Assembly (NCBI RefSeq): GCF_000315365.1
Contig: NZ_CAOS01000003.1
Span: forward strand, 496,001-560,000
Direction of reading: 5' to 3'
Origin: Desulforamulus hydrothermalis Lam5 = DSM 18033
GTDB taxonomy: Bacteria; Bacillota; Desulfotomaculia; Desulfotomaculales; Desulfotomaculaceae
Length of the DNA stretch: 64,000 nt
Part shown: one piece after another, positions 1-64,000 of the stretch
How positions within the stretch are numbered: the first letter of the stretch is position 1
Layout of the letters: every line of letters starts with the position of its first letter
The notes under the pieces: generated by a model
Told to the model about the DNA's origin: nothing
Seen by the model: only the letters and a program-made list of their open reading frames with translations
The model's database searches: none
Translations under genes and position numbers: made by a program

Positions 1-876
1 TATTTTACTAAAGCTTCACTCTGGACATGGGTAGATCACCAGGTTTCGGGTCTACTCCAACGTACATCTCGCCCTATTAAGACTCGCTTTCGCTTTGGCT
101 CCGGCTTTCCTGCCTTAACCTGCACGTTAGATGTAACTCGCCGGTCCGTTCTACAAAAAGTACGCCGTCACGCTTCGAAGTTCGATGTTCGAAGTTCGTG
201 GTTCGATACAAGCATTCCTTTGGGGTCTTTTTTATTTAGTCCCGTAAGATCTGACATGCATTCGAACGTCGAATCTCGAATATCGAACCTCGAATAGCGC
301 TCCGACAGCTTGTAGGCATACGGTTTCAGGTTCTCTTTCACTCCCCTCCCGGGGTGCTTTTCACCTTTCCCTCACGGTACTGGTTCACTATCGGTCGCTA
401 AGAGTATTTAGCCTTGGGGGGTGGTCCCCCCGGATTCCCACAGGGTTTCACGTGTCCTGTGGTACTTGGGATGCCTCCTGCAATCTTCAACCTTTCGCTT
501 ACAGGTGTGTTACCTTCTGTGCAGTGCCTTTCCAGACAGCTTCAGCTAGGTCTTCAATTACTTCTTGAAGGTCCCGCAACCCCATACCTCCGTAGAGGTT
601 TGGTTTAGGCTCGCCCCTTTTCGCTCGCCGCTACTGGGGGGGTCGATGTTTCTTTCTCTTCCTCCGGGTACTTAGATGTTTCAGTTCCCCGGGTGCCCTC
701 CTCTGTGCCTATGGGTTCAGCACAGGGTGACGGAGGTTCCCTCCGCCGGGTTGCCCCATTCGGGTATCCACGGATCTCTGCCTGCTTGCGGCTCCCCGTG
801 GCTTTTCGCAGCTTTCCACGCCCTTCGTCGGCTCTTAGCGCCAAGGCATCCGCCGTATGCCCTTTCTTTCTTGACC
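1..876 (-). rRNA. rrl: 23S ribosomal RNA, 5' part (3' end outside the window)
   Basis: The minus strand reads the 23S 5' end: GGTCAAG followed by the conserved run containing CGGATGCCTTGGC (about 846-876), continuing through the conserved domain I sequence and out of the window at position 1. Helix 25 is replaced by a long insertion (separate entry). The 5' boundary is set by analogy with Bacillus 23S and may be off by a few bases. The rRNA order is 16S then 23S; 5S, if present, lies outside. Confidence 0.96.
173..297 (-). repeat. Intervening sequence in 23S helix 25 (TTCGA-repeat hairpin)
   Basis: Between normal flanks of 23S helix 25 there are about 125 extra bases. The two arms (about 174-207 and 258-295) are made of imperfect TTCGA/TTCGAAG units and are complementary with wobble pairs; the loop is about 50 bases. 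Helix 25 is a known site for excised intervening sequences in other bacteria (established). Whether this one is cut out by RNase III is inference. The arms are built from the same repeat as the V1 insertion in 16S. Confidence 0.85.
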
Positions 877-2663
<1,787 letters not shown>

Positions 2664-2795
2664 TATCTTGAATATTTTACAAGAGTTTTGGCTCTTGTCG
2701 TTGTCCGTATTTCCCGTAAGCTTTTTTACGCTTGACGAGGTTGTGGTCTGTCACAGTCTCATCTTCTCGATGACTTTTGACTTGACCTGTTGTGC

Positions 2796-2824
2796 ATCCA
2801 TCATCTACTGTTTAGTTTTCAAAG
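2796..2824 (-). other. 16S leader processing-stem arm
   Basis: This segment is nearly perfectly complementary to 1003-1034 on the far side of 16S (shared core TGTTTAGTTTT plus ATGATGGAT). In the transcript the two would close a stem around 16S, the normal RNase III substrate in Firmicutes rRNA operons. The pairing is seen in the sequence; processing is inferred. Confidence 0.7.
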
Positions 2825-2851
2825 ACCGCCCGGCCTCGCGACCGGAATTTC

Positions 2852-2880
2852 ATCTTACCATATCTCCCGCTCTGTTGCAA
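2852..2880 (-). promoter_or_regulatory. rRNA operon promoter P2 (proximal)
   Basis: On the minus strand TTGCAA (2875-2880) is separated by exactly 17 bases from TAAGAT (2852-2857), about 190 bases upstream of 16S. The -10 is followed by GAAATTCCGG, nearly repeated at the distal promoter. Confidence 0.7.
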
Positions 2881-2929
2881 GCAGAAGTTTTTGGTAATTC
2901 ACTCACCGCCTTATCAGCGGCGGAACTTC

Positions 2930-2958
2930 ATCTTACCACTTTTGCCGCCCTGCGGCAA
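2930..2958 (-). promoter_or_regulatory. rRNA operon promoter P1 (distal)
   Basis: TTGCCG (2953-2958), a 17-base spacer and TAAGAT (2930-2935) on the minus strand, 78 bases upstream of the proximal promoter. Both -10 boxes sit in the context TGGTAAGATGAA, so the pair looks like a tandem duplication. The remaining region up to about 3340 is AT-rich and shows no gene. Confidence 0.65.
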
Positions 2959-3346
2959 GTGGCATTTTTTAGTGCCGCCTCGCAGCGACGTTTTTTATGT
3001 TAACACTAATTTTGTTATAATGCAATACCTTTTTAAAAACTTTATTTATTTTTATGCCACATTTTTAATAAGCAGCAGCCAATGCGCAAAATTATTACGT
3101 CCTGTTATTTAACATATATTCATTGAATTAGCTTAATAAATCTTTTAATTTGCATTTTTTATCGACATTTTATACCTGGGCTTATTTAGCTCATCAAGTG
3201 CTTCGCCAGGCCCCTTGCAGAAAGTATTAAAGCCACCCCCCACTTTGTTTTTTGCAACCTTTGTCTACAGCCTGGCGGCTTTCTTGAAACCATGTCTATT
3301 ATTTCACCTTTCCTTTAATTTATAACCCCTATGCGAAAGAAATTTA

Positions 3347-3398
3347 TTGACATCAATGCACTGCCGTTTATACAATCAAGACAGACTGACCGGTCTGT
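3347..3398 (+). promoter_or_regulatory. tetR-efflux operon promoter and operator
   Basis: TTGACA (3347-3352), an 18-base spacer and TACAAT (3371-3376) form a good sigma-A promoter. Directly downstream lies an inverted repeat ACAGAC-N6-GTCTGT (3381-3398), with core GACCGGTC-like symmetry, covering the expected start site. This is the usual layout of a TetR-family autorepressor, so the TetR product of the next gene probably binds here. Binding itself is inference. Confidence 0.7.
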
Positions 3399-3417
3399 TT
3401 GGAAGGGAGGGACTTTG

Positions 3418-4005
3418 TTGACTAAACAATCAAAAAAGGATCTCATTGCCGATGCCGCCCTGGCCTGTTTTTTAACTTCCGGTTATGGCGCCACCTCGGT
3501 GGACGAAATTGTTAAAGCATCCGGCATCAGCAAGGGTGGTATCTACTGGCATTTCAAGAGTAAGGAAGAAATTTTTCTCTACCTGGTAAAACGCTTTGTT
3601 AATGAATGGAACACCCAATACATAGCCCGTTTACCGGGAACCCGTTCAGCGGCCGAAAAGCTGGCGATATTTCTGGAACACCGTTTGCAATGCATTGACA
3701 CACCTATCTCTGCTTTAATGCTTGAATTTTTGCTGCAGGCAAAAGAAGAAGCAACTATCCGCAAGATGAGTGCAGAATTTGAAAAACCCACCCACATTAT
3801 TTATCAAATTATAGAAGAAGCCATTAGAAACGGTGAGTTTAAAGCCCTGGACCCCAAAACGGTTACCTTATCTTTCCTGGCCATTTTTGACGGTGCCGGT
3901 CTGCAAATGCTGGTTCATAAAAACAAGCTTTTATTAGAACAAACCCTGCGCACAACCCTTGAGATATTCCTGGCCGGGATAAGTAGTGAACCGGTAAAAG
4001 AATAA
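3418..4005 (+). CDS. TetR/AcrR-family transcriptional regulator
   Basis: This 195-residue protein has an N-terminal TetR helix-turn-helix (about residues 5-55, including the typical GATSVDEIVKASGISKGGIY) and an all-helical ligand-binding C-terminal part. It probably represses the adaptor-RND genes that follow 25 bases downstream. The TTG at 3418 (or 3415) is chosen because GGGAGG (about 3405-3410) sits just in front and the promoter/operator ends at 3398; an upstream in-frame ATG at 3331 lies before the promoter and cannot be the start. The inducing ligand cannot be read from sequence. Confidence 0.88.
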   Translation: MTKQSKKDLIADAALACFLTSGYGATSVDEIVKASGISKGGIYWHFKSKEEIFLYLVKRFVNEWNTQYIARLPGTRSAAEKLAIFLEHRLQCIDTPISALMLEFLLQAKEEATIRKMSAEFEKPTHIIYQIIEEAIRNGEFKALDPKTVTLSFLAIFDGAGLQMLVHKNKLLLEQTLRTTLEIFLAGISSEPVKE

Positions 4006-4030
4006 GCATAGCTGGAAAGGAGTTGCTGGC

Positions 4031-5161
4031 TTGAAAAGGATAATCGTCCTTATGCTTTGCATGCTGGTATTAACTGCTTCTGTGACCGGCTGCGGTCAAA
4101 AAACACCTCCCCAGGAAGAAAAGTTAATGCCGGTAGAAATTACCAAGGTTTCTACAGCTGATCTCACCCATACTTTATCTGCCACCGGTGAAATTATTGC
4201 CGCGGCGGATGTCAATGTAATGCCTAAAGTTACCGGCCGCGTTGAAAAAGTTTTGGTCAGGGTGGGCGATAAAGTCCACCGGGGACAAGCGCTTGTGCAG
4301 TTGGAAGGCAACGAAACCCGCCATGCCCTGGACCAAGCCGAGGCAGGTCTTGAACTGGCCCAAGCCAACTGGGAACGGGCCCACCAGGCTTTAAAGGATG
4401 CAGAAATAAACTTTGAAAGAAGCAAAATCCTGTACGATGCCCAGGCCATTGCCAAATCCCAGTTTGAACAGGCAGAAAGCGCCCTGGTGACAGCCCGGAG
4501 CAATTTAAAGGTGGCAGCGGCTCAATTAAAACAAGCCCAGGCTACCTTGCATACGACCCAGGATAACTACAACAACGCCTTGCTGACTTCGCCCATTGAC
4601 GGCGTGGTGGCCGGTATTCAGGTGGACCCCGGCGACACTGTTACACCTCAGGCCCCGGCGGTAACGGTGGTTCAACTGGCCAATCCCAAAGTAAAGGTGT
4701 ATGTGTCGGAAAACGTTGTCAGCTCCATTAAAGAAGGTACAACAGTGCCTGTTGCCATTAACGCGCTGAATAAAACTGTCAATGGTACAGTTCTCTCGGT
4801 TGCTCCCAGGGCAGACGCGGCCACCCGGTCCTTTGCGGTAGAAATTCAGCTGCCCAACCAACAGGGCGAGATTAAGCCCGGCATGGTCGCCAGGTTAAAT
4901 TTATCCACCGGCACCTCGGCAGGCGTGCTGGCCTTACCGGTGGATGCTGTCCTGGAACGGGAAGGCCGGCACTATGTTTTTATTGTGGCAGACGGCAAAG
5001 CCAAAGAAGTTTCTGTTCAAGTGGGCGTTACCTCCGGTGAGCTGGTAGAAATCAAAGACGGCCTGAAGGCCGGTCAAACCGTCATTGTAAAGGGCAATCG
5101 CTTGGTAGCTGACGGCCAAAAGGTTAAAGCAGTGAAGGAGCTGGGAGGTGCCGCCAGGTGA
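4031..5161 (+). CDS. RND efflux periplasmic-adaptor-type lipoprotein (HlyD/AcrA family)
   Basis: This 376-residue protein begins with a lipoprotein signal peptide ending in the lipobox VTGC (Cys about residue 21), then the lipoyl/biotinyl half motifs (VEKVLVRVGDKVHRGQAL), an alpha-helical hairpin (about 90-175), and a beta-barrel and membrane-proximal domain. It is the membrane-fusion partner of the pump encoded immediately downstream; the genes overlap by 4 bases (GTGA), indicating translational coupling. Start TTG at 4031 follows AAAGGAG. In a bacterium with no conventional outer membrane the lipid anchor would hold it at the outer face of the cytoplasmic membrane. Substrate unknown. Confidence 0.9.
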   Translation: MKRIIVLMLCMLVLTASVTGCGQKTPPQEEKLMPVEITKVSTADLTHTLSATGEIIAAADVNVMPKVTGRVEKVLVRVGDKVHRGQALVQLEGNETRHALDQAEAGLELAQANWERAHQALKDAEINFERSKILYDAQAIAKSQFEQAESALVTARSNLKVAAAQLKQAQATLHTTQDNYNNALLTSPIDGVVAGIQVDPGDTVTPQAPAVTVVQLANPKVKVYVSENVVSSIKEGTTVPVAINALNKTVNGTVLSVAPRADAATRSFAVEIQLPNQQGEIKPGMVARLNLSTGTSAGVLALPVDAVLEREGRHYVFIVADGKAKEVSVQVGVTSGELVEIKDGLKAGQTVIVKGNRLVADGQKVKAVKELGGAAR

Positions 5162-8100
5162 AAATAGCAGATTTTTCGGTAGACCGGCCGGTGGCCATCT
5201 CTATGCTTATCATTGCCCTTATTTTTTTGGGTTTGTTTTCCCTCCCCCGCTTGGCGGTGGATTTATACCCGGAAATGGAATTGCCTATCGCTGTTATTGT
5301 AACCAGTTATGAAGGTGCTGCCCCGGCAGAAGTGGAAAAGTTGGTTACCAAACCCATTGAGGCTGCGGTTGCCACCACCGGCAACATAAAAGAAATTCGT
5401 TCCCGTTCCCAAAACGGCATCTCTCTGGTAATTGTGCAGTTTAACTGGGGCACCAATATGGACAATGCCGCCATTGAATTGCGGGAAAAAATAGATTATG
5501 TCAAAGGCGCGCTGCCCGGCGAGGTAAAAACCCCCCGGGTAATGAAACTGGACCCCAATCAGGCGCCGATTCTTTCTTTTTCCATGACCGGCAGCGATGT
5601 GGTGAAGTTAAAGAAAATTGCTGAGGATACCGTCCAATCCCGTCTGGAGCGCATTGACGGTGTTGCCTCCGTTAGTATTAGCGGTGGCAAAAGCCGGGAA
5701 ATAAAAGTTATCCTGGATCCCGCTAAAATGGAAACCTATGGCCTCAGTGTCAATCAGGTGATGCAGGCGCTGGCCGGCGATAATATCTCAGGCACCGCCG
5801 GCGTAGTGGAACGGGGTACTCAAGAGACCGCCATTCGGGTGACGGGAGAATATACCAGCCTGGCGCAAATTAAGCAAATACGGGTTCCGTTGCCAGGTCA
5901 GGGCGGCTCGCTGGCACTTGGTGACTTGGCCGCCGTGGAGGATTCCTTTAAGAAAGAAAGCCGTTTCGCCTATGTGGATGGCCAGCCCTCCCTGGGCCTG
6001 GATGTCATGAAATCCACCGGCGCCAACACCGTTCAGGTGGCCAAGGAGGTGCTGCAGGAAGTGGCAGCACTGAACAAGACTCTGCCGGACGGAGTTAAAA
6101 TCACCACTGTGGTGGATATGTCCAAATTTATTCAGCAGTCTATAGATAATGTAATTTACCACGGGCTGGTGGGCGGTATACTGGCTGTAATTATCCTCTA
6201 TTTGTTTTTACGCAGCCTGCGCAGCACATTGGTGGTGGCCCTGGTAATGCCCATCTCCATTATTGCTACCTTTACCCTGATGTATTTCGGCCATCAGACC
6301 ATTAACATGCTGTCTCTGGGCGGTTTGGCACTGGGCTTGGGCTCCCTGGTGGATTTTTCGGTGGTGGTGTTGGAAAGCATCTACCGCTACCGCCAGCAGG
6401 GATATGATGTTATACAGGCTGCCAAACTGGGCACCGCCGAAGTAGCCAACGCCGTTACCGCATCTGCCGGCGCCCAGGTGGTGGTATTTCTGCCCATTGT
6501 GTTTGTGGAAGGTTTAGCCGGCATATTATTTAAGCCCATGGCTCTCACAGTAAGTTTCTCGCACATTGCCGCCCTTTTTGCGGCCCTGACCCTGGTTCCC
6601 ATGATGTCCTCCCGGCTGCTGCAAAAAGTTGCCCCGCCGGATGAAAATTTGCCCCCGGGCCGTACCAAAAACCCGGTCCTGCTGTTTGGTCGTTTCATGC
6701 ACCGGTTAAACCTGCATTACGGCAGCTTGCTGCGGTGGGCCCTGGGCAACCGCAAAAAAGTGGTGGGTTTTACAGCGTTGCTGCTGCTGCTTAGTGTCGC
6801 AGCTACTCCCTTAATTGGCACAGAATTTATCCCCACCATGGATCAGGGGGAAATTACCGTCAAGATAGACATGCCCGCCGGCACTAAGGTTGCCGAAACC
6901 GCCCGGGTAGCCGCCGACCTGGAAAAATTGGCCCGCTCGCAAGTTAAAGAGATCGAGCGTATCTTTACCACGGTTGGCTCCGGCGGCCAGTTATCCTTCC
7001 TGGGCGTAGGGTCGGGCGACCAGGCCACCCTGCAGATAAAATTAAAACCCCTGGCCCAACGGGATATTTCTACCGAACAAGCGGTGGAAAAACTGCGCCG
7101 GGCTGTGCAAGATATCCCCGGTGCTGATATCACCGTCTCACTGGCTGACAATTCCGGCAGTCCCAGCAGCAAACCGGTGGACATAGCTATCCGGGGCGAT
7201 GATTTAACCGTACTCAACCAGTTGGGCGACCTGCTGGCGGAAGTTGTTAAGTCGGTACCCGGCACCCGCAACGTGACCAACTCGTTATCCGAAGCCACCC
7301 CGGAGGTGCAGATTATGGTTGACAGGGAACAGGCCGCCCGCTACGGCCTGTCCGCCGGCCAGGTTCTGGCAGCCGTCAGCACTTCCTTTGACGGCAGAGT
7401 GGTCAGCCGTATGCGCACCGGTGAAGATGAAGTGGATGTGCGCCTGCTTTTCCCGGAGGATAGCAGCAAGGATGCAGATGCTCTGGCCAACCTGACGCTA
7501 GTTGCTCCCACCGGTGCCCGGGTGCCGGTGTCAGCTGTAGCCAGGATTACAACCCAGCATGCCCCAACGGAAATTATCCGGTCTTCGCAAAGCCGGGAAG
7601 TTCGCATTACAGCCGACATCTCCGGCCGGGATACCGGCAGTGTCAACAAAGAAATTGCAGCCGCTTTAAACAAATTGGCTTTGCCCGAGGGTTATACCAT
7701 CCACACCGGCGGCCAAGCCAAAGACATGGCCGATTCCTTTAAGAGCCTGGCCATCGCCTTAATTCTCTCGGTGGTGCTGGTATTTATGGTGATGGCAGCC
7801 CAGTTTGAATCACTGTTTCAGCCTTTCATCATTATGTTTTCCCTGCCGCCTACATTTATCGGGGTGGTATTGGGCCTGGGCATCACCGGCCATCACCTCA
7901 GCGTCCCGGCTTTAATCGGCGCCATTATGCTGATCGGTATTGTGGTTAACAACGCCATTGTGCTGGTTGATTATATTAATACCCTGCGCAAGCGCGGCTA
8001 CGAGCGGGATCAGGCTGTCTTAGCCGCCGGCCCGGTGCGCCTGCGGCCTATTTTAATGACTGCCCTCACCACCGTGCTGGCCCTGCTGCCCCTGGCCTTT

Positions 8101-8289
8101 GGCGGCGGCGAGGGTTCCGAAGGCCAGGCTCCCATGGCAGTGGTGGTGGCTTTTGGCTTAACCCTGTCTACCCTCATTACGCTGGTTCTGGTACCGGTGG
8201 TTTACACCGTTTTTGACGACCTGGGCCGCAAACTGTCAGCAAAATGGGCCAAGGTAAAGCTGCCTCGCTTAAAATCAATCGGTACTTAA
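5158..8289 (+). CDS. RND-family efflux pump, AcrB/HAE1-like
   Basis: This 1043-residue protein has the full RND length and the two-fold repeat: a first transmembrane helix at about 10-30, a large extracytoplasmic loop, a transmembrane bundle at about 330-530, a second loop, and a second bundle at about 860-1030. The family signatures GLVDFSVVVLE-like (TM4, around GSLVDFSVVVLE) and GIVVNNAIVLVDY are present. It exports hydrophobic or amphiphilic compounds by proton antiport in the known family. Notably TM4 reads GSLVDFSVV where AcrB has the DD pair, so one of the two relay aspartates is replaced. Operon with tetR and adaptor; substrate unknown. Confidence 0.92.
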   Translation: MKIADFSVDRPVAISMLIIALIFLGLFSLPRLAVDLYPEMELPIAVIVTSYEGAAPAEVEKLVTKPIEAAVATTGNIKEIRSRSQNGISLVIVQFNWGTNMDNAAIELREKIDYVKGALPGEVKTPRVMKLDPNQAPILSFSMTGSDVVKLKKIAEDTVQSRLERIDGVASVSISGGKSREIKVILDPAKMETYGLSVNQVMQALAGDNISGTAGVVERGTQETAIRVTGEYTSLAQIKQIRVPLPGQGGSLALGDLAAVEDSFKKESRFAYVDGQPSLGLDVMKSTGANTVQVAKEVLQEVAALNKTLPDGVKITTVVDMSKFIQQSIDNVIYHGLVGGILAVIILYLFLRSLRSTLVVALVMPISIIATFTLMYFGHQTINMLSLGGLALGLGSLVDFSVVVLESIYRYRQQGYDVIQAAKLGTAEVANAVTASAGAQVVVFLPIVFVEGLAGILFKPMALTVSFSHIAALFAALTLVPMMSSRLLQKVAPPDENLPPGRTKNPVLLFGRFMHRLNLHYGSLLRWALGNRKKVVGFTALLLLLSVAATPLIGTEFIPTMDQGEITVKIDMPAGTKVAETARVAADLEKLARSQVKEIERIFTTVGSGGQLSFLGVGSGDQATLQIKLKPLAQRDISTEQAVEKLRRAVQDIPGADITVSLADNSGSPSSKPVDIAIRGDDLTVLNQLGDLLAEVVKSVPGTRNVTNSLSEATPEVQIMVDREQAARYGLSAGQVLAAVSTSFDGRVVSRMRTGEDEVDVRLLFPEDSSKDADALANLTLVAPTGARVPVSAVARITTQHAPTEIIRSSQSREVRITADISGRDTGSVNKEIAAALNKLALPEGYTIHTGGQAKDMADSFKSLAIALILSVVLVFMVMAAQFESLFQPFIIMFSLPPTFIGVVLGLGITGHHLSVPALIGAIMLIGIVVNNAIVLVDYINTLRKRGYERDQAVLAAGPVRLRPILMTALTTVLALLPLAFGGGEGSEGQAPMAVVVAFGLTLSTLITLVLVPVVYTVFDDLGRKLSAKWAKVKLPRLKSIGT

Positions 8290-8318
8290 ATATCAGAGAA
8301 AACGCTCTGCCAACTTTT

Positions 8319-8348
8319 AGCCCTGTCAGTGCTTGCACCGACAGGGCT
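8319..8348 (+). terminator. Hairpin after the tetR-RND operon
   Basis: A 14-bp stem AGCCCTGTCAGTGC / GCACCGACAGGGCT with a 2-base loop lies 30 bases after the pump stop codon. The T-tract is short (TTTG), so it is a weak intrinsic terminator or an RNA-stabilising hairpin. Confidence 0.6.
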
Positions 8349-8452
8349 TTGCTCCCTCAATAAAAATATGTTTAAGAAAAGCATCTTGTATAATTGACAT
8401 TTATTACCTTAACTATAAAACGATTGTCATTGTCAATGCTTGTGGCATTTTT

Positions 8453-8481
8453 AAAAAAACACCGGTCGCCGGGAACCGGTG
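8453..8481 (-). terminator. Orphan minus-strand terminator hairpin
   Basis: On the minus strand, CACCGGT-N8-ACCGGTG is followed by seven T residues (8453-8459), a textbook intrinsic terminator. No minus-strand gene ends here; the nearest minus gene ends at 9081 with its own terminator. It may end an unannotated small RNA or protect the 3' end of antisense transcription. The rest of 8349-8597 is AT-rich and shows no gene. Confidence 0.5.
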
Positions 8482-8597
8482 CTATCATAAAATTCAAGTC
8501 TAAAATTGTTATAAACAAGACATTAGGCCTAGAGGAAAACAACTAATGATGTAAAATTAGAACATAGAAAAGAATTTTGATAAGGTGGTTATCTCCC

Positions 8598-9029
8598 TTG
8601 AGCAGTATTAACCTGAAATTTGCGGCAGAAAAAGTTAACGACTTTGACCGGCCCGGTGAGTTTGAACAGTTCTGCAACCTGTGCGGCTGTACCGAAGCAG
8701 AAGTATTGCCGGAAGTGGAATACCTCAACAAAAAAGAGATAAAAAGCATTTGTTTGTCTGTATATTGTTCATCTAAGGAATGCCGCAACTTATCTTATCA
8801 TTATTTTGAGCCGGATGATAAACTCCGGGCGGACGCTTTGGCGGGTGATTTCACTCCTCTGCCCAAGGGGTTAAAATTTACCTGCAACCGTTGTGGCAAT
8901 CAAAATATCCAGGTGAAAGTCAAGTTAGAGCAATCGGGATTTAAATTCGTTCACGATATAGTTGCCGTTTCCTTGTCCTGTTCCTGTGGCAACCAGGCCA
9001 CCCACCGGTTCCTGGGCAAGTATTTTTAA
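8598..9029 (+). CDS. Uncharacterised protein with two zinc-ribbon-like cysteine clusters
   Basis: I do not recognise a named family. The 143-residue product has a CNLCGC cluster near residue 26, a second cysteine pair near residues 50-60 (CSSKEC), and a late CNRCG plus CSCG cluster, so it probably holds one or two structural zinc ions. The arrangement resembles small zinc-ribbon proteins, not an enzyme. The TTG start at 8598 is preceded by AAGGTGG at proper spacing; the in-frame ATG 21 bases upstream lacks a ribosome binding site. It stands alone between two efflux systems and shares a bidirectional terminator with the minus-strand pump. Function unknown. Confidence 0.7.
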   Translation: MSSINLKFAAEKVNDFDRPGEFEQFCNLCGCTEAEVLPEVEYLNKKEIKSICLSVYCSSKECRNLSYHYFEPDDKLRADALAGDFTPLPKGLKFTCNRCGNQNIQVKVKLEQSGFKFVHDIVAVSLSCSCGNQATHRFLGKYF

Positions 9030-9031
9030 TT

Positions 9032-9073
9032 AAAAACGACCTGGCCCGCCTATACGGCGGCCAGGTCGTTTTT
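9032..9073. terminator. Bidirectional terminator between convergent genes
   Basis: AAAAACGACCTGGCC at 9032-9046 pairs with GGCCAGGTCGTTTTT at 9059-9073. With A and T runs on both sides it can stop transcription from the zinc-ribbon gene and from the minus-strand RND operon. Confidence 0.9.
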
Positions 9074-9080
9074 ATGCCGG

Positions 9081-12000
9081 TTAAGCACCGTCACCGGCTT
9101 GCATAAAGCGGTGTTTTAAGGCGGTGGTTTTTGCCTTCAGGTCATCCAGTATGGTATAGATGACCGGCACCACCACCAGGGTCAGCAGCGTAGAGGTGAT
9201 CAGGCCGCCGATAATGGCATGGGCCATAGGTGCCCGTCCTTCGGCACCGGGGCCCAGGGCCAGAGCCAGGGGCAGCATCCCCAGGATCATGGCCGTTGAG
9301 GTCATTACAATGGGGCGCAGGCGGGTAAGGGCTGCCTTGCGCAGGGCTTCGTTGCGTTCCACGCCCCGGGCCCGTTCCTGTTTGGTAAAGTCAATTAGCA
9401 AAATGGCATTCTTGGTGACCAGGCCCATCAGCATGATAATGCCAATCATACTCATAATGCTCAAATCACTGCCCACTGTCAGCAGCGCTAAAATGGCTCC
9501 CACCACCGCCATGGGCAGCGACAGCATAATGGAGAAGGGGTCGATATAACTTTCAAACTGGGCCGCCAGAATAAAGAAAATGAACAAAACGGCTGTCACC
9601 AGGGCCAGCAGCATGGCCGTAAAGGTTTCGCCCATGCGTTCCGCATCGCCGCCCTCGTAAAAGCTGTAACCCGGCGGCAGGTTCATTTCTTTGGCCACCC
9701 GCTCCTTAAAGATTTTGTTAAATTCGCCCATAGATATGCTGCCGTCGGTATTGCAGGATAATACAATTTCTTTGGTACGGTCAAAACGGTTGATCTGGCT
9801 GGGCGAGGTGGCAAATACCGTTTCGCTGACCTGGCTCAGGGGCACCAGGCCCTGGGCCCCCGGCAGGTAGATATTGCTCAAATCAGCCAGGTTCCGGCGA
9901 TGGTCTTCCGCCAGGCGAACCCGCACATCAAATCTCTCCTCGCCCTCCTCGTACTGACTAACCACCACGCCGTTAAACAGGGTGCGTAAAGTATCTGCTA
10001 CGCTGGCCGTACTGACCCCCAGGTCGGCAGCCACATCCCGTTTAATTTGCACCTGCCCTTCCGGTTTGCCCGGTTTGTAGCTGCCGGACACATCCACCGT
10101 GCCGGGGATGCTTTCCATAATTTTCTGGGCCTGTTCCGCATAAACCTGCAACTGGTCCAGGTCATCCCCCAGCAAGCGGAATTGAATGGCCGCTCCGTCA
10201 CTCATGCCGGCCTGCTGGTTAACAGTAACCTTAACACCGGGTATGGCATTTAATTGATGCCGCATATCCATGGCCAGCCGGTCGATGGTTTTGTCCCGGT
10301 GGTGTTTATCAACCAGTTTGACAAAAATATTGGCCCGTTCATTGGTTACGGTAGTATATAATTTGGTTACTTCCGGGAAACCCTGCAATACCTTTTCCAT
10401 TTCTGCGGTTACTTGTCCGGCGGCCGCCATGCCAAGACCGGCATCCAAATCGGCCACCACATACAATTCCCCGATGTCGCTGCTCGGCACAAAGGTGGAA
10501 CCCAGCAGCGGAATCAGCATTAAGCTGCCCAAAAACAAGAGCAGAGCAATGCCCAGGGTTTTTTTGCGGTTGCGCAGCACCACTTTAAGAAAATCTGCAT
10601 AAAAGGCGGTAATTTTATCAAAGCCACGGTTAAACCATTTGAGAAATTTGCCCACCGGACCCCCGGGTAAGTGTTCTTCCTCTTTTAAACAGCGGGAGGC
10701 CAGCATGGGCACCAGAGTAAAGGCCACAAACAGGGAAACCAGCACGCTGAAAACCACAGTTAAGCCAAATTGTTTAAAAAATTGCCCTACAATGCCGGTC
10801 ATCATGCCCACCGGAAGAAATACGGCAACTACCGTCAGGGTGGTGGCGGTGACCGCCAAACCCAGCTCGCCGGTGCCGTCCCGGGCCGCCTCCAACGGGC
10901 TTTTGCCCAGCCGCAGGTGCCTCACAATATTTTCAATAACCACAATGGCGTCGTCAATTAACAGACCCACCGCCAGGGATAGGGCCATTAAAGACATGAA
11001 ATTCAAGGTAAAGCCCAGCACTTTCATGGCAAAAAAGGTGGCAATAATTGAGGTGGGAATAGCCAGCGCGCCAATTAAGGTGCTGCGCCAATCCCTGAGA
11101 AAAATAAATACGGTCAGTACGGCCAGCACACTTCCTTCAATCAGGGTATTCCTGACATCCTTAACCGCATCCCTGATGTAAACAGAGTTGTCCCGCACCA
11201 TTTCCAGCTGCACGCCGGGCGGCAGCTCCTGCTTCACCTCTGCCAGCACCGCTTTGATCCTGTCCGCTACCTCCACCGTATTGGCGCCTGATTGTTTAAT
11301 GATATCAATGCCAATGGCCGGCTTGCCCTGGTAACGGGATAAACTGTCCGTCTCCTCTACGCCGTCAACCACTGTGGCAATGTCTTTAACATATAACTGA
11401 ACACCGTCCCGCCGGGCCACCGGCAGGTTGGCAAACTCCTCCACCCGGTTGATGCTGCCCACCGTCCGGAGCGTCATTTCCCGGTCACCGTTGCCCACCT
11501 TGCCGCCGGGCACCTCCATATTCTCGCTGCGCAGGCTGTTGATCACTTCGGCAGTGGTCAGCCCATAGGCAGCCAGCTTATATTTGTCCAGCTGCAGATG
11601 AATTTCCCTTTTGACATCCCCGTAAATATCAATGGCGCCCACACCGTTAACGGTTTCCAGCCTTCTTTTAATTAAATCCTCCACCACTGTGGTTAATTCA
11701 CGCTGTGATAAGCTGCCGGTCACCGCCAGCGAAGCAATGGGCATGGCTGAAGGGTCAAACCGGGCAATAATGGGTTCCTCAATATCCTGGGGCAGCTCAC
11801 CCCGGATCGTGCCAATTTTATCACGCACATCCTGGGCCGCTACCTCGGGCGAGGTTTCCAAAGAAAACTCCGCAAAAACAGTGGCAACTCCTTCCCGGGC
11901 TGTGGCATAAATATGCTTGACGCCGGAAATTTGGCCAATGGCTTCTTCCAGTTTGCTGACAATTTTGCTTTCCACCTGTTCCGGCGAAGCCCCGGGCTGC

Positions 12001-12149
12001 ACTACGGTTACCACCACATAGGGAAACTCCACCTCGGGATAATCATTAATGTTAAGACCAATATAGCTGATGATGCCCACTGCCAACAGCGCCAGGACAG
12101 TTACCGTGGCAAAAACCGGCCGTTTTAAGCTAAGGTTTGTTAAAAACAT
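9081..12149 (-). CDS. RND-family efflux pump, AcrB/MexB-like (second system)
   Basis: This 1022-residue protein has the complete RND architecture (TM1 at about 10-30, two large loops, bundles at about 330-520 and 850-1010). TM4 contains the canonical proton-relay pair in GLLIDDAIVVIENI, and TM10 has GLVTKNAILLIDF with the conserved lysine. So unlike the pump at 5.2-8.3 kb it keeps both relay aspartates. ATG start at 12149 with an AGGAGGTAA-type site in front. It lies 13 bases after its adaptor gene, so the two form an operon. Substrate is unknown; no local regulator gene was seen. Confidence 0.93.
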   Translation of the reverse strand: MFLTNLSLKRPVFATVTVLALLAVGIISYIGLNINDYPEVEFPYVVVTVVQPGASPEQVESKIVSKLEEAIGQISGVKHIYATAREGVATVFAEFSLETSPEVAAQDVRDKIGTIRGELPQDIEEPIIARFDPSAMPIASLAVTGSLSQRELTTVVEDLIKRRLETVNGVGAIDIYGDVKREIHLQLDKYKLAAYGLTTAEVINSLRSENMEVPGGKVGNGDREMTLRTVGSINRVEEFANLPVARRDGVQLYVKDIATVVDGVEETDSLSRYQGKPAIGIDIIKQSGANTVEVADRIKAVLAEVKQELPPGVQLEMVRDNSVYIRDAVKDVRNTLIEGSVLAVLTVFIFLRDWRSTLIGALAIPTSIIATFFAMKVLGFTLNFMSLMALSLAVGLLIDDAIVVIENIVRHLRLGKSPLEAARDGTGELGLAVTATTLTVVAVFLPVGMMTGIVGQFFKQFGLTVVFSVLVSLFVAFTLVPMLASRCLKEEEHLPGGPVGKFLKWFNRGFDKITAFYADFLKVVLRNRKKTLGIALLLFLGSLMLIPLLGSTFVPSSDIGELYVVADLDAGLGMAAAGQVTAEMEKVLQGFPEVTKLYTTVTNERANIFVKLVDKHHRDKTIDRLAMDMRHQLNAIPGVKVTVNQQAGMSDGAAIQFRLLGDDLDQLQVYAEQAQKIMESIPGTVDVSGSYKPGKPEGQVQIKRDVAADLGVSTASVADTLRTLFNGVVVSQYEEGEERFDVRVRLAEDHRRNLADLSNIYLPGAQGLVPLSQVSETVFATSPSQINRFDRTKEIVLSCNTDGSISMGEFNKIFKERVAKEMNLPPGYSFYEGGDAERMGETFTAMLLALVTAVLFIFFILAAQFESYIDPFSIMLSLPMAVVGAILALLTVGSDLSIMSMIGIIMLMGLVTKNAILLIDFTKQERARGVERNEALRKAALTRLRPIVMTSTAMILGMLPLALALGPGAEGRAPMAHAIIGGLITSTLLTLVVVPVIYTILDDLKAKTTALKHRFMQAGDGA

Positions 12150-12162
12150 AGTTTACCTCCTG

Positions 12163-13254
12163 TTACCGGGCAATCTCTACCCTATCCTGATCCTTCAGCT
12201 TGTTGACATTGGTAATTACCACCTGTTGGCCCTCGGTCAGCCCCTTTTTTATTTCTACTGATTGATTAATAATTTGGCCGATCTCCACCTGCTGCCGCTT
12301 GACCCGGTTGCCCTCCGGCACAAAAACAAAATACATGCCCTGCTTGGTTGTAAGGGCCGCCTGGGGAACCACCAGGGTGTTAACTGCCTCACCGGTTTTT
12401 AACTGCACCCTGGCAAACATGCCGGGCTTTAAAAGATATTCCGGGTTAGCCACTTTAATTTTGGTTTCAAATACCCGGGCCCCCTGTTTGGCCACCGGGT
12501 TAATCACTTCCACCACGCCCTTAAACACTTGATCACCATAGGCATCCACCGTAACGTCAGCCTTTAAGCCGGGTTTTACCCTGGCCAGGTCCTGCTGTTC
12601 AATATTTACAACCACATAAACCGATGCTATGTCTTCCACCGTCATCAGGGGAGCCCCCTGGGGCGAAACCATTTGACCCACCTTAACATCACGGTTGGCC
12701 ACCAAACCGCTGATGGGCGAAGTAACAGTGGCGTTTTGCAGGGCCTCCCGGGCGGCGTTGACAGCCGCCGCCGCCGCGGCGGCATCCGCTTCGGCCATGT
12801 GCCAGGCGGCTGTTACCCCCTCAAACTCCTTGTCAGAAACAGCGGCTTGCTTGTGCAGTTCTTGAAATCTGTGATAATCCGCCCGGGCCATAGCTAAGGC
12901 GGCTGCCGCCTTCTTTAAGGCGGCTTCGTTAACAGCCAGGGTATTGGCAAAGTCACTGGTTTCCAGCTGCACCAGCGGCTGGCCGGCTGTAACCGGCTGC
13001 CCGTTTTGTACCGCCACCCGGCTCACCCGGCCCGCCACTTTGGCGTGGATAACCGCCTGCCGGTAGGCTTCCAGATTACCCGTCAGGGAAATTGCATGAT
13101 CCATCTTAACCCTGGCGGCTGCTGCCACAACTACTTTTGGCACAGGAATTTCCCGGGGGCTTTCGTTTTTCCCCCACAAACCGCCCCCTTTGAAAGCAGC
13201 CAGGGCCACCACCGCCAACACCGGCACCAGCCATAATTTCCACTTGCCTTTCAT
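12163..13254 (-). CDS. RND efflux adaptor (membrane fusion protein, HlyD family)
   Basis: This 363-residue protein has one N-terminal signal-anchor helix (about 5-24), paired lipoyl-like halves (VSRVAVQNGQPVTAGQPL and the matching segment after the hairpin), a helical hairpin with an alanine-rich stretch (about 95-175), a beta-barrel and a C-terminal membrane-proximal domain. No lipobox is present, so it is membrane-anchored, in contrast to the lipoprotein adaptor of the first system. The ATG at 13254 follows GGGGAA at good spacing; a GTG two codons upstream is a possible alternative. Co-transcribed with the downstream pump. Confidence 0.9.
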   Translation of the reverse strand: MKGKWKLWLVPVLAVVALAAFKGGGLWGKNESPREIPVPKVVVAAAARVKMDHAISLTGNLEAYRQAVIHAKVAGRVSRVAVQNGQPVTAGQPLVQLETSDFANTLAVNEAALKKAAAALAMARADYHRFQELHKQAAVSDKEFEGVTAAWHMAEADAAAAAAAVNAAREALQNATVTSPISGLVANRDVKVGQMVSPQGAPLMTVEDIASVYVVVNIEQQDLARVKPGLKADVTVDAYGDQVFKGVVEVINPVAKQGARVFETKIKVANPEYLLKPGMFARVQLKTGEAVNTLVVPQAALTTKQGMYFVFVPEGNRVKRQQVEIGQIINQSVEIKKGLTEGQQVVITNVNKLKDQDRVEIAR

Positions 13255-13335
13255 AACCACTTCCCCTTCACAGTATTTTCCGTACTTTCCCTTTTGCTTT
13301 GTTATACCCGGTTTTCAACATATCACCCTCTTGAT

Positions 13336-13346
13336 TTGACAGTCAA
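13336..13346. promoter_or_regulatory. Palindrome overlapping divergent -35 regions (possible)
   Basis: TTGACAGTCAA is an 11-base palindrome placed between the minus-strand adaptor gene and the plus-strand malic enzyme gene. Each half reads as a -35 box (TTGACA or TTGACT) in its own direction, but the matching -10 boxes are weak. It may be a shared control site. Confidence 0.35.
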
Positions 13347-13450
13347 GTTATTTTTTTCTAAAAACAGGTTTAAATATTGAGCCGGTTAACAATAAATAAG
13401 ATAATAAATACGTATCCAAAAACAATGCCTGACAAAGAGAGGTATCTTTT

Positions 13451-14878
13451 ATGGTGATGTCATTAAACATTACTATCCGGCTCAAGTTATCCAACCGGCC
13501 GGGTACTTTGGCCAGAGTATTAAACGTCATTGCTGCGGAGGGGGGCAGCCTGGGGGCCATTGATTTAGTGGCCGCCTCGCCTGCCACCGTTACCCGGGAT
13601 TTAATGGTGCGTTTGCGGGAGCGGGACCACCTGCCGGAGCTGCTGGAAGCCCTGCAGGCCATCCCCGGCGTGCAGGTAATCCGGGTAGCCGACCGGGTGT
13701 TTACCCGCCACCTGGGCGGCAAAATTGAAATCAACCCCAGGCGGCGCATTGAAAACTGGGAAGACCTGTCCCTGGTGTACACTCCCGGTGTGGCGGTGAT
13801 CTCAGAAACCCTGGCCCAGGAGCCGGAGATGGCATATAAATTGACCATGAAGGGCAACACTGTGGCCATTGTAACTGACGGCTCGGCGGTACTGGGGCTG
13901 GGCAACCTGGGCGCCACCGGGGCACTGCCGGTAATGGAAGGTAAAGCAGTGCTGTTCAAACAGTTTGCCAATGTGGATGCGGTGCCTGTTTGCCTGGACG
14001 TGCAGGCGCCGGATAAAATTATTGAAGCGGTCACCGCCCTGGCACCGGCCTTTGGCGGCATTAACCTGGAAGACATTGCCGCCCCCAAATGTTTTGAAAT
14101 TGAGGCAAAACTAAAGCAAATGCTGGATATTCCGGTATTTCACGACGACCAGCACGGCACCGCCATTGTCACATTAGCCGGCCTGATCAACGCCCTGCAG
14201 GTGGTGGGCAAAACCCTGGACGGCGTAAAAGTTGTTATAAGCGGCGCCGGCGCCGCCGGTGTGGCCATTGCCAAAATACTGCTGCGGGCCGGTGTGCGCC
14301 GGTTGATTGTGTGCGACCGCAAGGGTGCCATCAGCCGCCGCAACCTTCCTGCGGAGCCTTCTAAGGCCTGGTTGGCTCAACATACCAACCCGGACGGTGT
14401 GCAGGGCAGCCTGCAGGAGGTGATTGCAGGGGCGGACGTGTTTATCGGCGTCTCCGGGCCGGGTGTGCTAACCCGGGCGTCTGTTTTGCAAATGTCCGCC
14501 CAACCCATTGTGTTTGCCCTGGCCAACCCCGACCCGGAAATCCAGCCGGAAGAAATTTATGATATTGCCGGCGTGATTGCCACCGGCCGTTCAGATTATG
14601 CCAACCAGATAAACAACGCCCTGGCTTTCCCCGGGGTTTTCCGGGGTGCCCTCAACTGTCATGCCCGCACCATTAATGAAGAAATGTGTCTGGCCGCCGC
14701 CTACGCCCTGGCCGGCATTGTTACCGGCGAACAGTTGACGGCCGAAAATATTATCCCTTCGGTTTTTAACGAAGAAGTTGCTCCGGCGGTGGCCCGGGCG
14801 GTGGAAGAAGCGGCCGAACGTACCGGTGTGGCCAGGAAAATAGCCGCCGGCTCTGCTGACGAAGTTTTTCGACCTTAA
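13451..14878 (+). CDS. NAD(P)-dependent malic enzyme with N-terminal ACT domain
   Basis: Oxidative decarboxylation of malate to pyruvate and CO2 with NAD(P)+. The 475-residue protein starts with an ACT domain (about 5-80, small-molecule binding), followed by the short bacterial malic enzyme: the N-terminal catalytic part with SLVYTPGVA and NTVAIVTDGSAVLGLGNLGA, the metal-binding region VFHDDQHGTA, then the Rossmann part with the dinucleotide motif GAGAAG. The ACT fusion is typical of this short subfamily and suggests regulation by an amino acid (inference). ATG at 13451 follows GAGAGGT. Just downstream is a probable pyruvate/peptide transporter, so both genes touch the pyruvate pool. Confidence 0.92.
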   Translation: MVMSLNITIRLKLSNRPGTLARVLNVIAAEGGSLGAIDLVAASPATVTRDLMVRLRERDHLPELLEALQAIPGVQVIRVADRVFTRHLGGKIEINPRRRIENWEDLSLVYTPGVAVISETLAQEPEMAYKLTMKGNTVAIVTDGSAVLGLGNLGATGALPVMEGKAVLFKQFANVDAVPVCLDVQAPDKIIEAVTALAPAFGGINLEDIAAPKCFEIEAKLKQMLDIPVFHDDQHGTAIVTLAGLINALQVVGKTLDGVKVVISGAGAAGVAIAKILLRAGVRRLIVCDRKGAISRRNLPAEPSKAWLAQHTNPDGVQGSLQEVIAGADVFIGVSGPGVLTRASVLQMSAQPIVFALANPDPEIQPEEIYDIAGVIATGRSDYANQINNALAFPGVFRGALNCHARTINEEMCLAAAYALAGIVTGEQLTAENIIPSVFNEEVAPAVARAVEEAAERTGVARKIAAGSADEVFRP

Positions 14879-14904
14879 AAATTATAAATCCCAGGGTTAT
14901 AAAT

Positions 14905-14944
14905 AACCAAAGGCGACAGGTTCATGTCCTGTCGCCTTTGGTTT
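14905..14944. terminator. Bidirectional terminator between malic enzyme and cstA
   Basis: AACCAAAGGCGACAGG pairs with CCTGTCGCCTTTGGTT around a 7-base loop between the two convergent stop codons. T-rich sequence follows on the plus strand. Confidence 0.85.
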
Positions 14945-14951
14945 GCTTATT

Positions 14952-16394
14952 TTATGAGTTTTTAGCGGGATCTGCAACCAGTGTGCCTTTATTCATGCCC
15001 AGCACTTGCTTGACAAACAATCCGATGGGCAGCAGGGCCAAAGCAAAACCTAAGGGGTAGGCAATGCCGGTGGCCAGCTTAAAGCCTTCGGGCGCCATCA
15101 GGATGTAGGTGAAGGTTACCACCGTCATAAAAGAAGCAGGCACGGCAGCCACCCAGTACAGTTTTCTCTCCTGCGCCAGGTAAACAGCCGCCGCCCACAG
15201 CATGATCATAGCGGTGGTCTGGTTGGCCCAGGCAAAGTAACGCCACAGGAAGTTAAAGTCAATCAGGGTCAGCAGGTAGCCCACAGTGAACAGCGGAACG
15301 GCAATGGCCAAACGTTTGGCAAAGGGCTTTTGATCCATTTTCAGGAAGTCGGCAATCAGCATGCGGGCACCCCGGAAAGCGGTGTCACCCGAGGTAATAG
15401 GCAGTACAATAACTCCCAGCACCGCCATGGTACCACCCACTGCTCCCAGCATGGTGGTGGCTACCTCTTTAACCACACCGGCAGGGCCGGGGCCGCCGGG
15501 CGCCAGCACAGCTGCCAGGCCTTCGTAGCTGCCGTAGAAGGACATACCGGCAGCCGCCCAGATCAGGGCAATGATGCCTTCAGCAATCATCATGCCGTAG
15601 AAAATTTTACGGCCGTATTTTTCATTCTGGGTGCAGCGGGCAATAATGGGAGACTGGGTCGCGTGGAAACCGGAAATGGCACCGCAGGCAATGGTGATAA
15701 ACAGCAGCGGCCAGATGGGGGAACCTTTCGGGTGCATATTAGCCAGGGTCAGCTCAGGGATGTGATAACCCTGCACCAGCAAAGCGCCGGCTACGCCAAA
15801 GGCCATAATCAGCAGCAGGGCGCCAAAGAACGGGTACACCCGGCCGATAATTTTATCCACCGGCAGCAAGGTGGCCAGGACATAGTAAAGCAGGATAATA
15901 CCAACCCAAACGCTCAGGGTCATCCAGCCCGGTGTCAGGCTGGCCAGCAGTTTCGCCGGTCCGGTCATGAACACGGTGCCTACCAGCACCAGCAGCACCA
16001 GGGCAAAAACGTTGGTAAAGGCCTTCATGCCCTTGCCCAGGTACTTACCGACGATATCCGGCAGGCCGGCGCCGCCGTTTCTTACTGAAAGCATGCCGGA
16101 GAAGTAATCATGCACCGCACCGGCAAAAATGGATCCCAGGACAATCCACAAAAAGGCCACCGGTCCCCACAGGGCACCCATAATAGGCCCGAAGATAGGA
16201 CCCAAGCCGGCGATGTTCAGCAGTTGAACCAGGCTGGCCCGTTTCCATTCCATCGGCACATAGTCTACGCCGTCCTGTTTGGCGTAAGCGGGGCAAACAT
16301 TGTTTTCATTTACTCCAAACACTTTTTCTACGAACTTGCCGTAGGTTAGGTAACCAACAATGAGTAAAATAATTGCAGCTAAAAAAGTAAACAC
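14952..16394 (-). CDS. cstA: CstA-family carbon-starvation / pyruvate-type transporter (short form)
   Basis: This 480-residue, highly hydrophobic protein begins with the CstA signature (YLTYGKFVEKVFGV, then DGVDYVPMEWKRASLVQLLNIAG) and has about a dozen predicted membrane helices. It is much shorter than E. coli CstA or BtsT (about 700 residues), as in many Clostridia. Family members import peptides or pyruvate. Placement next to a LytS/LytR pair mirrors BtsSR-BtsT and YpdAB-YhjX in E. coli, in which pyruvate is sensed and taken up (established there), so pyruvate uptake is the leading inference. ATG at 16394, with AAGGAGGGA in front. Confidence 0.88.
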   Translation of the reverse strand: MFTFLAAIILLIVGYLTYGKFVEKVFGVNENNVCPAYAKQDGVDYVPMEWKRASLVQLLNIAGLGPIFGPIMGALWGPVAFLWIVLGSIFAGAVHDYFSGMLSVRNGGAGLPDIVGKYLGKGMKAFTNVFALVLLVLVGTVFMTGPAKLLASLTPGWMTLSVWVGIILLYYVLATLLPVDKIIGRVYPFFGALLLIMAFGVAGALLVQGYHIPELTLANMHPKGSPIWPLLFITIACGAISGFHATQSPIIARCTQNEKYGRKIFYGMMIAEGIIALIWAAAGMSFYGSYEGLAAVLAPGGPGPAGVVKEVATTMLGAVGGTMAVLGVIVLPITSGDTAFRGARMLIADFLKMDQKPFAKRLAIAVPLFTVGYLLTLIDFNFLWRYFAWANQTTAMIMLWAAAVYLAQERKLYWVAAVPASFMTVVTFTYILMAPEGFKLATGIAYPLGFALALLPIGLFVKQVLGMNKGTLVADPAKNS

Positions 16395-16439
16395 GTGCGT
16401 TCCCTCCTTTATGCTTAGTTATTTGGTGAATACAACCTG

Positions 16440-16509
16440 ATTGTAAGACATGAGGTAAGCACGTTGTTTAATTTATGTCTAATTTGTCAAATAGCCTGTC
16501 TAATTGGTT
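16440..16509 (-). promoter_or_regulatory. cstA promoter with LytTR-like direct repeat
   Basis: Two near-identical 12-mers GTCTAATTTGTC (16477-16488) and GTCTAATTGGTT (16498-16509) lie in direct orientation, 21 bases start to start, two helical turns apart. Downstream on the minus strand is TACAAT (16440-16445) with no recognisable -35. The repeats would sit at about -50 and -71, where LytTR activators normally bind, and a poor -35 fits activator dependence. Binding by the adjacent LytR-type regulator is inference. Confidence 0.6.
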
Positions 16510-16510
16510 A

Positions 16511-16538
16511 AGCAAGCTGTCTGAACAGGCAGCTTGCT
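16511..16538 (-). terminator. Hairpin after the lytR-type gene
   Basis: AGCAAGCTGTCTG pairs with CAGGCAGCTTGCT (one mismatch), immediately after the response-regulator stop codon. A T-run is weak on the minus strand, so some readthrough into the cstA control region is likely. Confidence 0.5.
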
Positions 16539-17255
16539 CTAAATGCCCAGCAATCGTTTCATTTCTTTCATGCCGCTGCGGCTTACCGGCACCCGGGAAG
16601 CAGTGTTGTCTTTCATCACCAGCTGGTAACCCTGAAAGGCCGGCTCTATTTTTTCAATTTTATTTACGTTTACCAAAAAACCGTGGTGCGGCCGGAAAAA
16701 AAACTCTGCATCCAAGCGCTGTTCCAACCCCTGCAGCGTATAGTTTACCTTAAACTCCTGATCGTATGTTTTAACAAACACCTCCCTGCCCCGGCGGCCG
16801 GCAAAAATAATATCCGCCGGGTCCAGCAGGGTAATTAAATCTTCATTGCTGACCGCAATCTTGTTTTGCAAGGGATGCGCGTCCGCCTTCCTTTGCTTAA
16901 CCAACCGCCTTAACTTGTCAATTGTTTCCGCCACCCGCTGCTCGGAAAAGGGCTTCAGCAGGTAGTCTACCGCATTGACCTCGAAGGCCTCCAGAGCATG
17001 GCGGTCGTAGGCCGTAGCAAACACCACCAGAGGAGGATGGGCCTGGCGGGCCAACTGCCGGGCCACCTCCAGACCGTCCCCGCCGGGCATGGAAATATCC
17101 AAAAACACCGCATCCGGCCGTTCCCGGCGCAAAACCTGCATCGCGCTTGGCGCATCCTCCGCCTCCCCTACCACCTGCAGCCCGCCATGCTGCTTTAGCA
17201 AATAGACCAGTTCATCCCGGGCCGGTGCCTCATCATCCACCACCACAACTTTCAT
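16539..17255 (-). CDS. LytTR-family response regulator
   Basis: This 238-residue protein has a receiver domain (about 1-120; phospho-acceptor Asp in AVFLDISMPGGDG, acidic pair DDEAP near the start, lysine in YLLKPFSEQR) and a C-terminal LytTR DNA-binding domain (about 135-238, ending with the typical RSGMKEMKRLLG). It should be phosphorylated by the kinase encoded upstream, whose stop codon overlaps this start by 4 bases. Its likely target is the cstA promoter that follows, where a two-turn direct repeat is visible. It resembles BtsR/YpdB/LytR in organisation. Confidence 0.93.
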   Translation of the reverse strand: MKVVVVDDEAPARDELVYLLKQHGGLQVVGEAEDAPSAMQVLRRERPDAVFLDISMPGGDGLEVARQLARQAHPPLVVFATAYDRHALEAFEVNAVDYLLKPFSEQRVAETIDKLRRLVKQRKADAHPLQNKIAVSNEDLITLLDPADIIFAGRRGREVFVKTYDQEFKVNYTLQGLEQRLDAEFFFRPHHGFLVNVNKIEKIEPAFQGYQLVMKDNTASRVPVSRSGMKEMKRLLGI

Positions 17256-19006
17256 CGCTGCACCTCCTGCTGTACCTGCAAGGGTATCTTAAACCGCACG
17301 GTTGTTCCCTCTGCCGGTGTGCTTTCAATAGCAAGGCCGTAGCCGGGGCCGAAGATTCCTTGCAGCCTGCTGTGCACATTAATCAGGCCAATGCCCCCTT
17401 CCCGGCGGCTAACCGGTTCTGTCAGCAAATCTTTTAATTGTTCCGGCGGGATACCTGCACCGTTGTCCCGCACGGTAATCAGCAGATCTGCCTGTTGTTG
17501 TGCCGCTTCTATACAAATCATCGACTGTTCGGTAAATTTGCTGAAACCGTGCCGGACAGCATTTTCCACCAGGGGCTGCAGAGTGAGAGGCGGCAAAGCC
17601 ACTCCCAAAAATTCATCCGGCACCTGAATTATAACCTTCAAGCGGTGGGAAAAGCGGGCCTGCACCACCGCCAGGTAAGCCTGTACATGCTGCAATTCGG
17701 TGGCCAGGTTGGTCCATTTATTAAGGGAACTTTTTAAATTTTGCCGGATATAGTTACCCAGCTCAATAAGCACCCGGCGGGCTTCCTGGGGATTGGTTCG
17801 AATCAAAGAAACCACCGTATTTAAAGCATTAAACAAAAAATGCGGGTTTATTTGGGCCTGCAGGGCTTTAATTTCCGCATCCTGCAGCAGCCGGGCCTGC
17901 CGTTCTGCTTCCCCCAGCTCCAGTTGGGTGGAAAACAGCTGGGCTAAACCCCGGGCCAGCTCCACCATTACCTGGTCCGGCCGGCGTTTTTTTACGGCAT
18001 ATAATTTCAGAGTGCCGATCACCTTGCGTCCGCTGTATAAAGGCACCACAATGGCGGACTGCAGGGGGCAGTGCCGGTTTTGGCAGGAAATTTCCGCCGG
18101 GCCGGTGGCAACCTGCAGTTGTCCGTAGGTCAGCACTTGTTTGGTAACTTCAGTTAAAATAGGCTGCCCGGGCAGGTGGTGATCCGCCCCCGCCCCCACA
18201 TGGGCCAGAATAACCTGATGGTCGGTAATGGCTACCGCCGCTGCACCCGCTTGTTCGTGAATAATCCGGGCGGTGGCCAGGGCAGAATCATAGTTCAGCC
18301 CGGTTCGTAAATGAGACAGGGTTTTGTCGGCAATGGCCAGGGCCTTTTGCGCCTGCAGAGCGCCAATGGTTTTTTCCCGTTCTGCCACCGCTTGAATAAT
18401 GGCCATAAACAGCGCAATCCCCAGGCTGTTGGCTAAAATCATGGGCAGGGCAATAATTTGCACCAGGTAGAGGGCCTTGGCCAGGGGCCTGGCCACCAGC
18501 AAGATAATGGCCATTTGCCCTAATTCGCCGACAACGCCGGTGGCCAGTGCCGCCCAAGGTGAGATCATACCGTGCCGGCGTGCTTTGGCGTAAACCAGTC
18601 CGGCCAGCAGCCCTTCATAAACGGTTGATATACCGCAGGCCAAATCGGTAAAGCCCCCCAGGGACATGCGGTGCAAGCCGGCTATCAAACCGGCTCCCAA
18701 TCCGGTCAAGGGACCTCCCAGCAGCCCCGCCACCATCACGCCGATAGCCCGGGAGTTGGCAATGGCATCTTCATAAGTAAGGGCGCCGGGAAACCGGTGC
18801 TGCACCTCGCCCGGGCTGACGGTAATACCTGTATATGTGCCGACAATACCAAAAAGCCCAAATACCAGAGCAAGCATAAACTTGCTGCGGGGATCCGGGC
18901 GGTTCTCCAGCAGGCTGCGAAAACCCGGCCAGCGGGTAAATAAAAAGGCAATGGCCACAATTATACCCATCCGTTCTACCATGGAGAACAACAGAAACCA
19001 GGACAA
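17252..19006 (-). CDS. LytS/BtsS-type sensor histidine kinase
   Basis: This 584-residue protein has an N-terminal membrane sensor of the 5TM-LYT type (about 1-190, several helices, with NSRAIGVMVAGLLGGPLTG), a GAF-like domain (about 215-350, with a CQNRHC pair), the His-kinase dimerisation motif QINPHFLFNALNTV with the phospho-histidine, and a C-terminal ATPase domain (ENAVRHG, then DNGAGIPPEQL and GGIGLINVHSRL). LytS-type sensors of this class respond to pyruvate in E. coli and Bacillus relatives (established); that role here is inference. The TTG at 19006 is preferred because AGGAGGT lies 8 bases upstream; the GTG at 19015 overlaps that site. Confidence 0.9.
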   Translation of the reverse strand: MSWFLLFSMVERMGIIVAIAFLFTRWPGFRSLLENRPDPRSKFMLALVFGLFGIVGTYTGITVSPGEVQHRFPGALTYEDAIANSRAIGVMVAGLLGGPLTGLGAGLIAGLHRMSLGGFTDLACGISTVYEGLLAGLVYAKARRHGMISPWAALATGVVGELGQMAIILLVARPLAKALYLVQIIALPMILANSLGIALFMAIIQAVAEREKTIGALQAQKALAIADKTLSHLRTGLNYDSALATARIIHEQAGAAAVAITDHQVILAHVGAGADHHLPGQPILTEVTKQVLTYGQLQVATGPAEISCQNRHCPLQSAIVVPLYSGRKVIGTLKLYAVKKRRPDQVMVELARGLAQLFSTQLELGEAERQARLLQDAEIKALQAQINPHFLFNALNTVVSLIRTNPQEARRVLIELGNYIRQNLKSSLNKWTNLATELQHVQAYLAVVQARFSHRLKVIIQVPDEFLGVALPPLTLQPLVENAVRHGFSKFTEQSMICIEAAQQQADLLITVRDNGAGIPPEQLKDLLTEPVSRREGGIGLINVHSRLQGIFGPGYGLAIESTPAEGTTVRFKIPLQVQQEVQR

Positions 19007-19116
19007 GCCCGCCACCTCCTTGCTTTATAGGTTTTCAAAAAAAAATTAATATATAAAAGGTTGCCTGGCAATATAAAACATTGGCGGCAGGCTTTTAAAT
19101 TTTTATTGAATTGTTA

Positions 19117-19167
19117 TTGACATATGTCAAATATGATTTATAATTAGATTAAAATGACATATGTCAT
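19117..19167 (+). promoter_or_regulatory. Promoter bracketed by two 14-bp palindromic operators
   Basis: A perfect -35 TTGACA (19117-19122), a 16-base spacer and a perfect -10 TATAAT (19139-19144) precede the DUF5320 gene. The -35 is part of the perfect palindrome TTGACATATGTCAA (19117-19130). A second perfect palindrome, ATGACATATGTCAT (19154-19167), lies just after the expected start site. Both share the 12-mer TGACATATGTCA, 37 bases apart. A dimeric repressor binding both would block this strong promoter; its identity is unknown. Confidence 0.75.
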
Positions 19168-19188
19168 AAACAAAGGAGGTTGCTTATT

Positions 19189-19458
19189 ATGCCAAGACAA
19201 AACGGTGGCGGTCCTCTGGGCAGGGGTGCCATGACCGGCAGAGGCCTGGGGCGGTGCAACGCAAATGCCAAACAACCCAATACCTTCAGCAGCCCGTCAA
19301 CAGGCTTTGGCTGCGGGCGTGGTCAAGGCAGGGGTTTTGGCCGGTGTTTAGCAGCCGGACCCCACCCGCTGACAACTCAAAAAGAGTTACTGCAAGAACA
19401 GAAAAAAATGCTGGAAGACAAACTGCAGCTTATTAATCAACAGCTTGCCAACCTATAA
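19189..19458 (+). CDS. DUF5320 family protein
   Basis: This 89-residue protein has a Gly/Arg-rich N-terminal half with the family pattern GPLGRGAMTGRGLGRC and a second GxGRGQGRGFG block, plus three cysteines, then a helical, Gln/Lys-rich C-terminal tail likely to form a coiled coil. Function of DUF5320 is unknown; in many anaerobes it sits beside NifX/NifB-like and Fe-S genes, as it does here. The ATG at 19189 follows AAAGGAGGT at ideal spacing. It is the first gene behind a strong, operator-flanked promoter. Confidence 0.8.
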   Translation: MPRQNGGGPLGRGAMTGRGLGRCNANAKQPNTFSSPSTGFGCGRGQGRGFGRCLAAGPHPLTTQKELLQEQKKMLEDKLQLINQQLANL

Positions 19459-19553
19459 TACCGGCACCCCCTGTTAGTGTTACTTCCTTAAGTGACTGAC
19501 AGGGGGTAAAGCAGTTTTCCTGTTACTTTTTTTGTAGTTGAGGTGAGGCTAAA

Positions 19554-19907
19554 TTGCCCCGTCCCAGAAAGTGGCGAAAAGTATGTTGTTTACCGGAGAG
19601 AACCAGTTTTGGGCCGGTTAATGGCTTGCATGACCCGGCTGCGTTTATCACCATGACCATTGACCAATACGAAACCATTCGGCTAATTGATTTAGAAGGT
19701 TTGACACAGGAAGAATGCGCCAAACAGATGAACATAGCCCGTACAACTGTTCAGGGCATATATAACGAAGCAAGAAAAAAACTGGCAGACTTTTTGGTTA
19801 ACGGCAAGGGCCTGAGAATTGAAGGCGGCGACTATAAACTTTGCAGCGGTCAGGAGCATACCTGCGGCAGTGGCGGCTGCCGCAGGCACAGACACGGCCA
19901 AAACTGA
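19554..19907 (+). CDS. DUF134 (UPF0251) family DNA-binding protein
   Basis: This 117-residue protein starts with the family hallmark [14 protein letters not shown], followed by a helix-turn-helix (about 37-85; [20 protein letters not shown] and the recognition helix [15 protein letters not shown]) and a Cys/His-rich tail ([18 protein letters not shown]) that could hold metal. The HTH resembles sigma-70 region 4. It may be the regulator of the palindromic operators upstream of this cluster, which is inference. TTG start at 19554 behind a GAGGTGAGG site. It follows DUF5320 and precedes a NifU-like gene. Confidence 0.85.
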
Positions 19908-19921
19908 CTGGAGGGATTGGT

Positions 19922-20296
19922 ATTTACTCAGATAAAGTAATGGAACACTTTATGTGTCCGCAAAACGCCTATATTATGCCGGATGCTGATGCTGCAGGCA
20001 GTGCCGGGGACCCGGCTTGCGGCGATGCTTTAACTGTTTTTATCAAGGTAAGAGACAATATTATCCAGGAGATCAGTTATCTGGTGTTTGGTTGCTGCGC
20101 CTCTATCGCCACATCCAGCATGACTTCGGTGCTGGCAAAGGGCAAAAGTTTAGAGGAAGCACTAAATATTACTGAAGAAGATATTATCAAGGCACTGGAT
20201 GGTCTCCCTGAAAATAAAGTACACTGTTCAAACCTGGGCGTAACTGCTTTACGCAAGGCCATAAATAATTATTATAAAAATCAAGCGGCTAAGTAG
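19922..20296 (+). CDS. NifU/IscU-like Fe-S cluster scaffold (probable ATT start)
   Basis: This 124-residue protein resembles the N-terminal scaffold domain of NifU/IscU: the opening YSDKVMEHFMCPQNAY, a first cysteine in GDPACGDALTVFIKV, a second in VFGCCASIATSSM and a third in NKVHCSNLG, all in the places that hold the nascent cluster. Homologues begin MYSDKV or similar. Here the codon at that place is ATT (19922), 6 bases after GGAGGG; the first ATG (19940) has no ribosome binding site and would delete the conserved start. So initiation at ATT is the best reading. Third gene of the DUF5320-DUF134 cluster. Confidence 0.75.
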   Translation: MYSDKVMEHFMCPQNAYIMPDADAAGSAGDPACGDALTVFIKVRDNIIQEISYLVFGCCASIATSSMTSVLAKGKSLEEALNITEEDIIKALDGLPENKVHCSNLGVTALRKAINNYYKNQAAK

Positions 20297-20302
20297 CTAA
20301 AG

Positions 20303-20327
20303 CGGCACCGGATCTATACCGGTGCCG
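20303..20327 (+). terminator. Hairpin after the nifU-like gene
   Basis: CGGCACCGG pairs with CCGGTGCCG around a 7-base loop, just after the stop codon. There is no clear T-tract, so termination strength is uncertain. Confidence 0.5.
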
Positions 20328-20337
20328 TCAGATTGTT

Positions 20338-20394
20338 GACAAAAATTACCGGTGGTCTATGATCCCCTTTGGCTCAGATCTACGCACCGGCAGC
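20338..20394 (+). repeat. Half copy of the inverted-repeat element at 59.9-60.3 kb
   Basis: From GACAAA onward, about 57 bases match the left part of the 309-bp element (59981 onward) with few differences, including the identical stretch TATGATCCCCTTTGGCTC and then TCTACGCACCG. The right half and the terminal repeats are absent, so this is a remnant of a dispersed non-coding repeat. Confidence 0.7.
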
Positions 20395-20437
20395 GCCTTG
20401 CCGGGCTGACGGAAAAAGCTGAAATTTGCCGGCAGCT

Positions 20438-21547
20438 TTAGGGGCGAAAGGTCTCACTGTACAGGGTAAACCGGTCAATAATTTCCCGCACCGGCTGATA
20501 GCCGATGCCGGGCCGGTCCGGCACCTGTATTAGCCCTTTCTCAACCGTAACCTCCGGCTGAATGATGTCTTGCTCCCAGTAGCGGCTGGAGGCGGCGGTG
20601 TCACCGGGCAGGGTAAAGCCCGGCAGGGTGGTGACAGCCACATTATGAGCCCTGCCCACGCCGGCTTCCAGCATGCCGCCGCACCAGACAGGAATGCCCT
20701 GCTCCCGGCAGTATTCCTGAATGCGCCTGGCTTCGGCCAGCCCCCCCACACGTCCGACCTTAATATTTATTATGCGGCAACTGCCCAACTCAACAGCTTT
20801 GCGGGCATCCTCCGGCGAGTGAATGCTTTCGTCCAGGCAAACAGGAGTTTTAATGTGCTTTTGCAGCACAGCGTGATCCACAATATCATCATGGGCCAGG
20901 GGTTGTTCTACCATCATCAGGTCAAACTGATCCAGTTGCCGCAAGCGCTCCAGGTCTGCTAAGGTATAGGCTGAGTTGGCATCTGCCATTAAGGGTATCC
21001 GGGGGAAGCGGTTGCGTACCGCAGCCACCGCTTCAATATCCCAGCCCGGCCTAATTTTAATTTTTATGCGGCGGTAACCCTGCTCCACATACTGTTCCAC
21101 CAGAGCCAGCAGCTTGTCTACCGATTCCTGGATGCCAATACTGATGCCAACTTCAATGGTTTGGCGCCGGCCGCCCAGGGCCTGGCTGAGGGGAATGCCC
21201 TGCTGTCTGGCATAGAGATCCCAAACAGCCCCCTCCAGCGCCGACTTGGCCATGTTATTGCGCCGGATATGCTGAAAAAGAGTTGATACTTCCTGGGGAT
21301 GGGCCGGCGTCCTTTGCCACAGCAAAGGTATCAGAAAATCCTTCATCATGTGCCAGTTGGTTTTTACGGTTTCTTCGTTATAAATTGGTTCCCGCATGGC
21401 CACCGATTCGCCCCAGCCGCTGCGGCCTTCGCTATCACGCACTTCCACCAGAATAAAGTGTTTATCCCATTCAGTACCAAAACTGGTGGTAAAAGGCGCT
21501 TTCAATCGCATTTGCATAGCCCGCAGAGTTATCGAGTGCATCTTCAT
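20438..21547 (-). CDS. N-succinyl/N-acylamino acid racemase (MenC-like enolase superfamily)
   Basis: This 369-residue protein has the enolase-superfamily fold: an N-terminal capping domain, then a barrel with the KIKIKI lysine motif, metal ligands in LMADANS, MMVEQP and VCLDES, and the second catalytic lysine in NIKVGRVGG. It is close to the o-succinylbenzoate synthase / N-succinylamino acid racemase group. No menaquinone gene is nearby; instead it overlaps a GNAT gene by 4 bases and an M20 amidohydrolase follows upstream. In Geobacillus exactly this trio converts D-amino acids to L-amino acids (established), so the racemase role is favoured over MenC. Confidence 0.85.
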
Positions 21548-22380
21548 GGTTGTTCTCCTTCCTGCCAGGGCGCCGGGGGAATGTTTAAGGCGGCCCGGGG
21601 TGCCAGCACATACTCATGCACCGGTTCCCCCCGGCGGAGACAGAAGCCCGCCACCGCCCAGCCGGCAGCAAAAATATTAAGAAATATTTGCCGGGTACAG
21701 AGGCGCCATTCCCCGGCCAGCGCCAAATCTTTATTTTTTATATCCTGATAATAAGCCGGCACAGCCACCCGCAGCAAAGAGGCTCCTGCCACATCCTCCT
21801 GCAGCCGCCCGGGTACCGGTAAACCTCGGTCGTTAACATACCAATCCAACAGGCTGGCGGACCGCCCCTGTGGCAGGGCCAGTCTGGGCCGATCCAGCCA
21901 CCACTCGACTTTGAAACGGTCGGTGGGCAAGCCTTTGTTCATGGGGTCGTTCATTTCACCATAACAATTTTCCAGGTAGGTGGAACAAATTACACCCAAC
22001 TTGCCTACATTGAGATAACCGTTAGGGGTTAACAGGGGGTCGTAGGTCCAGGTCATCATGCGGTAACCCATGGCCAGCGCAGCTTCCGCTTGGGCCCGCT
22101 TTAATTTTTCGCCAATGCCCAAACTGCGCAGCTCCTGCCGTACAGCCAGGGAATGGGAGCATAAATAAATTTGGTTGTTGAAAAAACCCGGGAAACTGTA
22201 CAGCATGCCCACCAGTTGCTGATCCAGCCAAGCCCCCAGCACAACGCCGCCGTTTTTTGCCACCGTAATAGTATGGTTAACAGGGGTAGGCGGTTCGTTC
22301 TCCCACACGGTTTGTTCTAATTGCTGCATAGCCCTGAAATCCGCCACGCTTGACAAAGGTCTGATTATAACTTCATCCAT
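21544..22380 (-). CDS. GNAT-family acyltransferase (COG3375-type), probable D-amino acid N-acyltransferase
   Basis: This 278-residue protein has a GNAT domain in its first about 180 residues ([22 protein letters not shown] is the acyl-CoA loop region) followed by a C-terminal extension specific to this family ([22 protein letters not shown], then DRFKVEWWL). In the described Geobacillus pathway the corresponding acyltransferase N-succinylates a D-amino acid before racemisation (established there; assigned here by context). The ATG at 22380 follows GGGAGGA; the reading frame stays open upstream but without a better start. Its end overlaps the racemase start. Confidence 0.8.
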
Positions 22381-22417
22381 GCTGCTGTATCCTCCCGTAT
22401 ATATGTACATTCCTGTT

Positions 22418-23545
22418 TCAGCCGGCAGCGGCGTAACAAACCGCCCGGGCCAAAATGGCCGCCCCGTCCGGCAGGTACTGCCGCTCAAACACCATGTCGG
22501 GGTGATGCAGTCCCGGCGTCAGCCGGCAGCCCAGCCCTAACATGGTTGCTTTAACAGCCGGCCGCAGCCAAGTGTAATAATGAAAATCCTCAGCGCCCGG
22601 TGTTTGTACAGGCGGCGCCAGGTTTGGCTCACCCAGGGTATCTGTAATGGCGCGCGCTATAATTGCCATAGCCTGCTCATTAACCAGCGCCGCCGGTGTC
22701 ACAGCCTGTTGGGTTAGTTTGATAGCCGCTCCATAAATGCCGGCCAGGCCGGCCGACATTTGTTCTACCGCCTGTACCAATTGCTCCAGGTGCCGGTTGG
22801 TTTGGGCCCTGACATCCAGGGTAAAATCTGCCAGGTCGGGAATTATATTGCCCGCTGCCTGGCCGGCCTGCAGGGAGGTCATTTTGACGGAAGCCGGCTG
22901 CCGGGGATCCCAGCGCAGGCCGTTGATCAATTGTACCAGCATGGCTGCCACTTCAATAACGTTAATCCCCAGGTGGGGCCTCGCCCCGTGGGCGCTTTGG
23001 CCTTTAACAAGGCCCTGCAGCAGGCAGGCCGCACCGTTTTGAATGGCCGGTGCCGCCCGGCCGGCAGCCAGTTCCTGAACGGGACGCAGATGAACGCCAA
23101 ACAAAAAATTAACGTCATCCAGCAACCCCTTTTCAACCAGCCGCCGGGCTCCCTGGCCGGTTTCCTCGGCCGGCTGGAAAATAATCTTCAGCCGGCAGTT
23201 TAGCCGCGGCAAGATTGGCCGCAAGGCCGCCGCTGCCGTAAGCACCATGGACATATGGGCATCATGCCCGCAGGAGTGGATCAGCCGGTCGCCTTTATCT
23301 GTACGGTGGCAGAGGGCGTCCATATCTGCCCGTAAGGCTACCGTACAATTGCCGCTGCCCAGTACCCCCACCACACCGGTGCAGTCGGCAAAAGTAATGG
23401 TTTGATAACCCAGGGACGCCAGCTGCTGCTGCAAGAATTGAGTTGTTTTATATTCCTGCCAGGCCGGTTCCGGCATGGCGTGCAACTGCTGAAACACCTG
23501 CTCAAGATAGGGCTGCCAGCGCTGCCGGTCAAACCTGAAATCCAT
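22418..23545 (-). CDS. M20-family amidohydrolase/aminoacylase
   Basis: This 375-residue zinc hydrolase has the family landmarks ALRADMDAL, SCGHDAHMSMVL (metal His), PAEETGQGARRL (catalytic and metal Glu), the dimerisation domain (about 185-300), PGAEDFHYYT and GLHHPDMVF near the end. It probably removes the N-acyl group from the L-isomer produced by the racemase. First gene of the three-gene cassette. The ATG at 23545 has AGAAGGT in front; a TTG eight codons upstream is possible. Free-standing annotation would be hippurate hydrolase-like; the context narrows it. Confidence 0.85.
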   Translation of the reverse strand: MDFRFDRQRWQPYLEQVFQQLHAMPEPAWQEYKTTQFLQQQLASLGYQTITFADCTGVVGVLGSGNCTVALRADMDALCHRTDKGDRLIHSCGHDAHMSMVLTAAAALRPILPRLNCRLKIIFQPAEETGQGARRLVEKGLLDDVNFLFGVHLRPVQELAAGRAAPAIQNGAACLLQGLVKGQSAHGARPHLGINVIEVAAMLVQLINGLRWDPRQPASVKMTSLQAGQAAGNIIPDLADFTLDVRAQTNRHLEQLVQAVEQMSAGLAGIYGAAIKLTQQAVTPAALVNEQAMAIIARAITDTLGEPNLAPPVQTPGAEDFHYYTWLRPAVKATMLGLGCRLTPGLHHPDMVFERQYLPDGAAILARAVCYAAAG

Positions 23546-23720
23546 CTCTGCTGACCTTCTTTCTGGCAAAGTTGCCTTTATTTTCTATCAGTCCGGCTTG
23601 CCTAAATTATAACATAAGCTGCCGGCAGAAAAATAACCTTCTCTGCTTTTGGGAAGTAGTAATTATAACCTGACTATTGCTTGGGCTGTTTTAAACAACG
23701 TCATGTATATTGCTGTTTGA

Positions 23721-23751
23721 AAAACAAAAACACTTGCCCATTGGGCAAGTG
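23721..23751 (-). terminator. Terminator of the acyl-CoA ligase gene
   Basis: CACTTGCCC / GGGCAAGTG with a 3-base loop (23731-23751), followed on the minus strand by a T-rich tract (23721-23730). Confidence 0.85.
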
Positions 23752-23759
23752 CTATGGGT

Positions 23760-25421
23760 TTAGCTTTGTTTGGCCTGTTCTTCTTCCGCCAACACCCGGC
23801 GCAGGATTTTGCCCACCGCTGACTTGGGCAGTTCGTTGCGAAACTCCACCTGCTTGGGTACCTTGTACGGGGTTAAATACCGGCGGCAGAATTTAAGGAT
23901 GTCTTCCCGCCGGGCTGTGGCACCTTCCTTCAATACAATAAAAGCTTTGAGAATTTCCCCCCGGGTGCGGTCTTTGACGCCGATAACCGCCGCTTCCCGC
24001 ACAGCCGGGTGCTCATAGAGGATTTCTTCCACTTCCCTGGGATAAACGTTATAGCCCATGCTGATTACCATATCTTTTTTACGATCCACCAGGTAAGTGA
24101 ACCCCTGCTCGTCCAGCCGGGCAATATCTCCGGTGTACAGCCAGCCGTCCCGCAAAACTTTGCCGGTTTCTTCCGGCATATTCCAGTAGCCCTGCATCAC
24201 CTGGGGCCCCTTAATACACAATTCGCCAATCTCGCCGGGCGGCAATGCACGGCTGCCGGTTTCCAGATCGACAATTTTAATTTCCGTACCCGGCATGGGC
24301 AGGCCAATGGAACCGCTGACCCGATAACCGGCCACCGGGTTGCAGTGGGTCACCGGGGATGCTTCGGTTAAACCGTAACCCTCCACCAGCCTGGCTCCGG
24401 TTAGGGCTTCAAATTGCTGCTGCACTTCGGCCGGCAGGGGCGCCCCGCCGCTTACACAGCAACGGATGGAAGACAGGTCGTACTTCTTTACTTCCGGATG
24501 GGAGATAACCGCCACATACAGGGAGGGTACCCCCTGAAACACCGTGGGTCGATACTGCTGAATTTGTTTTAACAAATTTAAGGCTTCCAACCGGGGAATC
24601 AAAATCATGGCAGCCGCCAGGTGTACAGACAAGTTCATACAGGTGGTCATGGCAAACACATGGAAAAAGGGCAATACACAGAAGAATCTCTCCTTCCCCT
24701 CTTCGCAAATGTTCAGCCAGGCTCCGGTCTGGATAACGTTGCTGATCAAATTCCGGTGAGTTAACATGGCCCCTTTAATAACACCGGTGGTGCCGCCGGT
24801 ATACTGCAACAAAGCCAGATCCCGGTGGGCCGCCAATGACACCTCGGGCGGCGCCGGCGGGTACTGCTGCAGCAGTTGTTCAAACCGCAAAATAACCCCG
24901 CCGTCCTCCTGCGGGCCTATGTCCCCTGTGGCGGGCAAATCCGGCGGCAGGGACAAGTAATCCTGGAAACCGGTCAGCACCACCCGTTTAACTTGGGTTG
25001 CCGGCAGCACATTCATTATTTTAGGCTGCAACTGGTCCAAACATATCACGGCCGACGTCCCTGAATCGGTTAACAGGTAGGTCAGCTCCCGTTCGGTAAA
25101 CATCGGGTTTACCATCACGCCCACCGCTCCCAGGCGGGCCACCGCATAGTAAGAAATAACAATTTGCGGGCAGTTGGGCATCATTAAAGCTACCCGATCA
25201 CCCTTTTTAATGCCCAGCCGGTGCAGGGCTGTGGCAAAGCGGTCCACCCGGTCCAGCAGCTGGCTGTAAGTAAGCCGCTGATCGAAAAAAAATATGGCCG
25301 GGTTATCCGGATACTTGCGGGCAGCCTGTGCCAATAAATCATACAAAGACATATCGGGCACAGCAACCTGGGTCGGTATTCCCTGCGGGTAATGCTTATG
25401 CCATAGCTGTTCTTTGGTCAT
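23760..25421 (-). CDS. Long-chain fatty acid-CoA ligase (AMP-binding enzyme)
   Basis: Activates a carboxylic acid to its CoA thioester with ATP. This 553-residue protein has the ANL-superfamily motifs in order: YTGGTTGVIKGAMLTHRN (P-loop-like), YGLTEASPVTH, YTGDIARLDEQGF, DRKKDMVISMGYNVYPREVE, and the C-terminal catalytic lysine in PKSAVGKILRR. Length and motifs fit FadD-type ligases; chain length preference cannot be read with certainty. ATG at 25421 with AGGGGGT in front. It is a single gene bounded by terminators on both sides. Confidence 0.88.
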   Translation of the reverse strand: MTKEQLWHKHYPQGIPTQVAVPDMSLYDLLAQAARKYPDNPAIFFFDQRLTYSQLLDRVDRFATALHRLGIKKGDRVALMMPNCPQIVISYYAVARLGAVGVMVNPMFTERELTYLLTDSGTSAVICLDQLQPKIMNVLPATQVKRVVLTGFQDYLSLPPDLPATGDIGPQEDGGVILRFEQLLQQYPPAPPEVSLAAHRDLALLQYTGGTTGVIKGAMLTHRNLISNVIQTGAWLNICEEGKERFFCVLPFFHVFAMTTCMNLSVHLAAAMILIPRLEALNLLKQIQQYRPTVFQGVPSLYVAVISHPEVKKYDLSSIRCCVSGGAPLPAEVQQQFEALTGARLVEGYGLTEASPVTHCNPVAGYRVSGSIGLPMPGTEIKIVDLETGSRALPPGEIGELCIKGPQVMQGYWNMPEETGKVLRDGWLYTGDIARLDEQGFTYLVDRKKDMVISMGYNVYPREVEEILYEHPAVREAAVIGVKDRTRGEILKAFIVLKEGATARREDILKFCRRYLTPYKVPKQVEFRNELPKSAVGKILRRVLAEEEQAKQS

Positions 25422-25449
25422 ACAGAAACCCCCTGGGGATTAAAATATA

Positions 25450-25479
25450 AAACCTTCAAGAATTTTTCCTTGAAGGTTT
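25450..25479 (-). terminator. Terminator of the Rrf2-type gene
   Basis: AAACCTTCAAG pairs with CTTGAAGGTTT around an 8-base loop; on the minus strand it is followed by TTATATTTTA. It separates the regulator gene from the ligase gene. Confidence 0.8.
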
Positions 25480-25537
25480 CTTTAAAGCAGGCGGTTTTCC
25501 CTTTTAGGTTGGCATATAAATTAAATTTTTTTAATTT

Positions 25538-25948
25538 TTATTGGTCTTTAAGCAGGTCAGCAAAATTATAGCCGGCCAGTTCCCGGTTCAAGGTTTGCTG
25601 TATGGCCAAAAGAGCCTTGTGCAGCGGGCAGCGGGCAGTAAAGTTTTTGCTGCATTCCTCCGGCGCCACCAGACAGCGGTTTACCACCGGCGGCCCCTCC
25701 ACCGCTTCCACCACATCCTGCATGGTAATTTGATGCGGTTCCCGGGCCAGGGCATAACCGCCGCCGACCCCCCGGAAGGATTCTACAATACCCGCAGCGG
25801 TAAGCAAGCGGAGAATTTTTAACAAAAACCTGATGGGAATTCTCTCCTGATCTGCAATGACCTTGGCTTCCACCGGCTGCCCCTTGGGCAGCCGGGCTAA
25901 AAACAAAACGGCCCGAAAAGCGTAATCCGTTGCCTGGCTTAGCTTCAT
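25538..25948 (-). CDS. Rrf2/IscR-family transcriptional regulator with three cluster-type cysteines
   Basis: This 136-residue protein has an Rrf2 winged helix (MKLSQATDYAFRAVLFLA at the start, wing FRGVGGGYALAR at about 58-69) and three cysteines, C92, C99 and C107, spaced as in IscR and RsrR-type [2Fe-2S] sensors. It is divergent from the hydrogenase operon 188 bases away, so it may control that operon or Fe-S assembly in response to redox or iron status; this is inference. ATG at 25948 behind AGGTGAG. Confidence 0.88.
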   Translation of the reverse strand: MKLSQATDYAFRAVLFLARLPKGQPVEAKVIADQERIPIRFLLKILRLLTAAGIVESFRGVGGGYALAREPHQITMQDVVEAVEGPPVVNRCLVAPEECSKNFTARCPLHKALLAIQQTLNRELAGYNFADLLKDQ

Positions 25949-25996
25949 CTGAACTAACTCACCTGCAAAGTATACTGTTTAAGTTTACTTTTAGAT

Positions 25997-26025
25997 ACTA
26001 TAATAGATTTCTTGCCTAATTGCAA
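25997..26025 (-). promoter_or_regulatory. Promoter of the Rrf2-type gene
   Basis: On the minus strand TTGCAA (26020-26025), a 17-base spacer and TATAGT (25997-26002), about 50 bases upstream of the start codon. Confidence 0.55.
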
Positions 26026-26135
26026 GCGGCTGCCGGATACCCGCCGGGCAATAGTTGCCTCAAAGCAAATTCAAATTTTGCATGATCTGTTAATTTCGGG
26101 ACAACCTAAAATCAGCAGCGTGGGAGGTGATCGGC

Positions 26136-26699
26136 TTGTCTTGGCAAGACCCCGAAACAAAGGAAAAATTTCGCCGCCTTGATCAAGTGTTAGATATTTA
26201 CGGACGGGATTCGGAGCAGTTGATCCGCGTTCTGCAGCAGGCGCAGGAAATTTTCGGGTACCTGCCCGAGGAAGTACAGGCGTATATTTCGCATAAAATG
26301 GATATACCCGTCAGCACCGTTAACGGTGTGGTTACCTTTTATGCCCTGTTTTCCACCCAGCCCCGGGGCAAGTATAACATAAACGTTTGTCTGGGCACCG
26401 CCTGTTATGTGCAGGGGGCCCAACAGATTTATGACGGGCTGCGGGAACAGTTGGGTATTAAAGAAGGCGATACCACCCCGGATATGCTTTTTACCGTGCG
26501 CAGCAGCCGCTGCGTCGGGGCTTGCGGCCTTGCCCCGGTGGTCACGGTTAATGAAGAAGTCCACGGCAAACTAAGCCCCCGGGATGTGGCCAAACTTATC
26601 AAAAAATACCAAAAGAAACAAGCGGCAGGTGAGAAACATGAAGATCAAGAACTTGCAGGACCTGGAACATATCAGGCACCGTCGCCTGCCGGATCTTAG
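26136..26699 (+). CDS. hydC: [FeFe] hydrogenase NuoE-like subunit (HydC/HndA)
   Basis: This 187-residue protein has a helical N-terminal region (QEIFGYLPEEVQAYI) and a thioredoxin-like [2Fe-2S] domain with the four-cysteine pattern CLGTAC (about 88-93) and CVGACG (about 124-129). It is the NuoE-type subunit of trimeric hydrogenases that couple NAD(H) and ferredoxin. The TTG at 26136 is 9 bases after GGGAGG; the GTG at 26127 overlaps that site. Its 3' end runs 62 bases into the next gene, giving an extra Ala/Pro-rich tail. First gene of a C-B-A operon. Confidence 0.9.
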   Translation: MSWQDPETKEKFRRLDQVLDIYGRDSEQLIRVLQQAQEIFGYLPEEVQAYISHKMDIPVSTVNGVVTFYALFSTQPRGKYNINVCLGTACYVQGAQQIYDGLREQLGIKEGDTTPDMLFTVRSSRCVGACGLAPVVTVNEEVHGKLSPRDVAKLIKKYQKKQAAGEKHEDQELAGPGTYQAPSPAGS

Positions 26700-28575
26700 C
26701 GCTCGGCTGGGTAAAACCTCGCCGCCGGGTTATCAGGTTATGTGCTGCACCGGTACCGGCTGCTCCTCCGGCGGCAGTGAACCGGTAATTGCCGCCCTGC
26801 GTGAGCAAATTGACCGGCAGGGTTTGCAGGAAAAAGTGCGGGTTTTTAAAACCGGCTGTTTTGGTTTTTGCAAAATGGGACCTATCCTGGTGGTGCACCC
26901 GGGGCAAATTTTTTATTGTCTGGTGCAGGCCGGAGATGCCGCGGAGCTGGTGGAACAGCATTTTAAGCAGGGCCGGCTGGTGGAACGGCTTCTTTACCGG
27001 GAACCGGGCCGGTCGAAAAGGTACCTGCGCCTGCCGGACATTCCTTTCTTCCAGGCCCAAAGGCGCATCGCCCTGCGCAACTGCGGGTTAATCAATCCGG
27101 AAGATATTGAAGAATATATCGCCAATGACGGGTATTTTGCCCTTTATGATGTGCTTCATCATAAAACTCCCGAACAAGTTATTGAGATCATCAGCCGGTC
27201 CGGCCTCCGGGGACGGGGCGGCGGGGGTTTTCCAACCGGCAAAAAATGGCAGTTTACCGTTCAGGCGGCGGGAACACCCAAGTATGTGGTGTGTAATGCG
27301 GATGAAGGCGACCCTGGCGCCTTTATGGATCGCAGCATTTTAGAAGGTGATCCCCACAGTGTGTTGGAAGCCATGGCCATTGCCGGCTACAGCATTGGCG
27401 CCAACCAGGGTATTATTTATGTGCGGGCAGAATATCCCATTGCGATCAAGCGTTTGGAACTGGCTATTGCACAGGCCCGGCAGGCGGGCCTGCTGGGACA
27501 TCATATTTTAGGCAGTGATTTTGCTTTTGATATAGAACTGCGTTTGGGGGCCGGCGCCTTTGTCTGCGGGGAAGAAACAGCCCTGCTGAAATCGGCCATG
27601 GGCCGGCGGGGCGAACCCCGCCCCCGGCCGCCCTTCCCGGCGGTATGCGGCTTTCGGGACAAGCCAACCCTGCTGAATAACGTGGAAACCTACGCCAATG
27701 TCCCGGTCATCTTACGACAGGGCTGGCAATGGTACGCCGGCCTGGGTACTGAAAACAGCAAGGGCACCAAGGTTTTTTCCATTGCCGGCAAGATTAACAA
27801 TACCGGGCTTATAGAGGTGCCCATGGGCACCACCCTGCGCACCGTTATTTATGATATTGGCGGGGGTATTCCCGGCGGCAGGCAATTTAAGGCGGTACAA
27901 ACCGGCGGCCCCTCCGGCGGCGTTATTCCTGCCAGCCTGCTGGACACCCCCATTGATTATGAATCCCTGTCCCGGGTAGGCTCCATGATGGGTTCCGGCG
28001 GTTTAATCGTGATGGATGAAACCGACTGCATGGTGGATATTGCCAAGTTTTATTTGGAATTCAGCCAAGATGAATCATGCGGCAAATGCACCCCCTGCCG
28101 GGTAGGCACCAGGCGCATGCTGGAAATTATGGAACGCATCACCCAGGGCAAAGGCGAACCGGCCGATCTGGATGAACTGGCGGAACTGGCCCACGATATC
28201 AAAGACGCTTCCCTGTGCGGCCTGGGCCAAACGGCCCCCAACCCGGTTTTATCCACCCTGCGCTTTTTCCGGGAAGAATATATCGCGCACGTGCGGGATA
28301 AAACATGTCCGGCCGGGGTTTGCCGGGAGCTGACAGACTTTGTCATTGATCCCGCCAAATGTATTTCCTGCGGCCTGTGCGCCAAAGCCTGCGGGGTACA
28401 GGCCATCAGCGGCGAGAAAAAGCAACCTTTTTACATCGACCGGCAGAAATGCATCAAATGCGGTGCCTGCCAGGCCCGCTGTCCGAAAGAGGCCATCTTT
28501 AAAGCAGCCATAGGAGGTGAAATTACTAATGCCAACCGGCCGGGAGACAACCGGACTGCCTACCCTACCGCATGA
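26638..28575 (+). CDS. hydB: [FeFe] hydrogenase NuoF-like flavoprotein subunit (HydB/HndC)
   Basis: This 645-residue protein has an N-terminal [2Fe-2S] thioredoxin-like domain (VMCCTGTGCSSGG and TGCFGFCKMGPI), a NuoF core binding FMN and NAD (GLRGRGGGGFPTGKKW, ADEGDPGAFMDR, GAGAFVCGEETALLKS), an SLBB domain, the [4Fe-4S] site CGKCTPCRVG plus distant Cys (DASLCGLG), and two C-terminal [4Fe-4S] ferredoxin motifs (CISCGLCAKAC, CIKCGACQARC). It passes electrons between NAD(H), ferredoxin and HydA. ATG at 26638 after AGGTGAG. The next start overlaps by 47 bases. Confidence 0.94.
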   Translation: MKIKNLQDLEHIRHRRLPDLSARLGKTSPPGYQVMCCTGTGCSSGGSEPVIAALREQIDRQGLQEKVRVFKTGCFGFCKMGPILVVHPGQIFYCLVQAGDAAELVEQHFKQGRLVERLLYREPGRSKRYLRLPDIPFFQAQRRIALRNCGLINPEDIEEYIANDGYFALYDVLHHKTPEQVIEIISRSGLRGRGGGGFPTGKKWQFTVQAAGTPKYVVCNADEGDPGAFMDRSILEGDPHSVLEAMAIAGYSIGANQGIIYVRAEYPIAIKRLELAIAQARQAGLLGHHILGSDFAFDIELRLGAGAFVCGEETALLKSAMGRRGEPRPRPPFPAVCGFRDKPTLLNNVETYANVPVILRQGWQWYAGLGTENSKGTKVFSIAGKINNTGLIEVPMGTTLRTVIYDIGGGIPGGRQFKAVQTGGPSGGVIPASLLDTPIDYESLSRVGSMMGSGGLIVMDETDCMVDIAKFYLEFSQDESCGKCTPCRVGTRRMLEIMERITQGKGEPADLDELAELAHDIKDASLCGLGQTAPNPVLSTLRFFREEYIAHVRDKTCPAGVCRELTDFVIDPAKCISCGLCAKACGVQAISGEKKQPFYIDRQKCIKCGACQARCPKEAIFKAAIGGEITNANRPGDNRTAYPTA

Positions 28576-30412
28576 GCGGCCGGTGGGACAGCCCCCTATA
28601 GAAAAAACAGGTGAAAAGGTAACTATTTATATCAATGACCAACCGGTGCAGGCAGATAAAGGCACAAATGTGCTGGAGGCTTGCCGGGCCGGCGGTTACG
28701 ACATCCCCAGCCTGTGCTACCTGCGGGATCTGAACACGGCCGGCTCCTGCCGGGTTTGTGTAGTAGAAATCGAGGGCACCCGTACGCTCCAGGCAGCCTG
28801 TGTTTACCCGGTGGCCGAGGGACTGCGGGTGCATACGCACACCGCCAGGGTGCGCCGGGCCCGCCGGCGGGCGGTGGAACTGCTGTTATCCGAACACAAC
28901 CGGGAATGCCCCACCTGTGTGCGCAGCGCTTCTTGTGAACTGCAGGCCCTGGCCCGCAAGGTGGGTGCCCGCTACAGCCGGCTGGCCAGCCAGCCCCGCT
29001 GTGAACCAAAAATTGTCAAAAATCCCTTTATTGTGCGGGATTACAGCAAATGCATCAAATGCCGGCGGTGCGAGGCCGTGTGCAAAAACATGCAGGGTAT
29101 CGGTGTGTACACCCCCCTTTACCGGGGCTACGAAACCGTAATTGCCCCTGCCTTTGAGCGCAACCTGGCGGAGGTGGCCTGCATCGCCTGCGGCCAGTGC
29201 GTGCTGGCCTGCCCCACCGGCTCCCTGACCGAGCGCTCTTACGTTGAGGAAGTGTGGCAGGTGATTGATGATCCCGCCAAACATGTGGTGGTGCAGGCGG
29301 CACCGGCCATCCAGGTAAGTATTGGCGAGGAATTCGGCCTGCCGGTGGGTACGGCGGTAACCGGCCAGCTGGCCGCCGCCCTGCGGCGCCTGGGCTTTGA
29401 CAGCGTTTTTTCCACCGACTTTGCCGCTGACCTTACCATCATGGAGGAAACCCACGAATTGCTGCACAGAATTGACAAGGGCGGCCCGCTGCCCCTCATT
29501 TCCTCCTGCAGCCCGGGCTGGATTAAAATGTGCGAGCATTTCTACCCGGAATTTATCGACAACCTGTCTACCTGCAAATCGCCCATGGAAATGTTCGGGG
29601 CTCTGGCAAAAACCTATTACGCCCAAAAGCTGGGCCTTGACCCCCGGGAAATGGTGGTGGTGGGCGTCATGCCCTGCACCGCCAAAAAGTACGAGGCAGC
29701 CCGGCCGGAAATGAAAACCTACGGCCTGCCGGATGTCGATTACGTCCTGACCACCCGGGAGCTGGCCGGCATGCTGCGCATGGCCGGCATCCATTTAAAC
29801 AAGCTGCCGCAAGAGGAATTTGACCAACCCCTGGGCCTTGCTTCGGGTGCCGCCAACATTTTCGCCGCCACCGGGGGGGTCATGGAAGCGGCCGTCCGCA
29901 CCGCCCTCGCCCTCACCGAGGGCAAAGAAACGGGCCGCCTGGAGTTCACCGAATTCAGAGGCAGCAGCGGCATTAAAGAAGCAACCGTACGCCTTAAGGG
30001 CCGGGACATCCGCCTGGGGGTGGCCCATGGCACCAATAATGCAAAAAAGCTGCTGAACCGGCTTAAGGCGGGCGAAAAATTCCACTTTATCGAAATTATG
30101 GCCTGTGCCGGCGGCTGCGTGGGGGGCGGCGGCCAGCCCATTACCGGCGACCCGGCCAAACCGGAACTGACCCTGGAACACCGCCGCCAACGGGCAGCCG
30201 GCTTGTATGCCATGGATCTGGGCAAAGAGTTGCGCCGCTCCCACGAAAACCCGGCGGTTAAGCAGGTATATGAGGAATTTTTGGGCGCCCCCATGAGCAA
30301 AAAGGCGAAAGAAATCTTGCATACCAGCTACACTGCCCGGGGCAAACTGCCGGGGTTTGACTTGACAAATTTACAAGCTCCCGCCGGCAACCTGCCCGGC
30401 ATGCTGCATTAA
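28529..30412 (+). CDS. hydA: [FeFe] hydrogenase catalytic subunit (HydA/HndD)
   Basis: Reversible 2H+ + 2e- to H2. The 627-residue protein has, in order, a [2Fe-2S] ferredoxin domain, a His-Cys3 [4Fe-4S] site, two [4Fe-4S] clusters (CIKCRRCEAVC, CIACGQCVLAC), the H-cluster domain and a C-terminal small-subunit-like segment ending near LHTSY. H-cluster ligands: C327 (SSCSPGW), C383 (MPCTAKK), C526 and C530 (ACAGGC). Together with HydB and HydC it forms a trimeric, probably electron-bifurcating, cytoplasmic hydrogenase. The usual proline of ACPGGC is alanine here. ATG at 28529 after TAGGAGGTGA. No maturation genes (hydEFG) are in the window. Confidence 0.96.
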   Translation: MPTGRETTGLPTLPHERPVGQPPIEKTGEKVTIYINDQPVQADKGTNVLEACRAGGYDIPSLCYLRDLNTAGSCRVCVVEIEGTRTLQAACVYPVAEGLRVHTHTARVRRARRRAVELLLSEHNRECPTCVRSASCELQALARKVGARYSRLASQPRCEPKIVKNPFIVRDYSKCIKCRRCEAVCKNMQGIGVYTPLYRGYETVIAPAFERNLAEVACIACGQCVLACPTGSLTERSYVEEVWQVIDDPAKHVVVQAAPAIQVSIGEEFGLPVGTAVTGQLAAALRRLGFDSVFSTDFAADLTIMEETHELLHRIDKGGPLPLISSCSPGWIKMCEHFYPEFIDNLSTCKSPMEMFGALAKTYYAQKLGLDPREMVVVGVMPCTAKKYEAARPEMKTYGLPDVDYVLTTRELAGMLRMAGIHLNKLPQEEFDQPLGLASGAANIFAATGGVMEAAVRTALALTEGKETGRLEFTEFRGSSGIKEATVRLKGRDIRLGVAHGTNNAKKLLNRLKAGEKFHFIEIMACAGGCVGGGGQPITGDPAKPELTLEHRRQRAAGLYAMDLGKELRRSHENPAVKQVYEEFLGAPMSKKAKEILHTSYTARGKLPGFDLTNLQAPAGNLPGMLH

Positions 30413-30432
30413 AGGGCTTGTGCGGCAAGAGA

Positions 30433-30472
30433 AACAGGCTGCTCCCGGGGTTAATCCCGGGAGCAGCCTGTT
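30433..30472. terminator. Hairpin between the hydrogenase operon and the GGDEF/HD-GYP gene
   Basis: AACAGGCTGCTCCCGGG pairs with CCCGGGAGCAGCCTGTT around a 6-base centre; the right arm touches the minus-strand stop codon. No long T-tract on either strand. Confidence 0.65.
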
Positions 30473-32517
30473 CATGCCACGTCATGGCTTTCCATCATAT
30501 TAATAAAAACATTTACCAGGTGAGGGTCAAATTGCTCACCGGCGCCCTTGGCCAGTTCAGCCAGGGCAGCCTGCCGGGGCATGGCCCGGCGGTAGGGCCG
30601 GTCACTGGTCATGGCGTCATAGGCATCCGCAATGGCCAGCATGCGGCATTCCAGGGGTATTTCTTCTCCCTGCAGGCCCAGGGGATAGCCTTTGCCGTTC
30701 CACCACTCGTGGTGCTTTAAAATCCAATCGGCAATGGGCACCAGATCCGGCGCTGACTGGGCAATACGGTGGCCGATTTCGCAGTGCCGCTGCATCTCTG
30801 CCACTTCCTCAGGCGTCAAGCGGCCCGGTTTAAATAAAAGGCGATCCGGAATACCTACTTTGCCAATATCGTGAAACCGGGCCAGCAAGCGGAGATCGCC
30901 CCAGCGGCTGGCCGGCAGGCCGATTTTTTGGGCCAACCCAACCAGCAATTCCTGCAGGCGTTGACCATGGCCCTCGGTAATAAAATCCCGGGCTTCCAGG
31001 GCCTTGATCAGGGTTTGCACAATGGCGCTGCGGGTGCTCTGGCTGTGGTGCAGTTTTTCCCGGTACATATTGTTGTCTGCTTCCTTAAATAAGTTATGGA
31101 TGTCCCTGGCTTTGCCCGCCGCCAAACCGACGGAAACACTTAGGGGCAGCTGCGGATGGCCGGCATTGTAGACATCCAGGGCATTTTTAACCCGCTGCAC
31201 CATATCCTCCAGCATGGCCCGGTCAGCGTCCGGCAGCAAAACGGCAAATTCGTCACCGCCGATTCTCGCTATAACATCCTGCTGCCGGAAGCAGTGCTGA
31301 AAAACATCGGCAGCGGCCCGCAGCAGGGCATCCCCGGTGTCGTGCCCCATGGTATCGTTAACCAATTTCAACCCGTTTAAATCACACAGGATAATGCCCA
31401 CCGCAAGATGCGCCTGCGGCAGCCGCTTCATTTCCTGTTCAAAAAAAGTGCGGTTGTACAGGCCGGTCAGCGAGTCCCGCAGGCTGAGGTATTGCAATTT
31501 TTCTTCCGCTTTCTTTTGCTCGGTAATGTCTTTATAAACGCCATACAGTCCCACCGGCCGGTTGTTCAGGAAAATAGGGTAACCCAGCAGGTGGACATGA
31601 ATTTCGCTGCCGTCTTTTTTCTGCCGCACGGTTTCCCTTAACACAGATGCCTGGCCCGCCAAAACCTGCCGGGACAGCTCAGAGGCTTCTGCCACCAGCC
31701 GGCCGGGCACAATTAAATCGTTAATATTGCGGCCCCGGACTTCAGCGCCGGTATACTGAAAGATTTCCTCAAAGGCCCGGTTGCAATTGACAACCCGGTC
31801 TTCGTTATCCAGCATAACAATCGCATTAGGTGAATTATCAAACAACTGCTGCAAACAAGCCTTCTGCAGCAGCAACTGCTGCTCCGTCTGCTTGCTTTCG
31901 CTGACATCCCGAATAATCACGCCAATATAGAAACTATCGCCGATAGTGATAGGAAATTTAATTTCTTGAATATAACGCACCTGGCCGTCCGGCCGGTAAA
32001 TAACAAACTCCTGCGGTTTATTAAACAAAGGCGAAGCCTGACACCTGAGGGCTGCTAAAATTTTGGCCTGAAAATCTTGATAAAGGGCCGCCTGTCTTTT
32101 CTCCGGGCTGGCAAAGGAAAACACCACATCCCATAAAAACCGCCCCAGCACCTGCTGCCTGGCCGTTCCGGAAATATTTTCCATGCCACTGTTCCACTCA
32201 ACTATCCTGCCCTGCCGGTCGGCCAGAACAACTCCGTCAACTGATTGTTCGACAATATTGCGGTACTTTTCTTCACTGGCCCGCAGGGCTTGTTCCGCAG
32301 CCAAACGCTCGCGCATTTGCCGCCCAATTAAATAAAAAAGCAGCAAGCCGGTGGCACTGACAAAAACTATTCCTTTGTAGGTTTGCCAGATGGTTAAGAG
32401 GTGTTTATCCCGGACCAGCATGTTAAGTATATAATCGGAAAAATAAACCCAGCCGGTGCTGACCAGAACATATACCAGGGAGATTTGCCAGGCTGCGCGG
32501 GTAAACTGTTTGCTCAT
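30472..32517 (-). CDS. Membrane PAS-GGDEF-HD-GYP signalling protein
   Basis: This 681-residue protein has two N-terminal membrane helices (about 10-30, 45-65), two PAS domains (about 75-200 and 200-325), a GGDEF domain with an intact active-site motif (RIGGDEFAVLL) for c-di-GMP synthesis, and a C-terminal HD-GYP domain (HDIGKVGIPD, HHEWWNGKGYP, ADAYDAMTSDRPYR) that hydrolyses c-di-GMP in known members. Both activities look competent, so the net output depends on PAS input. ATG at 32517 follows GGAGGAAG. It is divergent from tryptophanase, with a DnaA-box cluster in between. Confidence 0.92.
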   Translation of the reverse strand: MSKQFTRAAWQISLVYVLVSTGWVYFSDYILNMLVRDKHLLTIWQTYKGIVFVSATGLLLFYLIGRQMRERLAAEQALRASEEKYRNIVEQSVDGVVLADRQGRIVEWNSGMENISGTARQQVLGRFLWDVVFSFASPEKRQAALYQDFQAKILAALRCQASPLFNKPQEFVIYRPDGQVRYIQEIKFPITIGDSFYIGVIIRDVSESKQTEQQLLLQKACLQQLFDNSPNAIVMLDNEDRVVNCNRAFEEIFQYTGAEVRGRNINDLIVPGRLVAEASELSRQVLAGQASVLRETVRQKKDGSEIHVHLLGYPIFLNNRPVGLYGVYKDITEQKKAEEKLQYLSLRDSLTGLYNRTFFEQEMKRLPQAHLAVGIILCDLNGLKLVNDTMGHDTGDALLRAAADVFQHCFRQQDVIARIGGDEFAVLLPDADRAMLEDMVQRVKNALDVYNAGHPQLPLSVSVGLAAGKARDIHNLFKEADNNMYREKLHHSQSTRSAIVQTLIKALEARDFITEGHGQRLQELLVGLAQKIGLPASRWGDLRLLARFHDIGKVGIPDRLLFKPGRLTPEEVAEMQRHCEIGHRIAQSAPDLVPIADWILKHHEWWNGKGYPLGLQGEEIPLECRMLAIADAYDAMTSDRPYRRAMPRQAALAELAKGAGEQFDPHLVNVFINMMESHDVA

Positions 32518-32665
32518 ACTTCCTCCGCATTTTAAATCAGGCTTATATAATATTCTGGCCGGACACAACGAATTCCTACAAAGCTGTAAAAATCTCTTTA
32601 CCCAAACCCTCGGCCCGACCCTTGGCCTGACTGTGCTTTCTTTACACCATTATACAACTTTCGAC

Positions 32666-32717
32666 TTATCCACACAAAAGGCTGCTTTTCCACAGATTTA
32701 TCCACATTTTATCCACG
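32666..32717 (+). promoter_or_regulatory. Cluster of four DnaA-box-like sequences
   Basis: Two perfect TTATCCACA boxes (32666-32674, 32698-32706) and two one-mismatch boxes, TTTTCCACA (32686-32694) and TTATCCACG (32709-32717), all in the same orientation within 52 bases. This density is unlikely by chance. No dnaA, dnaN or other origin gene is near, so a DnaA-titrating or DnaA-regulated site is more likely than oriC. The rest of 32518-32877 shows no gene. Confidence 0.65.
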
Positions 32718-32877
32718 GCAGCGGTGTATAACTCCGGGACTTTTGCCCCGGTTATGGGGGACTGTCAGATACGCCTGCCAACAACCTGAACCATGTTATT
32801 TTTTTAATAAAATTACCCTTTTCTGCAAAGGATATTCTACGAACATCAAGTTAAATATGACAAGGAGGTTACCAAAA

Positions 32878-34266
32878 ATGAGCCCTGTTAAAGCTAAACC
32901 AGAACCTTTTCGCATTAAAATGGTGGAACCCATTAAAATGATTTCACGGGAGGAAAGACAGGCGGCACTGGAACGGGCCGGCTATAACCTGTTCCTGCTG
33001 AAAGGTGAAGAGGTGTACATTGACCTGTTAACCGACAGCGGCACCGGTGCCATGAGCGACAACCAATGGGCCGGCTTGATGCTGGGGGACGAGGCTTATT
33101 CCGGCAGCAAAAACTTTTTTAACCTGAAAAACGCTGTGGAAGACATTTTCGGTTATAAATTTACCATTCCCACGCACCAGGGCAGGGGCGCCGAGCAGGT
33201 ATTGTTCCCCGTTATCATTAAAAAACCGGGCGACCTGTTTATCAGCAATATGCACTTTGACACCACCAAAGCCCATGTGGAAATGGCCGGCGGCCGGGCG
33301 GTCAACTGTGTGATTGAGGAAGCCTTTGACACCGAAAAATACCACCCCTTCAAGGGTAATTTTGACCTGGCAAAACTGGAATCCATTATTAAAGAAAAAG
33401 GCCCTGAAAATATTGCTGCGGTGATTATTACGGTTACCTGCAACAGCTCGGGGGGCCAGCCGGTATCCATGGAAAACATTCGCAAAACCAGCCAGCTGGC
33501 CAAACAGTACGGCATCCGGGTATTTATTGATGCTGCCCGCTCCTACGAAAATGCCTATTTCATTAAAAACCGCGAAGAAGGCTACGCCAATAAGTCGATC
33601 CGGGATATTGTCAAAGAGATGTTCAGTTACGCCGAAGGCTTTACCATGAGCGCCAAAAAGGATGCCATTGTAAATATCGGCGGTGTGCTGGCCATCAAAG
33701 AGGACGAGGCTTTGTACCAAAAATGTGCCGCCAGAACCGTCCCCATGGAAGGCTTCATTACCTACGGCGGTCTGGCAGGCCGGGATATGGAAGCGCTGGC
33801 CAGGGGCTTGTATGAAGGCATGGACTATGACTACCTGGATTACCGAATTGGCCAGGTGGCTTATCTGGGCGAAAAATTGCGGGAAGGCGGCATTCCCATC
33901 CAGTATCCCACCGGCGGGCACGCCGTCTTTGTCGATGCCAAAAGGCTTTTGCCTCATATACCCTACTACCAGTTCCCGGCCCAGGCCCTGGGCAATGAGC
34001 TGTATGTGGACACCGGCGTGCGGGCGGTGGAAATCGGTTCCTTCCTGCTGGGGCGTGACCCGGATACCGGGGAAAACCTGGAGTCACCCATGGAACTGCT
34101 GCGCTTAACCATCCCCCGCCGCACTTACACCAATAACCATATGGATGTGGTGGCAGACGGCTTAATTGCCATTAAGGATAAAGCCTCCACTCTCAAAGGG
34201 TTGGAATTTACTTACGAACCTCCCATCCTGCGGCACTTTACGGCCAGGTTGCGGCCGGTCCAATAA
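32878..34266 (+). CDS. tnaA: Tryptophanase (tryptophan indole-lyase)
   Basis: PLP-dependent cleavage of L-tryptophan to indole, pyruvate and ammonia. The 462-residue protein aligns along its length with TnaA/tyrosine phenol-lyase; PLP lysine is K261 in MSAKKDA. Family-specific stretches match tryptophanase, not tyrosine phenol-lyase: [18 protein letters not shown], and [14 protein letters not shown] where tyrosine phenol-lyase has its substrate-selecting arginine (RSMERG). ATG at 32878 follows AAGGAGGT. The frame is open upstream to 32743 but without a start signal. A broken tryptophan symporter gene follows. Confidence 0.92.
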
Positions 34267-34328
34267 AAAATGATACCCGGCCGCCCAACCGGGCCAACCG
34301 GGTAGAGTAAAAGAAAAGAGGTGTTTTT

Positions 34329-35648
34329 ATGGCAGAACGTGAAGCGTGGTCAAGTAAAACCGGCTTTATTCTGGCCAGTGTAGGTGCCGCCATGGGGCTG
34401 GGGTCCATCTGGATGTTTCCCTGGCGTATTGGCGCTTACGGCGGCGGCGCTTTTCTGGTACCCTATTTCCTGTTCGTTTTTGTGCTGGGGGTAACCGGCC
34501 TGATGGGCGAATTTGCCTTCGGCCGCAGCCAGCAAAAGGGGGCTGTGTCAGCCTTTGAAAACGTCTTCCGGGAAAAGGGAAACGCCGGGCTGGGCCGTAC
34601 CCTGGGCATCATCCCCGTCCTGGGCGTGAGCGGTGTGTTTACCTTTTATCTCATTGTTTGCGGCTGGATTTTGAAATTTTTTTGGGTAGGCCGTAATGGG
34701 GCCTTTGGCCGGCATTGACCCGGGTCCTTTATTTCGGCGGTTTTGCCGGTCAAGCCGAAAGCATTTTCTGGCATGCTTTGGCACTGATACTCACGCTGGC
34801 TATTGTGATTAAAGGGGTTTCCGGCGGCATAGAGGCTTCCAACAAAATCATGATGCCCGGTTTGTTTATTATCCTGCTGATTTTGCTGGTGCGTTCTCTT
34901 ACCCTGGAAGGGGCCGCCAAAAGCATCCGGTTTTTTAACCCTGCCCGATTGGGCCAAAACTGGGCCAATCCCGTTACCTGGGTGCAAGCCCTGGGGCCAG
35001 GCCTTTTTCACAGTTTCTCTGGGCGGTGCGGCCATGCTGGTGTACGGCAGTTACCTGCGGGAAACGGAAGATATTCCCTCTTCCGCTGTGCACACAGCTT
35101 TCTGGACCACCGTTGCTTCGCTGCTGGCGGCCTTTGTGACCATTCCCTCGGCCTTTGCCTTCGGTCAGGATCCCCAGGCCGGCCCGCCGCTGCTGTTTAT
35201 CACTATCCCTTATATTTTTAAAACCATGACCGGCGGTTATATCTTTGGGGCCCTGTTCTTTTTGGCAGTGGTTTTTGCCGCCATATCTTCTGCCATCAAC
35301 CTGATGGAAGTACCGGTGGAAGCCATTATGGACCGCTTTAACATGAGCCGCATTAAGGCTTCGGTGCTGGTGGCGGTGCTGGGCTTTTTGGTGGGCATAC
35401 CGCTGGATATTAACTTAAACTTGTTCGGCAAGTTTGCCGACCTGGTAACCATATATATTGTACCTTTCGGGGCGGTGCTGGCATCCATTGTGTTCTTCTG
35501 GGTGTACGGCGTGGAACGGGCCCGTGCCCAGGTTAATAAAGGAGCCGTTAAGCCCCTGGGCCCCTGGTGGGGTTACCTGGCCAAGTATGTATTTACCGGT
35601 GTAGCCCTGTTTATTCTGGTCATGGGTATAGTCATGGGCGGCATTTAA
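34329..35648 (+). pseudogene. tnaT: Na+-dependent tryptophan symporter (SNF/NSS family), frameshifted
   Basis: The 1.32-kb region has the length (about 440 codons) and content of an NSS transporter: the N-terminal SSKTGFILASVGAAMGLGS, the middle GVSGGIEASNKIMMPG and a C-terminal part to residue GIVMGGI. Reading requires three frame changes: near 34689 (WV-A after removing one G), near 34729 (GP-YFGGFAG after removing one T) and near 34998 (ALGQAFFTVSLGGAAM after removing one G). Each is a single extra base in a short homopolymer. As written no functional transporter can be made. Position after tnaA fits TnaT. Either true decay or sequence error. Confidence 0.85.
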
Positions 35649-35676
35649 TTGTCTGATGGCAAAAGGAGGTGATTTA

Positions 35677-35808
35677 ATGCCCAAGCAAAAAAGCCCGGTG
35701 CCAAAAGCAGCCCGGGAAAATAAGGCACTGCAGTATGAATTAAACAGCCAATCCAGCAGGTATAAAAAAGGTGACTATGCCAGCTTGTCCGACGGCATGG
35801 TTCCCTAA
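35677..35808 (+). CDS. Small hydrophilic protein, 43 residues, unknown
   Basis: The reading frame starts with ATG 7 bases after the very strong site AAAAGGAGGTGA and encodes 43 residues (MPKQKSPVPKAARENKALQY to SLSDGMVP). It is basic and charged, has no membrane segment or cysteine, and I recognise no family. It follows the symporter by 28 bases and would be in the same transcript. The good ribosome binding site is the main support. A small NSS accessory subunit like MetS would be membrane-spanning, so that is unlikely. Confidence 0.5.
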   Translation: MPKQKSPVPKAARENKALQYELNSQSSRYKKGDYASLSDGMVP

Positions 35809-35837
35809 GTGTTAAACCACGTTTTCCGGTTTGCAAA

Positions 35838-37931
35838 TCGAGTAGAGTAACGCCGTAGTAATTTGCTACGGCGTTATCCCTCTCACAGAACCGTACGTAC
35901 GGGCCTCGTATACGGCTCCTGATAAACCTCAGTCATTTCTCCCAGAAATGATGCAAAATGCCGACACTATACTTAGTCAGGTCAATTAACCCCATTTCGT
36001 CAAACCACTTGTTGGGTAGGGCCATATTTATTAGCGGACTAGCCGAGTTTCTCCATCTTTGCATGGATATTTTCTCAAATGTCCCCTTATAACCCCGCCT
36101 TCTTAGTGCTTTGTGAAGTTGCTTCCAACTTTTCCATTCTCTCATTTGCTTCATTCGTAGTCGTCGCCTTATCCACTCCATGAGTTGCTCCACTATCTTC
36201 TTGCAGTTTGCCACTCTGAAGTAGTTGCTCCACCCTCTTAGCACTGGATTTAGCCTTCTTATCATTTCTTCAATGTTCATCCCGTGGTTTCTCGGTGTTA
36301 GTTTCTTGATTTTGTCTTTTATACTCTTGATCTTTTTAGGATTTATTGAGATAAACTTTGATCTAATGATAAAGCCTAGATAGGCAACTCCTTTACTCAC
36401 ATTTGTAATGTGTGTCTTCTCCCTGTTGACTGTTAATTTTAATTCGCCTTCAAGGATTTCTGTGGCTATCCGTTTATATTGCTTTGCTTCTTTGAGGGTT
36501 TTGCCGAATATGAGAATGTCATCGGCATAGCGAACGATGCGAATTCCTTTATTCTTCATGGCCTGATCAAAATGGTCTAGATATATATTAGTAAGCAACG
36601 GGGATATTACCCCGCCTTGCGGGCTTCCTAAATCTGTTCCTTCCCAGGCACCATCTTTCATTACTCCTGCAGTGAGGAATTTGCTTATCAGTTTTAGCAC
36701 TTTTCCATCACTGACTTTTCGGGCTACCCCTTTTAGTATTAGTTCATGATCCAGTCGGTCAAAGCATTTCGATAGATCCATGTCTACTACGTGTTCCAGC
36801 CCATATTTGTTAATAAACATCTCTGCCTTGGCTACTGCCTGATGGCAGGATCTATTTGGTCGGTACCCGTAGCTTGAGGGGTGAAAGTCTGGTTCGAATA
36901 TCGGTTGCAAAATGTTGAGTAATGCCTGTTGGACTACCCGGTCCTTTACAGTGGGTATACCTAGCGGCCGCTTACTTCCGTCCGGCTTTGGTATTTCCAC
37001 TCTCAGTACCGGTTGTGGTTCGTATGTGCCGGTTTTCAGTTCATAATGAAGTTGGCTTAGCCGTTCCTCTAGGTTCTCACCGTAGGCTTTCACGGTCACC
37101 CCGTCTGCTCCGGGGGCTCCTTTGTTTGCTCTCACGGCTTTGTATGCCTTTTCGAGGTTTTCAATTCGATAAACCTTGTCTATCAGGCTGTACCATTTCT
37201 TCATTATTTCACCTACTTTCGCTATGCTTCCTTGGTCTCTCCCAATTGTGTGACAGTCTCTTCTTGCAATTTCCCGGCGTTTCTAGCTCTGGGCAATCTT
37301 ACCTTGGATTTATTGCAATACTCTGTCTGGGCGGACGCTAAACCCAGCGAGTTCGTCACTCCCGATTCTAGCGTTCCTCTTGGCATTTCAGCCTTGATTG
37401 TCTTCCCTCTCACAGTTGCCAGATCCGTTAGTTGCATACTTTGGTTTATCTTCGTCCCTTCGCAGATCATAATGGCTTTTGGCTCATTATGGCTCATTGC
37501 AATTAGATGCAATGTCCCCTCAGTTTTGTCCTCAGGTCTGTTACCAGCCTTCATTGGCTGTGGGTTTATCGCTACTACGGACTCATCTGCCACCCAACAC
37601 CACGTCTTCTCTCCCTTGCGTTTCCGCTTGTTTGAGCTTACCTGCAGGGCAGGATGATATTGGGCTTCCCCGGTTAAGTTTGCTTGCCTGAACTTGAACG
37701 CATCCGTCCTAACCTTTCGAGTTATCCAGCTTTTGGGCTTTCCCATATATTGCAAGGTTACCCACTCGATAGGCCAACATCGGTTCGCTTTCGCTATGTT
37801 CCAAGTTCCCTCTTCAGCTTCCTTCAGACCCCACCGTTACCAGTGACGCCCTTGCCTACGAGTTGTCTTCCCGCTGGTTAGGTGACAGGGTTTCTTTCAA
37901 CCCATCGGCTCGGCAAACATGCCGGGCGAAC
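35838..37931 (-). mobile_element. Group II intron, class C
   Basis: On the minus strand the element starts at about 37931 with GTTCGCCCGGC, directly after a rho-independent terminator hairpin, the classic class-C target. It holds a reverse transcriptase/maturase gene (35933-37204) and ends with domain V (about 35880-35918; GAGCCGTAT ... ACGGTTCTGTGAGAG) and a domain VI hairpin (about 35848-35876; AACGCCGTAG / CTACGGCGTT). The 3' end near 35838 is approximate. The 37205-37931 stretch is the structured domains I-III and carries no separate gene. Confidence 0.88.
35933..37204 (-). CDS. ltrA: Group II intron reverse transcriptase/maturase
   Basis: This 423-residue protein contains the RT domain (blocks including PKPDGSKRPLGIPTVKDR, the catalytic YADD in RYADDILIF, and GSPQGGVISPLLTN) and the maturase X domain (RGWSNYFRVANCKKIVEQL). 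There is no C-terminal endonuclease domain, as expected for class C. It helps the intron fold and splice and copies it into new sites. Length is normal and no frameshift is seen, so the intron may still be active. Confidence 0.95.
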   Translation of the reverse strand: MKKWYSLIDKVYRIENLEKAYKAVRANKGAPGADGVTVKAYGENLEERLSQLHYELKTGTYEPQPVLRVEIPKPDGSKRPLGIPTVKDRVVQQALLNILQPIFEPDFHPSSYGYRPNRSCHQAVAKAEMFINKYGLEHVVDMDLSKCFDRLDHELILKGVARKVSDGKVLKLISKFLTAGVMKDGAWEGTDLGSPQGGVISPLLTNIYLDHFDQAMKNKGIRIVRYADDILIFGKTLKEAKQYKRIATEILEGELKLTVNREKTHITNVSKGVAYLGFIIRSKFISINPKKIKSIKDKIKKLTPRNHGMNIEEMIRRLNPVLRGWSNYFRVANCKKIVEQLMEWIRRRLRMKQMREWKSWKQLHKALRRRGYKGTFEKISMQRWRNSASPLINMALPNKWFDEMGLIDLTKYSVGILHHFWEK

Positions 37932-37959
37932 AATAAGGCACCGCTGCCACAGCGGTGCC
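37932..37959 (-). terminator. Terminator hairpin used as intron target
   Basis: GGCACCGCTG / CAGCGGTGCC with a 3-base loop, followed on the minus strand by TTATT and then the intron 5' end. Class-C introns are known to insert just after such stems. The gene it once terminated is not obvious. Confidence 0.75.
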
Positions 37960-38119
37960 TCAGTCTTTGACAAACCTCGGAAAGGGACAAATTTTCAGGC
38001 GTAAAAGCAAAACTTACCTCTTTTACTGCGTTATGTTTTCTTTTATCATCTTAAGCATGCAATTTACCAAGTTTTTTCTTTTTTTATCATATTTTCCTAA
38101 TATGTTAATTGTCAATAGA

Positions 38120-38189
38120 TTTGCCCCGTCTTGTGCAAATAAATTTGCCCCGCCTAAATACCCATGCCGGCAAACACAGACGGGGCAAA
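38120..38189 (-). terminator. Terminator region after the DUF2357 gene
   Basis: AGACGGGGCAAA (38178-38189) can pair with TTTGCCCCG at 38144-38152 or with TTTGCCCCGTCT at 38120-38131, giving two alternative stems. T-rich sequence lies between and after them on the minus strand. Confidence 0.55.
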
Positions 38190-38225
38190 GTGACTTCCAG
38201 ACCACTTTGCCCGGTATGTCCCGCC

Positions 38226-39904
38226 TCACAACCCCCAGACGTCCTGCAGGCGCTCGGCCAACCAGCGGCGCAGGCGCTCGGCCGCCCCGGGACCGGGTAC
38301 CAGGCCAAGTTCGCCGCCCGTAGTGCGGCTGCGCCGGGCCGGGGGGTAGTAGTCATCCGGATAGACGGCCCAGGCCTCGCGCACAGGAAAGTCCCACTCA
38401 TCTTCGAACTGGTGGGGGGAGGTGCGGCTGCGGATAGTGTCGGTGTAGTATTGCTTTTCCTGCAGCTTACGCGGGTCGTGGCTGAAAGTAGCGTCCAAGG
38501 TAATGATCTCGGGCGTAGGCACACCGGGCGGGTAATATTCTATGGCCACGTCCGGACAGTCTTTGCACTGCCAGCTGCCAGCAATACGGTAGGGATATGC
38601 GCCCAGCAGCGCAGCCGGCGAATAATCCAGGCGGGGGTAATGGCGGGCGTACCAGACCAGCAGGTGCCCTCCCCTTTTGGCCTGCAGTTCCACCACACCG
38701 TTTTCCTTCAGGTTGTAATTGAAGCTTTCTTCATCCCCCACCAGTTGCGCCCCGTTTTTGACCAGCGGTACAAAGCCCAGTTCAACCAGTGCACGTACCA
38801 CACTCATAGCCACCCAGTATTCGTACAGGGTATTGATACTGCGGGTATGTACGGGCAGTGCCGCCTCATCCACCGCAATCACCTGGTCGGCCAGACGCAG
38901 GCCGGACTTAAGTCGCCGGGCCAGGCGGCGGGCCTGGCGGTAGAGCGGGTGCAACGTCTGGACGTCCCGGCTCTGGCACAGGGTGAGGACGGGCAAATAG
39001 CGCAAGAAGCTGCTCTGCATCAGGCCATCCATGGTGTTTTCCACTCCGGCCAGATACTGCACCCCACGCCGCGCCCGGGCAGCCTGTTCCAGCACCCACT
39101 CCCGAAATCCGCCCTTAAGCTCGGCTGCCCGGCGGGTCTGATGGGCGATCTCGGCAGCCAGCTGTTTCTTTAAGAGCGTGGCTTCCCGGCGCATTTGCCC
39201 CACCAGCTGAAGCAAAAAGCGGTTGTCCGGCGTGTCGTAGGAGACCACATTTTCCTCCACCGGCAGCAGGGCGGGTAAAAGCACCCGGTCGACCGGCCCA
39301 TCCAGCCACTGCCATTGCCCGGTTCGGCGGGCAGCTTGGTCCAGCATGTGTAGCGAAACACGCCCGGCCCTATGCAGCGGCTTGTGCACCGTAATCCGCT
39401 GTAAAGCGCGTTGCGGGTCGCGCTCAATGCGGCGGAAAAGGGGCAAAAACTCATCCACCACCCGGCGTAACACCTCAAAGCGGGCCGCGGCCGCACCGGG
39501 CGGCAAGTGACGGACCAGTTCCTGCAGATCCCGACCCATACCGTAAAAATCCAGCAAAGAAATATTTTGCACCGTCAGCTCATTGCGCATAAAATTGATT
39601 TGCTGAACCGTGAACTGCCTAACTAGAAAACGCACGGTGAAAACTTTATCCTTCAGCAGTTCCCCGCCGTAGGCCAGGGCCAGCTGGCTTTCGCCCAGGA
39701 ACTTTTGCCCGGCGTACTGCTGTACCTGTTCGCTCTCCGGACGCAACACACCGGGAGTGGCCCGGAAAAAGCGCAGCGGATACCCTCCCAGCCCGGGGTC
39801 GTAGTCCAAGAGCAGGTGTAGTTGGCTGGGATCCAATTCGCCTCCGGGTAGACAATCATAAGTGTGTTCAGGTCGGCCGCTTCAATTTCCGGCGGTTGCT
39901 CCAT
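38226..39904 (-). pseudogene. DUF2357 / McrC-like PD-(D/E)XK nuclease subunit, frameshifted near the N-terminus
   Basis: The main frame (38226-39836) encodes 536 residues with an N-terminal DUF2357 region and a C-terminal PD-(D/E)XK-like domain (CPDVAIEYY, then ITLDATFS, then KLQEKQYYTDT). The true start, at ATG 39904 with GGAG in front, is in another frame (MEQPPEIEAADLNTLMIVYP); adding one G near 39845 joins it to GGELDPSQLHLLLDYD. So as written the gene is broken by a 1-base deletion. The expected (D/E)xK lysine is Thr in LDAT, which may also abolish cutting. It is the nuclease partner of the McrB-like ATPase upstream. Confidence 0.75.
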
Positions 39905-39979
39905 ATCCACTCCGGTTACCGCTGGCCCAGCAGGTAGACCTGTACTTCCTGCAGCGCCGCCGTCAGCCAGTGCGGCAGC

Positions 39980-41851
39980 TCAGATCTGGCCAAGGATGAA
40001 TTCCTCCTCCCTCACCCGCTCATTCAGGCGCTCCACATATTCGCGGCACTGCGGAAAGGCCGTTTCCTCGGCGCCGGGCAGCTTTTCGTCCTCGAAAAAG
40101 CCCAACAGCTGCGCCACCATGTCGGTGTCCGCCCGGCGACTACGGGCCACCTGCAGTTTGGCAAGCACCTTCTGCTTGATCTGGTAGTCCAGGGCAGTGT
40201 AAAAGCCAAAGGCAGCGCTGGTCAGGGCATAGTCCACCCAGCGGATGATCTCGGTGGCCGTGCGGTAACCGAACTGCTGGTCGGCGGCGCGTAAAATGTT
40301 GTTGATACGGCTCAAATAGTCTACCAGCAGGTGGGCTGATTCTTTATTGACCAGGGGCGGCTGCCAGTATTTAAACAATTCTCCCAGGGACTTTAAATCA
40401 ATTTCCTCCAGTTTGATAAAGTTGGAGCGATCCAGCACCTTGTCGCTAAAGGTGTGGGTGGTCTCGTCAATATTCACCGTGCCCGTGATGGACAGATTAG
40501 GCGGTACAGTCACCTCCCGGGGAAAGCGGGGATCCTCCACCGGGTGGTCGTAAAAGCGGATGCACCGCATTTCAGGCGGCAGCTCCATCTTGCTCAAAAA
40601 GTCGGAAAAGTAGTACTCCACCCGAGCTAGGTTCATCTCGTCCAGCAACACCATGTACTGGCGGGGTTGGCGGCTTTGCTGCTTCGCCAGCTTGCATTCC
40701 CGCTGCGCCGCCAGCAGGAACTCGCTGAAGGGCGTGGGTACAAAGGAATTTTGCAAAATGTTGTAGGCACCCAGCAGGCTCTCATTGCTGGTCCAATCGG
40801 GACGCACAGCCACGGGTAAAAGCTCGGCACCGGTAGCCCGGGCATAGGTGAGTACCAGTCGGGTTTTGCCACCACCCGAAATGCCGGCCAGAATAACAAA
40901 GGGTTTGGTCTTTAAACTAATGTGGTAGCGTTTAATAAGGCCGTCGGAATAATACAGACCGGCCGCCCGGGCTTCATCCTGCACCCTAGCCACCACCTCC
41001 TGCAGGGAGCGCTGTTCTTCCTCCAGCACCCTGCCCTGCACCTGAATAGCGGCCGGCGGCGCGACAGACACCACCCCGCCCGCTGTCTTTCCGCCAGTGG
41101 CCAGGCCAGGCGAGCCCCCTTTACCCGTTCGGGCGGCTAATGAACCCGCTTTGGTGCTACCGGAGGCCACGGCCGACCCGACAGACGCACACGCCATGTC
41201 CAGGCCGGTGGGAGTGTCGAGAGCCAGCTGCTCCAGCAGTTCGCGCAGTTTAAGCAGAATTTTCTCCCGCTCTTGGCGCAGGCCGGGCTCCAGATTCATA
41301 CGGGCAAAGACCTCACTGTACATGTCAATTAATATACCCAGGCCGGTGGCCACATAGTTGCGATTAACCCGATGGCAGACACCCCGGCTGCCTTCGGTGT
41401 GGTGCCAGAGAAAATCGTTGTCCTGGCGCGGGTCGGGGAAGCGCAGGGCCCAGCCTTCCAGGGGAGTGAAGGTGTATTCCCAGTCGTCGCCGCTGTAGCC
41501 TACCAGATACCTGTCCACCTGGCCTACCACATATAAGCCGGTAAGGATGTTGCGCCGCCCGCTGCTGGTATAGAAAAAGACCAGCGGGTTTTGCCCCTGC
41601 TTGCAGGCTTGGTACAGCTCAGATACATATCCATCAACATCCACATCACGTCCCCGCTTGTAAAAGGAGGGATGGGCCACATCAAACAGACCCATGTCGT
41701 AGCATTGCTTGATCTGACGGGCACAGTAGTTGGCCCGGAAGTTGGCTGTGGCACCGCAGTCGTGCTTGCGCGGGTTGTCACAGATATTGCCGTCGTAGGC
41801 GCGGTTGTGATTGTTCACTTTCATGATAAGGCAGTTTTCCACCGAGATCAT
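39980..41851 (-). CDS. McrB-like AAA+ ATPase with unrecognised N-terminal domain
   Basis: Motor subunit of a modification-dependent (type IV, McrBC-like) restriction pair. The 623-residue protein has a Cys/His-bearing N-terminal domain (about 1-190) that I cannot name, a low-complexity Gly/Ala/Ser linker, and a McrB-type AAA+ domain: Walker A GISGGGKTR, Walker B MVLLDEMNLAR, and the McrB-type segment GTVNIDETTHTFSDKVLDRSN. The N-terminal domain is where such systems read modified DNA. ATG at 41851 follows AAAGGAG. The end is probably truncated: removing one G near 39988 extends the product by RSELPHWLTAALQEVQVYLL and stops at 39916, just before the DUF2357 start. Confidence 0.8.
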   Translation of the reverse strand: MISVENCLIMKVNNHNRAYDGNICDNPRKHDCGATANFRANYCARQIKQCYDMGLFDVAHPSFYKRGRDVDVDGYVSELYQACKQGQNPLVFFYTSSGRRNILTGLYVVGQVDRYLVGYSGDDWEYTFTPLEGWALRFPDPRQDNDFLWHHTEGSRGVCHRVNRNYVATGLGILIDMYSEVFARMNLEPGLRQEREKILLKLRELLEQLALDTPTGLDMACASVGSAVASGSTKAGSLAARTGKGGSPGLATGGKTAGGVVSVAPPAAIQVQGRVLEEEQRSLQEVVARVQDEARAAGLYYSDGLIKRYHISLKTKPFVILAGISGGGKTRLVLTYARATGAELLPVAVRPDWTSNESLLGAYNILQNSFVPTPFSEFLLAAQRECKLAKQQSRQPRQYMVLLDEMNLARVEYYFSDFLSKMELPPEMRCIRFYDHPVEDPRFPREVTVPPNLSITGTVNIDETTHTFSDKVLDRSNFIKLEEIDLKSLGELFKYWQPPLVNKESAHLLVDYLSRINNILRAADQQFGYRTATEIIRWVDYALTSAAFGFYTALDYQIKQKVLAKLQVARSRRADTDMVAQLLGFFEDEKLPGAEETAFPQCREYVERLNERVREEEFILGQI

Positions 41852-42097
41852 AACAGATGGCTCCTTTCCGGGCGACGCCCGCCGGGTTTTTAGCACAAAG
41901 CATTAAGGCATATATGGTTCTACTGCAAAAAGAGGCTTTTTTTCTTCTCATTTTCCTTTTGCAAAAATTGCTTTTCCAGTAATATTATCGTTAATTTTTT
42001 CAATATAATAGTTGAATTTTTTCTCTGTATGGCCGACAAATCCTTTGGATTATTTGTTGTAAATGCTCAAAGGTATAAAAATTATTAATAATTACTG

Positions 42098-42195
42098 CGT
42101 CAATTTGAAAATATTGTTGTGCCATTGCAGATGGAATGCAGTCATTAGGGCCTTCACTGAAAAACTAAAATCTTTGGAAAACAAAAAAACACCCT
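42098..42195 (+). pseudogene. Relic of a large serine recombinase C-terminal region
   Basis: About 50 bases (including GAAAATATTGTTG and GCCATTGCAGATGGA) match the recombinase fragment at 51470-51520, and with two frame corrections the sequence continues as the family pattern LKSLENKK. Only a scrap of coding sequence remains. The rest of 41852-42313 is AT-rich and holds nothing else I can support. Confidence 0.6.
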
Positions 42196-42313
42196 GGAGA
42201 GTCGCATATTAAGCAGCAAGAACAAATTATTTAATTTGAAAATATAATTGCAAGTTTTCGGTACTTGTTTGGCAGCAAAAATTTACAAAAAAAGAACTGA
42301 CAAAAAGTCAGCC

Positions 42314-42652
42314 CTATACTCCTATCAGTTTTTTCATTACTTTGATTTCCCTTTTATTCTGTGCGGTATCTTCTTTTAAAATATCCACATCTGCAATTAA
42401 GTAGGGTAATTTTCCGTTAATATCATCAAGGCAGTTATTCACCTTTGCAAATTCCACTCTGACTTCCTTCTGGAATTCCTTGGTTTCTTTTGAGTCAGCT
42501 AGAAGCTCTAAAGCAGCGGTCTCCAGACGGTTGAAGCGTTCCTGATTTGCCCTCTCCATCTGCTCCAGTTTAGAGTCAATTACTTCTAATTTCGAGGGTA
42601 TCCCTTCTAAAAGCTCCAGCTTTCCAAGAATCTGCTTTAATAGTTCTTCCAT
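42314..42652 (-). CDS. Small coiled-coil protein, unknown
   Basis: This 112-residue protein is predicted to be almost entirely helical, with heptad-like hydrophobic spacing (LLKQILGKLELLEGIPSKLE, then LEQMERANQERFNRLE) and a basic end (KREIKVMKKLIGV). It resembles short coiled-coil proteins of Clostridia and phages but no named family is recognised. ATG at 42652 follows AGAGGTGG. It lies between the McrBC-like pair and the Wadjet operon, so a defence role is possible but unproven. The stretch 42653-43027 upstream shows no further gene. Confidence 0.6.
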   Translation of the reverse strand: MEELLKQILGKLELLEGIPSKLEVIDSKLEQMERANQERFNRLETAALELLADSKETKEFQKEVRVEFAKVNNCLDDINGKLPYLIADVDILKEDTAQNKREIKVMKKLIGV

Positions 42653-43027
42653 TTAGCACCACCTCTTAATAGTAATTATATCAGCCGGAGCCAGCTTACG
42701 CCAGTCCCAGCTCCTTCTGACATGATATCCGCAGTCTTTAATTATCCTCTCTGATTTGCCCTCTGCCTTCTTTCCGTAACAAAATCCAATGACACTGTTC
42801 TGCTTTCTTACAACCGACCCTGGCTAGGCAGTGTCGTTACCGGGTTACCGGACTATCTTCGGCCAACACCACAAAGGCAATGTGCTTGCAGATCACCTGG
42901 CGGCGCATGTTACAATTGTTGAATAACCCAAGGCCCTTTAATATTTTCTTAGCAATACATAACAAAAGGGTTTTTATTAACCAGGTAGAAATATTGTCAA
43001 AAATAATATATTTTGAGGTTTTATTGC

Positions 43028-44515
43028 ATGAATAACAACTTATTGAAACCAATTGTTGAATTAAGTTATTTAAACGCTCAAAATGTTGACCGTTATCGTT
43101 GTATTATGAGATGCTTTTACGAGCGCCACCGGCGACTACAATATTGGCTGCGGCCGGAAGAAGTATACAAAGGCGTCTTATCTTACGGGTTGCTGGAAAA
43201 TTATACGATGGAACAATGCCAGCAGGACCTCAATCAGTTAGTGGAGTGGAAAAACCTTGTTCCCCAACACGATGGCGGCCGCTCTACCACTGTGGAAGAA
43301 TACTTGCGTAAAAAATTTCGTTATATGATGACACCTTACTCCGTGGAGATTGAACGACTGGTGGTAAACCTGGAGAACATCCGGGGCTACGGTGGCTCAC
43401 TGGAGCCTTCCCTTTTCGAGAGCATCGCCTTGTCACTGCAAAAAATGAAGGAACTCCCCCCGGAAATTACTCCCCAAGAAGCCCTGGCCCTGTGGGAAAA
43501 TATTTACGAAACCTTTACCAAGCTTACCGAAAACGCTGCCGACTATATTGCCAGCCTGCAGAGCAGCAAAACCGAAGAACTAATGCAAACGGAAGCCTTT
43601 TTGGCCTATAAAAATTCTGTTACCGGATACTTACAGGGTTTTGTCCAGGGCCTGCAGCGCCATGCCTATCGCATTGAAGGACTCCTCCCCCTGTTCCAGC
43701 CGGAATTTCTCAGGGATTTCTTTCATAATGTACGTGATGCTCTGGCCTCTCGCCCCCAATTGGATGAGCCGGTAACTCCGGAAGAATACATGCACCGCTT
43801 GCAGACCCAATGGCACAGCCTGAACCGTTGGTTTCTTGGTGAACCCGGCGAAAAAAGTGACGTTTATTATTTGGAGCAAACCACCAAAGATACCATTGCC
43901 CGCATTGTGCGGGCCGCCCTGCGGATTCAGGAAAGACGCCGTTCCGGCATCAGCCGGCGGCGGGAACTGGACTACCTGGGACAGTGGTTTTTCTCCCTGA
44001 CTTCCATCGAGGAGGCTCACCGACTGGCTGCCTACGCCTTTGGCCTGTACCGCTGCCGCCACTTTCAGGGAGAGGATGATAAGGATACCGAATCTACCGA
44101 TATCTCCATGTGGCAGGCCGGCCCCAACATTCGCGGTTTGCGTTCCCGCAGCCGGAAAAAAGGCCGTAGCTCCGGCCCGGACCCGGTGAAAAGCCAGCAC
44201 ACACGGCAACAAAGGGCTAAGGAAGAATACCTGGCTCAGCAGCAACGGCAGGCAGAATTGCTGCAAAAATTTCTGGCCCAGGGGACTGTAACCATTTCCG
44301 ATTTAGACACTGTCCCCGCTGCCACCAGGCAAGTGCTGCTTAGCTGGATCGGCCTGTGTCTGGCCAATAAGTCCAGGCAAATCCGCACACCGGACGGCAT
44401 CGAAATCAGCCTCCTACTGCCGGATCACCGACAGCGCACCATTTTGCACTGTGAAGACGGGGAGCTGGATATGCCCGACTATACCCTTTACTTCCGCCCA
44501 ACCGGCGACCAATAA
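43028..44515 (+). CDS. jetA: Wadjet type II subunit JetA (DUF2397, TIGR02677)
   Basis: Kleisin-like subunit of the SMC-type anti-plasmid complex. The 495-residue protein has winged-helix and long helical segments and the family C-terminus (LSWIGLCLANKSRQIRTPDG ... YTLYFRPTG). In Wadjet the JetABC complex extrudes DNA loops and hands small circular DNA to JetD for cutting (established for the system). ATG at 43028 with GAGG 9 bases upstream. First gene of a tight four-gene operon; 24 bases to jetB. Residue composition is normal and the frame is intact. Confidence 0.9.
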   Translation: MNNNLLKPIVELSYLNAQNVDRYRCIMRCFYERHRRLQYWLRPEEVYKGVLSYGLLENYTMEQCQQDLNQLVEWKNLVPQHDGGRSTTVEEYLRKKFRYMMTPYSVEIERLVVNLENIRGYGGSLEPSLFESIALSLQKMKELPPEITPQEALALWENIYETFTKLTENAADYIASLQSSKTEELMQTEAFLAYKNSVTGYLQGFVQGLQRHAYRIEGLLPLFQPEFLRDFFHNVRDALASRPQLDEPVTPEEYMHRLQTQWHSLNRWFLGEPGEKSDVYYLEQTTKDTIARIVRAALRIQERRRSGISRRRELDYLGQWFFSLTSIEEAHRLAAYAFGLYRCRHFQGEDDKDTESTDISMWQAGPNIRGLRSRSRKKGRSSGPDPVKSQHTRQQRAKEEYLAQQQRQAELLQKFLAQGTVTISDLDTVPAATRQVLLSWIGLCLANKSRQIRTPDGIEISLLLPDHRQRTILHCEDGELDMPDYTLYFRPTGDQ

Positions 44516-44539
44516 CCAGCAGAAAAGAAAGGGAAGCAC

Positions 44540-45718
44540 ATGGCCCGTATAGCCCGTAATAATCAGGAAGAAATAAAGAATTGTTTTATCGCCTTGCTCA
44601 ACCGCCCCTGGGTGACCAAGGCGGATGACCCGGAATTATACCAGAGCATTCGCAGTCATTACCAGGAGCTCAGGGACTGGTTTCAAGAATATTGCGGTTT
44701 CAGCCTGCTGTTAACGAGGCAACTGGCCAGGCTGGAGAAATTTCCCGGCCAAGCCCATGCCTGGATGGGTTTGGAATTATTCAGTGACCCATTGGACTAT
44801 ACCCTTTTTACCTATTGTCTCTGGTACCTGGAAGGTAAAAATGAAACAGACCAATTTTTGCTCACCGAAATGATTGAAGAAATCAAAAACCATTTGATCG
44901 GCTCCCAGGTATCGCTGGATTTTACCATGTACCACCACCGTCAATCCATGTATCGGGCCCTTAAACAGTTAAAGACACTTAAGGTACTGGTGGCGGTGGA
45001 CGGGGATGAAGCGGAATGGGCCCGGGTAGGTAACGACAAAAACGTTCTCTACGAGTGCTCCCCTTTATCCCGCTATGTACTCCGGCATTTTCCGCAGGAT
45101 TTGACCACCTATCAAACTCCGGCATCCCTGGGGGAATTAGCTTATCCCGATGACCAGGAAGGACAAGTTCGCCGACGCCGACACAGGGTTTACCGCAGGC
45201 TGCTGCAGGAACCGGTGGTGCACGACTGGGAATGGAGCCAGGATGAACGCTATTACGTACTGACCCAGCGACATACCATCCTGGAACACCTGTCCGCTCG
45301 CTTTGGTCTGGAAGGCCGGCGTTACCGGGAAGGATTGATCTTTTTTCACCCCGACCACTCGGCAGAAATAGAACTTTTCCCCACCGCCAAAAACATCTCC
45401 GATCTGGTATTGCTGCTGGCAGGAGAAATCCGTCGCCTGCTGAACCAGTCGGATACCGGCATTTATACAGATGAACGCGGGTGTATCCCGCTGACCCTGG
45501 CGGAGTTGGAGGGACTGCTGCTGCGCCTGAGGGAAAGACACAAATCACTATGGAGCCAGCAATTGCGTCAAGCCAAGAGCAATGAACTGGCCCAGGAAAT
45601 ACTGGCGCACTTAACCGATTGGGGTCTGGCTACGGTAAATTCAGAGCAAATAATTTTACTTAACCCGGCCCTGGGCCGTTGGAACGGAAATTATCTAACA
45701 GATGAGGATGAGGAATGA
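44540..45718 (+). CDS. jetB: Wadjet type II subunit JetB (DUF2398, TIGR02678)
   Basis: KITE-like subunit binding the kleisin JetA. The 392-residue protein has the TIGR02678 pattern: an N-terminal helical domain (LLTRQLARLEKFPG), a mid region with YTLFTYCLWYLEG, and an acidic C-terminus. It probably forms tandem winged helices. ATG at 44540 follows AAGGGAAG. Its stop codon overlaps the jetC start by 4 bases (ATGA), so it is translationally coupled to jetC. The gene is intact. Confidence 0.9.
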   Translation: MARIARNNQEEIKNCFIALLNRPWVTKADDPELYQSIRSHYQELRDWFQEYCGFSLLLTRQLARLEKFPGQAHAWMGLELFSDPLDYTLFTYCLWYLEGKNETDQFLLTEMIEEIKNHLIGSQVSLDFTMYHHRQSMYRALKQLKTLKVLVAVDGDEAEWARVGNDKNVLYECSPLSRYVLRHFPQDLTTYQTPASLGELAYPDDQEGQVRRRRHRVYRRLLQEPVVHDWEWSQDERYYVLTQRHTILEHLSARFGLEGRRYREGLIFFHPDHSAEIELFPTAKNISDLVLLLAGEIRRLLNQSDTGIYTDERGCIPLTLAELEGLLLRLRERHKSLWSQQLRQAKSNELAQEILAHLTDWGLATVNSEQIILLNPALGRWNGNYLTDEDEE

Positions 45719-48700
45719 TGCGCAACCGCTGGCAAATGAATCTGGCCGGTATTTTTAATTTCTGGTATTACACCGATGAAGTTCAGTTTAAGTTAAGCGA
45801 TGGCCGCCTGGTCCTGCGGGGGGCCAATGGTTCCGGCAAATCCGTAACCATGCAAAGCTTTTTGCCGCTGGTGCTGGACGGCAATAAACGCCCTTCCCGT
45901 TTAGATCCCTTTGGTTCCAAGGATCGCAAGATCGACTATTACCTGCTGCTGGAGCCGGATAGCGGTATTCAAGACCGGATTGGTTATCTTTATCTGGAAT
46001 TTTATCACCCGGAACAACAGCGCTACCTTACTATTGGTATTGGGCTTAGGGCCCGCCGCAATGCCAACACCGGTTTCTGGGGCTTTGCCATCACGGATAA
46101 CCGTCGCATCGGCAAAGATATTCTGCTTTATGAAAGGGACTACAGCCAAGGACAAGAGCAAAAGATCCCTCTCACCCGTTCCCGGTTGGAGGATGTCATC
46201 GGCGAAGGCGGACAAGTGGTCACCGAGCAAGGTAAATATATGGAAATGGTCAACAAACTGCTCTTTGGCTACGGCGATTTACAATCCTTCCAGGAGCTGC
46301 TGGACTTGCTGATTCAACTTCGCAGTCCAAAACTGTCCAAGGATTTCAAACCCACCACCATTTATGAAATATTAAGTAACGCCCTGCCTCCTCTGCAGGA
46401 TGATGAACTGCGCCCGCTGTCGGAAGTCATGGAGGATATGGACCAGATTAACGACCGCCTGGAGGAGGTCTGCCTGCACCGCCGGGAAGCAGAAAAACTC
46501 CAGCAGGTGTATAACCGCTACAATAAATACCTGCTCTACCACCAGTCCAGCCAACTGCTGCAGGCCAAAAGGCAGTGGGACAACCAGCAGAGCAGCACCC
46601 AGGAACTGGAGGCTAAACTGCAAGAGATCTCCCGCTCTTTACAGGAACGAAACGAGCGACTAACAGAACAATCCACCAAACTCCTGGAGGTTAATGCCCG
46701 GCACCAAGTGCTTGCTGCCTCGGAGGTGCTGGAAAAACGGCATGAACTAAACCGGCTGCGGGAGGAAAAAGAGAGAACCAACCGGCAGGCCGAACGGCTG
46801 GCCAAAAGCCTGATGTACTGGCAAGGTAAACAAAAGGAATACCGGCGGGATCAAGAGAAGTACACCGCTGAAGCGGCGGAATATACCACCAGGCAGCAGG
46901 CGACCCTGGCTGATTTAGAAGACATTGCCCGGGAATTTGATTTTTCCCGGCATGATGTGTACCACCGCCGGTGGGATCGGGATATGCCCCGGGAATTCAA
47001 TCAGTGGCACAACTGGCAGCAGGATTTGTCCGAACAGGAGCGGCAAATTAACCAAGCGCTGGAAATAGCCCGTCGGGTGGATCACAAAAAGTATGAGCGG
47101 GATCTGGCGGAGCGGGAAGTGGGTAATGCCCGTCAGCGGCGGGATACCGCTGAAGAATCCTACCGCTTTGAAGAAGAAAACTGCGACCTGGTGCAAAAAT
47201 CCTACCAAGAACAAATCTTTGCCTGGCGCAAAAATTTACTGGAACTTCATCTTAGCGATGAGGAACTACAAAAAACTCTGCACCGCCTCTCCCTGTTCCC
47301 GGAAGTCTCCTACGAATCCATCAAGGAACCAATGCTGGAGGCCTTCGACCACCGTTATTTGGATTTGCAAAAACAAAAGGTGGCACTGGAGCAACAAAGA
47401 GACCGACACCAGGAAGAACAGAATCAACTCCGGGCAGCCTGGCAGGAATGGAAAAACCATAAGGAGCCGGAACCGCCCCGTTCCGCCGCCCGGGAGCTGT
47501 CCCGCCGCCAGCGCGGCGAAGGTGCCCCCCTCTATGCACTATGCGAGTTTCGCGAAGGGGTTAGCGAAGAACTTAAAGCCTCCCTGGAAGCGGCCCTGCA
47601 GCAAAGCGGGTTACTGGATGCCTGGGTCAGCCCCCAGGGACTGGGTATCCTGGGGACTAATGAAGAGGAAATCTGGATTGCTCCTAATCCACAATTCTTT
47701 GGTTACACCCTGGCTGATTACCTGTACCCCACTCCCCCGGAGGATGGCTCGCTGAAAGCTGAAATCATTGACCAAATCCTCCGCACCATCAGCCTGGGAG
47801 ACATCAGCAGCGGGGATAATGTGGGTGCCGCCGTTAACGAGCAGGGCTATTTTCGCCTGGGAGCCCTTTGCGGCAAGGCGGCGGCCAAGGAACGGGCCGA
47901 ATTTATCGGTAAAGAAACCAGACACCGCACCCGGCTGGCCGAAATGGCCCGGCTGGAGGCGCTGATGGAACAAGAACAGCAAAATATTGATGATTGTAAC
48001 CGGCAAATCCACCGGATCGAGGAGGCACTGACCCGACTGACCCAGGAAAAATCCTGCTTCCCCGCCGGTGATGAACTGCAAGAAGCCTTCTCCAGATTGG
48101 CCCAGGCCAGGAGAGAAATGGAGTCTGCCCTGGAGGAAGAAAGACAAAAGGTGGAACTTTTCCGCCAAGCATCCCAGGCCTATCAGGAGACTGCAGCCGA
48201 ACTGCACACCTTCATGCAGGGTTGGACCATTCCTAAAAATACCGCCGGCCTGACCGCTGCCCGGGATCAACTGCAAACCTATCGCCAGCTGCTTGGTGAA
48301 CTGCATTCCCACTGGTCCAGCTACTGCATGAGCCAGGCAGCTTTAGACCGGGCCCTGGCTGGATTGGCCGAAGCAGCAGAAAAGATTGCCGAGGAAACCG
48401 ATGAACTGGCGTCCCTGCGAGAAACCTTACACCAAATTAACGCCCAAATCTCAGCCTTTGAACAAGCCCTTAAAGATTTGGGCATTGAGGATATCGACCG
48501 GCAACTAAGAGAACTGGAGCAGCAACGGGATGCATTGCAAAGGGAAATTAATGCCCTGGATAAAGAAATTCGTCAGCTAGAAAAAGAGCAGGGCATCGAG
48601 GAAAGCAGGCTGTCCGCTGCCCGGGAACTGTTAAAAGAAAAAGAAACTGCCCTTAACCAGGCTCGGCAGGCCTGGCTCTGCGAATGGAACCGGCGGTTGG

Positions 48701-49800
48701 TGGCAGATTGGTCAGAAGTCACCGTTTCCGAAGCCAACCTGCCCGGTTTATACCGTGTGGCTCAGCAGGTGCTGCAACAATATCGGGATGAAAAATACCT
48801 TCAGAAGAGCAAGGATAGCATTACCAACGACCTGTTTCTGGCCTTCCAGGAATGCCGCGGCAATCTGCACCCCTACGGACCTGAGCTGATGCTGGACGAA
48901 GAGCACCGGCGGAACCTGGTGCTGTTTATGCGGGACCGGCATAATCCCTTGCCACCCCAGGCCCTGGTACAGGAACTGAAAACCACTGAGGAAGAGCAGC
49001 GATTGCTTTTAAGCCAAAAGGACCGGGAACTGTATGAGCAGATTATCATACACAGTGTAGGGAAAGCCATTCGCTATAAAATACTGCGGGCCGAACAATG
49101 GGTGCAGCAAATGAACCGGCTGATGGAACAGCGGGATACCTCCAGCGGCCTGCGCTTACACCTCAAGTGGGAACCCAGGCCGGCCGCCAATGAAAAGGAA
49201 CTGGATACCCTCCAGCTGGTTAATTTATTAAAGAAAGACCCCCAAATGCTGCGAAATCAGGAAATAGAACAAATGATTGAACACTTTCGCTCCCGCATCA
49301 CCTGGGCCAAACAGGAGGCAGACCAGCATGATACCCTGCGCCAGTGGATTTACCGACTGCTGGATTACCGGGAGTGGTTCCGGTTTACCCTCTATTATGA
49401 AAAGGGCGAGCAGTCTCGCAGGGAACTTACCGACAGCCGTTTCAATGCCTTAAGCGGCGGTGAAAAGGCCCTGTCTATGTACATCCCATTGTTTGCCGCC
49501 ACCTATTCCCGCTACAACGACTGTCGACCGGAAGCCCCCAAAATTATTTCCCTGGACGAAGCCTTCGCCGGTGTTGATGATGAAAACATGCGGGATATGT
49601 TTGGGCTGTTAACCCAACTGGATTTTGATTACATGATGACCAGCCAGGTTCTGTGGGGTTGTTATGATACAGTACCAAAGCTGTCGGTTTATGAAATCTA
49701 CCGTCCCAAAGATGCCAGGTTTGTGACCTTGATTCAGTATTACTGGAACGGCTTCCGGCGTATGCTGGTGGATGAAAGTATGGTGGAGGAGAATGCTTGA
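45715..49800 (+). CDS. jetC: Wadjet type II subunit JetC (SMC-like ATPase, TIGR02680)
   Basis: Motor of the Wadjet complex. The 1361-residue protein has an N-terminal ATPase half (Walker A GANGSGKS, G36 to S43), a very long coiled coil (about 230-500 and 750-1100, rich in Glu/Gln/Arg/Leu) with a hinge-like globular part around 590-720, and a C-terminal ATPase half with the signature LSGGEKALS (about 1245) and Walker B KIISLDEAFAGVDD (about 1275-1288). All ATPase motifs are intact. Overlaps jetB by 4 bases and jetD by 8. Confidence 0.95.
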   Translation: MMRNRWQMNLAGIFNFWYYTDEVQFKLSDGRLVLRGANGSGKSVTMQSFLPLVLDGNKRPSRLDPFGSKDRKIDYYLLLEPDSGIQDRIGYLYLEFYHPEQQRYLTIGIGLRARRNANTGFWGFAITDNRRIGKDILLYERDYSQGQEQKIPLTRSRLEDVIGEGGQVVTEQGKYMEMVNKLLFGYGDLQSFQELLDLLIQLRSPKLSKDFKPTTIYEILSNALPPLQDDELRPLSEVMEDMDQINDRLEEVCLHRREAEKLQQVYNRYNKYLLYHQSSQLLQAKRQWDNQQSSTQELEAKLQEISRSLQERNERLTEQSTKLLEVNARHQVLAASEVLEKRHELNRLREEKERTNRQAERLAKSLMYWQGKQKEYRRDQEKYTAEAAEYTTRQQATLADLEDIAREFDFSRHDVYHRRWDRDMPREFNQWHNWQQDLSEQERQINQALEIARRVDHKKYERDLAEREVGNARQRRDTAEESYRFEEENCDLVQKSYQEQIFAWRKNLLELHLSDEELQKTLHRLSLFPEVSYESIKEPMLEAFDHRYLDLQKQKVALEQQRDRHQEEQNQLRAAWQEWKNHKEPEPPRSAARELSRRQRGEGAPLYALCEFREGVSEELKASLEAALQQSGLLDAWVSPQGLGILGTNEEEIWIAPNPQFFGYTLADYLYPTPPEDGSLKAEIIDQILRTISLGDISSGDNVGAAVNEQGYFRLGALCGKAAAKERAEFIGKETRHRTRLAEMARLEALMEQEQQNIDDCNRQIHRIEEALTRLTQEKSCFPAGDELQEAFSRLAQARREMESALEEERQKVELFRQASQAYQETAAELHTFMQGWTIPKNTAGLTAARDQLQTYRQLLGELHSHWSSYCMSQAALDRALAGLAEAAEKIAEETDELASLRETLHQINAQISAFEQALKDLGIEDIDRQLRELEQQRDALQREINALDKEIRQLEKEQGIEESRLSAARELLKEKETALNQARQAWLCEWNRRLVADWSEVTVSEANLPGLYRVAQQVLQQYRDEKYLQKSKDSITNDLFLAFQECRGNLHPYGPELMLDEEHRRNLVLFMRDRHNPLPPQALVQELKTTEEEQRLLLSQKDRELYEQIIIHSVGKAIRYKILRAEQWVQQMNRLMEQRDTSSGLRLHLKWEPRPAANEKELDTLQLVNLLKKDPQMLRNQEIEQMIEHFRSRITWAKQEADQHDTLRQWIYRLLDYREWFRFTLYYEKGEQSRRELTDSRFNALSGGEKALSMYIPLFAATYSRYNDCRPEAPKIISLDEAFAGVDDENMRDMFGLLTQLDFDYMMTSQVLWGCYDTVPKLSVYEIYRPKDARFVTLIQYYWNGFRRMLVDESMVEENA

Positions 49801-51082
49801 CTATTTGCGCCAGCCTTGTTTTGAGAAACTGTTTAACCTGGCCAGGAAAAAGATCCAATCCTTAAACGGTCTCCGGGGTACGGTTACTCTGGACAACCTT
49901 TCCCCGGTGGACCAGGACCTGATCAGCGGTTTTCTGGGCAAGAACTGTTTGGGGCGGACCAGGCTAAAAATCCCTTTGCATGAAATAGATGAGGTTCTGA
50001 AAAACAGCCCCCTGGAAATGGGACTATACCCTTTCCTGGAACTATATTTTAATGAAAGAATTCTGACCAGCCAGGAAATTTACGCAACCCGGAAATACCG
50101 TTGGTCCCGGTTTTTTGCCCAACTGCAAGAACAAGCCCAAACCCCGGTAACCCAAGACTGGTTGGCTCAACTTTGGCAAGGGACCGGCAGAGGCTACCGC
50201 ACCCTGCTGGCCCTATACCAGGATAACCCGCAGGCTGCCCTTGATGAGGCTTTCATCTGCGTAAAAGCACTGGATTACTTAGCCACCCATCCCGGTGAGA
50301 ATTTACGCATTCCTGTTTTTGCCGCCAAATTAACCGGTGACCCCCATGCCCTGGACCTGGAAAACTCGTTGGGGCGGCTACTTTATTACGGTCTGCTGCA
50401 CTTCTTGGACAAGCCGGAAACAGACTATACTGCCGAAGGAAAGCGCACCCTGTTCCGGGAGGCCGGGCTTTTGGACGATGATGTTTCATCCAATGTGCTG
50501 GCAGCCGGCCTGCGCGTATGCCAGGCTGACCCCAGGTTTACCGTTTTTGATGTGGCCAATGCCACCGGCAGCCCTTTAATTTTACCCCTGCGCTTTCTGG
50601 CAATGCCCACCCGCTGGCAACCCGGACAAAAAATTTATATGACGGAAAACCCGGCGGTATTCAGCACCATTCTGGATGTCTGCCCTGCTGCTTTCTTACC
50701 CCCAATCATCTGCGGCAGCGGCCAGCCCAGTGTGGCGGCCCTCACCCTGTTAGACCAACTTGTCCAAGCCGGATGCATTATTTGCTACAGCGGGGACTTT
50801 GACCTCAAAGGACTGGAAATTGCCATCCGCCTGGCTCAGCGCTATAAACAAAATTTTCGGCCCTGGTGTTATGATAATGAAACCTACCTGGGGGTACCCC
50901 ACGGCAAACCGGCGGCTGCCAATCAAATAAACAACCTGAGAAAGCTTGATGTCCCTTGGGACAAGCAATTGGTTCACCGCATGTCAGAGAGAAAGTTGTT
51001 CGTTTACCAGGAATCCTTTATAGATAAACTGATAAACCAATTCAACAACCGGCACCTAAAGCTCGCCATCACCAAAGAGTGA
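49793..51082 (+). CDS. jetD: Wadjet type II nuclease subunit JetD (DUF2399, TOPRIM)
   Basis: Topoisomerase VI-like nuclease that cleaves the DNA extruded by JetABC. The 429-residue protein has an N-terminal DNA-binding region and a C-terminal TOPRIM domain. The acidic residues look intact: E285 in YMTENPAVF and D335/D337 in SGDFDLKG. ATG at 49793 follows GGAGGA and overlaps the end of jetC by 8 bases. No inactivating change is seen, so the whole JetABCD set appears functional. Confidence 0.92.
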   Translation: MLDYLRQPCFEKLFNLARKKIQSLNGLRGTVTLDNLSPVDQDLISGFLGKNCLGRTRLKIPLHEIDEVLKNSPLEMGLYPFLELYFNERILTSQEIYATRKYRWSRFFAQLQEQAQTPVTQDWLAQLWQGTGRGYRTLLALYQDNPQAALDEAFICVKALDYLATHPGENLRIPVFAAKLTGDPHALDLENSLGRLLYYGLLHFLDKPETDYTAEGKRTLFREAGLLDDDVSSNVLAAGLRVCQADPRFTVFDVANATGSPLILPLRFLAMPTRWQPGQKIYMTENPAVFSTILDVCPAAFLPPIICGSGQPSVAALTLLDQLVQAGCIICYSGDFDLKGLEIAIRLAQRYKQNFRPWCYDNETYLGVPHGKPAAANQINNLRKLDVPWDKQLVHRMSERKLFVYQESFIDKLINQFNNRHLKLAITKE

Positions 51083-51182
51083 ACCATAAGAAGCACGCCG
51101 GGGGGCATCTGTTAATGTACAACAGCAGTGATTTATACTGCCGCCGCTCCCACCCGCTCATCGCTATAGGTGCTGTACAGGC

Positions 51183-51238
51183 AATAATAAAAGCCGGAAT
51201 TGCTTATTTTATTACAGTAATCCGGCTTTTATTATATT
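51183..51238 (+). terminator. Terminator of the jetABCD operon
   Basis: AATAATAAAAGCCGGA (51183-51198) pairs with TCCGGCTTTTATTATATT (51221-51238) with an inner AATTGC... loop; a T-rich tail follows. It lies 100 bases after the jetD stop. Confidence 0.8.
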
Positions 51239-51254
51239 GTTCCAATACCTACCT

Positions 51255-51283
51255 GGGGTGTGTAAATATTTTCGTGTAAATGG
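51255..51283. repeat. Solo insertion-sequence end (IS256-type terminal repeat, probable)
   Basis: GGGGTGTGTAAATATTTTCG followed by TGTAAATGG resembles the terminal inverted repeat of IS256-family elements, which contain repeated TTTACAC motifs. No transposase gene or partner end is next to it, so it would be a leftover end. Confidence 0.4.
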
Positions 51284-51314
51284 TTTTGGTCCTTTTAGAT
51301 AAAACCGGGGCTAA

Positions 51315-51650
51315 TTGGAATATGTTTTAAAAAAACTCAAGCAAGACATTTTCAGTGATGAAACTAAGCCAAAGTTAGCTAAAAAGCTTTATGACTTTTA
51401 CTCAAATAGTAAGAAAGCAGCAGCTGGTGAAGGGGATTATTTAAAAAAGGAATTAGCCGAGGTTGACCGTCAAATTGAAAATATTGTTGATGCCATTGCA
51501 GATGGAACTGCAGTCGTTCGGGGTGATGATCCGCTTGTGGTCAAACAAGTAATCGAACGATTTGTTAAAAAAGCCATAATAAAAACAGACACCATCGAAG
51601 TAAATCTCATGGTGTCTGTGCATACGACTGGTGGAGGCGGGGGGAGTTGA
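51315..51650 (+). pseudogene. Large serine recombinase, C-terminal fragment reading into ssrA
   Basis: The open frame encodes 111 residues that match the C-terminal coiled-coil and tail region of large serine recombinases (KLYDFYSNSKKAA, DRQIENIVDAIADG, VVKQVIERFVKKAIIKTDTI). The catalytic N-terminal domain and the recombinase core are missing. The last codons (VHTTGGGGGS) are encoded by the 3' end of the tmRNA gene on the other strand, overlapping it by 22 bases. This is what is expected if the element had integrated at the ssrA 3' end. Not functional as a recombinase. Confidence 0.75.
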
Positions 51651-51978
51651 ACCCACCGTCCGAAAGAGCAACCACAACAGGCTCTACGAGCGTAGACTAT
51701 GCTTTAGATTTCGCTCCGTTGGCGGCCACAGTCAGCCTCCGCTGTCGCTATCCCGGCAGTCTTAGCTATAGCCCTCCGGGAGGCAGGCTATAGAGCATCC
51801 CGCTGATGTGACCCCCTAATCCCGCACCGCGGGCGCAGCAGGTAGGAGGTTAGCTGAATTAAGCAGCTAAAGCGTATTCTTCGTTGGCAATTATTGTTTG
51901 TTCACCGTTTTACGGGCTGGTGAGATCCCGGCTCGCTCCTCTTGCCATTGCATCCCCCGTCGAAGCCATTTCGCCCCC
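51629..51978 (-). ncRNA. ssrA: tmRNA (transfer-messenger RNA)
   Basis: The minus-strand 5' end GGGGGCG pairs with CGCCTCC before the encoded CCA at 51629-51631, forming the tRNA-like acceptor stem; GGTTCAACTCC is the T-arm region. The tag reading frame (51859-51888) reads GCC AAC GAA GAA TAC GCT TTA GCT GCT TAA, i.e. ANEEYALAA, a Clostridia-type degradation tag ending in LAA. Length is 350 nt. It lies 38 bases after smpB on the same strand, the normal partner order. Confidence 0.96.
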
Positions 51979-52016
51979 TTGTAATATTAATGCTGCTTGC
52001 CAACATAGGTTGATGT

Positions 52017-52505
52017 TTATATTTTTTGCCGTTCCCGCAATGCCCGATCCATCTCCCGTTTGGCATCCCGGGCGGCAATATCCTGCCGTTTATCGTAGGA
52101 TTTTTTGCCTTGGGCCAGCGCCAGTTCCACTTTTACGCGGCCTCTGGGGTTAAAATAAACTTTCAAGGGTATCAGGGCCAGCCCCTTTTCCCGCACCTTG
52201 CCATAAAGACGCAAAATTTCCTGCTTATGCATTAACAACCGGCGGGTTCTTTTAGGCTCGTGATTAAACCGGTTGCCCTGCTCATAGGGGCTTATATGCA
52301 TATTGTATAACATCATTTCACCGTTTTCAACCCGGGCAAAACTGTCTTGCAGGTTAGCCCTGCCGGCCCGCAGGGATTTTACTTCGGTGCCTGTCAGGGC
52401 AATACCCGCTTCGTGGGTTTCCAGTATATGGTATTCATGCCGGGCCCGGCGGTTTTCCGTAATGGTTTTAAATACCTTGGCGGATAATGCAGGTTTAGCT
52501 GCCAT
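52017..52505 (-). CDS. smpB: SsrA-binding protein SmpB
   Basis: Binds tmRNA and brings it to stalled ribosomes for trans-translation. The 162-residue protein has the full family pattern: [13 protein letters not shown] at the N-terminal side, [21 protein letters not shown], and the basic C-terminal tail ([20 protein letters not shown]). ATG at 52505 follows AGGGGTG. The gene stands immediately before ssrA, so both parts of the system are together. In many Firmicutes rnr (RNase R) precedes smpB; here an HD-hydrolase gene does. Confidence 0.97.
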
Positions 52506-52526
52506 AAAATAACACCCCTGACAGAT

Positions 52527-52558
52527 AAAGCCCAGTTCTCGCTTGAGACTCGGGCTTT
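52527..52558 (-). terminator. Hairpin between the HD-hydrolase gene and smpB
   Basis: AAAGCCC and GGGCTTT pair around an 18-base stretch that contains an inner CTC/GAG stem. T-tract on the minus strand is short. Confidence 0.55.
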
Positions 52559-52629
52559 ACACAATTGCAATCTTTTAGCAAGTAAATATATTATAACAAA
52601 CCAGCCTCATCTGTCAAGATTAAGTTGCT

Positions 52630-53181
52630 TTAAAGACCCAATTGTTCTGCAATATCCTGCATGGCAGCCAAACTTAGCCCTAAAAATTCTTCCAGCTTCA
52701 GGCCCAATTCGCTGCAAGAACGGATTTGCTCCCGGTTGGCACCCCGGGCAAAGGACTTTTCATGCATGCGGTTAATTAAAAATGCTACATCAATGGCGGC
52801 CAGCTTTTTCTCCGGCTTTATCAGAGCGCCGGCCACAATCAGCCCGGTGGTGGGATCAGCCGCATACAGCGCTTTATCCATTAAGCTGTTGCGGGGCAGG
52901 CCGTGCCTTTCATTATGTACCTTAACGGCATACACCACTTCTGCCGGCAGGCCCAGTTCCTCCAGCATTTGGGCGCCTACCAGGCTGTGCCGTGCCGGGT
53001 CATCCTTGGTTTCGTCATAATCAATATCATGCAGCAGTCCTGCCAGGGCCCAGTTTTCCTGATCTTCGCCAAAATGCCGGGCCAGCCGCCGCATAACCGC
53101 TTCCACCGCCAGGCAGTGATTAAGCAGGTTTTTATTCTTGAGGTTCTGTTTCAGCACTTGAAGTGCTTCCTCCCGCTGCAA
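52630..53181 (-). CDS. HD-domain (HDIG-type) phosphohydrolase, substrate unknown
   Basis: This 183-residue protein has an HD domain (LLNHCLAVEAVMRRLA, metal motif LLHDIDYDE, then HNERHG). It resembles the short HDIG proteins of Clostridia that hydrolyse nucleotides or other phosphate esters; the actual substrate is unknown. TTG start at 53181 behind AAAGGGGATT. The end of the preceding thioesterase gene overlaps this start by 50 bases, so the two form an operon. Second alternative starts further in are possible. Confidence 0.8.
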   Translation of the reverse strand: MQREEALQVLKQNLKNKNLLNHCLAVEAVMRRLARHFGEDQENWALAGLLHDIDYDETKDDPARHSLVGAQMLEELGLPAEVVYAVKVHNERHGLPRNSLMDKALYAADPTTGLIVAGALIKPEKKLAAIDVAFLINRMHEKSFARGANREQIRSCSELGLKLEEFLGLSLAAMQDIAEQLGL

Positions 53182-53614
53182 TCTGTAATCCCCTTTCTGT
53201 TTTTATAAATTTAGCGGTTGCCCGGGCCACCTGGGTGCCGTCGGCCAGGGTTACTTCCGCAGCCATGTGCGCTATGCGTCCCCGGTCGGCCTGCAGCCGG
53301 GCGGTAACCACAATGGGTTCACCAATGGGCACCGGTTTAACATAGCGTACGGTCATCTCCACCGTCATGGCGGGCATGCCCCTGCTCCAGAGCCAGTGTG
53401 CCATCACTTCATCCATTATGGTAGAAAGCAAACCGCCGTGCATCACATTAAGCCACCCGGAATGTTCCGGTTTTGGTGTAAAGGTGGTATAACAAATATC
53501 TTCTTTATGTTTAATGGCCAGTTTAAGCCCGATGGGGTTGTTTTTACCACACGCAAAACATTTATTTACCTCCTGCCACTGTCGGCTGTTATACAGGTCT
53601 TGATAGCTTTGCAT
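53132..53614 (-). CDS. PaaI-type hotdog-fold acyl-CoA thioesterase
   Basis: This 160-residue protein has a short cysteine-containing N-terminal stretch (CFACGKNNPIGLKL) and a hotdog domain with the family core HSGWLNVMHGGLLSTIMDEVMA (PaaI/YdiI class) and VRYVKPVPIGEPI. It should hydrolyse an acyl-CoA; the natural substrate is unknown. ATG at 53614 follows GGGGGTGA; the frame is open further upstream but without a better site. It overlaps the HD-hydrolase gene by 50 bases at its 3' end. Confidence 0.82.
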   Translation of the reverse strand: MQSYQDLYNSRQWQEVNKCFACGKNNPIGLKLAIKHKEDICYTTFTPKPEHSGWLNVMHGGLLSTIMDEVMAHWLWSRGMPAMTVEMTVRYVKPVPIGEPIVVTARLQADRGRIAHMAAEVTLADGTQVARATAKFIKTERGLQIAAGGSTSSAETEPQE

Positions 53615-53692
53615 ATTTGTCACCCCCATGAAAGTTTCTTCATTGTATTTTACTAAACTATGCGGCATCTGGCAAGAAAATGGGCTTTAATG

Positions 53693-53720
53693 GAAAAGCC
53701 GGCCCAGCGGCCGGCTTTTC
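53693..53720 (-). terminator. Terminator of hppA
   Basis: GAAAAGCCGGCC pairs with GGCCGGCTTTTC around a 4-base loop, just downstream of the hppA stop codon on the minus strand. Confidence 0.85.
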
Positions 53721-53727
53721 ATGCTTA

Positions 53728-55821
53728 TTAGAGTCTGGTGAGCAGGGGACCAAGGATCAGGGAGATGGTACCTGCAACCTTGATCAGCGGGTTCATAGCA
53801 GGACCGGAGGTGTCTTTGCAGGGGTCGCCTACAGTGTCACCAACAACGGCAGCCTTGTGAGGATCGGACTTCTTGCCGCCCAGGTTGCCTTGCTCGATCC
53901 ATTTCTTAGCGTTGTCCCAAGCGCCGCCGGCGTTAGCCAGGAACAGGGCCAGCAGCACACCTACGGTGGTTAAGCCGCCCAGGAAACCGGCCAGAGCCTT
54001 GGCACCCAGCAGGAAACCTACCAGAACAGGAGCGGTAACAGCGACGATACCAGGAGCAATCATCTTAGAAATAGCAGAACGGGTAGCAATGTCTACGCAG
54101 CGGGCGTAGTCAGCTTTAGCGCCGGGCTTGCCTTCCAGCAGGCCGGGAATTTCACGGAACTGACGGCGAACTTCTTCAACCATACCGTAAGCAGCTTCAC
54201 CAACCGCACGCATGGTTTGGGAACCTACCAAGAAGGGTACAGCACCGCCAATGAAGATACCAACCAGTACCATGGGTTCGGTCATGTTCACAACGAATTC
54301 TTCTAAACCAAACTTGTGCTTAACGCCGTCAACGTAAGCGCTGAACAGAGCCAATGCGGTCAGGGCAGCAGAACCGATGGCAAAGCCCTTGGCGATAGCG
54401 GCGGTGGTGTTACCTACAGCGTCCAGTTTGTCGGTCTTAACACGAACTTCCGGCGGCAGTTCAGCCATTTCGGCGATACCACCGGCGTTGTCAGCCACCG
54501 GACCGAAGGAGTCCATGGCAACAACCATACCGGCGGAGGACAGCATACCCATAGCAGCCATCGCAATACCGTAGATGGCCCACTCGGCTGCCTTATCAGC
54601 AGGAGCGGCAGAACCTACTGCCCAGAAGGCAAAGAAGATTGCGCCGGCAAACACCAGCATGGGAATGAAGGTGGATTCCATACCAACAGCCAGACCGTGG
54701 ATAACGTTGGTAGCCGGACCGGACTTGGAAGCCTCAGCAATACGGGTAACGGAAGCTTTGCCGGTACCGGTATACAGCTCAGTTAAGTAACCTACTGCTA
54801 CGTTAACAATCAAGCCGGCTAAAACAGCCATAAATACGCCGGTGGCGATGGAAGCGGTTTCACCGATGAAGGTAACTTTCGCCAGGAAGAAGGTACCGGC
54901 AGCGGTTAAGATGTTGGTTACCCAGAGACCTACGTTCAGGGCAGCCTGCGGGTTGCCGTCTTCACTGGTGCGTACAAAGAAGGTACCGATAATGGCAGCG
55001 ATAATACCGATAGCGCCTACTAACAGCGGGAAGATAATGCCGGGGAAACCAAACAGGGTGTTACCGATCAGCATAGCTGCGATGGTGGTGGCAGCATAGG
55101 ATTCAAACAGGTCGGCACCCATACCGGCGGTGTCACCGACGTTGTCACCGACGTTGTCAGCAATAACCGCAGGGTTACGGGGGTCATCCTCGGGGATACC
55201 GGCTTCTACTTTACCTACCAGGTCAGCACCTACGTCAGCAGCTTTGGTGTAGATACCGCCGCCGACACGGGCGAAGAATGCAATGGCGGAAGCACCGAAA
55301 GCAAAGGAGTTGATAATCAGCGGGTTGCCGAAAATAATGTACAGCACGGAAACGCCCAGCAGACCCAGACCGGCAACCGACAGACCCATTACAGCACCGG
55401 CACGGAAGGATACGTTGAGGGCCTTGGCCAGGCCGTGGCTGCGGGCCGCCTCAGCAGTACGGGCGTTGGACTTGGTGGTGGAGGTCATGCCCAGGTAACC
55501 GGCAACGGCAGATAAAACGGCACCTACCAGGAAGGAAATAGCGGAGGCAGGACCTACCGGCAGGTGGCTGCCGGGTTGTTGTTCAACAAAATACTGAGCA
55601 GCCCAGAGAAGAACAAAAATAATGAGAGCAAAAGGAATCAGAGTTTTGTACTGGCGGTTTAAGTAAGCCATGGCACCTTCGTGCACAGCTTCGGAGATTT
55701 CACGCATTTTGGGTGTGCCCATGTCTTCTTTCAGGATGCTGGCCAGCGTAAACAGGGCAAACACAAGAGCCAGCGCACCGGCACCCGCAGCGTAATAAGC
55801 GAGCATCATGTTTTGTTCCAC
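53728..55821 (-). CDS. hppA: Membrane-bound ion-pumping pyrophosphatase
   Basis: Couples pyrophosphate hydrolysis to ion export across the cytoplasmic membrane. The 697-residue protein has about 16 membrane helices and the catalytic loops ([19 protein letters not shown], the DNAGGIAEM loop and the late [16 protein letters not shown]). The motif GNTTAA with Ala, not Lys, at the selectivity position marks the K+-dependent class (established rule). H+ or Na+ as pumped ion cannot be decided. GTG start at 55821 after GGAGGG. It recovers energy from biosynthetic PPi, common in anaerobes. Confidence 0.95.
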
Positions 55822-55868
55822 TTGAAAGTTACCCTCCTTGTCCCAAATAAAATAAAATCAAATCACAC

Positions 55869-56099
55869 CTACTTCATTACCACTAAAATCATGGAAGTCA
55901 AACCAAAGGCAACAGCAATGAAGGCCGTGAGCCTGCCGAGTTTTTCATCTAAACCCTTTTTCTTTCCTCCGAATATTGCCTCGGCACCACCGGCAATCGA
56001 ACCGGACAAGCCGGCACTTTTACCAGACTGCAGCAAGACGGTTGCTATTAATGATAGTGCAATAAGTACATGAATGGCAGTCACAAAACCCTTTAACAA
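55869..56099 (-). CDS. secG: Preprotein translocase subunit SecG
   Basis: This 76-residue protein has the two-helix SecG topology: N-terminal membrane helix (about 6-25), a Gly/Ser-rich cytoplasmic loop (QSGKSAGLSGSIAGGAEAIFG), and a second helix near the end. It is the small accessory subunit of the SecYEG channel. It follows enolase in the conserved Firmicutes order gap-pgk-tpi-pgm-eno-secG. The start (56099) lies after AAAGGAGGTGGGG. Confidence 0.92.
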   Translation of the reverse strand: MLKGFVTAIHVLIALSLIATVLLQSGKSAGLSGSIAGGAEAIFGGKKKGLDEKLGRLTAFIAVAFGLTSMILVVMK

Positions 56100-56152
56100 A
56101 ACCCCACCTCCTTTTGAAAATTTATGACAATAACAGACTTGTATACTTAGTA

Positions 56153-56181
56153 ATTATAGCACAACGTGAAATATGTGACAA
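56153..56181 (-). promoter_or_regulatory. secG promoter
   Basis: On the minus strand TTGTCA (56176-56181), a 17-base spacer and a perfect TATAAT (56153-56158), 54 bases upstream of the start codon. Because it lies after the eno terminator, secG has its own promoter. Confidence 0.75.
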
Positions 56182-56194
56182 TCTGTATTCATGT

Positions 56195-56234
56195 AAAAAT
56201 AGGCAGCCAAGGTTTACTCAGGTAAACCCTGGCT
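56195..56234 (-). terminator. Terminator of the glycolytic operon (after eno)
   Basis: AGCCAAGGTTTAC pairs with GTAAACCCTGGCT around a 4-base loop; on the minus strand it is followed by a T-rich tract (TATTTTTA). Confidence 0.85.
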
Positions 56235-56271
56235 TTGTCTGACGGCTATTTTGTGATTATGTTAACAAACT

Positions 56272-59140
<2,869 letters not shown>

Positions 59141-59162
59141 TGGTTGTACCTCCTAATTCAAG

Positions 59163-59924
59163 TTAAAAACCGTCCCCCACGGCTTGTATAATGCCCAGGA
59201 AATCTGCTGCCTTAAGGCTGGCGCCGCCCACCAGGGCGCCGTCAATATCCGGCTGGGCCAGCAGGCTGGCGGCATTAGCCGGCTTAACGCTGCCGCCGTA
59301 CAGGATGCGCACCGCTGCGGCGGCCGCCTGGCCGTACTGCTCGGCAAGCAGGGCCCGGATGTATTGATTAACCTGCTGGGCATCTTGCTCCGAAGCGGTT
59401 TGCCCGGTGCCGATGGCCCACACCGGCTCATAGGCAATCACCAGCCCCGCCACCTGTTCCGGGGTCAGGCCCGCCAGGGCCGCGGCAGTCTGGCTGCCCA
59501 CCACCGTTTCTGTCAAGCCGCCCTGCCGCTGGGCCAGGGTTTCACCCACGCAAACCACGGGCAGCAGGCCGTGGGCCAAAGCCGCCTTCACCTTTTGGTT
59601 CACCTGCCCGTCGGTTTCGCCAAAGTATTGGCGCCGCTCGGAATGGCCCAGGATGACGTACCGGCAGCCGCAGTCTTGCAGCATCAGGGGAGATATTTCG
59701 CCGGTATACGCCCCCTGGTCGGCCCAGTGCATGTTTTGCGCCCCCAGGGCCAATTTGCTGCCCGCCAGGACTTCCGCCACCGCCGCCAGGGCGGTAAAGG
59801 GCGGGCAGATGACTACGTCAACCCTGGTATCACCCAGGTTGTTCTTTAGTTCCTGCACAAAGCTTACCGCATCTGCCCGGCTTTTATGCATCTTCCAGTT
59901 GCCGGCAATAATCTTCTGCCGCAT
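59163..59924 (-). CDS. tpiA: Triosephosphate isomerase
   Basis: Interconverts dihydroxyacetone phosphate and glyceraldehyde 3-phosphate. The 253-residue barrel protein has the catalytic set: lysine in GNWKMHK, histidine in ILGHSERRQYFGE, glutamate in IAYEPVWAIGTG, and phosphate loops GGSVKPAN and GALVGGASL. The ATG at 59924 follows GGGGGTAGC; a GTG one codon upstream is equally in frame. Upstream of it (59946-60254) an inverted-repeat element separates it from pgk, so transcription from pgk must pass that structure. Confidence 0.98.
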   Translation of the reverse strand: MRQKIIAGNWKMHKSRADAVSFVQELKNNLGDTRVDVVICPPFTALAAVAEVLAGSKLALGAQNMHWADQGAYTGEISPLMLQDCGCRYVILGHSERRQYFGETDGQVNQKVKAALAHGLLPVVCVGETLAQRQGGLTETVVGSQTAAALAGLTPEQVAGLVIAYEPVWAIGTGQTASEQDAQQVNQYIRALLAEQYGQAAAAAVRILYGGSVKPANAASLLAQPDIDGALVGGASLKAADFLGIIQAVGDGF

Positions 59925-59945
59925 CACGCTACCCCCTTACGCAGG

Positions 59946-60254
59946 AGAAGTGAGAAGCTGTTTCTTCTCAGCAGGCTGTGGACAAACATTTACTGTGGTT
60001 TATGATCCCCTTTGGCTCCGGTCTACGCACCGACAGCACTGTGATTCGCTCCGGTCGCCCTTGGGGTCGCCTCAAACGGGCCCTCCTGGCCCGGTTCGGC
60101 TGGCGCCCACGTCCTGTGGGCGCCACCCCAATGGCTCCTTCGCTCATCAAGTGCTGTAACCGGTGCTTCGACAAGTCGCCGGCAGGGGATCATAAAACCA
60201 CTTTGACTTTCCTTTGTCCACAGTCTGAGCGAGAAGCTGTTTCTTCTCACTTCT
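59946..60254. repeat. 309-bp imperfect inverted-repeat element (MITE-like) between tpiA and pgk
   Basis: The ends read AGAAGTGAGAAG (59946-59957) and CTTCTCACTTCT (60243-60254), then CTGTGGACAAA (59976-59986) and TTTGTCCACAG (60213-60223), then GGTTTATGATCCCC and GGGGATCATAAAACC. The inside continues as a long imperfect palindrome with two small hairpins in the centre. No transposase or coding frame. The same 19-base stretch GAGAAGCTGTTTCTTCTCA occurs near both ends in the same orientation. Folded RNA would form one long stem. A half copy exists at 20338-20394. Confidence 0.75.
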
Positions 60255-60285
60255 TTCTGTTAACAAATCTCTGAAAAGGTTCTCT

Positions 60286-61467
60286 CTATTTATCCTGCAG
60301 CACAGCCACGCCGGGCAATTCTTTGCCCTCCAAAAACTCCAGGGAGGCGCCGCCGCCGGTGGAGATATGGCTGATCTTGTCCGCCACGCCCACCTTGTTA
60401 ACCGCCGCCACCGAATCGCCGCCGCCGATCACCGTCAGGGCAGGGGAGTCGGCTAAGGCCCGGGCCACCGCTTCGGTGCCCTTGGCAAAGGGTTCCATTT
60501 CAAACACGCCCATGGGGCCGTTCCACACAACGGTGGCTGCCTGCTTAATTACCGCCGCAAACTGTGCCGCGCTGGCCGGCCCGATGTCCAGGATCAGCCA
60601 GCCCGCCGGCACTTCGCCGGCCGGCACCACCCGGTGCGGCGCTGTGGCTGCCAAAGCCTCCGCCACCACCACGTCGCCGGGCAGCAGCAGTGATACCCGG
60701 CGGTTACGGGCCCGCTCCATCAGTTCCCCGGCCACCTCTACTTTATCCTCCTCCACCAGGGAGTTGCCGGTTGGGCAGCCCTGGGCCCGCAAAAAGGTGT
60801 TGGCCATGCCGCCGCCGATAATTAAGGTATCTACTTTATTTAACAGGTTTTCTATGACGCCGATTTTATCCGATACTTTGGCGCCGCCGATAACGGCCAC
60901 AAAGGGCCGGGCAGGGTTGTTGACCGCCTGGCCCAGGTTCAGCAGTTCTTGTTCCATCAGCAATCCCGCCACCGCCGGCAGGTAGGCGGCCACACCCGCC
61001 GTGGAGGCATGGGCCCGGTGGGCCGCCCCAAAGGCATCGTTGACAAAAATATCCGCCAGTTCTGCCAGTTGCCGGGCGTAGTTGGCATCGTTTTTGGTTT
61101 CTCCGGGCTGGAAGCGGACGTTTTCCAGCAGCAGCACATCCCCGTCTTGCAGGGCGGCCACCGCCTGTTTCACTGCTTCGCCCACCGAATCGTCAACCTT
61201 GTTCACCGGCCGCCCCAGCAGTTCAGACAACCGCCGGGCCACCGGGGTTAAGCGGTATTTTTCCACCACTTCGCCCTTGGGGCGGCCCAGGTGGGAGGCC
61301 AGGATGACCCTGGCCCCCTGCTCAATGAGGTATCGGATGGTGGGCAGCGCCTTGCGGATGCGGGTATCATCGGTAATGGCCTGACCCGCCAGGGGTACGT
61401 TGAAGTCCACCCGCACCAGCACCCGCTTACCTTGCACCGCAATATCCTTAACCGTTTTCTTGCGCAT
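60286..61467 (-). CDS. pgk: Phosphoglycerate kinase
   Basis: Substrate-level ATP formation from 1,3-bisphosphoglycerate. The 393-residue protein has the two-domain PGK pattern: RVDFNVPL near the start, ASHLGRPKG, the hinge and nucleotide regions ([35 protein letters not shown]) and the C-terminal [19 protein letters not shown]. Normal length. ATG at 61467, 3 bases after the gapA stop, so the two are tightly coupled. Confidence 0.98.
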
Positions 61468-61470
61468 GTT

Positions 61471-62517
<1,047 letters not shown>

Positions 62518-62627
62518 TTAATTACCCACTCCTTCGGATTTTAAGTATGTCACAATGCAGCAGCCCCTATTAAATTGTATGTCTTATTAGCTAAAATATT
62601 TCCACGTTAATTGCCATATCCCTGCTG

Positions 62628-62652
62628 AAAAAGATATTTTTAATATCTTTTT
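62628..62652. repeat. Palindrome between rpoN and gapA, copy 1
   Basis: AAAAAGATATT-TTT-AATATCTTTTT is a perfect 11-bp inverted repeat with a 3-base centre. A nearly identical copy lies 50 bases away. It could be an operator for the glycolytic operon or an extra terminator stem. Confidence 0.65.
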
Positions 62653-62677
62653 CCAGAGTGTCGACAAACATTATTAG

Positions 62678-62703
62678 AAAAAGGATATTTTTAATATCTT
62701 TTT
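62678..62703 (-). terminator. Palindrome at the rpoN 3' end, copy 2
   Basis: A one-base-longer near copy of the palindrome at 62628, AAAAAGGATATT / AATATCTTTTT. It contains the rpoN stop codon, so the last four codons of rpoN form part of the stem. T-rich sequence follows on the minus strand. Confidence 0.55.
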
Positions 62704-64000
62704 CTTCTGGCGGTGGCAGGAATGCCCAGTTCGTCACGGTATTTGGTAACCGTACGGCGGGATATGTTAATGCCCCTTTGTCCGAACAGTTCGGCAATTT
62801 TCTGGTCGCTCAGGGGATTGGCGGGATCTTCCTGCTGAATAATTTCCCGCAGTATTTTCTTCAGGCTCTCGGCGGACACCTGGGCACCGCTGGCATCGCT
62901 GAGCCCGCTGGAGAAGAAATATTTCATTTCAAAAACACCCTGCGGGGTCTGCATGTACTTGTTGGAGGTGGCCCGGCTGACGGTGGATTCGTGTACCCCC
63001 ACCAGTTCAGCCACTTTTTTTAAATTGAGGGGCTTCAGGTATTTCACACCGTGCTCCAAAAAATCCCGCTGCAGCTCCACCAGACAATTGGCCACTTTGT
63101 ACAGGGTCAGCCGGCGCTGTTCGATACTGCGAATCAGCCAGGCCGCTGCATTTAATTTTTCCTCCACAAACTGTTTTGTATTCTGATCGGCGGCACTATT
63201 TTCAGCCAGCACGGTGCGGTAGGTCTGGTTAATGGTCAAGCGGGGAACCGCTGCATCATTTACTAAAATAATATACTGGCCGGCCACCTTTTCCACCACC
63301 ACATCCGGCACAATATACCGGATTTCGTCATGTTGGCTGAAATTGCGGCCGGGTTTGGGCTCCAGTTTTCTTAAAATATCCGCCGCCCGCTGCACCTCCT
63401 GGGGGGATACCTCCAGCCGGGCGGCAATTTTAGCCAGCCGGCCGGCGGCCAGGTCTTCCAGGTGATCGGCCACCAGCTGCCGCACCACCGGATTGTTTTC
63501 CTGCAGCACATCCAGCTGCAGGGTTAAACACTCCTGCAAGTTGCGGGCCCCCACACCCGGCGGCTCAAAACCCTGCAGCACCGCCAGGGCCTGCTGCAGC
63601 CTGGCCAAAGGCTGCCGCAGCCGGGCAGCGGCTTCCGCCAGGTCAATGCTCAGGTAGCCCCGGGCATCAAGGTTGCCGATCAGGTAGCGGACAATGCTTT
63701 TTAGTTCCTCATCGGCCCGGCTTAGGCTAAGCTGCATATGAAGATGGTCTGCCAGGGTGGGCGCCTGACTGACAAACTGCTCATAGGCAGGCTGTTCGCT
63801 GACCTCCCGCTGCCCCCGCGGCAGGCAAAAACCCAGGTCGCTGCTGTCGGCAAAATACTCCACCCAATCCGGGTCGAATTCTTTCCTGTCGGCTGCCGGC
63901 GGTTCGGTTTCCCGGGCTGCTTCGGCTTCCTCCGCCCGTTCGCCGTCATGGTCCCGCAGTTCTAACAGGGGATTTTCCAGCACCTGCTGTTCCACATATT
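62691..64000 (-). CDS. rpoN: RNA polymerase sigma-54 factor (N-terminus outside the window)
   Basis: At least 436 residues are visible. The C-terminal RpoN box (SRRTVTKYRDEL) that recognises the -24 promoter element, the HTH region (VHESTVSRATSNKYMQTPQG) and the core-binding domain are present; an acidic region II lies near residues 15-60. The visible N-terminal residues YVEQQVLENPLLEL belong to region I, so only a few dozen residues are missing at the window edge. It lies directly upstream of gapA on the same strand, an order known from Clostridia and Bacilli, where cggR often intervenes. Confidence 0.96.
   Translation of the reverse strand, partial: YVEQQVLENPLLELRDHDGERAEEAEAARETEPPAADRKEFDPDWVEYFADSSDLGFCLPRGQREVSEQPAYEQFVSQAPTLADHLHMQLSLSRADEELKSIVRYLIGNLDARGYLSIDLAEAAARLRQPLARLQQALAVLQGFEPPGVGARNLQECLTLQLDVLQENNPVVRQLVADHLEDLAAGRLAKIAARLEVSPQEVQRAADILRKLEPKPGRNFSQHDEIRYIVPDVVVEKVAGQYIILVNDAAVPRLTINQTYRTVLAENSAADQNTKQFVEEKLNAAAWLIRSIEQRRLTLYKVANCLVELQRDFLEHGVKYLKPLNLKKVAELVGVHESTVSRATSNKYMQTPQGVFEMKYFFSSGLSDASGAQVSAESLKKILREIIQQEDPANPLSDQKIAELFGQRGINISRRTVTKYRDELGIPATARRKRY

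Follow-up and report, generated by a model that had tools for sequence, protein, structure and literature searches.

A candidate divergent EVE/YTH-like reader domain with a conserved cysteine cluster on an NxD-type McrB-like GTPase of Desulforamulus hydrothermalis

Reader domains limit what type IV restriction and helicase-nuclease defences can see. Among the EVE fusions of defence systems that with McrB is the commonest, and YTH-McrB proteins, such as McrB of Thermococcus gammatolerans, read m6A (PMC7641849). A large branch of the McrB family, including the CoCoNuTs, is defined by a shortened NxD motif (Bell et al. 2024, PMC11090510), and the DISARM helicase DrmA has an EVE-like N-terminal domain (PMC12458937). 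The system described here is encoded in a 64,000-nucleotide stretch of the D. hydrothermalis Lam5 genome (hereafter the window).

The mcrBC locus and its carriers

The product of the gene at 41851-39980 on the reverse strand is an McrB-like AAA+ GTPase, an assignment that follows from the AAA_5 match (Pfam, E = 2e-5), the Walker A, Walker B and sensor motifs and the DUF2357 partner gene downstream (Table 1). In PADLOC the same protein matched PDC-M26A with an E-value of 1.2e-49. The GTPase signature has the shortened form NxD instead of NxxD and reads GTVNID in all three proteins found to carry the N-terminal domain discussed below.

Table 1. Features of the McrBC-like pair, in window coordinates
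Feature	Position	Strand	Basis
mcrC-like gene (DUF2357, E 1.3e-10; weak PDDEXK_7)	38226..39836	-	Pfam
mcrC 5' part, out of frame	39837..39979	-	comparison with the intact relative in L002
mcrB-like gene, 623 aa	39980..41851	-	intact ORF; AAA_5 and PADLOC PDC-M26A matches
AAA+ GTPase domain, residues 277-600	40052..41023	-	Pfam AAA_5, motifs
NxD motif / sensor motif GTVNIDE	40483-40463	-	sequence motif
Walker B LLDEMN	40648-40631	-	sequence motif
Walker A GISGGGKT	40885-40862	-	sequence motif
Ala/Gly-rich low-complexity linker, residues 191-276	41024..41281	-	sequence
N-terminal domain, residues 1-190, candidate divergent EVE/YTH-like (PUA-like) reader	41282..41851	-	homology to PDC-S68 and predicted fold of the relative
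Hairpin equivalent, residues 82-109 (ACKQGQNPLVFFYTSSGRRNILTGLYVV)	41525..41608	-	PDC-S68 alignment; weak PDC-S68/EVE alignment
Putative metal site, Cys cluster, residues 24-50 (C24, H30, C32, C43, C50)	41702..41782	-	conservation, alignment
Ribosome-binding site AAGGAG	41861..41866	-	9 nt 5' of the ATG at 41851; sequence

Homologues of the mcrB-like protein that match from end to end were found in two of the 398 genomes searched in the phylum, L002 (91% identity) and the Clostridia MAG L003 (40%; also L031), and in a further 54 genomes of this set only the GTPase half was matched. This distribution of full-length and partial matches indicates that the N-terminus is exchanged between McrB homologues, so that, as judged from the sequences, the domain is a swappable module. 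Searches at class and phylum level gave no carrier beyond these two, a rarity that in part reflects a limit of the search, as one scan of a genome collection with strict patterns recovered the L003 relative alone. Neither the viral contigs scanned with the domain or its motifs nor the phages and plasmids searched by tblastn held a copy, and weak matches in G396, G001 and G460 were rejected as further carriers, their sequences containing stops. An McrC-like gene follows the mcrB homologue in both L002 and L003; in the former its product matches DUF2357 with an E-value of 3.5e-9, and in the latter a homologous gene occupies the mcrC place but has no Pfam match.

Relative to its intact counterpart in L002, the mcrC-like gene of the window has two 1-bp deletions, at approximately 39921/39920 and 39843/39842, which put the first ~70 codons out of frame and leave the ORF with an internal TTG at 39836 as its only start. 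Further into the protein, the PD of the nuclease motif is encoded at 38555 and the D of LDATF at 38495, with Thr in place of the canonical Lys. The PD...LDATF arrangement is common to McrC of all three carriers; McrC of L099, which we assume to be active because its motif is intact, has LDSKY. The carriers' McrC may thus have its catalytic Lys at another position, or may be an inactive nuclease.

Upstream of the pair, in divergent orientation, lies a complete Wadjet type II system (JetA2, JetB2, JetC2 and JetD2; 43028-51082, forward strand), with PADLOC E-values of 1e-123 or better for the A, B and C components and 5.5e-123 for D. As the two systems adjoin, the locus forms a two-system defence spot, although the pairing is not fixed, since other genes stand upstream of mcrB in L002. 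A group II intron-type ORF for a reverse transcriptase/maturase of 423 aa and an ORF upstream of it, at 35933-37755 on the reverse strand, lie close to the 3' side of the McrBC pair. Beyond these, at 34329-35648 on the forward strand, apparent indels divide a gene for a sodium:neurotransmitter symporter-like transporter between two frames, a hint that the contig carries sequencing indels, or else pseudogenes.

The state of mcrC raises a distinct possibility, though one that we place on the doubtful side of even, that the McrBC system has decayed in this genome and has no present function. The two deletions and the lone internal start agree with decay, as does the distribution of the mcrB homologue, which was not found in eight other genomes of the genus and is therefore accessory. 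Set against this, mcrB itself is intact and preceded by a good ribosome-binding site, and because the transporter gene is frame-broken too, the lesions in mcrC could be indels of the assembly.

The GTPase domains of the three carriers group together as a clade of their own (support 0.985), separate from the remaining NxD McrBs that were found, and this placement bears on the nature of the target. The NxD motif is typical of the branch to which the CoCoNuTs belong, and for these both YTH-like domains and the targeting of RNA have been proposed (PMC11090510); the window system could similarly read modified RNA (tRNA, tmRNA, rRNA or mRNA) instead of DNA. Consistent with such a target, the gene that comes after the closest GTPases of the phylum encodes in most cases a long McrC homologue (800-880 aa) that is not of the PD-(D/E)xK type, and the McrC nuclease of the window is without the canonical Lys. 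We nevertheless regard an RNA target as unlikely: the clade separates the window GTPase from just those proteins, the partner is a short McrC of the DUF2357-PD(D/E)xK type, no HEPN, long CnuC-like or extra nuclease gene was seen beside it by reading of the ORFs, and the related domain of PDC-S68, described in the following section, sits on a RecD-like DNA helicase.

The N-terminal domain and its relative in PDC-S68

A sequence-only reading of the window had picked out a Cys/His-rich and a beta-rich motif in the first ~190 residues of the McrB-like ATPase, and had been unable to assign them to known McrB reader domains such as EVE, YTH or DUF3578. Both motifs are present as described, the former in residues 19-33 (YDGNIC...HDCG) and 41-50 (NYCARQIKQC) and the latter in residues 90-109 (LVFFYTSSGRRNILTGLYVV), and the failure to name the domain was borne out by the libraries. 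Residues 1-190 had no meaningful match in Pfam, NCBIfam, PADLOC or PHROGs, the best for the window protein being a PHROG at E 0.28. In Pfam, no match to the EVE, YTH or ASCH families was obtained for the domain and none to DUF3578 for the protein. Scans with family HMMs of the domain, like those with single sequences, returned nothing, and a PDB sequence search gave chance matches only. Nmad2, considered on account of the 'YDxG..NP' look of the motif, was set aside, Pfam giving no match.

The same reading had treated absence from all homologues as evidence against the domain; both full-length homologues carry it. Across the three copies C24, C32, C43, C50, C159, H15 and H30 are invariant, together with the motifs YDG.IC..P, NDFLW and RN.VA. 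As the domain persists in a homologue with only 34% identity at the N-terminus, its conservation marks it as real and not a chance arrangement of residues.

Outside the McrB proteins, a related domain stands at the front of PDC-S68, RecD-like helicases with a nuclease-like tail. The first pointer to this family was a very weak PADLOC match of the first 36 residues of the L002 protein (E 0.073). PDC-S68 members are 1,200-aa proteins in which an N-terminal domain is followed by a RecD-like superfamily 1 helicase (AAA_30 and UvrD_C_2; PDB match to RecD with an E-value of 4e-19) and then by a C-terminal tail that is conserved; in the window protein this helicase and tail are replaced by the McrB GTPase. 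The N-terminus follows the pattern H.S.R..WHD.GW.G.VC.NP..N..C ... PC..E.GGF ... SLVFFYAK...RRVIVGIGRV ... WE..I.HSIR...GFLLPY. The tail, for example at the end of L087, reads VRSKSEVIIAN...Y.YE..L....G...PDFTIED...G...WEH.G.L..P.YR..W..K..WY and is not recognised by Pfam; by eye (KSEVIIA...PDFT...EH) it looks like a nuclease of the Vsr or PD-(D/E)xK type. Helicases of this family with the N-terminal domain are encoded on several IMG/VR viral contigs (L084-L088, L091-L094), and the family may thus travel on phages or prophages. PDC-S68 was named in no paper of the literature searched.

The homology between the two N-terminal domains is statistical and was assessed by profile comparison. With hhalign, the three-sequence profile of the window domain scored 31.7 against the N-termini of 10 PDC-S68 members and 33.2 against 14, compared with maxima of 23.4 and 28.2 in 400 and 500 column shuffles, respectively, and 21.2 for the best of 345 chunks of unrelated real proteins (the query itself excluded). 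A second segment, window residues 81-115, scored 26.8 in the same order, so that the two-segment colinear sum reached 60.0, the highest sum among the shuffles being 39.8. Taken alone, the C-terminal part exceeded 300 of 300 shuffles. At a low threshold the alignment was colinear across the whole N-terminal domain. The PDC-S68 counterpart of residues 82-109 is the 'SLVFFY...VGIGRV' hairpin, and a weak alignment of PDC-S68 with EVE proteins extends the correspondence to the EVE hairpin 'GDLVLVYH...VGVAEV'. Moreover, the order of secondary-structure elements is alike in the AlphaFold (AF2) model of the window domain, which was made without PDC-S68 sequences, and in the PDC-S68 model: a helix, the LVFFY strand, a long strand, a strand and a long C-terminal helix.

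Convergence or chance could still account for the resemblance to PDC-S68, the domain then being an unrelated new zinc-binding fold: hhalign gives a probability of only 39%, and the model of the window domain is too poor to serve as a test. We find this quite unlikely. The score lies above all 500 shuffles and 345 decoys, which leaves the empirical controls clean, and it rises with alignment depth; the two matching segments come in the right order; and the secondary structure agrees independently.

Fold of the relative and the cysteine cluster

The AlphaFold model of the window domain itself, built from three sequences, is poor (pLDDT 44). Its structural matches were mixed, with tail-tube proteins above YTH, ASCH and VcaM4I structures and all Z-scores at or below 5; Foldseek gave no significant match for it. 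Comparison with a viral structure library gave nothing significant. The PDC-S68 domain, modelled from 11 sequences, reached a pLDDT of 70.5 and a pTM of 0.75. In the VIA-align comparison of this model with the PDB, each of the best 50 rows was an EVE, YTH or ASCH domain or the N-terminus of DrmA, with Z-scores of 4.7-7.0, although models that have no true relative commonly give Z-scores up to 7. The YTH domain of Mmi1 ranked first (Z 7.0, rmsd 3.2, 123 aligned), and other rows included PH1033 (6.8), MJECL36 (6.3), THYN1 with 5mC DNA (6.2), 2eve (6.1), VcaM4I (5.8) and DrmA (5.4), the last in agreement with the published EVE-like N-terminus of that helicase (PMC12458937). The top Foldseek matches were MJECL36, MspJI, Mmi1 and VcaM4I, with no E-value below 1e-3, and direct hhalign against EVE sequences gave no match (score 11). 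The argument for the EVE/YTH class draws on how uniform the list is, and on the fact that this superfamily is already known in fusion with McrB.

Three cysteines are invariant in 13 of the 14 PDC-S68 domains (C20, C29 and C62 in L087), and in a full-length alignment their counterparts in the window domain are C24, C32 and C50, of which C24 lies within the confident part, C32 and C50 being matched by eye and by low-confidence alignment. The stretch that bears them (residues 12-67 of L087) is of low confidence in the PDC-S68 model and unresolved between strands 1 and 2. In the remaining member, from Vibrio (L072), all three are replaced together, by D, A and W. Such a joint loss is expected for ligands of one ion and suggests that the three cysteines form a single metal site. 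The L072 protein (6001-7002), encoded on a plasmid of Vibrio fluvialis, thereby offers a natural experiment on the putative site; a qnr gene lies some hundreds of bases away from its gene.

Taken together, residues 1-190 are probably a far-diverged reader of the EVE/YTH (PUA-like) class, with the Cys cluster inserted after the first strand, that serves as the specificity module of an NxD McrBC-like system. The unrecognised reader proposed earlier therefore stands in part: the domain occupies the specificity position of McrB, has no name in the libraries, and has relatives that model as a modified-base-reader fold. It does not, however, appear to lie outside the known reader classes, EVE/YTH/ASCH being the most likely through PDC-S68, and the structural match to a characterised reader that was held to count against novelty is indirect, obtained through the PDC-S68 model only and with modest Z-scores. 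It is very unlikely that the domain instead detects a phage protein, as a zinc-bound module for protein interaction or trigger sensing. Although conservation of the Cys cluster is strong and no model resolves the ligand-binding surface, the relative's fold falls wholly within a superfamily of nucleic-acid readers, and each of the two host proteins is a nucleic-acid motor combined with a nuclease partner or tail.

For an EVE/YTH-class reader the mode of action may be drawn by analogy with McrBC. We infer that the window domain shares the fold of its relative, binds a metal ion, and would capture nucleic acid that carries a foreign modification. The McrB GTPase would assemble as a ring, McrC, through its DUF2357 part, would stimulate GTP hydrolysis, and translocation would bring the target to the nuclease-fold domain of McrC, where cleavage might follow.

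Implications and comparison with known systems

In a broader and more speculative reading, which we rate as doubtful, the domain founds a branch of the EVE/YTH class that is stabilised by the Cys cluster, is carried by two unrelated defence motors (NxD McrB GTPases and RecD-like helicase-nucleases) and reads a modification or structure beyond those of the described readers. If two defence families share a reader branch that is missing from Pfam, the repertoire of such defences would widen, and the three cysteines together with SLVFFY...GIGRV would provide a sequence handle for finding more members. A testable function is also offered for the N-terminal domain of PDC-S68, which as a candidate family has no assigned mechanism.

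PDC-S68 is the system with the homologous N-terminal domain, with the elements H..[YW].G.[IV]C..P..[HN]..C, SLVFFY...GIGRV, WE... and GF.LPY in common order. It differs in that the domain, of ~300 aa compared with 190 aa in the window protein, is fused to a superfamily 1 helicase, and in that no McrC is present. DISARM DrmA similarly carries an EVE-like reader before its motor, but that motor is a helicase and no Cys cluster is shown at the corresponding position. The CoCoNuTs have the NxD motif in common with the window system, whose GTPase domain is 40-49% identical to those of CoCoNuT-like GTPases in the phylum; its separate GTPase clade, its N-terminus and its short McrC set it apart. In E. 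coli McrB the N-terminal domain (DUF3578/ADAM) has the same position and the same expected role, with an NxxD motif in place of NxD and a DUF3578 assignment that the window protein does not share. Compared with the EVE-McrB and YTH-McrB type IV restriction systems, the window domain has no detectable sequence similarity to EVE, and differs further by its conserved Cys cluster and NxD GTPase, yet the overall plan is alike: a PUA-like reader, here by predicted fold, stands before an McrB GTPase that has McrC as its partner, and the apparent swappability of the N-terminal module is as expected of McrB specificity domains generally.

Follow-up and report, generated by a model that had tools for sequence, protein, structure and literature searches.

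A complete type II Wadjet operon beside ssrA and between remnants of large serine recombinase genes in Desulforamulus hydrothermalis

Introduction

The closest described counterparts of the locus studied here are genomic islands of Dehalococcoides. In the available part of the 2011 report (PMC3146451), 31 islands lie at ssrA, the tmRNA gene, and 16 of them carry a module with the serine recombinase DsiB as its integrase; the DsiB gene always overlaps attL at its 3' end and has its stop beyond the island edge, even in ssrA. The same text describes tandem islands, islands without an integrase, and cargo with a history of its own. A second report, as excerpted (PMC10061031), mentions an earlier observation that ssrA harbours islands with a large serine recombinase (LSR), which the ssrA islands of C. 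difficile and C. perfringens likewise carry. Most elements of its set carry conflict genes, for example restriction-modification genes, and the excerpt does not mention Wadjet. A further source, in its consulted section (PMC4383910), states that tRNA genes are not among the known targets of serine integrases, which means that the point is not universally recorded.

According to the accessible portion of PMC10586767, Wadjet is a nuclease for circular DNA which plasmids larger than about 100 kb, or linear ones, escape, and most work on it concerns type I. Deletion of jetABCD and plasmid transfer are reported for Clostridium cellulovorans in the part of PMC12287153 at hand. The sections of the ssrA-island literature that we consulted do not mention Wadjet at ssrA. 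Here we describe such a locus in a stretch of 64,000 bp (the window, C3:496001-560000 of the 2.69-Mb genome G000) and compare it with its relatives.

Results

The window holds a complete type II Wadjet operon at 43028-51082, in which jetA, jetB, jetC and jetD are adjacent in that order and all four reading frames are uninterrupted.

jetA, 43028 to 44515, plus strand: DUF2397 protein (TIGR02677), 495 aa
jetB, 44540 to 45718, plus strand: DUF2398 protein (TIGR02678), 392 aa
jetC, 45715 to 49800, plus strand: MukB-like SMC ATPase (TIGR02680), 1361 aa
jetD, 49772 to 51082, plus strand: DUF3323/DUF2399 protein (TIGR02679), 436 aa

The original prediction had named these four genes as a complete type II Wadjet operon with overlaps or short gaps, and the coordinates agree: jetA and jetB are 24 bp apart, jetB and jetC overlap by 4 bp, and jetC and jetD overlap by 29 bp, or by 8 bp if jetD starts at the internal ATG at 49793. 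A search with the NCBIfam profiles and their curated cut-offs assigned all four proteins as predicted, JetA to TIGR02677 (337.7 bits, cut-off 165.85), JetB to TIGR02678 (246.9 bits, cut-off 124.65), JetC to TIGR02680 (916.4 bits, cut-off 462.85) and JetD to TIGR02679 (224.6 bits, cut-off 196). The top PADLOC models were JetA2, JetB2, JetC2 and JetD2, and Pfam returned DUF2397, DUF2398, SbcC_Walker_B, and DUF3323 with DUF2399, respectively. The chains named JetA, JetB and JetC in PDB entries 9qe0/9qe1 match the corresponding window proteins nearly end to end; JetD had no match in the PDB at an E-value of 0.01.

The motifs listed in the prediction are also in place. JetC has an intact GANGSGKS at residue 36 (G36-S43), LSGGEK at 1246 and LDEAF at 1280, to which we presumptively assign the ATPase roles. 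JetD has E292, D342 and D344, numbered from the ATG at 49772, which are the acids previously given as E285, D335 and D337 in a count from Met8; they lie inside the DUF2399 match (residues 280-422), and we take them to be the TOPRIM acids and to act as such. The operon resembles type II Wadjet in families above the cut-offs, gene order and motifs, and no protein difference was found. As a system it is an ordinary further type II Wadjet; the setting alone differs. A promoter and terminator scan found sites no more numerous than in shuffled sequences.

The setting is made up of the following features.

Relic 1, 42098 to 42257, plus strand: LSR gene fragment with several small gaps
IS256-family-end-like remnant, 51260 to 51320, strand unassigned: between the operon and relic 2
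Relic 2, 51318 to 51650, plus strand: 3' part of an LSR gene that has lost 147 bp in frame and extends into ssrA
ssrA (tmRNA gene), 51629 to 51978, minus strand: attachment site

That the operon lies between two serine-recombinase relics, the second abutting ssrA, had been proposed before, and alignments to the LSR gene of the congener G001 bear it out. G001 has an uninterrupted LSR of 511 aa with Resolvase, Recombinase and Zn_ribbon_recom domains, ending inside ssrA. Relic 1 is 84.7% identical to part of its gene, and relic 2, which is the 3' third, is 97% (51318-51522) and 99% (51523-51650) identical to it, lacks 147 bp (49 codons) of it and stops in frame 19 bp inside ssrA; both matches far exceed chance. 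An LSR gene reading into ssrA is thus present within the window as remnants only. Relic 1 matches a part of the gene that overlaps the part kept in relic 2, and the two relics are differently diverged and read in the same direction, which fits two successive elements, from which we infer that they may stem.

The edges of the presumed island are unequally preserved. attL is present at ssrA: 51523-51650 matches the junction of LSR gene and ssrA in G001 at 99% identity. A search of the window for attR returned only the ssrA copy and four 2-mismatch hits when the core was allowed up to 2 mismatches, and only the ssrA copy and one 3-mismatch hit when the predicted arm was allowed up to 3. Since attR was not found, we class the window as a remnant of an ssrA serine-integrase island. 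Nor was the left island edge found in the window; the segment 26079-30364 is conserved in congeners and lies far from ssrA in G003 and G004. To the right of the operon, 51260-51320 has a 97% match in G020, and 51253-51320 has a 91% match in G024, next to a transposase-like ORF that we take to be the end of an IS256-family transposase. The right edge of the operon in the window is probably an IS edge. Just left of the operon, a 40-bp stretch (42859-42898) also occurs in several relatives, inside small ORFs that by eye have a SWIM-like cysteine motif; it is a gene remnant.

We surveyed the 3' flank of ssrA in 40 of 41 genomes (G018 has no tmRNA above the cut-off), with flanks of up to 3.6 kb in the relatives, shorter at contig ends, and with four LSRs as queries (from G001, G005, G008 and G020). 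LSRs akin to the two relics sit at the ssrA 3' end of relatives: in 15 of the 40 genomes we found an LSR match or remnant directed into ssrA, with its end no more than 200 bp away, a count that leaves out G031, which is remnant-like by eye, and no LSR match lay on the opposite strand of these flanks. In G000, G001, G003, G007, G008, G020, G024 and G027 the open frame closes with GGGGGS at 19 bp inside ssrA, so that its final codons and its stop come from the tmRNA gene; in G033 a frame ends at the same point with no LSR match. Genome-wide, the G001 LSR has a match of at least 40% identity at an E-value of 1e-40 in 11 of the 41 genomes, G001 included, and in ten of these 11, again with G001, this match lies at ssrA. 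The exception is G030, where no tRNA, tmRNA or Rfam match was found in 6 kb around the LSR. Two weaker matches (27% and 33%) are not at ssrA.

The relative G005 preserves a full set of attachment sites, and with the LSRs that read into ssrA in relatives this upholds the prediction that serine-recombinase elements integrate there. The exact 14-mer TGGTGGAGGCGGGG occurs three times in G005: in attL, where it follows the LSR 3' end and continues into ssrA; in an attP form, where it again follows the LSR 3' end and leads into other DNA; and, 22,775 bp away, in attR, between different DNA and the DNA that follows the attP form. In the attP form the core lies within a perfect 14-bp inverted repeat and the LSR ends GGGGAYRAISTVPKRT. 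In the assembly attL and the attP form are joined through Ns, as would result from scaffolding a circular form with an integrated one. Streptococcal ICEs with serine integrases that target rumA likewise have direct repeats in the target and the integrase gene, according to the excerpted text of PMC4701971, although rumA is a protein gene, unlike ssrA. Elsewhere the exact 14-bp core is confined to its ssrA copy in nine of the 11 genomes searched, among them G001, G007, G008, G020 and G024, which have uninterrupted LSRs yet one core copy each. Second core copies in G003 (670647) and G037 (C35:6290) were rejected as att sites because their flanks are unrelated, which leaves G005 with the only full att set.

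Related LSRs also occur at 38 viral loci, of which we examined 35 after dropping three partial ones (L170, L179 and L180). At 16 of the 35, some of them near-duplicates, TGGTGGAGGCG is found no further than about 105 bp from where the LSR match stops; one of these has a recognisable tmRNA there, and four others carry a tRNA gene there or no more than 50 bp away. At L152, L156, L164 and L168 the LSR reaches, or stops shortly ahead of, a tRNA gene (Leu three times, Gly once). Relatives of the window-type LSR may use tRNA genes as well.

The operon is present in three of the nine genomes of the genus (G000, G002 and G003) and absent from the other six. All three copies are situated 3' of ssrA and oriented toward it, at a distance of 0.55 kb in the window, about 9 kb in G003 and about 4 kb in G002, where the operon is divided between two contigs. 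Window positions 42954-51255 are 98.1% identical to G003 over 8.3 kb (94.6-100% in 300-bp bins), whereas the flanks are 78% identical on the ssrA-smpB side and 82% on the HppA side. The dS values between the two genomes are 0.026-0.088 in the operon and 0.65 in HppA. An operon so similar in a neighbourhood so diverged, with dS far below that of HppA, points to recent sharing by transfer, and a recent exchange between species, that is, horizontal arrival, is well supported. We rejected vertical inheritance of the copy in G000 and G003 from the time of their species split, as dS of jetA-D is 7 to 25 times below that of HppA, and local gene conversion is disfavoured by the 98% block, which reaches the ends of homology without a diverged shoulder. 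The G002 operon is 76-79% identical to the window copy, with a dS of 1.2-1.5 against 0.83 for HppA and with other core genes partly saturated in dS; given these values, this copy may have descended vertically. Composition is uninformative on the origin of the operon (GC 52.3%, window 53.4%).

Against G003, dN/dS is 0.10 for jetA, 0.09 for jetB, 0.11 for jetC and 0.31 for jetD, and against G002 the jet genes give 0.06-0.15. These low values fit selection on function, and the operon would be expected to have anti-plasmid activity. Judging from its family, JetABC would extrude DNA loops, and once the motors had exhausted the DNA on a small circle, JetD would cut it.

Beyond the genus, a JetC match at an E-value of 1e-100 was found in 17 of 113 genomes of the order. 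G057, of another family, has a Wadjet operon (JetC 76%) nearly as close to the window copy as that of G002 is, at 0.99 Mb of a 4.86-Mb contig with ssrA at 4.37 Mb. Three relatives with an uninterrupted LSR at ssrA, G005, G007 (72% complete) and G008, have no JetC match at an E-value of 0.001, and the sole match in G001 (38%) is on a contig other than that of its uninterrupted LSR. In G024, which is not of the genus, an uninterrupted LSR stands at ssrA and a Wadjet lies at another place. No LSR was found near the other Wadjet loci with the G001 LSR as sole query, many of the loci having 1.5 kb of flank; this query is insensitive, as it missed the G003 remnant that the G008 LSR detects.

Discussion

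With its precedents in Dehalococcoides and the Clostridia, the ssrA serine-integrase setting is of a known kind; it is real and already described in other bacteria. Going by the available text of PMC3146451, the Dehalococcoides islands are alike in the end of the integrase gene, with its stop inside ssrA, and share tandem islands, variable cargo and loss of the integration module. They differ in that they belong to another phylum, carry reductive dehalogenases and two CRISPR modules as cargo and have a second, small serine recombinase, DsiA; the likeness to DsiB is drawn from its description. What the present locus adds is the extension of such islands to this order, probably with an anti-plasmid system among their cargo, and a clean case of a type II Wadjet that passed recently between species and lies near ssrA in three of them. 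If Wadjet rides such islands, a destroyer of small circles would owe its spread to elements with a circular stage of their own.

How the operon reached ssrA is less clear than that it was transferred. We consider it reasonably probable that LSR elements entered at ssrA in succession, an older one leaving relic 1 and a younger one relic 2, that one of these brought the operon along as cargo, and that an IS insertion and deletions afterwards removed the mobility genes. The original prediction had the operon arriving on, or captured by, an element integrated at ssrA; the horizontal arrival stands, whereas the relic-2 element is only a candidate carrier. A recombinase trace accompanies the operon in G003 and G002 as well, so that neither presents the case named as refuting the original prediction, but the remnants are closest to three different LSRs, that of G001 in the window, of G008 in G003 (68% over 60 aa) and of G005 in G002 (79% over 24 aa), and one carrier does not fit all three loci. 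These differences, the missing attR and the IS edge make carriage by an LSR element less than certain, though it is the most likely reading.

The same observations give some weight to the alternative that the operon moved by another route, an IS256-type IS or homologous recombination after DNA uptake, with the LSR relics as bystanders at a much-used site. The IS256-like end at the right edge, the different LSR remnants beside the same operon, the failure to find attR in the window and the G057 Wadjet far from ssrA speak for it. A single IS end was seen, however, with none at the left edge of the operon, and the location near ssrA in all three operon-bearing congeners would have to be a coincidence or a site preference of the other mechanism; we regard this route as possible but unlikely.

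It is improbable that the genus ancestor already had the operon at ssrA and that most members lost it, the 98% identity to G003 reflecting a later replacement: the shared place and orientation in G000, G002 and G003 and a G002 copy about as diverged as core genes would fit, but six of the nine genomes lack the operon, the whole of it would need replacing given the absent shoulder, and G057, in another family, is nearly as close as G002.

Returning to carriage by LSR elements, one may ask whether Wadjet guards the docking site, destroying circular rivals among the ssrA elements before they integrate and hence persisting while integrases decay. The G005 element would form a circle of about 23 kb, within the size range that Wadjet cuts, and in the genus the three genomes with Wadjet near ssrA hold LSR remnants only, against an uninterrupted LSR at ssrA in four of the six without this Wadjet. 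The sample (three versus six genomes) is far too small and G024 has both an LSR and a Wadjet, and we consider such a guard very doubtful.

Other ssrA neighbourhoods and the rest of the window hold further features. A catabolic cluster, which we assume to be hydantoinase-like, lies beside ssrA in G003 (L055:17889-19439 with L056:1-6497) and in G011 of another family (L139:1901-10518), the two being 71-75% identical in matching pieces. This apparent further ssrA-linked cargo fits a hotspot but does not reveal a site vacant of the operon. G038 (C33:157324-157616), G028 (C55:3756-4003) and G032 (C1:4098153-4098473) each have a further tmRNA match, weaker than the true ssrA and about 4.5 to 7.5 kb away from it; these may be displaced pieces left by islands. 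In the window, a minus-strand pair at 38226-41896 encodes an AAA_5 protein (PADLOC PDC-M26A, E-value 1.3e-49) and a DUF2357 protein with a PD-(D/E)XK_7 match below the cut-off; the pair, presumably McrBC-like, is a candidate second defence system beside relic 1. Further left, sodium:neurotransmitter symporter sequence extends over two overlapping frames at 34715-35648, probably a broken gene, and 35837-37932 is a group II intron that contains an ORF for a reverse transcriptase/maturase and shares 96% identity with a G001 copy.
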